Shown one piece after another: positions 1 through 64,000 of a stretch of 64,000 bases of DNA. The position numbers were made by a program, and so were the translations under genes. The first letter of the stretch is position 1. The number at the start of each line of letters is the position of its first letter. The notes under the pieces are model-generated. The model ran no database searches. It was not told where the DNA came from and worked only from the letters and a program-made list of their open reading frames with translations. Source of the stretch: Bolinopsis microptera (taxonomy: Eukaryota; Ctenophora; Tentaculata; Lobata; Bolinopsidae); assembly GCF_026151205.1 (NCBI RefSeq), contig NC_087078.1:5969675-6033674 (forward strand), written 5' to 3'.

Positions 1-2609
1 CGTGATTCTTTTGGCGGAGAGGGTAAGACCTCGAGCAGTGACGATGAATTTTATCTGGTTCAGAATAGTCGAGCAACGAGTAGACGGAGAAGTGCCAGTG
101 CCCAGTCCTATCAACGAGGACTAATATCTCCTGACCCCAGTACAGCACTAGAGGACCCCAATGCAGCACTAGAGGACCAGATAAAAGCTTGTTTAACAAA
201 TGCTACAAGTTTGGAGATGTTGCTAACAGGACCTGGTCCAGTAACCAAGAACAGGGATCTCAGTAAATCTCTCCCTAACATAAGACCCAGGGTAGGGAAG
301 GAGTGGATCTCTCTCCGATAGAATCACTAAGTAGCAGCAACTCTAGTCTTCAGGAACCTAAACTGGAGCACGGTTCAGGAGAGGCTCACTGGGACAGAGT
401 ACCTGGTGATCTCAATACTGCTGGTTTATCTGACTGTCTGACACCCGAACGAATCTCTAACTCAGATGACAACAGTACACAAGTTATAAACGATGATGAA
501 ACTGGTCGAAGAGCCAATGCTAAACTAAAAGAGGTGATGAGAATCAAGAGAGAACTGGAGGAGTGTGTCAAATTATCTATAAGTTTAGAGGACCTCATTG
601 TCGACTACACTGAGAAAAACGAAATTCCGAATAAAAACTTGAAGAGCAACTCTGCTCTGTCGGTGTCCATGCCCGACGTAAGGATGAAAAATTCAGTATC
701 CGACCTATCAAGAAACCAGGTTAAAAACTTCAGGTGGGCTAGTGAGGAGTTACCCCGCATTAAGAAATATCGCAAGAGATTCCCTCAAGAGAGCAACTAC
801 ACCTCCAGCGACTCCTACTATCAGAGCAGTCCGCTCAGACGTAAACATCGGTCAAGGCTCAGCAGCATCTCTCGTGACTCCATATCCTCGTCTAGCATGT
901 CTGATGGTGAGACTTACCGGAGGAACGTTCACAAGCTGGACTACCCCAAACACTTGGTCCCGTCCAGCACGCTAGGTATGGATCCGAGCTCCAAACTAGT
1001 GAGGTTTAGAAAACTGACTACACCCATAACATCCTCCTCCAGCTCTGAAAGTCTGCCTCAGATTGTCCTGAGTATAAGTGAGAGCACCAGATCTTCTCTG
1101 ATATCTCCTTTATGTGGTCCCCCGATTCCTGTAGAGACTCCCAGCTACAGTTCTCAGGATATCTCGCTAGGTAGTAACCAGGTAGAAAAGATCACTGCAC
1201 CAATGCAGGAACAAATTGTGGGTTACAGTCAAGATGATCCTAATGAAGAAGACAGACCTCATCTATTAAATCGTGGAAGGGATTATGCAAGGAAGGAAGA
1301 AGCAACTGACAGTGTAAAAACACAGGATACAAGTGACAGGAAAGATAATATGACTATCTCCACTGATTTCACAGAGATAAGAAAGGCGAGAAGTAAAGTT
1401 ATGACGGTTGAGATGGCAGTTTCTCCTATAGAGGAATTTAAACAGGTACCTCTCCAGAGACAACCTACTATAGAGTACATTAACCGAGCAACTTCACCGC
1501 TTGTAGAGGAAAGCACAGAAATATTAGAGGAATGTAATAATATTGAGACAGAAACAAGGGTGGTAAACTTTACGTCAAGTTACTCACAGACTGATACTAG
1601 AGACAGCAAAACTGGAGAAATGGAAGCACAATATCAAACAAAGTCTAGCCAGAACTCGACTTTGGAAACAACCAGTGGTACAATTCCAAGTAAGGACAGT
1701 GTGTCTCAGACCATTCCTTTGATTAGGCCCAGTAAAGGAACCAGTACAAAACCAGCATCAGAAGTCAACACCATAACACCAAGCTCCAAACCTGTCTTTG
1801 TGAAGACTCTGTCAAAGAACTCTCTTTCTTTATCCTCAGAGAAGGTCCTTGACATCGCCACCCAAACAGTCTCCTCAGACATGTCTCTCTCCAACCTTAG
1901 GGATATCTATAAATACACCAGACCCACAGTTAAGAAGAAACCTAGAAACAAGCCAGGAGACACTGGTACCAATCATTCAAAGAACCAACAACCAGTGCTA
2001 TTTTGTAAAAAACACACGAAGAGTAGTCCTCACAGGCCCACCAAGACAACCTACAATGTAAACCAGAGACGTAGAAAAGCAGATAAGAAGCATGCGAACA
2101 CTCAATACAACACAGTGACTTACCACGTTAACCAGGACATCCAGGGGAAGGATCAGCGGATCAGGATGTCCAGTTCGACATCTAACAACAAAACCGGAGA
2201 CGAGGGCGACTCAACACTGAACTTCTCCACAAACTTTTTTACACAATCCCCAGAAATGCGAGAGGATCACGCGAGAGGAGGACATGATCACGTAAGAGGG
2301 GGAGACGATGATGTTGTTAGCTCCATCCTCCTGGTGCCAAACACTCCAGACCCGTTGACTGGAGGGGAAATCTGGGAGAAGATCAGTGAAGGAAACAAAA
2401 ACTCTTCTTCTACCTCGTGCGAGTACGGGGACACTACCACTGAATCCTCCCTAATGGACAGGAAATATCAGCTACTCTTGAAAAGACTCAGTAAGAACAC
2501 TGCTCAGGAGAAGAAAATGTTGCTAAACTTGTTTGAAGATCTCGGAGTGTCAGAGAAAAGATGTGCCAGATTGTTGTCTACTATCAGGTGCCCAGGACCG
2601 ATACCGTGA
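1..2609 (+). CDS. 3' part of a large low-complexity protein, unrecognised (5' end outside window)
   Basis: The frame beginning at base 1 is open to a stop at 319-321, and a second frame is open from about 279 to the TGA ending at 2609. A 62-base intron (292-353) would join them: donor G|GTAGGG after a complete codon at 291, acceptor CTCTAGTCTTCAG|G before a complete codon at 354. A frameshift is the alternative. The track-type start at 303 is a GTG and not a real initiator. The product is rich in Ser, Thr, Lys and Asp and looks disordered. A short charged helical stretch lies near the start (KLKEVMRIKRELEECVKLS), and a Leu/Lys-rich helical segment lies close to the C-terminus (YQLLLKRLSKNTAQEKKMLL). 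I see no catalytic motif, signal peptide or membrane segment. It could be a scaffold or cytoskeletal protein, but that is only an inference from composition. It converges with the minus-strand gene at 3594-4388. Confidence 0.6.
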
Positions 2610-3593
2610 AAATGAATATGACTCAATTCTTTATATAACTCGGAAGGCTATTTGTGGGGTTGCTTACAACCAAATTCAAAATTAGGAACTTGACAATTTT
2701 GTTTCAAACGTTCTGATAAAGCTGAAGTGAACTTATAAAGGGGCGGTATTTTTACGCTTGGAGGCCACTAAATCATAAAATTCGCGAGTGGTCACTGATC
2801 GCAGTACAACTAACATGTTATAAGTTATTACTATTATATCATAGCATGGAATGTGACTTGGTACTGCACTGGTTATATTGGAAACAAGAAGGACTTTATA
2901 ATTTACTATTTGTATTATATATGCTGTTTTAGCATACTCAAGTTTAATTTATCCTAAGCTAAAACTAGTTCCACTCAATTTCCATTCTTTTTACGTTTAT
3001 TGGTATCATTCCGTATCATTCACAATTATTTTAAGGTCGACACAAATGTTGCCATAAAACTAAAATTGAACTGAAATACAAAAAGGATATCAATATCATA
3101 CAATTCTAATTTTATTCTTGAAAGTATAAATGATAACAAATGTTAACGTATCAATTTTCTGAAAAGTTTATCCTTTAAAAAATTGTATACTGAAGAAAAC
3201 AGATGCCTTGTTTTTCCATAAAACGATAATAAGGGTGCAGTGTACACTGTACATGTATAAAAACTACAACTAAATGTTTCTTTGGCCTGGACACCGACAG
3301 TAAAAAGCACCGCCTTGCTCCTTGCACATGAAGCCTAACAGTCAATGTTTAATTCGTGAGTCCGACTAAAAGCTAAGAGAAGACCCCAGAGGAACATTGT
3401 AGCTGTTAGTCAGATCGTGTCGAATAACTTTCACTCGGCAGCTCGGACGAAGCTTTCCAATGATCCAGGTTTTAGAAGATTCTGAAGAAAAAATTTGTTT
3501 AGTTGGAAACTTTAAAAAAAGTAAAATGTGATGAAATTATCGTAGAAATTAATTGTGATAGAAGTATAAGTCAGAGTTGATTACAATCCTACC

Positions 3594-4388
3594 TTATGCC
3601 AGTTGGTAGAGAGCTGCAGCCAGAGGAAGCATAACAGCAGACATTGCAAGGGCACCGTCACCTTCACCTTCTTCTTCACCGTCACCTTCACCTTCTTCTT
3701 CACCGTCACCTTCACCTTCTTCTTCACCGTCACCTTCACCTTCTTCTTCACCGTCACCTTCACCTTCTTCTTCACCGTCACCTTCAGTATCTTCACCTCC
3801 TTCTTCAGTATCTTTATCTCCATCTCCACTTTCCACTGAAAGATAGTAACGTGAGTTCTATGTTGAGATAAAGTAAAAGTAACACCACAAAAAATGTTAT
3901 TCTATCACTGTCACTGGGCAGTGGGCACATAACGATTTAACGGTGGCACAGATTTAGTTTGTACACAGATCTAAAAGCTGTGAAAATCAGAGAAATCATC
4001 CTGTATAATCGAGAGACAGTAATGAAGAATTTTAAGATTTGAGGTTTAAACAAGTCTACACCGGTTAGAGGTCAAGGTTATTATCAGCAGCAAGCAGGCA
4101 ACAATACATTTATTGAAAATTTTACATTGAACAAGTTGCGATTTTATTCTGCTGGTAAAACTTACCAAAGTTTGCCAAAATTTAGGGTAGAAAATATCAT
4201 TTATTCAGCTCAAAATTTAGATCTTGAGATAAAACAGTTTGTGCAGTCAACAATTTGCTCTCAAGAAAAAAAACAACATAGGTCCACATTTGAAATTATA
4301 AAAAAGTAATTAAATTTAAGTAATAATACTCACCAGTGAAGACAACGCAGACCATAAGTCCCAGAAGTAAAAGCAGCTTGAAGTCCAT
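3594..4388 (-). CDS. Secreted acidic repeat protein with GPI-type C-terminus, two exons
   Basis: Exon 1 is 4388-4334: ATG followed by a hydrophobic signal peptide (MDFKLLLLLGLMVCVVFT), ending in phase 1 at donor G|GTGAGT. Exon 2 is 3835-3594, after acceptor CTATCTTTCAG, and restores phase 1. The predicted product is about 98 residues: signal peptide, then an Asp/Glu/Gly-only region containing about five copies of an 8-residue unit (GEGDGEEE type, a 24-bp DNA repeat), then a short hydrophobic tail (LAMSAVMLPLAAALYQLA) that ends the protein without charged residues. Signal peptide plus hydrophobic end is the usual layout of a GPI-anchored surface protein, and the polyacidic middle could bind calcium or cationic partners. 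That function is inference. No family is recognised. A minus-strand AATAAA lies near 3000. The repeat length may vary between alleles. Confidence 0.6.
3655..3786. repeat. 24-bp coding minisatellite, about 5 copies
   Basis: The unit CACCTTCACCTTCTTCTT plus CACCGT recurs about every 24 bases. It encodes the acidic octapeptide repeats of the minus-strand secreted protein. All six frames stay open here because of the repeat, so opposite-strand ORFs are shadows. Confidence 0.85.
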
Positions 4389-4749
4389 TTTCTTTATCTA
4401 TCAAATATAATTATTACGGTTTAAATTAAAATACTTCGGAGAAGTTTGTCGTGATCAAACTGAACAAAGTACAAATATTGAAAAATTTTATAATAAGTTG
4501 GTCATGAATATGGTGTGACAATGTAATGACACAGTCAGAATATACAGTAATTCTACTGATGAAATGTTTTACGCAGGAAGCACAATATTCGAACAAAAGT
4601 AAAAACTGCCATGCGTCAAGATTCGTAACATTAGTGGAGAAACAAACTTCCCAATTGCTAGAGTGACTATGGAGAGTCATTGTGAGTTGGTGGTTCTTTT
4701 AACAGACCAAAGAACTAACGCGTCGCTCAACCTCACGCTACTCCGTGAT

Positions 4750-6690
4750 TGTTTGTTGATCACTTTCACTTTCATTCTAGCATCATTGTGCAGGCTGCAG
4801 CCCGCCCAATGTTGAAAGAGAAACTTCGTTAATTACAGAATTACCTAGCACTTATACAGGGGCCGGTGGCAGTCATTTTCTCAGGGTCTCTGTAATTATT
4901 TTTGTTGCGGTGGCGTCTAGATTGATGAACCTGTGATGAAATATGTGATCGTGTCAGGCAGCTGGGATTGGCTAAACCTCGAATAATCAAATTTACCAGT
5001 TCTGCTGTAATCTTGGATTGAATTTCATTTATCTTTGACTCTCAATTAGGCCTGGACCAGTTCCAAGTCTTTAAACAATCTTGAATCACATGGCGTTGTA
5101 GGGACATAATAGCTTTGGTATATAACTTTTGGACGAGTATTAATTATATTTTAACCTAGCATAACTAAAGTTTAAATACAATTCTTTCTCACTAATTTGT
5201 ACCTGAAAATATCGCTTTTAATATTTTACCACCAAAGACTGTGAATTGTGATGTTATCCCTTTAGGCATTGTATGAATCATGTTTAAGATATTTTCCGAA
5301 GATTAAATGAAGCATGGGTAAATCAGATTTTAGTGAACGTGAATTGGTAAATATAGTGATAATTTGACCAAAAATGGTCAGAAGCGCAGTGGCGCATGCA
5401 AACTCCCGGGACCGAAATTAGTAAGAGTGTAATCAGTTTAATCGCATTGAAATCTATTTTCAAAAGTTTAAGTTCTAGTTGTAAGATTCACTATTTCCCT
5501 TGTGAAAAGAAAAAAGAAAAAAGATTCCAACATGCGTACCCTACGGCATACATAACTGGTGTAGTCAGTGTTGTGTGCAATAAGCGAGTTTTGTCTCCGA
5601 TTTTTATAAATGTTGCACTAAAACTAAAAGTTGCCTCAAAGTGTAAACACGAATATAAGTCAAAATTTACAGTGAAGCACGATTAGGTCTAGTTGTACGT
5701 AGGCATAATTAGTCTTACGCATTGCAATGCAACCTTTTTAAAGAAAAATTGCAAATTTTGGGCGAAAAAAAATCGCGCGGCGACTATTATACCATAAAGT
5801 ATTTTTGGCTATAACCGTGCTTCACGGTGGAATTATTGGTACCAAATTTATTAGAATTAGAAACAAAAATGTTGTGCCAACTCGACTTGGTGTGATCCTA
5901 TAATTTTCACAATTAGAGACCATGAATTTAGTGGTGTTATTCATTCAAATTATTTGATAATTGCGGGGTACCGGGTAAACGTAAATCATAAGTGTAACGC
6001 CACCGTATAACTTTAATACCTAGTCCTACCCGACTGCAAATTACTAAATTAGTTCATACCAGGACAAATATTTAGTCATTAGAGGGGCACAATTGCAATT
6101 TTTATCAGACTTTTAAGATCCGTTGGAATTTCAGTGTCTTTCACAAGTCTCCATGATATAAGGTTTTCAAATCACGTGACTCAAAAATATCAGGTTTTCT
6201 AATCACGTGACTAAGATCCCTAACTGGCCAACTAACTGGAAGTTGTAATCAGACCACGACACTGCTCCAAATGACAATGATCTTTTATGAACTAATTTAC
6301 AGCTTCAAATGATAAGGCTCTTCAATCTTCATGTTGAATGGCTCACCCGAAAAATTATCTTGTGACTTCGGTATTCACGGTATTTTATTTCTAGACAAAC
6401 GAAACGGTCGTGCCAAACTTTAATCCCAACCCTAGCACAGTTACCAAAGCCCTTGCCAAAACCAATAACCCTAACCATATAAACTAACACTCCAATTTAA
6501 TTGGTATTTTTAAACCTGGAATTTCTTAATCTAAACTCAATCATGAACAACAAAAATTAAAATAATCACTGAGTCCCTGAGAAAATGACTGCTAACTTAT
6601 TTTATTTTTGTATAATAAACGAAGTTTCTCTTTCATCATTGGGCGGATTGAAGCCTCTCAGACACAAATACAAGTAAAAGTGATCACTGC
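4750..6690. repeat. Long inverted repeat arms about 150 bp, 1.6 kb apart
   Basis: The left arm (about 4750-4905) contains CCGCCCAATGTTGAAAGAG, AAACTTCGTTAAT and GCAGTCATTTTCTCAGGG. The right arm (about 6555-6690) contains their reverse complements (CCCTGAGAAAATGACTGC, AACGAAGTTTCTCTTTCATC, TTGGGCGG). Similarity is patchy outside these blocks. It could be an old DNA transposon with long TIRs or two opposite copies of one repeat. No transposase is visible between them. Confidence 0.6.
6160..6215. promoter_or_regulatory. Duplicated E-box (ATCACGTGACT), two copies 36 bp apart
   Basis: The sequence AGGTTTTCNAATCACGTGACT occurs twice in tandem. The core TCACGTGA is a palindromic E-box matching sites bound by USF/MITF/TFE-type bHLH-zip factors. 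Nearness to a regulated promoter is not shown. Confidence 0.4.
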
Positions 6691-6884
6691 AAACTTAAGA
6701 TCTTATTCAAGTAATTTTTGTAGCTTGTAACTTTAAACGTTATTATGATAAAATTATCGTATTCACTCGATGAATTAACATAGCTATAGTTTTCTAGCGA
6801 TTACCAAGGATTAATATATAAATGAAACATAATGGCTTCGTCTCAGCTGGTATCTTTTAGCTTTTTATTTAAATTATATCGTAA

Positions 6885-7310
6885 AAATTGGAACTCAAGG
6901 TTCCACGGATAAAATGTTAAGCGGTATAAAACCCTTAATCGTCATGAAGTTAATTTGAGGTATCACGTGTGCTATAACCACGTGCCCTTTGTGTGATCCT
7001 CAGAAAGCGTAAGAACCACCTGGTCATGCTATTGCTCTTATCATCCATAATTTGTCCTTAAATGAAAGTGAATGAAGCAGGAATTAAGGTACCGTTTTAT
7101 AATTATATCATATGCATAAAGATTGAAACTCAAGATTCCACGGATAAAATATTAAGCGGTATATACAACCCTCGTGAAGTCAATTTGAGGTAGCACGTGT
7201 GCTACCACGTGCACTTGATCCTCACGAAGTGTAAAGGTGTAAGAAACACCTGGTTAGCTCTTATCATTCGTAATTTGTCCTTAAAGTGAAACCGAATGAA
7301 GTAGGAATTA
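6885..7310. repeat. Diverged tandem duplication, about 220-bp unit, with CACGTG boxes
   Basis: Two units share AACTCAAG(G/A)TTCCACGGATAAAAT, TTAAGCGGTAT, paired CACGTG sites, AACACCTGGTTA-like and TAATTTGTCCTTAAA blocks in the same order. Differences are spread along the unit, so the duplication is not recent. Confidence 0.7.
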
Positions 7311-7876
7311 TTGAATTAGTCGAAATGACTAATCCAGGTCACAGTTCGAGAGTCTGGCACGATCTGAACGGATTCAAATTTTAATCATGGCCCGAGAAGA
7401 TACTGACCGTGGGTTCTAGGATACACCTAGCACTAGTTTCAGCCCGAATTAATTCTGCCGTACCGAGGTGTGTGGCAACGGGGAAAATGGGGGAAATAGG
7501 AATCAAAGATCTCATGGTTTCCAAGTGGATGTGAAAAATTTAAAACTAAAACTAATTATTAAATTTTTAATAGTGTTTAACTTTAAGTTTACTTTCAGGA
7601 TTGTGATTTCCAGTCTCAAATATTTCGAAAAGATTTGTATCTAAAAGATATGTTGATTACTGCTATGACTATGTAGTGGTTCAAGTTTCAACACCCCTTT
7701 CTTAGTTTCTTGACGAACTAACAGGAGTCAGGAGTAATTAAATCCATTTGATAATTCTAACGAGAAGTATAGGAGTGAATATTGAATATTGTAAAAGCTT
7801 GAAAGTATTCACCGAACCTTTCTTCATTCGGTCAATAATCGCCGCAGTGAATGGTAGGCACCCACCCAGCGAGGGT

Positions 7877-8025
7877 CCTGATTGGGTGACTCCGGTTCAC
7901 AGTTCACACGTGCACTTAATCCTGGGTTCTGATTGGGTGACTCCGTTTAACACGTGCACTTAATCCTGAGATCCTGGGTTCTGATTGGCCTGTGACTCCG
8001 GTTAACACGTGCACTTAATCCTGCA
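7877..8025. promoter_or_regulatory. Three tandem CCAAT-box/E-box modules, about 51-bp period
   Basis: The string CTGATTGG...GTGACTCCG...CACGTGCACTTAATCCTG is present three times (ATTGG at 7881, 7932 and 7984). Each unit pairs an inverted CCAAT box (NF-Y type) with an E-box CACGTG at fixed spacing. This resembles an enhancer array but could be a plain minisatellite. No coding exon is visible immediately beside it. Confidence 0.45.
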
Positions 8026-10343
8026 TCGTCTATGTCTTACAATCTTTACAGCTGACCCCTAATATATTACCATGGCTATTGCAGATTGCTTCATTGTAAA
8101 TTACTCCCGCTTATATGTTGAAGTTATGAGTTGCACCAGCTGTGTGCAGTGCAAGTGAGGAGTAAAAACTGTAGTGATCATGTAGATAATATAAGGTAGT
8201 TGATCTGCCAATACAATTTATTATTTACCAATCCCCGGCCAAGCGGCTTCCACTAATTCAGTAAACCAAACTGGATGAGCTATCGAGGTGAAAAGTTTCA
8301 TAAAAAAATATATTTACAACTACAAGTCAAGACGATCGAATTCGTAATACTGATTGATTGAAAGCTGGACGGTGCCAAGCTGTTGCTAATATACTAATAT
8401 TCATATACTAATATAAACAAATAAAAAATACGCAAATAAGCAAATAAAAGAACTAATGACGTTCTGATATGTGAACAAGTATTCCAAATACCAATAATCT
8501 AATAATGGTACACATGAGATTATAATTATCTCGTGCACTAATTAATTGACGGCCGATGATATGATCTATAAAGCAGTGCACGAATTGTAGCACGTATACT
8601 GGGTCAGTCCATTAACAATAGACAAACAAGTAATAATATTGTGCAACATCTAATCATATCAAGTCTTGCAGTCACTTTTATATTCTTCTAACCAGTATTA
8701 CGTCACAAGGTGTTCTCCCCTAATTCATGAGCACGTGGTATCAATTTTACTTTCGGTAGCTGAACATCCGACCATTTTAAAAACCAAAATCCAGAATTGG
8801 ACCGTCGCCATGAGTGCCTCCTTTTCCCAAACAAAAGGAAATGTTCTCAAATGCAAAATGATGCCGAGAATAAAATCGGCCGCTCGCTTTTTTCATTCAT
8901 TCACGGCCCTTGCGAATTGTATAAATGAGTTACGGTTTACCTCTTTATTACATCAATCACACTTTGTAGAAATATCGTTGGGTTGCTTTCGGACCAATAC
9001 CTAACGTACTTCGGTATAACTATAACTCTATAAGTAAAGGGCGATAGTTAGTGTCCAATTAGCTGAGGTTTATAGAATCGTTATTGACGAGTACTGTCTC
9101 TGTGTAGTGCTGCTTAATTTATCACAATTGTAAATGGGAAAAGCGAGCGACCGATTTTATTCTGATCGGTATCATTTTAAATTTAGAACGGTAATTCAAA
9201 TTGATATCATTTCCTTCTGTTTGAGAGAAGGAAACACTGGCGATGGTCCACAATCTACACTACCCAATTTTCGGTTTTGGTAAAGAGTATCACTTCTTTT
9301 TGGTTAACTTCAGGGTCCTTCACAAAGTCAAAATATAAACTGAGACTATGTCTATGGGTCAATCTGTTAACCTGGGTCATCTCGCTAATTTTGACTTAAA
9401 AGCCCGGACAAATCTACAAAGACCAAACCACCCAGAAGTCAGAACAACTGAACTAGATGAAGATTCTCGTTTGAGGATCTAGCGTGGTCACCAAGAGAGC
9501 TGAATGTTGTGGTACTGTTAAAAATAAAATCTCGTTACTCGATATCGTGAAGTTGGTCATTTATAGTTGAGAGTCGATAATTATACATTATTGTACTTGG
9601 AATTCTATGGTTAGATTCTTTGGGATCGATGAACCATTCCATCATGATACAATTACAAGTTAAGGCGAAATTTTAATTGATTCATAATCAAGCAATTTAG
9701 TTATATAATACTCTAAGAAATTATTATTTTAAAACAATTGAAACTCAAAATTACGTTTCGTGGCAAACGTCAACAATAGTTACCGTAAATAACAGTTAAA
9801 TTCGTCATTACACAATTACGAATTATCCTTTAGATAGCTGAAAAGTCGAAGCTCAAAGATTTAACAAAACTCCCACTTCACACGATGATCATTAAAGTCC
9901 ATGATTGAATTCCTAATTGATCGACAGATTGTCAAGGCAACCACACGGTTGCTCTTTCGTTTTCTTGAGATACCTCACAGATTTGAATATACCTATTCCT
10001 AACGCAGGCTAATGAAATTCATAAATATTCTATAATTTTGAATGGGCTCCCTGTAAGAATGTTAGAAACAGTATCAAACCAAATAATGTTATACAATTAT
10101 ACGGCCAATATATTTACACAAGCTGGCAACAAAAAACACAATAATTGAGCACATTTTTCTTTGATTCGCGAATGTTCGCGGCAGCAAAAAAGTTCTCCCT
10201 AGATTTTAATTAACACTCCGAGTAACGCAATACAAATAATTTCAGTCTGCTCATCCAATAATTTTTTAATTTCAAGAGCAGAAATCGAGGTAGGATGACA
10301 GTAAAGTGACAGAAATCTGGCCTGGTATTCCTCATTCAGTCGT

Positions 10344-23108
<12,765 letters not shown>

Positions 23109-23409
23109 CTACTCCATCCTGGACAGGGGGCTAGTGTGAAACTGGAAATAGTTGGCGAGTATTTTAAACTATGGAAATTAGAAAATTGATTATGTTATAG
23201 AAGGTAATGAAAAAATAAGATCACAGATTTAAAGATAAAGAAGCGACCCTATGTTTAAATTTTATTTTAATGATCCCTTCTTCATCATATTTGGTTAAAT
23301 ACTGTTAAGACTTTCCCAGTCCCCACAAAAACTCTACAAGGTATTCAAAGCGACTGTAAGGAGTAATACTAATGCACCCTTAAATAATAGGTACCATGTT
23401 TTAGTCTTA

Positions 23410-24387
23410 TACCTTACTCGGGATTATTATAACCGGGATAAAGTGGTGGGTTTTGGAAGATTCCGCCATATTTTTCCCGGTCAAAAATTTTACCAGTCAT
23501 AAAAAAACCCGCCGACTCAGATTATGGGGTTCCAAGGGGGTGGTGATCATCATATTTTACCTGAAGTCTCATATGTGCTAGAGAAGACTTTTGAAGCAGT
23601 GGATGGAGGGCTGTAACTTTATTGGCGGTTGCTACCATAATTTCGTTATAAAAATCACAATTTGGTTATAGAAATCAGATTTCAGGGTGGACCGTGATTA
23701 TCACTTTTCTTGCCCATGAAGTGAGTAAACTGTGCCACTATTTCATGGTCCACGGTGGATTGATTACTGGAGCAGTTGAAGATGCAAAGCCAAGACGTTC
23801 CCCAATACCAAGCGGTGGGCAGGAAATTAAGCTCCGGCTGACCTTCAGAGCAGTAGCCCCATTAGCGGACAAAATGAAAGTCTTGTTAAGACAACAATAC
23901 AACTTCGAATTTGACGGTCAGCAGCAGGGGGATATCAATAATGATAATGGAGGGGTCATTAGGGCTGTAGGACTATTGAGCGGAGGACTGTTGAGCGTAG
24001 GACTGTAGGTCGGTGAAGGTCGAAAGTAGGACTGTAGAGCGGTGTCAAATCGCCAGGGTAGGACTCTAGAGCGGCCGCCCTTATAGATCTCACAACATGA
24101 GGACTTTAGAGCGGTACGATCCTAAAATGAGGACTGTAGAGCGGTGGACTGTTGAGCGCGAGCGGTGGACTGTACATGTAGGCCGGTGAAGGTCGGAAGT
24201 AGGACTGTAGAGCGGCCCTCCCTTATAGATCCCATAAACATGAGGACTCTAGAGCGGTACCATCCTATAACATAAGGACTCTATAGCAGTTGAAAATTTG
24301 AAGATTGAACACTCAACAAAGCTAAGTTATAAATTGAACTGTTCGTATCAATGTGATTTCGCTAAGTAGAGTACCGATCAAGTTCGT

Positions 24388-24419
<32 letters not shown>

Positions 24420-25299
24420 GTTCTGGTCAACGGTTTCTGGCCTCTTACTTAATGAGGGAGGCCTTCTCGCCGTGCCCACAGAATGCAACTCCTGCTAGTT
24501 CGTGCAGATCATTTATGAATGAGGATCGCATCGCGTGACGCTTTAGCGCCTACTAAGGATATCTCATGTTCATCAATCTGGTGACGGGACTGATTCAGAT
24601 CAGATCCCATCGCAGTGCGATATCTTGTTAGGATTTCGAAGGTATGGTATAAATATCACGGAGTATCCAGTTTTCGTATATCAAATTCGAGAGTCCTCAT
24701 GTTATGGGATCTATAAGGGAAGGCCGCTCTACAGTCCTACTTCCGACCTTCACCGGCCTACAGTCCACCGCTCAACAGTCCACTGCTCTACAGTCCTCAT
24801 TTTAGGATCGTACCGCTCTAAAGTCCTCATGTTGTGAGATCTATAAGGGCGGCCGCTCTAGAGTCCTACCCTGGCGATTTGACACCGCTCTACAGTCCTA
24901 CTTCCGACCTTCACCGACCTACAGTCCTACGCTTAACAGTCCACCGCTCAATAGTCCTGCTCCCGACATTAGCGATAATGAGAATGAGAATACGCTTTAA
25001 TGAAGATTTGACTTATTATTGCTATAGATTTATTTTCCTTTAAATACTAGACGTGTCTTTTTTTCTATTTCTGAGTAATATCAGTAACTGTAAATTGAAA
25101 TAACTTCTTTAACAAGTAACAAAAACAGAAATTTCGGTTGAAAATTTGTTGACCTCTGAAAAAAAACTTGAAAGGTCGGCCACCGGTAAATACATGACCG
25201 GGATAATTTGGCGGGTTTTGGGAAATTCCGCCATATTTTTCCCGGTTATTAATTTTCCCAGTCATAAATTAACCCGCTATAATATTCCCGAGTAAGGTA
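23410..25299. mobile_element. 1.9-kb DNA transposon with TACCTTACTCGGGA termini and foldback core
   Basis: The left end TACCTTACTCGGGATTATTATA (23410) and right end TATAATATTCCCGAGTAAGGTA (25299) are inverted repeats. TA precedes the left end; the right flank is TG, one mismatch from a TA duplication. A 100-bp block inside each end (ACCGGGATAA...TTCCGCCATATTTTTCCCGGT) is instead in direct orientation. The middle holds a near-perfect 270-bp palindrome, listed separately. No recognisable transposase is present. The terminal sequence resembles that of the pogo MITE (TACCTTATCGGACC), so mobilisation by the same enzyme is possible. That is inference. Confidence 0.7.
23969..24958. repeat. Foldback: 270-280-bp inverted arms made of GGACTGTAGAGCGG units
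   Basis: The left arm is 23969-24250 and the right arm 24690-24958. The arms are reverse complements with only a few differences. Each arm contains about nine variants of AGGACTNTAGAGCGG separated by unique spacers such as GGTCGGTGAAGGTCGGAAGT and CAAATCGCCAGGG. The spacer of about 440 bp has a short CT run and no long ORF. Confidence 0.9.
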
Positions 25300-25918
25300 T
25301 GCAAGTCGTTCGAGAATAGCAAACCTAGTTAAACGCTTAATTGTTACAAGCAAAAAATAGCATCTGCCTATACAAACTGCTATAGAAACTTTTCCAGTGT
25401 ATACACTATACATTGGACTCATGAAATGTGTCTATCATTCCAGAGATTTTTAAGCTAAATTTGTTAACATTCTATCATTGTGATGAAGACTATTGTAAAT
25501 AGCTTCACCCATTTGAACGACACAAAGAGGTTAAAAAGGAACCCACTGAGTGCTTCAGCGCTGAAATGGATTCACAAGCAATAAATAGTAAAATATAAAA
25601 TAGCTGATGTACTATAACGGTCCTCATATTAACATAAATCTATTAATAATAAAGAAAAGCTCCGTTGATATTAAGGTATGCTTTTCCTTGTATTGGGATT
25701 ATTGTATTGCTGTCAGCCAATGAGAAGTGAGATTTATAGACGCAAGCCAATTACAGGCAAGAGATCTAAGCACGTGGGTAACCATGGAAACTTCACGTGT
25801 ACCCGGTGTGATTAGCTAGCACAAGTCATTAAGGAGACCGGGTATAGTTTGTACTGGAACAAATCTGTGCAGATTAGGTCTTAGAATGCTTTCTAGATTA
25901 ATCATAGCATATTTTATG

Positions 25919-26105
25919 ATTTCTTCAATACTCCAAATCATGACGTTTGCCAAGTTTCAGCGTTGACGGAAATCGTTTTACACCGTTCTCATATTCAACA
26001 GTGTGATCTCGATAAGAAAATGATAAGACAACAGCTGCTGAACTATGACATCATTCTGTATTCAGTGTCAGGATACGGGACTACATCCTGGTATCACAGT
26101 GCACA
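25919..26105. repeat. 186-bp direct repeat, copy A
   Basis: It runs from CAATACTCCAAATCATGACG to about CATCCTGGTATCACAGTGCA. Copy B at 27823-28008 is about 97% identical and in the same orientation. One frame is open through both copies. Confidence 0.9.
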
Positions 26106-26142
26106 AACTGACTACCTGTCAGCCACTGTATAATATCTACAG

Positions 26143-27242
26143 CTAGGCACACTTTGGGCACACTTGGGGCACACGGCACACCTGGGACACAAAATTGAAT
26201 TTCCTGGGGCACACTTGGGGCACAGTTGGGGTACAGTTGGGGCAAAAAGTTACTTGGGGCACACTTGGGGCACACTTGGGGCAAATACAGTTTGGGCACA
26301 CTTGGGGCACATTTGGGGCAAATACAAAGGAAATACAACCGAGGAAGAAGAGTTGTTTGTAAATGGATACTTGGGGGATTTTGTAGGACTACAGACGAGT
26401 GTTTTCTAGTGGAATTTCCTAACAACCGGAGGGACCACCACACTCTCCTTCTTGATAAAGCTCTACGTTGCCCCAGGAACCACCATCTTGACTGACAAGT
26501 GGAGAGGTTACAGTGCTCTTCCACGCTTCCACGGTATGGATTTGTACATCTTGTGGTCAACCATTCAAGAGGCTTCGCTGACCCCCTAACTGGCGTTCAC
26601 ACCAACGCATGTGAAGGGATGTGGTTTCACGCAAAGAGACACATGCTCCGTGGCCATTGAAGGACCCGTGCAGACTCTGAAGCCTAAGAGATAGCCCTCT
26701 GTGAGTTCATGTGGCGTAAGCGTCATAACCTCACCCGATCGGACTCATCTGTGAGAAGAGCCTTTAATAGCGAAATTCATAAGCTGATGAGAAGAGTATT
26801 ATCCTGAATAGTTGAATGTATAATTTTATTAATGTATTGGTTGTATTGGTTTTCAGGAATTAGGTTAATTTTAATTAAATTAAAAATTACGTATACATTG
26901 TTTGTCACTTATTATTACACCAGAAGATTGTTTACCTTAGTCATTTTTTGCCCCAAGTGTGCCCCATGTAACTTTTTGCCCCATCTGTGCCCCAAGTGAG
27001 CCCCAGCTGTTCCCCAACTGTATTTGCCCCAAATGTGCCTCAAGTGTGCCCCAAGTAACTTTGTGCCCCAAGACGTGTGCCCCAGCTGTATTTGCCCCAA
27101 GTGTGCTTGCCCCAAGTGTGCCCCAAGTGTGCCCCAAGTAACTTTCTGCCCCAACTGTGTCCCAAGTGTGCCCCAGGAAATTCATTTTGTGCCCCAGGTG
27201 TGCCCAAAGTGTGCCCCAAGTGTGCCCCAAGTGTGCCTAGCT
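26143..27242 (+). mobile_element. Merlin/ISXO2-type transposon relic with tandem-repeat inverted termini
   Basis: Both ends start AGCTAGGCACACTT as inverted repeats and consist of many copies of a 12-bp unit CTTGGGGCACAC interrupted by AAAAAGTTA-, GAATTTCC- and CAAATACAG-type spacers in mirrored order (26146-26328 and 26951-27237). The centre encodes transposase fragments in shifting frames: GGFCRTTDECFLVEFPNN, GTTILTDKWRGYSAL, VNHSRGFADPLTGVHTN and CEFMWRKRHNL. These match, from memory, the DDE domain of Merlin/IS1595 (ISXO2-like) transposases, including the Asp of TDKW and the Glu following HTN. At least two frameshifts and several stops make it dead, and the N-terminal part is missing. Confidence 0.8.
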
Positions 27243-27822
27243 AGATTACCAAATTGCCACAGAATCATAATGGTAACACGAATCCTGTCCGACAGCAACT
27301 TTTTCTTGTGTTTGAAGTGATATCTCAAATTTGGCAAATAGAAATTCACCCAAACTTGCACATATTATTCAGCATATAACCATCATACTTGATGGAAAGT
27401 TTCAAGAAAATCGTATGGTAGGATCCGACATAAACTATTGTCCGAAAAACCTAACTTTGGAGGCGGACAGGAGTCGCTGTCGGACAGGAGTCGCCCAATA
27501 TACTATAATATAGAAACTACAGACTTCCTAGTTTGTTGTGATCTGAAGTTAGGATTTAGACCAGTGCTCTATCACAGCGGTCATTAATTGGTATATTGGT
27601 GGTTACTAATGAGTTTACTCTGTTATTACGTTGAGCAAGCATAGTACCTATATGTTAAGGAATCCTGCTTATTAAACAGAGTCACGGAGGAAATATAAAG
27701 TCCTTGCAAATTATGGCTAACATCATATTAATTACGCAACTATTATTATATATTTTATTATTAGATGGCAGTAAAGAAGGCTTTCTAGAATAGTTGATAG
27801 TTATGTTATGTAGGATATTGGT

Positions 27823-28008
27823 TTCCTCAATACTCCAAATCATGACGTTTGCCAAGTTTCAGCGTTGACGGAAATCGTTTTACACCGTTCTCATATCCAA
27901 GAGTGTGATCTCGATAAGAAAATGATAAGACAACAGCTGCTGAACTATGACATCATTCTGTCTTCAGTGTCAGGATACGGGACTACATCCTGGTATCTCA
28001 GTGCACGA
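27823..28008. repeat. 186-bp direct repeat, copy B
   Basis: Partner of 25919-26105. The two bracket the Merlin relic at unequal distances. Differences are few and include TAT/TCT, CAC/CTC and CAACAG/CAAGAG changes. Confidence 0.9.
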
Positions 28009-28472
28009 ACTGGCATATACAATATTAATTATACACATAATTAACTCTATAATTGGAAATGGCTAATGATAATAAAAGCTACAGACCTGTCGGCTTGTTT
28101 GGATTGGGTTAAGATTGTCGTGGTCTGTTATTAGAGTAACTGGTCTATTTGGGTTTACAAGAGGTTTATTAGTGGTTTACTGGCATATTAACTGAATCAC
28201 GTGATACAAAAAACGTTCAATTGAATCTTGAAATTACACAATCTATTAGCCCAATTGTTATCCGCCACGAATATTTCACCAAACAGCGAAGGTGTTTGTA
28301 TACTATTAGTAATCTTATTAGTTAATAAGATAATATGTGTGTTAACAAATATTTACCATATTCAACGTGTAAAAATTATGATGTTTTCCTGATCAATGTA
28401 TGAATTTAGTGAGACGGCCAATGCCTTTGACAAATTATTTAGTCAGCAGATAAAAATATAACCGTATAAGCG

Positions 28473-28480
28473 TATATAAC
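28473..28480 (+). promoter_or_regulatory. TATA box candidate (TATATAAC)
   Basis: It lies in the context CGTATATAACTGCC about 190 bp upstream of the ATG at 28662. It fits as the core promoter of the Ly6-type gene. Confidence 0.35.
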
Positions 28481-28661
28481 TGCCGGTATTCCATCCTCAC
28501 TGTGATGAGTTTGTGAGTTGCTTGCATTGCCATCAATTGTTCTATTTCATTACTTAGTAAGTTAGTATGTAACGTAGTACTTACTCGGCAAGTAAGGCTT
28601 CAATCTGTGAGTGCTACAAATGAGTTAGGATCTTAGGAATTTAAGACAGCCAGGTTACGAA

Positions 28662-31600
28662 ATGGGAATGTTAAAGTTCACTTATATTATGATGGTACTC
28701 ATCTTAGGTAAGAATCTTACTAGCTTGGATGGGTGATAACCTACTAACCTAGTTATTTAATTATCGAGCCGAATCATCGGATTTTGCAAATCAATATTAA
28801 TAATTCTTGATCGATTTTGAATTTTATCTCGAGTTTAGCAGTTTTGATTACTGGACAAGATTTAAAAATAAGTTACGAATTAGTGAGTCTGTCAATCCAG
28901 TCTACTAGTAAAGCGACACATCAATTAATACCCACTTTTTCCGATGACATTTACCTATTAACACTAATACCTTATGAACTATAACGTAATAATATAGACC
29001 TAATATTTAAATACTTATTAAAAACCTGCTACGCCCGTAATTTTCCAAGACATTAGCTGCAGCCGCTTTAATTAATCAACAAGGTGTGAAAATATTATGT
29101 CGCAATAATTGAGGGCCAGCTACTTTAGAAGAAGCCAGATGTAACTATAAATTATGATAAACTTGGTAGCTACTAAGTACGTCCAGACAAAGTTTTTGGA
29201 GTTTAGAATTACTTCCAACGTATTTACGGTAATCAGTAGTCAATGACTAGACAGGTAAGTAGATATTAGATAAGCACTTCCACTTTTAGGGTGTCAGAAA
29301 TCAGAACTTGCTTCCGTGCTGTAACTCCTTGTTTAAAGTAACACTGTCTGCTGTTGCAGGAATTGTGGAGGTGGGGATGGCGGTAAAGCCGAAGGGGAAA
29401 GTTTCGAAGAAGATAGAGCCTGAAGAAGTTGGATCTGTGGAGGTCACGATAAATTGGAGGTACTATATTTGGGTGTTCCTCAAGGAGGTGTTCTGAGTTT
29501 TCTCCTTTTTGCCGTTCCCTGTGATAGATTTTAAACTTGATCTATGAATAATTGTAAACTGTGATGAGCAGTTAATTGATTAGTGATCAGTGAACTTCTG
29601 AGAGCTGGTCTGTGATCAAACTGTGGAAACGAGGTGTTGGCAAATTACTGTTGATCTGACCAACGAACTTGAGTTGATAAGTTAATAAGCATCTGAGCCC
29701 AGAATGCCTAAAAGTGATATCTGGCCTTGTTGGAATTTATTTGATCAGACAGTACATGGTTGCTCACGTAATTTCCACCCAAAATAAGGCACCATTAGGT
29801 AGAATCTGCTTCAAAGATTCACTTAAACTCATATCTTACTACCTTACATCTTTGTGCCATGATCGACTATCCGGTGGAAGTTATCATCCGTTATCATACA
29901 AGTAACTGTTGTATGCTGTTCCTTCAGATTACCTAAGTTTGGCTGCATGCCCGTCCTCCTCTGATGAGACGTAATGTATAGAAATAAGTATTAAGCAGGG
30001 GCGTTCCGTAATTGAAAAGCAGATCCGGATATACTCAGAGTGCAAACTTCCCGTTAAACCTACAATTAGCTGCTGATATCAGCGAATTCCAACAGAAAAT
30101 ATACCGTTTAAACTTTGGGTAGCTGATTGAATCTGTCATTGAAGCTAGTGAGTTTAACACTGAAGTTAACACTGAAATGATTTTAACATCAGCACCCTGA
30201 GGTATTTTCAATGACTCTGTCAGAATTATGACATTGAGGTGACGCAGCAGCACTATTATAAACACTACTGTCCAGCTTGTTTTTAACTCCATGATAACAA
30301 CGACACACTCCTCAGGACGAACTATGATGAGGGGCTGATCCGCCTGCTTTACAAGGTAGTTGGGGAGGAAATTGAGCGTAACAGCTTAAAAAGTGGATCT
30401 AAATCTTCAGAAACTTATCAAATCTCAAACAGTACATGTGAGTGAGAGTGCTATAACTTCATTACACCAGATCGTGTCACAATGCTCCAGAATGAATTGA
30501 GAAATTGTGTTGGAAACCTTAGTGACCATGCGTTTAGTTATTAACTTATTTAATTCCAATTCTAAAAAGCTTACTTTAAACAGACCAAGTTAAAATCATA
30601 GTATCAGTAAGAAATACTGCACTTAGGTGTTGTCACAGTTTGAAGTCCTTACTTCGCCAGTGAGGCACCACTACTTACAAAACTTTAATAGTACTTTCTG
30701 ACAATGGACAAATTAATGAACACTTATGCCAAGGCTCTGGTTGCGACTTGCGACTGCGAATTTTCCCTCTCGCCGTTTGCTCCCTTGATGTTAAACCAAA
30801 GAAGTAAGGTTAAACCTAAATCCAGTAGTTGGTCTAAGTCTACCCCAACCCTAGTAATTTTATAACATATTCCATTATCTAACACAAACCCAATAGCAAT
30901 TAGCATAGTTTAAAATGGTTGGAGGTAAAATTTCGGGGGATGAAATCTAGAGTGACGAAAGGTCGAGGCATGAAAGATTGAATAATGGAATATTGAGAGA
31001 TCAATGTCGGGGGATAAAATATATTGAGGGATATAATGTTCTGAAATGAAATGAAATGTGGATGAATTGTAAGTCCATTTCCTCTCAGTTCTGTGTACGC
31101 ACTGCAGTCTAGTAACAGACGATAAGACTTGCCACGAGAAGTACGAAGTGTGCCCCACAGGACACGGCTGCTTTCAGACACGTGTTCATTAAGTACGGGA
31201 CAGCGCTTCTTGGAAAAGGTACAGATCACTATTTCTGTGAAAAATGTTTAGCTAGATATTGGAGATTTCACTTTTGTTCTGAACTTTATATTTTCCAGTT
31301 TTTTTAGCTTGAACAGAGCTTGGTAATTAGAAAAATGGGCGAATGGTTTCTCTTTCGCTTTGATTCACCCGGAAGATGCACTTTGGCAGCTCTAAATTAA
31401 AGGATCTAGAAAGTGCGAAGAATTTACCGATTGTTTGCTTTCACCTCGTATCTCCCGGTGCCTCCCACTAGCCAATAACAAGTCCTGGTCGTGGTTGACA
31501 CTAGTCGTGATTTCATAAATCGTGGACTTTTAGACTCGATCTGTTGGTCTGATCTTGGAATATACGGCTTCCACTGAGAGAAAACAAAGTGCAACCATGA

Positions 31601-32920
31601 AAATTTCCCGTTGAAAAAATCCGGCTTCCGCTAATAGTATGACGAAAGTGATGACATGATCGTATTTGAGGTTCAGTAACGAGCATGATGTGTTCCATAA
31701 AAGATGATCGGAGCCGTATCATCTTTAACTTAAAGGTGATAAGGCTCCGAGTTGCCGAAGGATATTGTGGAATAGAACGTTATTTAATCGAACCGTCATC
31801 AAATACTGTGAAGTAGGTTTTCGGAATCTTGACTCCGGCATAAAGACAGCGTCTCTACATTTATTATAAAAAACCCGATGCAAAACTTGACGTGCTTATG
31901 AATTAACACCGTCCACTTTTAAATATGAACTAATGTGTCGTTAAACTTAATTGTGTCTTGTTCGGTCTGATTCATAAAAGCCTTTTGGGAGACTAGACAT
32001 CCAAGGAGTAAACAAAGAAAAAATGGAATGACAAAATCTGTAAATTGTAACTTTATAAGGAGGAACTAAAAATCCATGAAGTATTAAAAAAGATAAAGAA
32101 AAATGCTTATTAAAATAAGGGATTTTTATCAGCCATTTAGCCATCGTGTTTCCCGACCAAACGTTAAATTAGTTAGGTTTAGCGAATGTACAACTAAATA
32201 CAGTTAAAACTAATATCTATTATCCAATAACTCAATAATCAATTCTAGATTATTTGATGGCAAATTGGTCATCGTGGACGTATAATTAAGTAATTATGGT
32301 CAAGACGGTTAATATATGGCGCAATATGGACACCTAATATCCCCTCCCCAAATATAAGCAATGACTATTAATTACAAATGACTGAATTTTTAATGTGTTA
32401 TCTTTCCCCACCCTAAAGGTAGTCGTCATCGCTATTATATACTTTATCAGCACTACAAATAGTAGTACATGCTCTTATTGAGGCAATATATTTTTTTAAA
32501 GGGGAAAAATGATAGTTATTTATGTAAAAGTGCGTTGAAATCTGCATATGACGGTATTAAGTTCGTAACCCCAGCTGTACCCTCAATTTGTGATTAACCC
32601 CACCAACCAGTAACCACTGGTTACTGTGGTTACTAATAGTAACCACAGTAACCACTGATTCCACTCCTAATATATCCCATTTCACTAAACCATACCTCCA
32701 GGGTTGCTGGAACGAGCCTATGACCTCTACATACGGTAAATGTGAATACTGTAAAGACTCAGATGACCGGTACAGCTGTTTTTGTGAGACCTGCTCGGAA
32801 CCAATGTGTAATTCTGAAATCATTATGGGGGGAGCCCCCTCCAGTCAATCCAGGACTAAGCAAACGGATGTTATCAGTTTTATCAGCATCCTGGGGATTC
32901 TGCTGAGGACCTTTTACTGA
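28662..32920 (+). CDS. Ly6/uPAR-type (three-finger fold) GPI-anchored protein, three exons, frameshift in exon 2
   Basis: Exon 1 (28662-28707) encodes a signal peptide (MGMLKFTYIMMVLIL) ending in phase 1 at G|GTAAGA. Exon 2 (31089-31218, acceptor CCTCTCAG, donor GTACAG) encodes LCTHCSLVTDDKTC...VC...GCFQT, the CxxC...C...C...C start of a Ly6 domain. Exon 3 (32702-32920, acceptor CCTCCAG) encodes GCW...CEYC...CFC...C...MCNSE and then a hydrophobic end (VISFISILGILLRTFY). A closing CN followed by such a tail is standard for GPI-anchored Ly6 proteins at the cell surface. In exon 2 the frame hits a TAA at 31190. One missing base just before it would both remove the stop and make all phases agree. 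It is therefore a recent pseudogene, a polymorphism or an assembly error. Pairing of exon 1 with exon 2 across 2.4 kb is inferred. Confidence 0.55.
29360..29496 (+). other. Possible alternative exon or decoy after the signal-peptide exon
   Basis: A good acceptor (CTGCTGTTGCAG|G) opens an ORF in phase with the exon at 28662-28707 and ends at a TGA at 29494, giving a 60-residue secreted peptide rich in Lys and Glu. A donor at 29460 would leave phase 2, which does not fit the Ly6 exon at 31089. It is either an alternative terminal exon or chance. Confidence 0.3.
30000..30460 (+). other. Coding-like but broken stretch
   Basis: Short open segments in different frames (for example SVIEKQIRIYSECKLPVKPT and NYDEGLIRLLYKVVGEEIE) look like decayed coding sequence interrupted by stops. 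I cannot name the source. It lies in the inferred first intron of the Ly6-type gene. Confidence 0.3.
32602..32656. repeat. Inverted repeat GTAACCAC / GTGGTTAC cluster
   Basis: CAGTAACCACTGGTTACTG and GTGGTTACTAATAGTAACCAC form overlapping palindromes immediately upstream of Ly6 exon 3. A hairpin in the pre-mRNA near the acceptor is possible. Confidence 0.5.
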
Positions 32921-33299
32921 TACCAGTATTATCGGCACATTGGATTCTACAGAGGGCATTTTACTGTAACCATGATGTCATCGGCACGCTGTGGATTCAA
33001 CGGACGGTTTTTAACCTTTACCATGGTCACACGATGTCACTGTAATCAGTACGATGTGGGTTACATTTAGGCCCTTTGGTATCATCAGAGTACCGTGGAT
33101 TCTACAGAGAACTTTTTATACTACAAGAATCAACAAGACACTCAAGTGCAATCTACGTGACATGCTCTGTCATTCGTACTGAGCCCTTCAAAGATTATAA
33201 ACTTGGGAATAACCTCACAGTCTGTAATCCCTTCTGTTTCCTCTTTACTTCTTTTAAACAGCAGCTACTAAGTACGTCTTCAGAAGTGCCTTTATCGTG

Positions 33300-36200
33300 A
33301 CGTGATACCTTGGAATAACTTAAGACCAGCGTACAGATCATCGCCAAAAAGCTTTCATTTAACACTTTCTATTTGAAAATACATTATCTAACTTGTTATA
33401 TATGGAAATGTTCGTGTAAATCACAATGTCAAGTTTCCGTTTGAGCTTTTTAAAGTTCACGACCGATGTTTCACATAACCCCACACAAACTTTAAAGGAA
33501 CAGTTCAAACTTTTAACACATCAGGGTTCAAACATGAAAGGGTGTTAATTGTTAGAACCTGCGGCAACATCCTCCCCTGGTTCCTGAAGCTTATGGAGTT
33601 GGAACTGGTGTCATTGGTCGTTGACAGGACCAGTATTTTTAAACCCTCTCCATTTGTCACCACTTAATTATCACAGTTTCAATCTTGGTGTGTGCGTGTG
33701 CTGAAAGTATAGTGCTTTTTTGTTCTATTTTATTGTTTCATTCGGACTATTGTTTTGTCCTGTTGTACTGTTTCGTTCGTGCTTTTTTTGTTCGGTGATA
33801 ATGTCTCCGTCGTGATATTTTTTGCAGTTTACAAGTCATTTTTTGGTAGTGAAAAGTTTCGATCTGATTGTTTTTCTTTTTTTTTCAGTCCGGTACACTA
33901 TTCGGAGCTTTTTTGTACTACTATTATTTAGAATTATCGCTAATATGACTTAATGATGCTTTTAATACTTTCTGCTAATGGTATACCTATAGGCTTATTG
34001 TAAATTGTAATCGAATAAGTAAGGTAAAATTATTATAGACCAGGGTCTATAATCATATTCCTTATATTCCCGATTTCTTAAGAACAAATTCCTTATCACG
34101 AAGACCTGCAGTCGGTCTTTGAAACAAATCTAAATCTATTTTGATCCAAAACGTAGTAATTCTAAGGTTTGGAAGTCTAGGCAATAACTAGCTGAACTCT
34201 TAAAATTTACTTAATGTAAAAGTGTAAAGCGATATTGAGACGGTGTCGGTCTTTAGTACTTTCATTCGGGAAGAGATGACCTAATATAATTCTTTTGAAA
34301 ACTATTGTAAAAACAAGAATACTGGGAATTTGAAGCAACACTAAATCCTCAAAATCCCCAAACTAAGCTTAACAATTTAACGAAAATCGTGTTCAGGTTA
34401 AAAGTTTATCAATATACCAAATATAAGCACCTATGCCACATTAAATAAATATAATGAGGAGTAGCTTAGTAAGCCACGCCTCATTATGTCGTGCTTAATG
34501 TGGTATAGCCACTGGTGTAAAGAGCGGCATTCCAAGAAAAGAGCGGCAACGCTTCATCAACCTCAAAACTCATTAACCACAGCTCATTAGATTTTAGCAA
34601 AAATGAAGGATAAAATACTAAACACATAAAAAAACTATACAATGCAGTCTTCAAACATTAGTTCTTCCAGTATAGCAGGAAGATGTGGTGTAGCTTGGTC
34701 AGTAAAACAATGTATACTATAGAGTCAACGTCCTATGTGGATCTTAAGTTTCACTAACGATGTAAAAAGCTCTATAGTGTTACTAACAATGATACCTAGG
34801 TAGTTTTCCTTATACACGGTCTGTTATATTGTTTTACTTTTGTATGAAACTGTAAACTAACTTTTCAATAGTGAAATAAATTCTCAAAAAGCTAATCATG
34901 ATTGCAAAACGACATCCGCCTTATCTATCGCATTTTTAAAAGGGAAAAAACGTCGATAATATAATATTCATCATGATATTTGTCATATTGTACTGCATCA
35001 TAGAATATCTTCCTCTTCCTCCATTAATTAAGTTATCAAGCTAACTAACAATAAATACGCAGAGTAAAATAAGGCAACATGAACGGCAGCTAAGATTTTA
35101 CACTGTAGCACTGTACAGAACTCGAAACAGTGCATTCCTCACACGATACACGACACTGTAAATCCACAAAATTAGAAACTTTACACCCAAACAATGATCC
35201 GAACAACATTCATCAGTAAAACCGCACGATGAGTATCTACTTAGCACACTGGATATACAAGAACACAAGAACAGTAAAAGTACACAGCTCTCCGAGCTTC
35301 AGATTATATACATTGGTTATAGGCATCTCCACCGAGCCGCCATATAAGGTATAATGGATAAGCAATTATACCTCCTCTGGTATAGGATAATCCCTCACTT
35401 GCTGTGTCACGTGATATGTCTAATTATTCAGGTGGGGAGTGATTATCTTTGTTTTGTGATTATTATTGCAAGAATTTTAGAATTTAGATGAACGTCTCTG
35501 CTGGATTTCCGGCCGGATGTGACGGAGGCAGACGTACCGTGGGAGAGCAGTGCTACGACCTTGTGATACAATGTGACTGAGCTTAGGATATCACGCGCTC
35601 GGTAGCTGCATAAAAATGCCATGACAACAGCAGATGCTGGGTAGCAGGCCAAGACGCGTGCTGGTAGAGGAGATTAGTGATAAGAGACGAGCCACACCTG
35701 TTAAGTAATTAGTTAGATCACAGCTGTGTTGGTGTAATTATAACGCGGTGAAATCTTAGATAAGACTAAGAGGAAAGATGTTTGACAGGACGGGAAGTTC
35801 AAGTGCCGATTGAGATGCCGCAAGAAATTAATTGCATCGTGTCCAGGTTCCTGGAACTTATAATTGAGTGATCAAAAAGTCTTAAATCAATAATTATGGC
35901 GCAATAACTGCTCTACTATACAATCAGTTAATACAACTCTCTTCCATAACCATAATCACATAATAGTATAAATATAATGATTAATGATATCGATAAAACA
36001 TGAAGAGTAAAATCGGTTTTTTGTGTAATACTCTGACGGAACACGCCTCTAATTGTAGTTCAATTAAGAGCATTTTGCTAATGACCCAATAATAGAATTG
36101 TAAGTCTATATTGTACTCTCTTGGAGGATACTCCTGATAGTAAAGACTAACGACTAGTATAATAAGCCCTAATAATAATATAGGGCTACTGAATTACCGA

Positions 36201-39200
36201 CAGTTAAGTTATTATTAATTAAGGGAGTGACGGGTAACTTAAGCTCCGAATTAAGTTCAATACTGCGAGGGATCATTTTTCCTGGCAGGTATTGTTTACA
36301 ATTTATGTCTTTGGACTTTTTGATAAACATTGTTACTGCACCAATCGAGATTATGAGCGACACTGAAAAAAAATTTCAGCATAATCTTCTCTTTTTATAA
36401 ATAATACCGAAACTTTTATCTGAAACACAACAAATTTTTTTTCATTTGTGTCATCGTCACTATTTGTGTCCTTTCAGGAAATAATTCATGGGTTTAAAAA
36501 ATCGAGAATATCCGGGAGAATAATTGCTTATTTGATAATATTTCCTCACATTTCCATTCGCTTTACTAATCCATCTACTGTTGAGTCAGAGTCATTAAAA
36601 TCACAAAGTAACTTACTTACGTAAATCAAACGGATATAAACCTCATGCTGTTAAAAATCAAAAAAGTGACCTCAACCCCATTAAATCATTCTATTCCTGT
36701 CATTCGCGAACAAAACGTATTTAAGAAACCTGGCTATATACCGTTGTGATCTAAGAATAATAAGCTATAGACGACCGTCTGTAGAAATATATAAGCAGTC
36801 AGCTGCGGCCAGACAACATTTTTACCAAACGATGTCTAGCTCTATTGAAGCGTGTTACTATTTTACAATAAAAAGTTGTAGACAATGAAAGAGACAATGA
36901 GTTAAGGATGATCTCAATTAGAATAGTCTTTTGACTCATCGTGCCTTCTCCTAATGCTGGGTCCCAACCTGCGTCATCTTCTTTTAGTTCGGTTCCTGTT
37001 AACAGTCAGTAAGGTATCAATTCAAAATGTCTGCTAACTGATTCGGCTGAATAACCGGGCTCGAACTTCGAAGACTTGGCAAACACTGGCTATGGATAAG
37101 GAAGCTGTGGCAGTTTCTGGCAAATGACTGGTTCTAAACAGAGAACGGTAATTTGGTAGGCCCTAGGCTGGCCATAATTGACATAATCGGATTTGGGTGC
37201 TTTATTAGGAAATCTATATAGAACCATGAATTGTTATCGCTTGTGTTATGATAAAAATAAGAAGATCTATGATTTAGTGCATTCAAAATATTAAAATATT
37301 TTCCTCTGCTCCTTATTCATATTTTTGGTAAATGAAACTTGTAGGTATAAATACAACTTCTGGCATAACCAGACGCGTAATTTTACAAATGAAAAGTAAA
37401 TGAATATTTACAAACTTGTAATCCTTCACCGATTATTAAATTGATATTTATTATTAAACAAAAGTTCTAAACAAGGGATAGTTAAAGAACAGCGCCCAAG
37501 GCCCCAAGTCTAATCTTTCCTTAAACAAATAACTAAATATCGAAACTATATTGTAGTTTCTGCTCACATCTTTTATCATAAACTAAATTACTGAGATACA
37601 ATACAGATCGAAAATATTATTAACATAAAGAATTCTTTTGCCTAAATCATGCACAATCACCGATTCTGAAGAATAAAAGCCAATTGTTCTAATCTTATAA
37701 CTTCTTTACTTATAGGTAGACTTAAGCTGGACTATTTTCTGTGGAAACTATGATAGCAAAAGTTTTTGTGTTCTATGTTCTTTATAAATTGGTCTTTTAT
37801 CTATCAAATTTCAATGACAATATCTTACGTTAGTAAAACTAAACCCTTATTAACCCAAAATAAATGCATAAATGGTTGTTAATGCTATTAATTGTGAATG
37901 ATCATAATATGATTATAAAAAGATTTCAGATAACATTCAAAACAGTCCTGTATAAAATTTACCAATTAAAACCAATAGCCCAATATTCTCTGGGCACTAC
38001 AAGGGTAACTAAAACTATAGTGCACCAGTCTGCCTGCCTCGCCCTGATAAACTCGAATAGGACTAACGCTTTCTTTTCTTTTCTTGTGCGTTATCCCTAT
38101 TCCCTTGTCGATATAGACTGGCCTTCACCCGACCACGTTAAGCTGTTCAGAGCCCAGACCTTCTCCGTGCCCCACCAAATCCTTTCTCAACTTGAAGAAT
38201 AATCTGCACACTTATACAATCTTTGTCTGACTTTCATGAGTATGTTTTACTTTTACATAGTCTAGAGCAGGCATTCTGTAATCGTAATGAAAGACGTTAT
38301 TGGTCGGCTAAATGTAACTGGTTACTGGGATAACGGTTTGATTTGGTAAAGCAGGTTTTTAAAGTAGTGATAAAAACATCACTATATGACTATGAGTCAT
38401 GTTTAGTTGTAATGTTTTCGTATCCGGTATCAATACTAGCTCTCTCACAAATCAAACCATTATTCCAGTTTATAACAGCTGATATTTGATATTTTGACTA
38501 TAGCATTCTGAAATAGAGATGTCAGTGATCGCTCATAAACCTGGTGCCGTCACCGGCTTAATCCACGGCTCCATCCATGCAGTCACCCACTTGGCCACTT
38601 GCCATTGTCAGCTGACACCATTGAACTACATGAAAACAACCAATGAGTATCACCAACTGCAGCGCCAACAGCTGCGATGGTGGATTAATGGAACCATTAA
38701 ATGTTAGATGCAAAAGCCAAAAGTATTCAATGCACAAAGTGCTGGAAAGTATCCATGATCAACCTTTTTATTCACAAATCCTGGGTTTTTTATTATTCTA
38801 CCAAAATTTCCACTTCCTTTGAGAGAGCAATGTTTATTTTTAAAGCTAGGCCAAGATACAAAATATTACCCTGCAAAATAGTACCCTGCAGCTGCGCGTA
38901 TCATACGATTATAATTACTGTACAGGTCGCCTTCAGTGGTACTGGTACAGTTGTCTACAGTTTATCAAATCCAGTGCTCACTTTGATCAGAAAGAACTAA
39001 AACAGCTGACAGGGTGCTTTGATCATATAGCACCGAGCACGTGGTGTTTTGCACCAAGCACGTGAGCGTTCTGCAGTTGTGTTTGTATTTGTTAAACCCG
39101 TACCTTTGACATTTGATTTTTTTAACCAACACAGATGACAGAACAGTAGTATTGGTTTCGAAACCACGTGGTTCGATCTAACTGATTATCCAGTTTGAGT

Positions 39201-40590
39201 GTGTTTGTGAACTGTAATGTTTTGGTATTTTGTAGCAAGTGCAGTTTTCTTTTAACCCGAGGGTTGTCCCGCCGTAAATCTTCATATATAGGACTGCTGG
39301 ACTGTTTCACAGTTGTTACAACTCACGTTGTTACAACTCACGTACATCACGTAAACGTACATTATCCAGTAACTATGACCTTCTACAATCTACATGACGT
39401 TCTAGGTTTTTATCGCTGCACGTACCTATGACGATGCACGTGCGCCATGAGCGAATCATCTTTACAGATCATTCATCGTCAGATCTGATATAACATAACC
39501 CAGAACCATAAAATCAGAAGTTTGTCCTATAAATACGATATTATAGTTTCTAGACAAGTATAAGATGCATAGAATTAGACGCGCCGAAACACCTGCATAG
39601 TTTCATTCGGAAACAATGCCTTTTAGTTTTCTGTTGAATTGATATTATGCAACAGTATTGGTCATCCATGAGTAGTTGCTCTTTGGAAATTTCAACGCAC
39701 CGATTAATAAATTTGCAGAAGTGTTAGGGCTTTGATTTGGGAATTATGTTGGTGTTTATTTTATAAGCGTTACTGTAAAGTGTAACTGTAAACTGTATAG
39801 TCACGTTTCTTGCACGTTTTTATAGCCATATAGGAGCTATATAAATACATCAGGAGGTAAAATGTCGCAGAAAAAAAGTCGTACAACCCATGTCCCATGG
39901 TCGAGTCTGAAAATTTCAATTGAGTAGATGAACATTTGGGAATGCAGACTTTACTTATTGTTTGAACTTAGATTAATCCTAAAATCGATATGTCATGTGA
40001 TTTATGTTTTCTTAGGAAGATTTTTCCATTAAATGCTCATTGACATTATACTTTTCCGTTGTTACAATTATGATCGAGTTCGAACTTTTCTTTGTTGAGA
40101 GTTTAAGTTGACGATTAAGAATTCTCGTGATTATCGAACTTAATTTATGCACTAGGAACTCGATGCTTTGATTTATGACACTCGATTTTGTTCTTACTGT
40201 AAATCTCTGTTCATTGTCTATAAGATTTATCCCTCCTTTTATCGTCCAAAATCCGTAATAATGTGGAGTTGAGCCATTATCTGCCTTTAGCATCGCCCTT
40301 GGACGCCGTCCAATGTAATTTCGATAGACCTTTTTAATTTGATGAAGATGACTTATCTTCTCTAGTCGCTATTTAGCCAGAATCATTGTCTGAACAAGGC
40401 ATTTTACTTACTTTTAAACGACATTGTATTTGCTTCACATTTCAGATTTAATATCCCAAAGCCCCATTACTGCTGATCTTATTCATGATTGTAGATATTA
40501 TCGAATTAAATAAGGTTTACGATTTCAAGCAACTGCATTATGTACAAGTTGAATTAAATTATCCTGATTCGTGTTCAATGCTCATGCTTT
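33300..40590. other. 7-kb stretch without supported genes
   Basis: AT-rich sequence with stops in all frames and no convincing exon pair. The only structure I note is the hairpin at 34431-34507. The ORF at 37864-38202 (112 codons) has a GC-richer second half but no recognisable domain or splice context. Confidence 0.45.
34431..34507. repeat. 77-bp imperfect palindrome
   Basis: The outer arms CTATGCCACATTAA and TTAATGTGGTATAG and the inner arms ATAATGAGG and CCTCATTAT pair into a long hairpin with a loop around AGTAGCTTAGTAAGCCACG. It may be a tiny MITE or a structured transcript. Confidence 0.65.
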
Positions 40591-40597
40591 ATGTATC

Positions 40598-41205
40598 ACT
40601 AGCAGGAACCCGTCTAACCCTAAAATGGTGTCAAGACTCAAGAGACTAAAACAATCATTACCTATTTAATTCGCGTTTTTGACACCACTTGGGGTACCAA
40701 ATTTTGGGCTCTAAAACTCCTATTTCTTGGCCAATTTTTTATTTTTTCATGCTGATTTGGAGGCCATTAAAGCATTTGACCCAGTCAAAAAAGTTTCAGT
40801 TGTATATCTTTTACGGTTTTTGCAGAAATTCGCGTTAAAGTTGATGCCGTGGTGTCAGTAAAATGGCACAGATAAATATATATATATCGTCTCGCTTTAT
40901 ATATACTAGCAGGAACCCGTCTAACCCTAAAGTGGTGTCAAGACTCAAAAATCAAAATACTAAAATAATTATTACCTATTTAATTGGCGTTTTTGACACC
41001 ACTTGGGGGTCCAAATTTTCGGCTCTAAGATCATTATTCCTTGGCCAATTTTTTATTTTTTCATGCTGATTTGAAGGCCATTAAAGCATTTGACCTAGCC
41101 AAAAAAGTTCCAGTTGTATATCTTCTACGGTTTTTGCGGAAAGTCGCGTTAAAGTTGATGCTGTGGTGTCAGTAAAATGGCACAGATATATATATATATA
41201 TAGGG
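40598..41205. repeat. Two tandem 307-bp units, each ending in (TA)n plus TCGTCTCGCTTTATATA
   Basis: CTAGCAGGAACCCGTCTAACCC starts at 40600 and 40907, and the units are about 93% alike. Each contains TTTTTGACACCACTTGGGG and ends GTCAGTAAAATGGCACAGATA before a TA tract. A third TA-TCGTCTCGCTTTATATATA lies at 42474-42503, beyond the LINE fragment. Confidence 0.85.
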
Positions 41206-42474
41206 ATTTCAAGGATTTCAAGGATTTCAAAATAAAATGATCATTACAATAAACATTGTGTCGGATCTAAATATTAAAAAATAAAGATAAAATGAAAGTC
41301 AAAAACGAAAAAACCGAAACCTGTCCTGAAAAATGCACGGTTGACGGTTATAGTCTAAAGAGTTTAAAAACCGAGCTATTCCAAAAAGGAATGTTCATGA
41401 CGCGAACAACCAGTCCTTTGTGTCCATGCCTAAGATCCACACATAAATTCCACACTAAATCAAAAGTGTGAAACGCACACGAAAAATAACACACAGTCGG
41501 ATCCACGTTTCGCATGTTGAGTCCGTGAGTCATGTTGTAGGTCCTTCCTTTTCTTTTCTGTCACTCGGGGGGAACCTCCGCTTGTTCACTTTACTCAAGA
41601 ATCTGGCAGTTTCTCTGATCAATAGGATATCCTTGAAGAGGTCGGCAAAGGTCTCCGCTCCAGAGGTGATCATGGTTCTCGCCTGCTGACCTATGTTTCG
41701 CCTCAGGTCGTCGTAAAGCGAACAATCCGTGAGAACGTGTTTCTCATCTTCAATGATCGGCTCAAACATTGGTAGTTCGGCCAGTATACCGACAGCTTCA
41801 AGGTCTGATGAAGAACAGTGCTTACAAATGCGACTGAGCGGATTTTCACGGTTGATGGCGTATCTACCGGTCTCGATGTTGAACTTATGAGCACTCATTC
41901 TGAACTGCGCCAGCCGCTTCACCTCTTCTCCACTGAGCTGCAGGTTCAGGTACGCTTCAGCTGTAAATTCACTTTTGATAGTGTTGTAGAAACTGAGCTT
42001 TCGGTTGTTTTGCCGCTCCTCGTTCCAACAGTTAATAAAAGTACTACGTAGTGCTGTTTTGAATTGGTTGGGGTAGGTCAACCTGCGAGATGATACTGAC
42101 TGAAGGCTTTGTCGGAGATCTTCTATACCTTTGTACCATGGCAGATTGAGTGTGCGTTGTTCTATGAACGCCTGTCTGGCTAGACTTGTGCAACCAGCTC
42201 TGTCCATTTGCTCAAGTCGGTTGAAATACCCAAATACTTGCTTTGATGCCTTTATCACTAGGGGGCAGCGGCCTGTATCACCCCATACACTCGCATTTGA
42301 GGTTTTTCTGCCCACTCCTAAGGTCCACTTGAGGAATGAGAGATGAAGCTTTTCGAGAGGATCTCTTGCAGTCTCCTTCAGGAGAGATTTGGTGTTGATA
42401 TTATCTTGATAGTTTCTGACAAAGAGAGTCTCTGGGAGCCACACCTGACATCCGTATGTCACAATCGGTATACC
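41206..42474 (-). mobile_element. 5'-truncated LINE, reverse transcriptase C-terminal part
   Basis: The open frame on the minus strand (42474-41530 within the LINE) encodes GIPIVTYGCQVWLPE, PLEKLHLSFLKWTLGVGRKT, then a C-terminal cysteine/histidine cluster ICKHCSSSD...EKHVLTDCSLYDDLR. This arrangement (end of the RT thumb plus a CxxC...HxxxxC finger) is common in CR1/Jockey-like LINEs of invertebrates. The catalytic RT core is missing. The 3' end has three GAAATCCTT repeats before a TA tract. The frame continues past 42474 into unrelated AT-rich DNA, so the ATG at 42609 is not its own. There are no stops in the retained part, so insertion is fairly recent. Confidence 0.75.
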
Positions 42475-42649
42475 ATATATATATCGTCTCGCTTTATATA
42501 TAGTAAGATTATATATCATTATTGTAAAATATTCAGTAATTTTGTTCATACTTTTTGTCGTACTCATACAAATATTTAATATGCGCATTAATCCTACTTT
42601 AAATTTCAAATGACTTCACTTAACTGTGTTGTTTCTAGGTTTTGTTTTG

Positions 42650-45600
42650 TTTACACTGCCTCTATAGAAACAAGCTGTTGCTTTTATTTCTTAAAACTGC
42701 ATTTAACATACCCAAGTACGTGCCCACACGGCACCCAATTATATTCGGCTGGGAAAGAAACTTCATTTCCAGCTACTGACCGAGCCTAGTTCCCACGGCA
42801 TCCCCCATCCCAACATCATGGCAGCTAGGTAGCAAGATAACAGACATGAGTCACCAAGTGACCACTTCTTATTGACCGTCGTTATTCTTGTCCCTCCTGA
42901 TCATCATGTCAAGGAGTCTTTAAAGTCACCCTGACTCTGAAAATTGACCTCTGAAAGGTGGACAATCATTAAGAAAGACAGTTACTCTACTGTACATCTG
43001 TCCTCTGGTCAGGAGATAATAGCTCATACTAAACGGGCTATTTTGACACTGTTCTGATCTGTTAAGTGGAGAACTTTGTGGGGTTCTAATTCATTCTCTG
43101 CAATTATATTTGCTGGGGTATCATGCTGTTAGGAAAATGTCAGGGTTTAAATGATGTCTATATTTGTGGACCTATCCTAGAGGCGAGTAGGTTTGTATCT
43201 TATTTATCAGTGAACTTCACAGTTTTTTCTTATGGCTGAAACCTGCACTACTATTGGTCCACAGTGGAATTAAGCTTTTAATGTTTCCTCTTCACTCCTC
43301 AGTATAAATTCACGAAAACTTGAAATATTGTACTGAAATTGAGGAGCAAATTTCCTGTCCTAGCAGTTCCACGAAACATATTGACTTGGATATAACGATT
43401 CTTGCACGGATTTAAATAACCACGTCTGTAATTTCTTGGACCATTCTCCTTAATATTATCTTCTAGGCTTAACAGTAAACATAGCTCGCAACAATAATTA
43501 ATACGAAAGATCTACAATGTTAGAATGTTACGATGTTAAACTTAAACCAGTCGTGGACTCCACCTTAAACCGAAATTCACCAAAATAAGACTTCCTTTTC
43601 CTGGTATTCACGGGCGGACCTCAGCACATCTATATCGGTTACCTTTATTAATTGGCACTCCTTTTATCTGCGGCGGCACGAGCAGCCCGGAGCAGCCTAG
43701 GCCGCTATTGTCCTGGCTCCAGCGGTCACCAGGGTTTAGACCAGCAGGCCGAGCGGCTTTAATTGTACTGCGGACTCTGGAGATTGGTGGGATTCAGAAC
43801 AGGGGAATTTCCGAAGCCCTGGATTTCAAACCTTTCAAAGGGGTACAGCTTTTGACAGCTGACGCGCATCAAATAGGGTTGTGAGGTTCAGCAATGTGGT
43901 ATTAAATTTAACAGACCATAATGTGAGATTTAAAAGTTTGTACATATCGTAAGCTGATAATGACTAGCCGATATGTGATAAGATATAGCGATAAGTCGGC
44001 ACGTTACTACAATGTGTGGTTGTTGACAATAGTGTTGATGCAGCACTAGTTTGGAAGGCTTCACCAGCCCGCTCGATCTCCGGCTGCCGCACGCGGCTCA
44101 TCATGATTTTTAAACAGGACAAATTTTCATGTGACATCACGTGATTTTTACCTGCGTATCCTAGCAACGCAGAACACTGCGTGTCATGCCACGTGGGGTG
44201 ACTGTTCCGTCAGGTGACACGCCCTCCGGTTTAAACGGCGACGTAAGCTTGCAAAAACAGGTTTACAGCAGAGCAAGCACACCGAACAATACGGTCATAT
44301 CCGTGCGGCGCGCACAACAGCCTGGTGGTGAAACGGTGGTAGTGACGCCAGTTTCTGGTTTATTTCACCTCCGGGAGGTGAAGTAGATTGTCAACGGGAC
44401 GGACGGACGGAAGCCATATAGCAAACAGCATCCCTCTTCCTGTTGACGGGACCCGGTCTTCTTGCCACGCTACTCCAGCTGTTAATTGAACAGCCTGATA
44501 TCCTCGCTTTTAGACGGGACCGTCTGCTGCATCCTGCCACAATCCCTGTTAGATTTTGTAGATGCTTGGCTTTTGTCGCACTGGTCTGGAATTCTAGTCA
44601 AGTCTGTTGAAAGGTCCTGAAAACATGATAGCTAATTCTACTACTGAGGTTAGTTTTTTTCGGGTACTACTTTTTCTTTTATGTTTTACCGCAGGGTTGG
44701 TCATGTTGAATGCTTTTTCTCAATCGACTAACCTGCGTTGTACTTTTTTACTCAATGTTTCGGGACTAGGTTCATGTATGGGGGACTATGGGATACTACT
44801 GTTCTTCAGCATCCAATTCACCATCATGCGGCTCTGCAAATTATCATAAACTAGTGCTAACAACATGTTGTTGATCGTGTCGCGCCAACACGTTCGTGTG
44901 AATCAGCCGAAGGGATAAAAGTTTATACCGGGTAGTCAGTCTATACCATAAATGTTGAAAATTAAAGAATTAAGCAAGTCAGGAACACTTTATTTTTAAC
45001 GATAACTCTTTTTGCAGCATGGTCTACCGGGTAGACTCTACCCAACATTAACAACCTGTCCCTAAAGTAATGCTGTCAACAGTGACTTATGTGAATCTGC
45101 AAAACCTTAATCTGTAATTTGCCAACTTTAACAAGTTCAGACGAAATCAATTCCAATAATCCTCCCGGTAGATACCTTAGACGTTCGCTCACCGACACAG
45201 CTAACGTCGGGTATATGTGTCATAAAAGGTTAGTTGGTCGTCTGGAATGTTTATACTTTATATGTTAGGATATTCCTGATGATAAGGTTCTCTCCTGTGT
45301 GTCATGTATGTTTTTTTTACTATTAATGGGAGTTTATATCGTTGTTATTTCCGGGGAAACTGTTGCCAACTATTGCACGTGTAAAACTTCTTTAAATGAT
45401 GCCAAACAGCAACATTTTTTAGAGGGTGAGAGGGCAGCCGGCATAAAGCCAACTCAATATTCATTTGAATATTTGGTTATCGTGGGTGCTTACTAGGCGG
45501 CTACTACTATACTATTAGTAGGTGGCTACTAGCATACCATTGATTATTTTTGTGGTGCACATGGCTGCAAATCGGTTAAAAGATGGTTACTTACTTGGTA

Positions 45601-47320
45601 TTTGATGTTAAGCTTGTGATTTTTATTTCATCCCCAATCCAATTATGAGGGGGGGGAGGGGGCCCGAGCTAATTTGTTGCCTATATTTTAACAACTTATC
45701 TTGTACCTTAAATTCTGTTGAACATAAATAGATAAAATAGATATACTTCGATGGTTCGAAAATAGCGATTATGAGCTGTATTTTCAAGAATGTTGAGTGC
45801 CAATATGCCCCGTCCTTCTCGTCTCATTTGACGCAATGGTAACTGTTGGAGGCATATAATAATATATTAAAGAGTTAAAACCTTAGTCTAAGATGATCGT
45901 AATCTTAAATAATCATAGTGGTCCCGGTGACCAGATGTTAAAAAATTAGGAGAAAATTACACCTCGAACTTTTCAGAATTGTTAGTTGCCCATTGTGGCA
46001 TTGTTATCACGCACTGAAGTCTGGAATAACATATGTAATTCCAGTCTACGATTTGCTGGTGCTGCAGAATTATAATTTCGTACAGTTTGGGAGATTTTTT
46101 GAGCAGTATGGACTAAAGGTCGGAAAAGCTAAAGACTGGCAATTATTTTTCCCGAAAACTTAGGGACCACTATAATACTAGTAAGCAAAAGTCTAACTCG
46201 CAATTCAAAACCATCACACTTTGAAGCAGTATCTGAGTACTTAGCTCGTCATTCGCCCCAGAAAATTAAGAGCGGTCCTTTTGTTTAAAGCATTTTGTAC
46301 GGTCACTTGTTTGATCAAGATGTTTCTAATTAATGTTCAAGATTATTTTGCTACTTTTTTAGGAAAATCTCTTTGAAATGTTGCCAATTTGCAGGAATTT
46401 AAAAACTAATGACCACTCACAACAGAATGTGATGATGGCGCTATAAAATTACTACTGGGATTTTTGACGGCCAGTATCAACACTAAACGATATAAATAGT
46501 TTTCCAGAAGTTTTGCACTTTTACCTGCACGTTAAAAACTATAAAATTTCTAAATATCTAACAGAGTTGCTGCGGGATTTTAGCTTTAGTTTGTGTTCAA
46601 CGGTTAAAAGTATCCGTATCCACAATTCATGACAAGATGGTGATGGTAGTGTTTAATCAATATTGATGTTAATATTGAGATCAATGATTTCTTCAGAATG
46701 TCAGTAAGAATGACACGTATATTCAGTTAAACAGCTGTAGAATGTAGCCACATGTATTCGGTGGCCAGCTTGTCAAAGAAGGGAGCTGAGGGGAGCTTCT
46801 AGTAGGGTTGTCAGGTATGCGCTCTGTTGTGGCCCTCTCTAAACTGTATTAGCACCAACAAGGCAGAGCATGGTGCCCAAAACAAGTCCAAAATAAGATT
46901 CAGGTGACAGCTCTAAGCTCAGCCAATAATTTCTCATGCTCGAAATTAATAAAGGTAACCGATATAGATGTTTGTATTTCGCATGATATTCAGTACCCAA
47001 CTATTACTATCTTTTAGCGGCAATCATTCCGACCGTCAAACATTTCCTCTTTCTTGGTCCGAAAATTCGAAGATAAAAGTCTGTTGAAGTTGGGCGTCAG
47101 GGCGTGGTACATATTATGTGCATATTAATTGGCAGACACGCTGATACCGGGCGATCTTAGGGGCCAAGTTCACCTGACAACACTATACCGGGCTATCTCA
47201 AACTGTCAGATTGAGGACTGCTTGACGAAGGTACTGGTGACATAACCCTCTAGCTGTGAAATTGATGACATTATTATGACATTTTACCTGACACAGCTAG
47301 ATCAGGTCTGAAAACAGTAA
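42650..47320. other. 4.7-kb stretch without supported genes
   Basis: GC rises around 43640-44560 (ACGGGACC motifs, a CCTAGCAACG RFX-like half site at about 44160), which may mark a promoter or an old repeat. ORFs at 43964, 44186 and 44607 have no recognisable domain, and I cannot assign exons. Confidence 0.4.
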
Positions 47321-47324
47321 ACTC

Positions 47325-47515
47325 CGTGACTCCATCATCTCATTGTGACGACATTGTGACTCCATCATCTCATTGTGACGACATTGTGACTCCATTATCT
47401 CATTGTGACGACATTGTGAAGACATTCTCTCATTGTGACGACATTGTGACGACATTGTGACGACATTGTCTCATTGTGACGACATTGTGACTCCATTGTC
47501 TCATTGTGACGGGAT
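47325..47515. repeat. Minisatellite of CATTGTGACGA units
   Basis: Higher-order 30-bp repeats (CTCCATCATCTCATTGTGACGACATTGTGA) grade into a simple 12-bp CATTGTGACGA array. Confidence 0.85.
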
Positions 47516-48607
47516 GGTGACTGTTGATTGGGGACGCGTGATGATCCTCGCAAGTGCACGCAACATATTGGCATGATGCCAATATGACCATGACCAACAT
47601 GTCACCACTCACCAAGAATAAGGTTGGAACACATTCTGAATTAAGAAACCGTTTTGTATTAAACACAGCCCGCCCTTATCCGTAAGACGTCCGTTACCTG
47701 CCACACCGCTACCCCTCCAGCTTCCTGCCTGACTCTTCAAATGAAAACCGCAGAAATGCACTATGTTATTTGGTAGATTGGTACAATATCGTACCAATAT
47801 TGGTCACATGTTAGCCTCAGTGACTTTGCTGAACTCAATTCTTGGTCACATGCTGTTAACCAAAGTAACTCTGCTGAACTCACATCTTACCTGCGAAGAT
47901 ACGCGTGCAGTTGGATCCCTGGAGACGTGTGCAGCTTGATGGCATCACGACCACACCGCTGACGATACCAGCTTTATGATGGCCTAATAGACGTCACTGA
48001 TAGCCCATCAAGGATACTTATCATCCTGCAGTCACGGAAAACCACTCGAGCAAGGCTTCTCGGGGAACATTCTTTGATGGTGGTGTATATAAACCGCTGC
48101 ACTTATTGTTTTAGGCCAGTATTTTGCCTGTTCCGGTTTTATTTGCTGTATAAGATTTTAAGCTAGTTTATCGGTTTTAATTTAAATTGTTTTTATGTGC
48201 TCGATCACTAACAAAATGTTCATAGGTTTAACCGTGCATGATTTCAATGGTGCAAATATTCGACTATGATTATTTTTACTGTGACGCAAAATTTTGAACA
48301 GTCAATAATATGGATACAAATGGTAGCTTATTGCTGCAATTTTTTGCATCTTTCCACATCACATTGGATACGAATCTAAATCAAATTGGAGCTTTGATAA
48401 AGTAATATCGGTTTTTTGCTAAAACAGAACTAACTCTTGAAAAGATTTACTCGAAGTAAGTGAGATATAAAAGAGCATAATGTTTACTGTGCACAATTCG
48501 AACTATATGAGTTGTTGCTGACAAGATAGATGGCCCTGTCATTTTATCATTTTATTCCTTTTACTTGCTTACCCAAAAAACGCAACGCGCAACTGTATTA
48601 TAAGTTA

Positions 48608-49083
48608 GGCCAGTTGGTAGATCACCGACCGGCTATAAGCCGGCTACTAACCGGCTATAAGCCGGCTTATAGCCGGCTACAATTTTTATAGCCGGCTATA
48701 AGCCGGCTTATAGCTGTTTTCGCTGAATTTCTTATAGCCGGCTCCTGACTATCGTTCAGTACGATGTAGTTGAGTTAATATCTTATAACCGGCTTATAAC
48801 CGGCTTATAGCCGGCTTATAACCACTTTCGATACCTAAACGGCTAATAGCCGGCTTATATCCGGCTAATAGCCGTTTTCACTGAATTTCTTATAGCCGAT
48901 ACCTAAACGGCTAACAGCCGGCTTATAACCGGCTAATAGCCGTCGCTCAACAACAAATGTAAGCGGCTACTAACCGGCTATAAGCCGGCTTATAGCCGGC
49001 TATAAAAATTGTAGCCGGCTATAAGCCGGTTTATAGCCGGCTTATAACCGGCTGATAGCCGGTCGGTGATCTACCAATTTCCC
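48608..49083. mobile_element. Foldback MITE, 476 bp, perfect 8-bp target duplication
   Basis: It is bounded by ATAAGTTA at 48600-48607 and 49084-49091. The termini are GGCCAGTTGGTAGATCACCG and, inverted, GGGAAATTGGTAGATCACCG. The whole element is filled with variants of AGCCGGCTTATA in both orientations, so it can fold along nearly its full length. It has no ORF of note. The 8-bp duplication and GG start fit Merlin or hAT-like mobilisation, with Merlin favoured by the GG end. That is inference. Confidence 0.9.
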
Positions 49084-49091
49084 ATAAGTTA

Positions 49092-50311
49092 CGTGTATAT
49101 ACCAATCCCACAAATCTAACGTTGTATTCCAGTCTTCAGTACTATTCTAGTCCCAGTGATGAGACACAATTAACATATAGTACTGGTAGGGGAAGCACTG
49201 GAGTGCCCATCGGGGTTTATATTTTAAAACTGATTATAACAAATACGACCATTGGAGACACTCCCCTTACGAGGGGCTTTCGATCAATCAACCGAGTCTT
49301 ATTATATTGCGACAATTGAATGTAACTTTCTAAATCACATTTTTTACTGAAATAAAAGATTTATTCGATAAATCATAAAATGACGTCGGTTCACAATCCT
49401 TTTTATAAAATTGAATTCATGTCTTCAGTACCATTTTATTACTTATTGATAAGGCACAATTAACGGCCCGGTACAGTTTGGTTCCTTTCCCATTTAGCTT
49501 ACTAGAAGAGTGTATCTCGTTTTGTTAATAACAGATAAATTAAAGTCTCCAGTGCCTACTGCCTAGTACAACAAAACATCAATGGAAGTTTAAACGTGTC
49601 CAATTTAAGGAAGCTTTAGGAAGTTTTAGGGTAAATTAACCTTAATAAATGAACATCAAAGAGATGTCACAAAACACACTAAAAGTACAGGACCACAAAT
49701 TGGGTCCACATCTAAGTTCCTGTTGATGATAACTTTTTTGACAGCACTCCGCACTAAAAACTGCTTGCTCCATGCGCTCGTTATGCTCCAACAGTTTACT
49801 AGGCTACGATAATCACAGTAATGGCAGTAACTATACTAATTCTCCCTGACTTCCCCCCTTATCGGCACTTCCATCTCCATACCTCCACATACTCAGACTA
49901 ATGCCAAGATATTAGTACATCCTACAACTCCTTGCTAACTTCTAGCAACTTCAACTAATGCACTGTGATAGTAGGTGGGCCAGTTTCCACACAGGGCAGC
50001 TATGGGGAAGTTGTATGGGTTATATTGCTGTTCACCTGTTGGTCCGTCTCCTGAGAGGGTTCACTTGGCCTGCTTCACTTGTGGTCCCACTTCTCCCTCC
50101 CCACAGCTGCATTCTTCCCAATGTGTTAGGATGTCATGATGTCAGTTTTCACTTTTTCTCTTTACGTCTGTCTTCAATTCCCGGGGTTTGACGTAATTTC
50201 CTGATAGTTCGAATACAAATGAGCAGAAGCCTGACCAGGGTTAGAGTTGAACCAGCTTGATGCGGATGTATCAGGACAGTTCAGCAGTGTACGTCAGAGA
50301 GTGGGGATGAG

Positions 50312-50357
<46 letters not shown>

Positions 50358-50446
50358 TAGAAGGGTTTCTCCAGATAACAGAATCTTGTACAACTTCCCT
50401 TCTCGGGCTCACTAGTCGGAGGAGTCCTTCTCACAGTCCTCACCGG

Positions 50447-50506
<60 letters not shown>

Positions 50507-51990
50507 TCAGACTTGTTCGTTATCTCCTGATAATACAGGGGGCGGTGGCGAGACTACCGTTGTATTTCTCAAGATAATGTCTGTATATCCAGTCTAGTTC
50601 AAATTCTGATAGTCGACACTTACTGTAGTTGCACATGAGATTTGTTTTGAGTTGGGTACTTGATGTGCTATAGGCCGGTCAGCGCTGTAGTGCTATCAGT
50701 GCTAAAATACAGTGCTGTACGGCATATTCTGAAGCTCTGATGAGAACTATGACAAGTTGTTGCAGGAGGTTTAACAGTGGCCACCCCGACAATCAACGTG
50801 TTGAACATGGTTGAAGAACAACACAGCACAACTTGTTTAACACAGCCCACACACGTGTTTAACAGTTCAGCCCAGAGGAACGCTCACATTTCTGTTTTGG
50901 TACCCTGCCCTGATCCTCTCTGGCAGCAGTATCTGATTTTATCGCTAGTTGCATTCCGACATGCCTCTGTCATCTCCCCACAGCTGCATGATCCATCACC
51001 GTTACCCTCTGGTTGCAAGTATAGCACTCACTGCTCGGGGCTCACTGGTGTTTAACACGCATGTGTCCAGTACCTGATAATAGAACTTAAACATGCCTGG
51101 TGGCGATTGAGTTCTGGTTATAGGTCCGTGTTTAACAACAGCCCCGCAGCTAACGGCACATCAGCAATTGTTTATAAGATACCAGAACTTTTAATAGTTT
51201 AAGTATGTCGAGCTTCATTTCTCCGAACTTGGTGACTGGTGTCTAGTTTGAATTGTCTGTTGTGCGTCTGGCGTAATATTTTGTTAATATGGAAAGCCTT
51301 TTGTGTAGATTTAGAATAAGCGAAATTGCCTGGTCAATAATTAATAATTAACCATCGGCTAATGATTGAAGGGGGTTATCCGTTAATACAACACTTGAAA
51401 AGCTTCTTGGAAATCCAAATTCTCGTAAAACCCTTTGGTCTTACATTATTAGTGCTTCGAGTCGCCATATTTCTATCGCCATCTTTGTTTAATGAGCAAT
51501 CAGAAGTCTCTATTGCTCAAGATTTTTTTGTGTGGAAGATTTTGTTGTGTGGAAGTGATATGTGAAGCCTCCATAGTCCATTCTTTTAAGGTTATTGGTT
51601 GTAATAATGAAAATTGTCTGTTGGCCTAGTCTGGCGCAAGGGTCAATCAATAAATTTAATTCACTTTGTTGACACAATTTTCAAAAGAAGCGAAAAAATC
51701 GCACTCTAAGTTCCCAAATTGGTTCCCTAATGTATCCTCTAATGTGACATATTACTATTTCACTACTTTCCGACACGGTCAACTTATCACCAGCAACATC
51801 CCTCACCATGACGGTGACCATGATTCAGACATGAGCACCGAGCATAACCAATCATCTCTCCGAGATAAAGTTAGAAAGACACTGCCACTGTCCTGCCACC
51901 CTGCCCTGCCCTGGCAGGTTCACCTCCTGTTTTTTGGCACGATATTACTGCAGTTCTCTTGACTAGACAAAACCCCAGTGATAGAGCTGT
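49092..51990. other. Gene-free stretch with GA and CT microsatellites
   Basis: It contains a (GA)n run at about 50311-50352 and a (CT)n run at about 50450-50502. ORFs at 49958 and 50777 have no recognisable domain, signal or splice support. Confidence 0.45.
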
Positions 51991-52005
51991 CAGACTCCCT
52001 GTACT

Positions 52006-52185
52006 ATGCAGGATCCCTCCTCACTCCTCCTCCTCCTCACTATTGCTGGAGCAAGTGTCATCAGCTCTCCTGTGCAGTCTTATCGGCTTCCTACACCTCT
52101 CAAATTGTCAGAGTTCAAGTTGAAACTGTCCGGAGCGTTGTACCGGACTTACAGTGCCCTGATAAAGTTGCGGCAGCTGATCTGA
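52006..52185 (+). CDS. Putative small secreted peptide, 59 aa (weak)
   Basis: An ATG opens a frame with a strong signal-like start (MQDPSSLLLLLTIAGASVIS), a likely cleavage near SSPVQ, and a short basic amphipathic tail (LSEFKLKLSGALYRTYSALI) before TGA. No intron is required. It is 0.7 kb upstream of the first exon of the GPCR. No family is recognised, and a chance ORF is quite possible. If real, it could be a peptide hormone or antimicrobial-like peptide, which is only a guess from its shape. Confidence 0.3.
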   Translation: MQDPSSLLLLLTIAGASVISSPVQSYRLPTPLKLSEFKLKLSGALYRTYSALIKLRQLI

Positions 52186-52918
52186 TTAAGTCGTCGTTAA
52201 TTAGGATTGACAGGCTGGCTTCACCCCTTATTTGAGCTGACTCTAAGACTCTGATAGTCTCAGAACGGGAACACCCGATTATTGTTTCCCACTCAACCAG
52301 CCTGTAATAACCATGGAACGTGCTTACTTTATATAGAATTATTCGCGGGTTTTTTGTAAGTCTCATAGTTGCTACCCGTGTCTTGAACATAAATTAACAT
52401 CGTCGAGGTGAAGTGTAATTTTGTCTCGAAGTTTACCTTATCATCCGAATAATTGACAATTATGACACTTTTAACGCATGCATACCTTACAAATGATTTG
52501 GCACATGTCTCGTGCCCTTTGCAAGATATAGTAGTTAGTTACAAATCAAAACGTGTACTTTACCTCCGTTTACGGAACTACTTTACCTTGAATCGTTCGT
52601 CTGAATTCTGATTGCTTCCGGAGAATATCTAACTCTGCAGTTTTTATTTTCATCATTTAATTATCTAAGTGCACATGCTTCATTCATTTTCAAATCTCAA
52701 ACCTCACTTTACCGGAAATCTCAATGTGAGATCACATATTAAAACTGGGTTGAGGGAGTGTTAAATGCTAAGAAACACGTTTAGATCAATGGTTCAATCA
52801 ATGTACCAGTTATTTTATTTTTCCATTGTGCAATATAATGCTAACATAAACATCGGAAATAAAACTAAAGATAGATAAAACATTTCTAACAGAATCCTCC
52901 CTGTAGGCAATAGTAGAG

Positions 52919-55900
52919 ATGGTGGCGGAATGTATAATCCACGAAGACACAGACAGTCTCCTTGGTCTCTCTCTGACGGGAATGTCGGACGCGAATCTCA
53001 CTTCCTCCGCAGGACAATGTTATCAGGTTAGTTCTTATTTCTTTAACTTTGAATAATATATACCTTTGATATGACTATTTGAAAGTTAAATAACATCTCA
53101 AAAATTTGATGAGTGCTGCACGAAAAAAAAACTAAAATCTTTAAAATATGTTTTTTTTAAACTAGAATAACTTTATAATTGATACATGCACCATGTAGGC
53201 CTGAAATTAAACATTTTACACCATTCTGATCCCTGTTATCTTGTTATGTGCAATGATACAAACACTTTATAGATCATAATGATCTCTTTAAGATCATCTT
53301 GAAATGCACCGAGTAAGTTAATTCGTGGTTTGAACTAATTTTCTCCAATCTTAAACAAAGTTTCTTTATTCCTGAATAAACTTTCTTTAATGCTGTTCTT
53401 CTGCAATTTCTCTTCGTTCACCAGTATTACTATGGCTTTCCGGTTTTGTAATGGGTCTTCGGATTTGACTGGAAGGAATTTGTATTCCAAAGGGTTGTCA
53501 TCTGTCATAATTAAGGAAGGATATATTAAGATTGTGTTTTAAAATTCATAAAAGATCTCTGCAATTCCTGTTATCTCCGGGCAAACTGTCATATCGGACA
53601 ATTATGGGCTTCCAAAATTATCACTTTTAACCTCGGGTTCCATAATGTACAATGTAATTTATCCAAGGGCAATGTCATGTCATGAGAAAATGTTTTAATA
53701 TACCCTGTACGGTGATGTCAACTTTGCTTTTTTTAACTCCATCGTGCTATCATGATACCCCTATAACGGGGAGGCCATGACTAAGCCGGAAAGTAGGGAA
53801 TCTTGATATTTCTGGGCTACTTCCCGACTAGAACTGTCTGGTAGACCTCGCGTTCTTACCCATACCACAATCCAGATAACCCATCCTAGTAGGGTTATAA
53901 ACCTATCTTAGTAGGGTTATAAACCTATCTTAGTAGGGTTATAAACCCATCCTAGTAGGGTTATAAACCCATCCTAGTAGGGTTATAAACCCATCCTAGT
54001 AGGGTTATAAACCCGACATAGTAGGGTTAGAAACCCATCCTAGTAGGGTTATAAACCCGACATAGTAGGGTTAGAAACCCTATTATTGTTTTATGGTGAT
54101 TTGAGGGTTTTCATCGCGCATAATAGCATAATATTCATTTTGTGTTTAAAACAAAATTTAAAGACAGGGCATGCAATGCTAAACTTAATCAATATGCGTA
54201 AACCAAAAACAGGTTGACGAATTGTAATTGAATATAAAAACTTTTAACATCCCTACATTTTTATTGGTTGTAACATTTAACAATTTATTATTCAACTTTA
54301 TTGATGAAATTAAAACTTAAAGTAAAAGTCATCGTAGAATTTAAACTTTGTTTTATAAAACTTGCCTTATGATAAAATTTAAAGTTTGCTTTAACGATGA
54401 AACCAACCACCATAGAGTTTAACAAATCACCCATTTCAGACGTACGTGTCCCTGCCAGAGACGATAGTATTCGGAATCTACGCCCTCTTCGCTCTCATCT
54501 TCGGAGTGGGAGGAAACCTGATAGTAATCCTTGCCACCCTGAAGTACACAGTGTTCAGCTTGGATAGTATCACCATGGTGTTTGTCCGGCACCTGGCTAT
54601 AGCGGACATTCTCTACATCGTCATCAGAGTCTTTCCTTCTATCACCGTTCATTTTGCACGAGGGTGAGTTCAGTTGTTCAACTGTTTTACAACGTTTCAT
54701 TAAAAATTATTTACTTTAATCGCTGAACCAAGAAATCATATAATCTTAAAGAAGAAATAACAGAAAATTTTATTGTAAAGGTGAAAAAAAAAACATTTTG
54801 AAAGTTTTGGTCAATAATTCCAAATCCAGTCAAGCTGAAAATTAGCAGCAATTTATGTCGACATGACGTGTTGTATATTGTGCAAATAGAGAAGAGTTAC
54901 AGCACGTTTTCTTCCGAAACAACGGCTTTTTTGACGCGACTTTTAGACACCACAGTAACAGGTCGTTATGTCAGACCTTCAATTTTCAATAGTTTTATGA
55001 GTTTAGAGTCATGTATTGAAGTGTTGCTATTGAGATGGAGGCTGAGTATCTGATAGCCTGGAAGGTTCCAAGGTTCTGGCTCAGTGATGATGTGGTCCTG
55101 TATTTTTGTCTTCATACCTAAGGTGCTGAGCTCTGCCTGTTATTTTTAGAAAATTGTAAAGTTTAGAATAGCAAGATTCGGATTACAAACGGCTATAATA
55201 AGGAGAAAGAAATGCGCCGGAAGCGAATTCCTAAGGTTTGACCATAGCCGTACCACGGCTCCACAGTAAGCTGTACAACTTGAGAGGGAGAGATATCGGA
55301 ACTGAGCTGATACTAGATGGTAAAGCAGAGTACCTACTGTAGAGCGATCAGTTCGGAGTATTATTGTACAGTCTAAGGAAATGCCAGTCTATTTCAGTGT
55401 AACTTCAGAGAAGTCGCACAACAGCTTTTTGTTAAACTGCTTGACTGCTTCACTAATTATAAGTGTCTATGAACATGTAATGTTGTTGTTGAAAAGAAGT
55501 GCATACCGGCCCGGTTTCGCACAGATATTCTGAGGTCCACTTTGATGTGCCGACTACTTTAAAAGTAATCGTGAATTCATATAAATATAAAGTCATTTGT
55601 CAAGAAAGCAAGTTATACCTATGAACCTGATAGTGCTGATAAATTTATATCGAAAAGAATCCACACTTGGTGTGGCAAAATTTCTAGATATCGTATTCTA
55701 ACAGGCTTGCTTAGAGAATCACCTTCCATACATACTGATTCAGTACGATTGTATAAATTCTAAGATTTACTACAATAAGCTAACAGAAAATTCTATTTCA
55801 GATGGGTGATGGGAAAAGTGCTGTGCTTCCTCTCAGCCAACACAGTAACGATCAGCACCATAGCCAGCATGCACTTCATCCTCACCGTCTCCATCCACCG

Positions 55901-56702
55901 TCTCCTCCGGTGCCTCTTCCCTCTCCGGTTCAGCCTCTCCGTCCGAAACAAAGCAACTATCCTAGCTCTCATACTGTGGGGCTACTCCGCAATATGCTCC
56001 GTCATCTCGCTCTCCCTCGACATTGAGGTATACTTCAGGCCGAGTATTGCTGCTTGTGATATTGATTACTCCCGGCATAAGAGCCTGGCGGTGTCCGGAG
56101 TTATGGTTCAGATGCTCATACCTTTCGCTGGAATCGTTCTGATTAATATCGGAATGTACATCATAGCAAGGCATCGATTTAAGGATCTCTCCAACAACCA
56201 AGCTCTGATGACGGTGGCCTCTGTCGCGGGTCTCTTTGTGGTGGCCTGGTTACCGTCCATCCTGGTGATCTTACTGGGAGTGCATGGGATAAGTGCTAAA
56301 TCCCTTATATGGCTGGACAAGGTCCAGATCCACTTCTACATTCTCAGCGTGTTTGGCAACCCTTTCCTCTACTCCTTCGTCCACAAGGGATTCGGCAAAT
56401 TTGCCCGCTCCAAGTTCTCCATATTTGTCAACAAATGCCACAACTCGGTGGAGGCACGATGGGACAACTCTATCTCCAAATCCTCTGACCACACCCCCGG
56501 GGGTGAGGAAATGGGGGTTGTGCCCAAGTGCCAGGGAAGACGCGGCTCCAAACAAAACATTGGCATGAAACGTGCCGGGTCTAGCGATCTTATAAATGAG
56601 CCTCTCAAAGACATTGCCATTATGGAAAATGATAAGGCTAAGTGCAGTAAAGACTGCAGTGAGGAGAATTCTAAAGACTCAGGACTATGCTCCGCCTCGT
56701 AA
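52919..56702 (+). CDS. Class A (rhodopsin-like) G-protein-coupled receptor, three exons, orphan
   Basis: Exons 52919-53026, 54440-54663 and 55802-56702 join in phases 0 and 2 with CAG|GTTAGT, GG|GTGAGT and TTTCAG sites, giving 410 residues. The ATG at 52919 has a good context (GAGATGG) and an in-frame TAG just upstream. The N-terminus is extracellular with an NLT glycosylation site. TM1 has GGNLIV (Asn62). TM2 has LAIAD (Asp92). TM3 follows WVMGKVLC (Cys119), which should pair with Cys196 in ECL2. TM6 has AWLP instead of CWxP (259-262). TM7 has the intact NPFLY (297-301). The D/E-R-Y triplet at the end of TM3 is HRL (143-145), keeping only the Arg. The long Ser/Lys-rich C-tail suits arrestin or kinase regulation. 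I cannot assign a ligand. An AATAAA at about 57596 could end the transcript. Confidence 0.88.
53883..54081. repeat. 22-bp minisatellite in GPCR intron 1
   Basis: About nine copies of ATCCTAGTAGGGTTATAAACC with small substitutions (TCTTAG, GACATAG). It contains TAGGGTTA, which resembles telomere repeats by chance or origin. Confidence 0.9.
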
Positions 56703-56719
56703 AACTTTAAAACACTCAT

Positions 56720-58240
56720 AATGTTATGTATTGATCATATTTTCATACATTTTTTTTGTTCACCAGATAGGTCTCGTACTGGTCGCTTTTTTCAATTTCA
56801 ATTGAAACTGATTCCATTTATTATGGTGCTCATATTATGAGGGTGAAACAGTCGTTTTTAATTTTACAATAACTGGTATTTTATAACTATTGTACTGCAT
56901 GCAATCAGCCGACCAGGAATGAACATCAAGCATTCGATAAAGTTTACAGAGACTCCCTTAATTATTATTGATATCTTAATATTGTCAAATGAAATTGGCA
57001 CCTGGAAATTTTACCCTTTACTCATTTAATTGGAACTGTATGTGTTTCTAAACGCCAATTTCGTATGATACCTTTATGATTTGTATTTGTTTACTTCTAC
57101 CAAAGAACGCATAACTTAGAATGTTCAATCTTTAGCATGTCTCTTAAGGTACCTTAAGGTACCTTTCAACCTTATTTCTTAAGGCTCTAAGGTGGTACCT
57201 TTCAACCACGCATGTGCTTTGGTAAAGTACCTTTCATAAACGTTGCTCCATAACATATTGATACTATGACCACTTTAATCTTTGTTTCTTTCTTGAATAT
57301 ATTGTCTTATTTTGTTTTTGTTCTTTATTCGTAACTTTTCTTATTCATAAAGTAACTTGTTGATTACTTTAAGTATTTACTTTATACGGTTTGAATCCAT
57401 GTGTTTAATTTGTTGTACAATAACAAATACTGAATCGTTGAATTAAACGAGCGGAATGATACTGTTTCAAAATTACTCACCTACCTACGTGAGTATGCAT
57501 GGCACGCGGACACCGGAAATTCCCCGATTAGGAATGTATATAATGAGATAAATATATGAAATAACCCAAAGTTCTGTTTAAAACAAAATTCTCGAAATAA
57601 ACCAATCAGTCAGAATGATGCCATGCGAGTCATTCAACGGTCAGTTGCTATTTGATACTCAACTTCAAAATAACTTTACTTATAGTCCTTTTCGTGACAT
57701 AGCAACTCGTTAATCTTTTCATAGTCATCAGAACATGAGTACAAGCAACCTTGCCCACCTACCATTGTTACAAAGAGGAAACTAAAGCATAGAACATCAA
57801 TTAGATTAAGCTTGTTAACGTTAACAGACTTAAACATTCGCGAAGTCAAAAGCTTCTACCTAGAGGATGTCATCATTTCAACCTGAAAGTAGCAACTAAC
57901 CTCGTTCTTGAGTTGGTTCCCTGTGTGAGTTGGTTCCCTGTGTGAACTGACAAAACTGTCACAGCAACTTCTACGAGATCAGTTCAAATTTACTGCTTTT
58001 AACTTTTTTAAAGTTCTACTGTTCTAAGCAATAGTTATTTCAAGAGCTGGAGTTTATCCAAGATAAAAACTCGCCTTAAACCGTCTTTACCTCGAATATC
58101 TCCTTGAATTTTTGTTACTGTCGATTATGACTATGTCATATTTTCTCATAATATGGATAAAAATTGTTTCAAAAACAAAAATGAATTATTAAATCTAAGA
58201 AATTCTAACTAACTGATTGATTGCCTATTTCCCTACAGTC
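56720..58240. other. Intergenic, no gene seen
   Basis: Likely 3' UTR of the GPCR followed by AT-rich DNA. Only short KpnI-like direct repeats (AAGGTACCTTAAGGTACC at about 57150) stand out. Confidence 0.5.
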
Positions 58241-58288
58241 AGGTTTTGGATCGGAACTGAACTTCTCTCCACTGACACATGTGAGTTA

Positions 58289-58363
58289 TGTGACATGTGA
58301 CATGTGACATGTGACATGTGACATGTGACATGTGACATGTGACATGTGACATGTGACATGTGA
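58289..58363. repeat. 7-bp microsatellite (CATGTGA)n
   Basis: About ten perfect copies, right beside the LINE remnant. Confidence 0.95.
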
Positions 58364-58396
58364 CCTACAAAGTCGATCCGGGGAAGCATAGAAAAT

Positions 58397-58990
58397 GTGT
58401 ATGATTTCATCTACTTAGACTCCTGGATTGAGAGCACAGATAGGGAGATAGGGGTTAGAAAGGGAAAAGCGTGGGGTGCCCTACATAGACTGAAGGATAT
58501 CTGTAAATCCAATCTCTCAAAGAGCCTCAAGATTAGATTTTTCATAGCGGCTTGTGAATCAGTACTGCTCTACGGATCAGAAACCTGGACTTAAGAGAAA
58601 AATTTTGACGGGACATAAACAAAGATGTTGCGTATGGTGCTGGGTATCTCATGGAAGGACAAGGTCAGCAATATAAATATAACTTTGTATGGTAACCTAC
58701 CAAGGCTGTTGAACAAGTTACGAAGCAGGAGATTAAAAATGGCGGGACACTGCATCCGACATCCTGAGCTACTTGCCAGTGATTTATCCTTATGGGAACC
58801 TACGCACGGTAGAGTACAGCAAGGCCGACCAAGACAAAGCTACTTGTCTATTAAGGAAGTTGGGACAAACTCTAAAGAGGAACTGCGAACCCCTTTTCGG
58901 GCAGTATGTAAACAAGCATTTTATTTTCCTCGTATTCATCTCGCAGTCGCACATTTTAAGGTTTTTAGAAGGCTGTCTGCACAAATAATA
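58397..58990 (+). mobile_element. LINE reverse transcriptase remnant, C-terminal part
   Basis: Two ORF pieces separated by a stop near 58592 encode FIYLDSWIES...RKGKAWGALHRL...AACESVLLYGSETWT and MLRMVLGISWKDKVSN...RRLKMAGHCIRHPELLAS...GRVQQGRPRQSYL. These are typical residues of the thumb and C-terminus of invertebrate non-LTR reverse transcriptases. The catalytic YxDD core is absent, so this is a 5'-truncated, decayed copy. Confidence 0.75.
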
Positions 58991-59259
58991 GGTCTAACAG
59001 TGAAAATTATACTATGTCCTTCTTAAATAGGGTACAAGATTATCAGAATTCACCATCATTGCAAACCGGCAACGCTGCTTCAAACCGATACGCAGCTGTT
59101 GCTGAAATTTATTTCCTGCCTGTAACTCAGTAAATTTCTTTAATTTTCCACAGAGTTTTGCGGTGGATTTAGAAAAATGAAAGTAATATTTGACTTAAAT
59201 AACATTCGTAAGATAAGTGAATATCAAAATACACATCATTAAACATCAGTTTATAAGCT

Positions 59260-60927
59260 TTAACTGGATGGAATGGAGTTAGCTAAGGTTGAACGCTTTG
59301 CAAATGTTACAGGTTTCACGAAAGGTAGAGGCTTGACGAAAATGGGGCCGCCAACACTATCGATGTTTTGTATAGAATTGGAAACCATGCTGCTTTCATG
59401 AAAAGTTTGTGATTTTTCTCCGTTCCGCTGATGGGAACCCAAAATTGACTTATGGCTAACACTATTAGAAAGACATTCCGATGATTGATGGCCATGTTTC
59501 TTCTGATGTAAAACTAAAGATGATTTCCAGCTAGTCCTGTAGGAACATTCAAAGCATTTAAATGGTTCTTCGCCAGTATGAGTCCGCTGATGTACAACTA
59601 AAGTTGATTTTTGGCATGCACTGTAGGAACATTTAGAACATTGATATGGTTTTTCGCCGGTATGACTCATCTGATGGGAAATTAAGTGTGATCTTTGGCT
59701 AGCACTATAGGAACAATCAGAACATTTAAAAGATTTTTCTCTGGAATGAGTTTTCTTATGAGAAACTAAGTGTGATTTTTGGCTAGCACTGTAGGAACAC
59801 TCAGAGCATTTATATGGTTTTTCTTTGGTATGAGTCCTCTGATGTCGAACTAAAGATGATTTTTGGCTAGCACTGTAGGAACATTCAGAGCATTTATATG
59901 GTTTTTCTCCGGTATGAGTCCTCTGGTGTGTAATTAATGATGATTTTCGCCTTGCACTGTAGGAACATTTAGAACATTTGTAAGGGGTTTCTCCGGTATG
60001 AGTCAGCTGATGTAAAACTAAAGATGATTTTTGCCTTGCACTGTAGGAACATATATTACATTTATATGGTTTTTCTTCGGTATGAGTCCTCTGATGTAAA
60101 AGTAAAGATAGTTTTTGCCTTGCACTGTAGGAACATTTTTTACATTTGTAAGGGGTTTCTCCGGCATGAGTCCACTGATGTACAACCAAAGTTGATTTTT
60201 GGCTTGTGCTGTATTGACATTTGGAACATTTAAACTGTTTTTCACTGTAAGAAGTTTCAAACAATTTTAATTGTTTTTGGATTCCTTTCATCCACTCTGT
60301 TTCGGCAGCAGAAATTTGGCGAAGTGTTGACTCATCATTGCTTTGCATAATTTCAGAACATGTAATCAGTTTTTCTTTGATATGAGTCCTATGATGTAAA
60401 ACTAAAGCTGATTTTTGGGCAGCACTATAGGAACAATCAGAACATTTAAACGGTTTTTCTCCGGTATGACTTTTCTGATGGGAAGCTAAGTATGATTTTC
60501 GGCTTGTACTGTATGGACATTCAGAACAGTTAAACCGTATTTCACTGGTATAAAACGGCACATCGAGAAGCATTGTCAATTTTGTTTCGGTGCCGTAAGA
60601 AGTTTCAGAGCATTTTGATTGTTTTTGGGTTACTTTCAACCACTCTGTTTCGGCAGCAGAGGTTTGGCAAAGTCTTAACTCATTATTGTTTTTTACAATC
60701 TGTGAAGATGTTTGGTCTTTATTTGTGTAGTCAGATATTGTAGAATTAAATTCTTGACGGTGTTCCGTAAATGATTCTTGGGCAAGGTGCTGCATTTCGG
60801 AAGGATTTGAATACATTTCTAATTTAATGAGAAAATCATCTTCCTCCTTCTTGATATCTGCCATTATCAATTCTGGTATAATACTTTCTTGTTCTATCTT
60901 CGTCTCATCTTTAAACTCTGGATTCAT
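59260..60927 (-). CDS. C2H2 zinc-finger protein, 11 fingers
   Basis: Single coding exon of 555 residues from ATG at 60927. The frame is open further up, but TATTTTCAG just before 60944 is a good acceptor, so the coding start is taken as MNPEFKDETKIEQE and the 5' UTR is spliced. Eleven C-x2-C-x12-H-x3-H fingers occur: two, a spacer with a degenerate finger, then nine in tandem with HTGEKPYKC-type linkers. Nearly all share C-x2-CSYSASQKSSL, so the helix positions that read DNA vary little. A 25-residue module (SAAETEW(L/M)K..QKQ.K..ETSY) occurs twice, before the first and second finger blocks. The protein is presumably a nuclear DNA-binding regulator. The N-terminus is acidic with no KRAB or BTB domain. 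A minus-strand AATAAA sits at 59113-59108. Confidence 0.88.
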   Translation of the reverse strand: MNPEFKDETKIEQESIIPELIMADIKKEEDDFLIKLEMYSNPSEMQHLAQESFTEHRQEFNSTISDYTNKDQTSSQIVKNNNELRLCQTSAAETEWLKVTQKQSKCSETSYGTETKLTMLLDVPFYTSEIRFNCSECPYSTSRKSYLASHQKSHTGEKPFKCSDCSYSAAQKSALVLHHRTHIKEKLITCSEIMQSNDESTLRQISAAETEWMKGIQKQLKLFETSYSEKQFKCSKCQYSTSQKSTLVVHQWTHAGETPYKCKKCSYSARQKLSLLLHQRTHTEEKPYKCNICSYSARQKSSLVLHQLTHTGETPYKCSKCSYSARRKSSLITHQRTHTGEKPYKCSECSYSASQKSSLVRHQRTHTKEKPYKCSECSYSASQKSHLVSHKKTHSREKSFKCSDCSYSASQRSHLISHQMSHTGEKPYQCSKCSYSACQKSTLVVHQRTHTGEEPFKCFECSYRTSWKSSLVLHQKKHGHQSSECLSNSVSHKSILGSHQRNGEKSQTFHESSMVSNSIQNIDSVGGPIFVKPLPFVKPVTFAKRSTLANSIPSS

Positions 60928-61015
60928 TTTGCTTCTTCGTTTCACTGAAAATACAAGAGTCGTATAGAAGTTATCATTTAACAATAGTCATTAGAAATAA
61001 AAGGCGTCTAAGTTC

Positions 61016-61901
61016 TACCTTATCGGACCTTATTTGGACGGACATTACATGAACGGACATAATTATGAACGGACATTAGTGTGAACGCTCGAAGGCATTC
61101 AAAACACAAAATCCGAAGTTTTTTTGACGGTTTTTTGACTTTTTTTAAAATTTCAGCAAATGATTTTTGAATCCATTTTTTTATACAGTTAGTTAAGAAA
61201 AGCAGTCATTAAGCAGTAAAAAGTTTAAAAATGTGTACTGATCAGTGTTCACATATCATCTTCATCAAATGGGTTTTCGTGCATGAAATAGTCCATGCTT
61301 AAAGCATCAGTGATTTCTAGCTTTATGGAAACCTTTTTTTATCAAACTACCCCGGTCCTGCATTTCAGTGTTAACTTTTACAAGCCATTCGGCGTGAAGT
61401 GGTTTTATCTTAGACAACTTAAGGTTAACCTTAACATCACGTGGAGCTTTCCTAGCACTGTTTCATTACCGCCCCCGAGTAATATGAACTATAACAACGT
61501 CGACAATGTCCTTGGCAACACGATTTACCCATAATATCTAGAGGCTGGAACAAGTTTGTCATGTTGGCGGGGACTAGTTCATGAACTATGTTGTTGAGTG
61601 CCATAATTTCGTTGACTTTTTTCCGTCAAGTGACCCTTGAAAACATCATATACTAGTAGTAGTAGTAGTAGAGTTTTCTGTGCCTCCGGCAGACCAAGGA
61701 GAACCTTTTCGTCGTTAACTTACGGCACAATAAAGTTCTCAAAGTTGTCATATTCTGGACAAAAAGTTCGAAATGGAAAAATTTTTGACTTTAACTTGGA
61801 CGGACATTAATTGAACGGACTTTATTTGAACGGACATTAAGATGAACGCTAGGGCCTCCAGCGTTCAAGTAATGTCCGTCCAAATAAGGTCCGATAAGGT
61901 A
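61016..61901 (-). mobile_element. Pogo-derived non-autonomous transposon, copy 2 (886 bp)
   Basis: It has the same TACCTTATCGGACCTTATTT termini as the copy at 20920-21823, but inverted, with the same internally deleted transposase tail (FQPLD region read on the minus strand). The right flank is TA and the left flank is TC. It lies within 100 bp of the first known exon of the zinc-finger gene, likely in its 5' UTR intron. Confidence 0.85.
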
Positions 61902-62209
61902 TATATTTTTTCTACAAACGCAGTTATTTGGATAACTTTTCGCTTTCGTCCTTATTGCTGCAGAATTACACTAATATAAGCTGTAGATACGCTAGGAAGA
62001 GCCTTGATAGTGTGTTGGTTGCAACCCACTAAATTAAGTTCTGGATCACGTATCTGCAAGATCTTAAAAGGGTCATAACTCGCTTATATTGTGAACAACC
62101 AACTTGAAATTTTGGGAAAGCACTTTGATTATTAAACCAAATGTGTCTAGAAACTTTGAAGTTCTCATCTTTAAGTGTTCTTACTTTATGGTGACAATAG
62201 TGAAAAAGA

Positions 62210-62378
62210 GGAAGTGGCGTGCCACACCCACTGTAACTAACTAAATTTGACGAAACTTTCTGGAAATCTAAGTTTGACTCATATCTATAATCTCTGAAAT
62301 TTCTGTGCAATTCTAAGAAGAGTTAGGTGAGTTATTAAAGGGTTGCGTGTGGGCAGTTAGTTTTGGGCCACCCTGTAT
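62210..62378. mobile_element. Mariner-type MITE, 3'-end copy
   Basis: It ends TGGGCCACCCTGTA and shares GACGAAACTTTCTGG, CATATCTAT and TGTGGGCAGTTA with the copy at 15664. It abuts the MITE at 62385. Confidence 0.6.
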
Positions 62379-62384
62379 TAATAC

Positions 62385-62598
62385 TCGTGACTTGGTTATC
62401 GTCTCCCGTGATCAACACAACCTCATCGTGAGGTTGTGTTGATACAAGTCACGACTGTATTAGCTGAGTAGCTGTATCAGTGTGTATACGGCACGGGCAT
62501 TATTCTATGAGTATTAAACAAAGGTAACACTTGGTACCTTTGTTACCATCATGACGAGGTTGTGTTGATCACGGGAGATGATAACCAAGTCACGAGTG
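62385..62598. mobile_element. 214-bp MITE with 40-bp inverted termini
   Basis: The ends ACTCGTGACTTGGTTATC(G/A)TC and TCCCGTGATCAACACAACCTC are inverted at right (GAGGTTGTGTTGATCACGGG...GATAACCAAGTCACGAGT). The left end also contains its own hairpin (CACAACCTCATCGTGAGGTTGTG). No coding capacity. Confidence 0.75.
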
Positions 62599-63010
62599 GA
62601 ATTGTGTACTACTTTAGTGTGTATTTAGTCCGTGTGTACCAGGTGCATGTAAGAAATGTGTCTATCAAATCAACAAAAGAGGTTACATTTTATTAAGTTT
62701 AGGTTTAGCCGTAATATATTATATTTTGGTTTAGCTGAAATAGATTATATTGTTTACGTACAATTTCCCTAACTTTCATATTATATCATGTTGACTCATT
62801 GAAGATATTTTGGTCTTGTCCAAATTTAAATGTAATACATTGATCTAAAATATATATGAATTTTGAAATTTAAAAAGATTTATTCATACAGATTACAGAT
62901 TACCCCAGAAGTTTTCAGTATATTTATATTTATAAATCCGTACACTTACTAACTTAGTGTCACAAGTTTAAAAAAGGAGAAACTGAGGTAACATAAAGTT
63001 TTTTACTCAC

Positions 63011-63097
63011 GTGGATGATCGAGGACAGCGATGATAATGAGGGTCAATTACTGATTGTAATTCTCGACCGATGGAAGTGGAAGAATTGGATAGGAAA
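63011..63097 (-). other. Possible upstream exon (5' UTR or coding)
   Basis: Minus-strand acceptor CATTTTCATGGTAG and strong donor CCAC|GTGAGT frame an 87-base segment open in one frame. It could be the untranslated first exon spliced to the zinc-finger coding exon at 60944. Unproven. Confidence 0.25.
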
Positions 63098-63446
63098 CTA
63101 CCATGAAAATGTTGAGGTGTTAAAGTCAAGGTACCTACTAGGTAAACGGGCCGTATAATCGTAACATGAATGCCCCATTTGCAGAGGAAACAGATAGGAG
63201 TGGTGCACTGTGTACAATAAAATAAGATTGAGATGCCCACAATTGTGGTTGAGGTCAAAATTTTTTCATGACATCACATCGGAGAGAAAAATTATTTTTA
63301 TTATCAACAGTTGATGAAAAACAAAAGAGGGCACACGTAAATGAACCTTGGCAAATGAATAACTATACCGTCAAGCTGGATCGTGATCCCTCAACAGATT
63401 GAAATTGTGTCACCTTAGTCACGATTAGATGTATTATAGTTATAGT

Positions 63447-63516
63447 ACGTTGCGTGTATAATAAGAGTTTCTAACTATAACGTTACAGTTAGAAACTCTT
63501 ATTATACACGCAACGT
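63447..63516. repeat. Perfect 30-bp-stem hairpin, 10-base loop
   Basis: The left arm 63447-63476 (ACGTTGCGTGTATAATAAGA...) is the exact reverse complement of 63487-63516, with the loop ATAACGTTAC. It has no coding capacity. It could be a minimal MITE or a small-RNA precursor. Confidence 0.9.
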
Positions 63517-64000
63517 GTTGGAATCCAATGATGTAAAGTTCCGATATTGAATACTCTGCCTCAATTATAATCATCGCCAGCTCAACACGCCTAGTTATCT
63601 GTCTGCAATCTTATCGTTAAACTTTCAGTAATCAGTGTGGGTAATTCTTGATGGAATTAAACTTAAATAGTCAGAGGGAACACTAACGAACCCGTCGTGA
63701 CAATACATCAATGAAATAAATAAGATAATTATAAAAAAAATCATAAATAAGACCCAAAACATGTAAAAAATTAACTGTATTCTATTAACTGTATACATCT
63801 TGAATTGTCAGGATGCTCATTACTCAGTGTAAAAGATTAACTTTGTAAGTTATTTGTTGTGTTAAACTCAACAATTGTGTGTAAGACAATGTTATATAAT
63901 TATATACTACGCAATTCAATCTGAGAGTGCCTGAAAGCTGCGAGTTGTTCAGCTTAATTGCAATGGTTTTTGTCTCCAAATTTGCTGTCCATGAAAAAAT
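63517..64000. other. No feature seen
   Basis: AT-rich sequence to the end of the window without an ORF, repeat or splice signal that I can support. Confidence 0.5.

Follow-up and report, generated by a model that had tools for sequence, protein, structure and literature searches.

The window analysed here is a stretch of 64,000 nucleotides of the Bolinopsis microptera genome (contig NC_087078.1, forward-strand positions 5,969,675 to 6,033,674), and lies on a contig of about 20 Mb in an assembly of 264.65 Mb (232 contigs) that was searched throughout. At 26146-27258 it holds a broken, non-autonomous Merlin/IS1595 copy of the family termed F1, in which a Merlin/ISXO2-type centre is bounded on either side by an array of TTGGGGCACAC-like units, the two arrays being inverted relative to each other (Table 1). 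An earlier note on this DNA had described the termini as arrays of a 12-bp repeat with mirrored spacers, extending from 26143 to 27242. The arrays and their mirroring were borne out: at 1 mismatch there are 12 units on the left and 21 on the right, compared with a mean of 1.62 (maximum 5) and 2.46 (maximum 7), respectively, in 500 dinucleotide shuffles per array, and the spacer run 11,11,17,11,11,15 is present in both arms (the complete left series being 11,18,22,11,11,11,17,11,11,15,11,11). The unit length and the limits had to be corrected. Periodicity, core-spacing and shuffle analyses all led to rejection of a 12-bp period in favour of 11 bp, the length of 58 of the 88 core-to-core spacings of up to 45 bp in eight F1 ends; none was of 10 or 12 bp at 1 mismatch, and six were of 9, 10 or 12 bp when looser cores with 3 mismatches were used. 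The right end lies not at 27242 but at 27258, at the outer edge of a terminal module that was also recovered, with 0 mismatches, in the genome-wide end search (C7:5996905-5996932). The outer palindrome AGCTAGGCAC, considered as a target duplication, was rejected because it belongs to this module. No recognisable module was found in the left terminal 21 bp or so, and no target duplication at this copy, so the left boundary is given only as the start of the array, at 26146 rather than 26143. Since 194 bp of the right flank are repeated to the left of the element, and a genome search with this repeat returned no matches beyond these two places, local repair or rearrangement, of which the repeat would be the mark, may have removed the left F1 terminus.

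Table 1. Features of the F1 copy and its flanks, other array-ended elements in the window, and terminal repeat units of the remaining families
Feature	Position in window	Strand	Description
194-bp direct repeat, left flank	25917..26110	+	96% identical to 27819..28012
Left terminal array of F1	26146..26326	+	13 TTGGGGCACAC-type units at 2 mismatches
Transposase remnant, split between two frames	26437..26645 (26437-26523, 26520-26645)	+	PF12762 matches below cut-off
C-terminal transposase remnant	26688..26807	+	Ends AFNSEIHKLMRRVLS; by-eye comparison with L002 C-terminus
Right terminal array of F1	26946..27236	-	About 22 units at 2 mismatches, spacers mirrored
Right terminal module, true outer end	27237..27258	-	GGCAATTTGGTAATCTAGCTAG; exact F1 module match
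194-bp direct repeat, second copy, right flank	27819..28012	+	96% identical to 25917..26110
Second array-ended element, F9	48608..49083		Ends GGCCAGTTGG.../GGGAAATTGG...; perfect 8-bp duplication ATAAGTTA; 11-bp CCGGCTATAAG arrays
Third array-ended element	23963..24964		15-bp AGGACTGTTGAGCGT units, GG ends, inverted ends of about 285 bp
Family F2			337-aa open frame; unit CTCGGGCACAC; 11-bp step
Family F3			328-aa open frame; unit CGGTTAAGAAC; 11-bp step
Family F4			Units GTCTATGCAAC and ACCGGCTACTA together in one end; 11-bp step
Family F7			318-aa open frame; unit AAGACAACATT; 11-bp step
Family F8			Unit CGGCAGTACGG; 11-bp step
Family F9	48608-49083 (one copy)		Unit GCCGGCTATAA; 11-bp step
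Family F5			320 aa; dyad units GTCCATGGAC, 3-6 per end
Family F6			295 aa; dyad units GTCCGCGGAC, 3-6 per end

The centre of the window copy retains the TDKW and VNHS...VHTN.CEG blocks, as the earlier note had recognized, and its translated pieces do match the Pfam profile PF12762, although at 16.8 and 14.3 bits (E 0.007 and 0.04) they fall below the cut-off of 27 bits. A Merlin/ISXO2 origin is supported by the F1 relative L002, in which a 162-aa open piece scores 42 bits. The catalytic residues of the Merlin transposase are taken here to be D, D and E; the block with the first D, which reads DESKFGKRKY in relatives, was not found in the frame-broken centre, and the window copy thus has no intact transposase. 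The true ends of the family (GGCAATTTGG..., GGCAATTTGGTAATCTAGCTAGGCACAC) are supplied by the relatives L002, L004 and L007, and the target duplications looked for at the window copy, where the left end is lost, are found in these relatives instead, at 8 bp (8/8 in L004, 7/8 in L002, none in L007). The terminal inverted repeats of F1 to F9 start with GG, and so does the right terminus of the window copy. That the arrays form the termini of other copies too is supported by 118 F1 ends genome-wide at up to 3 mismatches, against 0 for a reversed-pattern control; many of the listed matches stand in facing pairs.

A profile search of the genome gave 58 PF12762 matches, and the loci analysed cover 34 of them, 30 with 1.5-kb flanks and four in F1 loci, the other 24 having been left out. 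Nine families could be delimited, and the inverted ends are repeat-built in all nine, a proportion to be read with the procedure in mind, as most copies were delimited via long inverted arms and any Merlin copy whose ends are short and plain would have escaped detection. An 11-bp step also characterizes the terminal arrays of six families besides F1 (F2, F3, F4, F7, F8 and F9), whose units are largely unrelated in their letters. Among 20 eight-kb loci, L040, L050, L053 and L056 had no clear end pair, and F10 (L026/L056) is thus undelimited, as are the F1 fragments L003, L005, L006 and L008 and the loci L027, L029 and L035-L037. Perfect 8-bp duplications flank 17 of the 23 elements with both ends delimited: 14 of 20 in the first set, together with L054 (after correction of its F3 ends), L060 and a second F9 element beside the F4 element of L049. 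The remaining six are L002 (7/8), L052 (6/8) and L007, L057, L039 and L030, where there is none. The second F9 element is 847 bp long (L049 5890-6736), adjoins the F4 element and has the duplication TAAAAAAC. At the same threshold of 3 mismatches there are 98 F2 and 166 F9 ends genome-wide, with 0 for each reversed-pattern control, and immediately behind 84 of the 98 F2 end modules lie two more units at 11-bp spacing (a count obtained by hand matching of the end places to 88 module-plus-units places). The 161-bp F2 copy L060, with the perfect duplication TTTTATTG, consists of little beyond two end modules and array units, and could have shrunk after landing. CCGA occupies end positions 18-21 in six of nine families by first end and in 15 of 30 ends, with F3 scored one base short; the corrected F3 ends also carry it, save the left end of L054 (GCGA), F1 and F4 are without it, and we regard its conservation as no more than a hint.

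Open frames of 318-337 aa in which the three blocks align were found in copies of F2, F3, F5 and F7. Each of the F2 copies L044, L046, L047 and L048 combines the 337-aa frame with a perfect duplication, and an identical 318-aa frame is common to five F7 places; on these grounds the F2 and F7 copies look recent. Two features of their interiors may be mentioned in passing. Between the F7 frame and the far end of L030 there is a 79-bp tandem repeat of 4.8 copies (2349-2727), and the sequences suggest that its copy number varies between near-identical F7 copies. The F2 interiors of L046, L048 and L057 contain GC-rich short repeats of the TCCCGC/TGTTCCGGC type outside the transposase frame, which may represent a second coding or low-complexity region. 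Pfam analysis of eight transposase frames from seven families found PF12762 in seven and not in the L007 piece, and a THAP domain in none of the eight. Helix-turn-helix hints fell below the cut-off (Sigma70_r4_2, E 0.00067, in F2; PAX, E 0.0097, in F7), and a sequence search for a related solved structure found none, the best match being dynactin subunit 4 (E 0.29). In a tree built from 26 of 36 distinct frames (the 10 below 120 aa having been dropped), F1, F2, F3, F4, F7 and F8 are separated from F5, F6 and F10 by a split with support of 100/100, although F8 is on a long branch and its placement is unsure. The tree therefore includes six of the seven 11-bp families, and all six fall opposite the 14/15-bp families F5 and F6. 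F9, which the tree does not include, is tied to Merlin by the character of its ends and duplications and by a PF12762 match lying between two F9 ends that face each other (C7:6622174-6625205).

The periodicity test covered 43 ends, 31 of them from the seven 11-bp families including F1, and lag 11 was the top lag in 27 of these 31. The exceptions were both ends of L004, where the arrays are short, and, by a hair, an F8 end at which lag 22 came top and an F9 end at which lag 41 did; in L002 the lag-11 peak barely exceeded the shuffle maximum and tied with lag 38 at one end. Per end, the arrays of these families range from 6 units to about 36. With strict cores, steps of 10 or 12 bp were absent from seven of eight core scans and made up 11 of 232 in F2; with looser cores, near-11 steps numbered 42 in F2 (of 10, 12 or 13 bp), 11 in F7, the six already given for F1, one in F9 and none in F3 or F8. 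The letters are far less constant. Units of the 11-bp families carry 0.9-2.5 substitutions each, and in F3 and F8, with 137 and 27 substitutions relative to the unit consensus, not one of 105 and 28 spacings, respectively, is a step of 9, 10, 12 or 13 bp. Even the free 11th base is retained as a position in F1 and F2 units, in which the majority base reaches 37% and 41%. Between families, the best circular match of the unit consensuses is at most 7 of 11 in 18 of 21 pairs, close to a random null with its mode at 5-6 of 11 and at least 8 in 147 of 5000 trials; the pairs above this are F1-F2 (9 of 11), F3-F4 (8) and F4-F9 (8). Because unit matches are near random in these 18 pairs and substitutions are many, yet the step is still 11, the step is conserved as the letters change. 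The signal in the other clade is weak: in F5, lag 15 was the top lag in 8 of 10 ends, mostly near the shuffle maximum, with 12 of 30 steps of 15 bp, and in F6 five of six steps were of 14 bp. Longer steps, of 14, 15, 17, 18, 29 and 36 bp, also recur, so the sites cannot all lie on one face of the helix, and helical phasing of all sites was not supported in view of the steps of 14-18 bp. As the link between period and clade rests on a single split, it may reflect plain inheritance.

Outside the delimited elements, 143,323 bases served as a control, the best-scoring row being counted per cluster of tandem arrays. Period 11 was found in 2 of 92 arrays, and a genome-wide preference for 11 bp was not supported; six arrays had period 22, two of them in an adjacent F9 element, and eight had period 15, some of the 15-16-bp arrays lying inside other repeat-ended elements. 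The inverted pairs outside delimited elements numbered 28 in 17 sources, with up to the first six per source listed; those of L049 belong to an F9 element, and L057 1649-3073 has a top lag of 11 with short arms. Within the window, a CATTGTGACGA minisatellite at 47326-47522 gives 11-, 30- and 60-bp rows, was counted under a longer period and looks like an ordinary array, no inverted partner being present among the pairs listed. A further tandem repeat, of 84 bp in about nine plus two copies, occupies 59502-60551; this is presumably the length to be expected of repeats coding for C2H2 zinc fingers. The element at 23963-24964, whose flanks GTCATTAG and GACATTAG match at 7 of 8 positions and whose end pattern occurs at 180 genome places, is probably a further Merlin-like family. 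Two copies of about 0.9 kb at 20922-21821 and 61018-61899 are of a different kind: their ends read CCTTATCGG, they are flanked by TA, and they contain 15-bp units of the CGGACATTACTTGGA type in either orientation. They look non-autonomous, their end pattern occurs at 1554 genome places, and, since their flanks share TA only, the family is probably not Merlin.

The arrays, ends, duplications, spacing, clade split and open transposase frames are direct observations, and our working interpretation of them is that the arrays are putative transposase-binding sites, preserved in the window in a dead copy of a cut-and-paste Merlin element with an IS1595-type DDE transposase (probability roughly 0.6). 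Binding-site amplification at the F1 ends, as the earlier note had suggested, is plausible. Each F1-family end has two layers, a GG-starting terminal module of about 22 bp at the cleavage point and, inward of it, an array of sites directly repeated and facing the element centre. Each 11-bp unit would be one docking site for the N-terminal DNA-binding part of the transposase, a role that we infer for a zinc-ribbon-like stretch (CxxC...CxxC) and the helix-turn-helix-like stretch after it. Many protomers could then occupy neighbouring units, which would make for a higher local concentration and greater specificity and aid end pairing, with cleavage taking place at the terminal module only. Unit length would equal the footprint of one protomer and hence be kept, and the letters would drift along with the protein; the separate transposase clade has 14/15-bp dyad units, and arrays lengthen or shorten by whole units. 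A stricter form of this proposal, to which we are drawn only tentatively, is an ordered row in which each 11-bp unit would hold a single protomer (the counterpart in the other clade being a dyad for every 15 bp), the protein would fix the spacing and the letters would turn over with its DNA-binding domain, giving each family a private docking array.

Such arrays could also have arisen by neutral minisatellite growth, a short repeat near an ancestral Merlin end having expanded by slippage or unequal exchange and been copied to the other end, with the period maintained by unit-wise exchange and descent. Array length does change in steps of a whole unit, F2 ends having 22-29 units in their outer 420 bp; this genome is also rich in other minisatellites and repeat-ended elements, and tandem repeats of other Merlin families have been read as possible proto-satellites (PMC8101967). 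We nevertheless consider this origin unlikely, because the step is still 11 where the letters are near random, a period rare in the ordinary arrays of the control, and because single-base slips are nearly absent with strict cores despite the many substitutions. In F2 there was no support for strong copying of one end onto the other: arms are 95.7-99.2% identical between copies and 88.8-91.2% identical between the two ends of one copy, so that the ends have not been freshly recopied.

Alternatively, the arrays may serve the DNA or the host, as bent or nucleosome-placing ends, as hairpins, for which the long inverted arms would be suited, or as sources of small RNA, or they may be products of a genome-wide process that builds repeat ends. 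Eleven base pairs is near one helical turn, and the ends of the TA-flanked family, whose flanks are unlike those of Merlin, are likewise built with 15-bp repeats, which weakens any account confined to Merlin and is the strongest result against reading the arrays as transposase-binding sites. We regard these possibilities as decidedly improbable, given that 15-bp units and the recurring 14-18-bp steps break helical phase and that, among the superfamilies covered, the TA-flanked family and Merlin make two cases only. That a low-complexity stretch merely resembles inverted arrays by chance or artefact is a negligible prospect, already refuted by the shuffle tests, the 118 genome ends against none in the control, and the target duplications.

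This single genome contains seven Merlin or Merlin-like families in which the letters change while an 11-bp step stays nearly invariant, together with a sister clade whose step is different. They amount to a natural experiment on the co-evolution of transposase and site, and on whether repeat-built ends are an aid to movement or passengers. Because open transposase frames are present in several copies that seem to be of recent origin, the proposal is directly testable.

Among known systems, the sea urchin TU elements have inverted ends with an outer part of 15-bp tandem repeats and 8-bp duplications; as so described, they resemble the present elements in combining short-repeat inverted ends with duplications of this length. 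Transposon ends usually carry few protein sites. Elements of the Sleeping Beauty and Bari type, which have Tc1/mariner transposases, carry two or three per end, compared with the 6 to roughly 36 of the 11-bp families. The extra transposase sites of Sleeping Beauty and Bari-type elements lie inside the ends (PMC3688188). The same source reports that the THAP domain of the Galileo transposase binds sites in the tandem repeats of its terminal inverted repeats (PMC3688188). Galileo and Foldback are alike in having long inverted ends built from internal tandem repeats, a structure also present here, but Galileo has a P-type transposase with THAP, whereas seven of the eight frames described above have PF12762 and none has THAP. 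In Tetris, a Foldback-type element, the units are about 220 bp, as opposed to 11 or 15 bp here, and no autonomous source is known (PMC4079207).

The closest relatives remain the Merlin/IS1595 group, with which the present families share the DDE_Tnp_IS1595 transposase (PF12762), GG ends and 8-bp duplications. The earlier note had proposed a new architecture for Merlin, which overstates the case. A paper of 2021 had already described tandem repeats within Merlin, several Repbase Merlin families having them too, and array-built inverted repeats are known from Foldback and Galileo; the accessible sections of the 2021 paper also describe Merlin matches in three ctenophores, repeats of 6, 12, 52 and 163 bp in the 5' region, the 3' region or internally, and terminal inverted repeats of 26, 39 and 51 bp in some families (PMC8101967). 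Inverted ends built as fixed-step arrays are not described in those sections, S1 Table on Repbase families aside (PMC8101967), and among the literature matches listed, judged by title and opening of the abstract and with Repbase Reports and subscription papers outside the search, none concerned 11-bp arrays at Merlin ends. Compared with the Merlin elements of those sections, the inverted ends here are themselves arrays of short units, at both ends and with one step across many families, and the novel part is this 11-bp step, common to many Merlin families with largely unrelated units.
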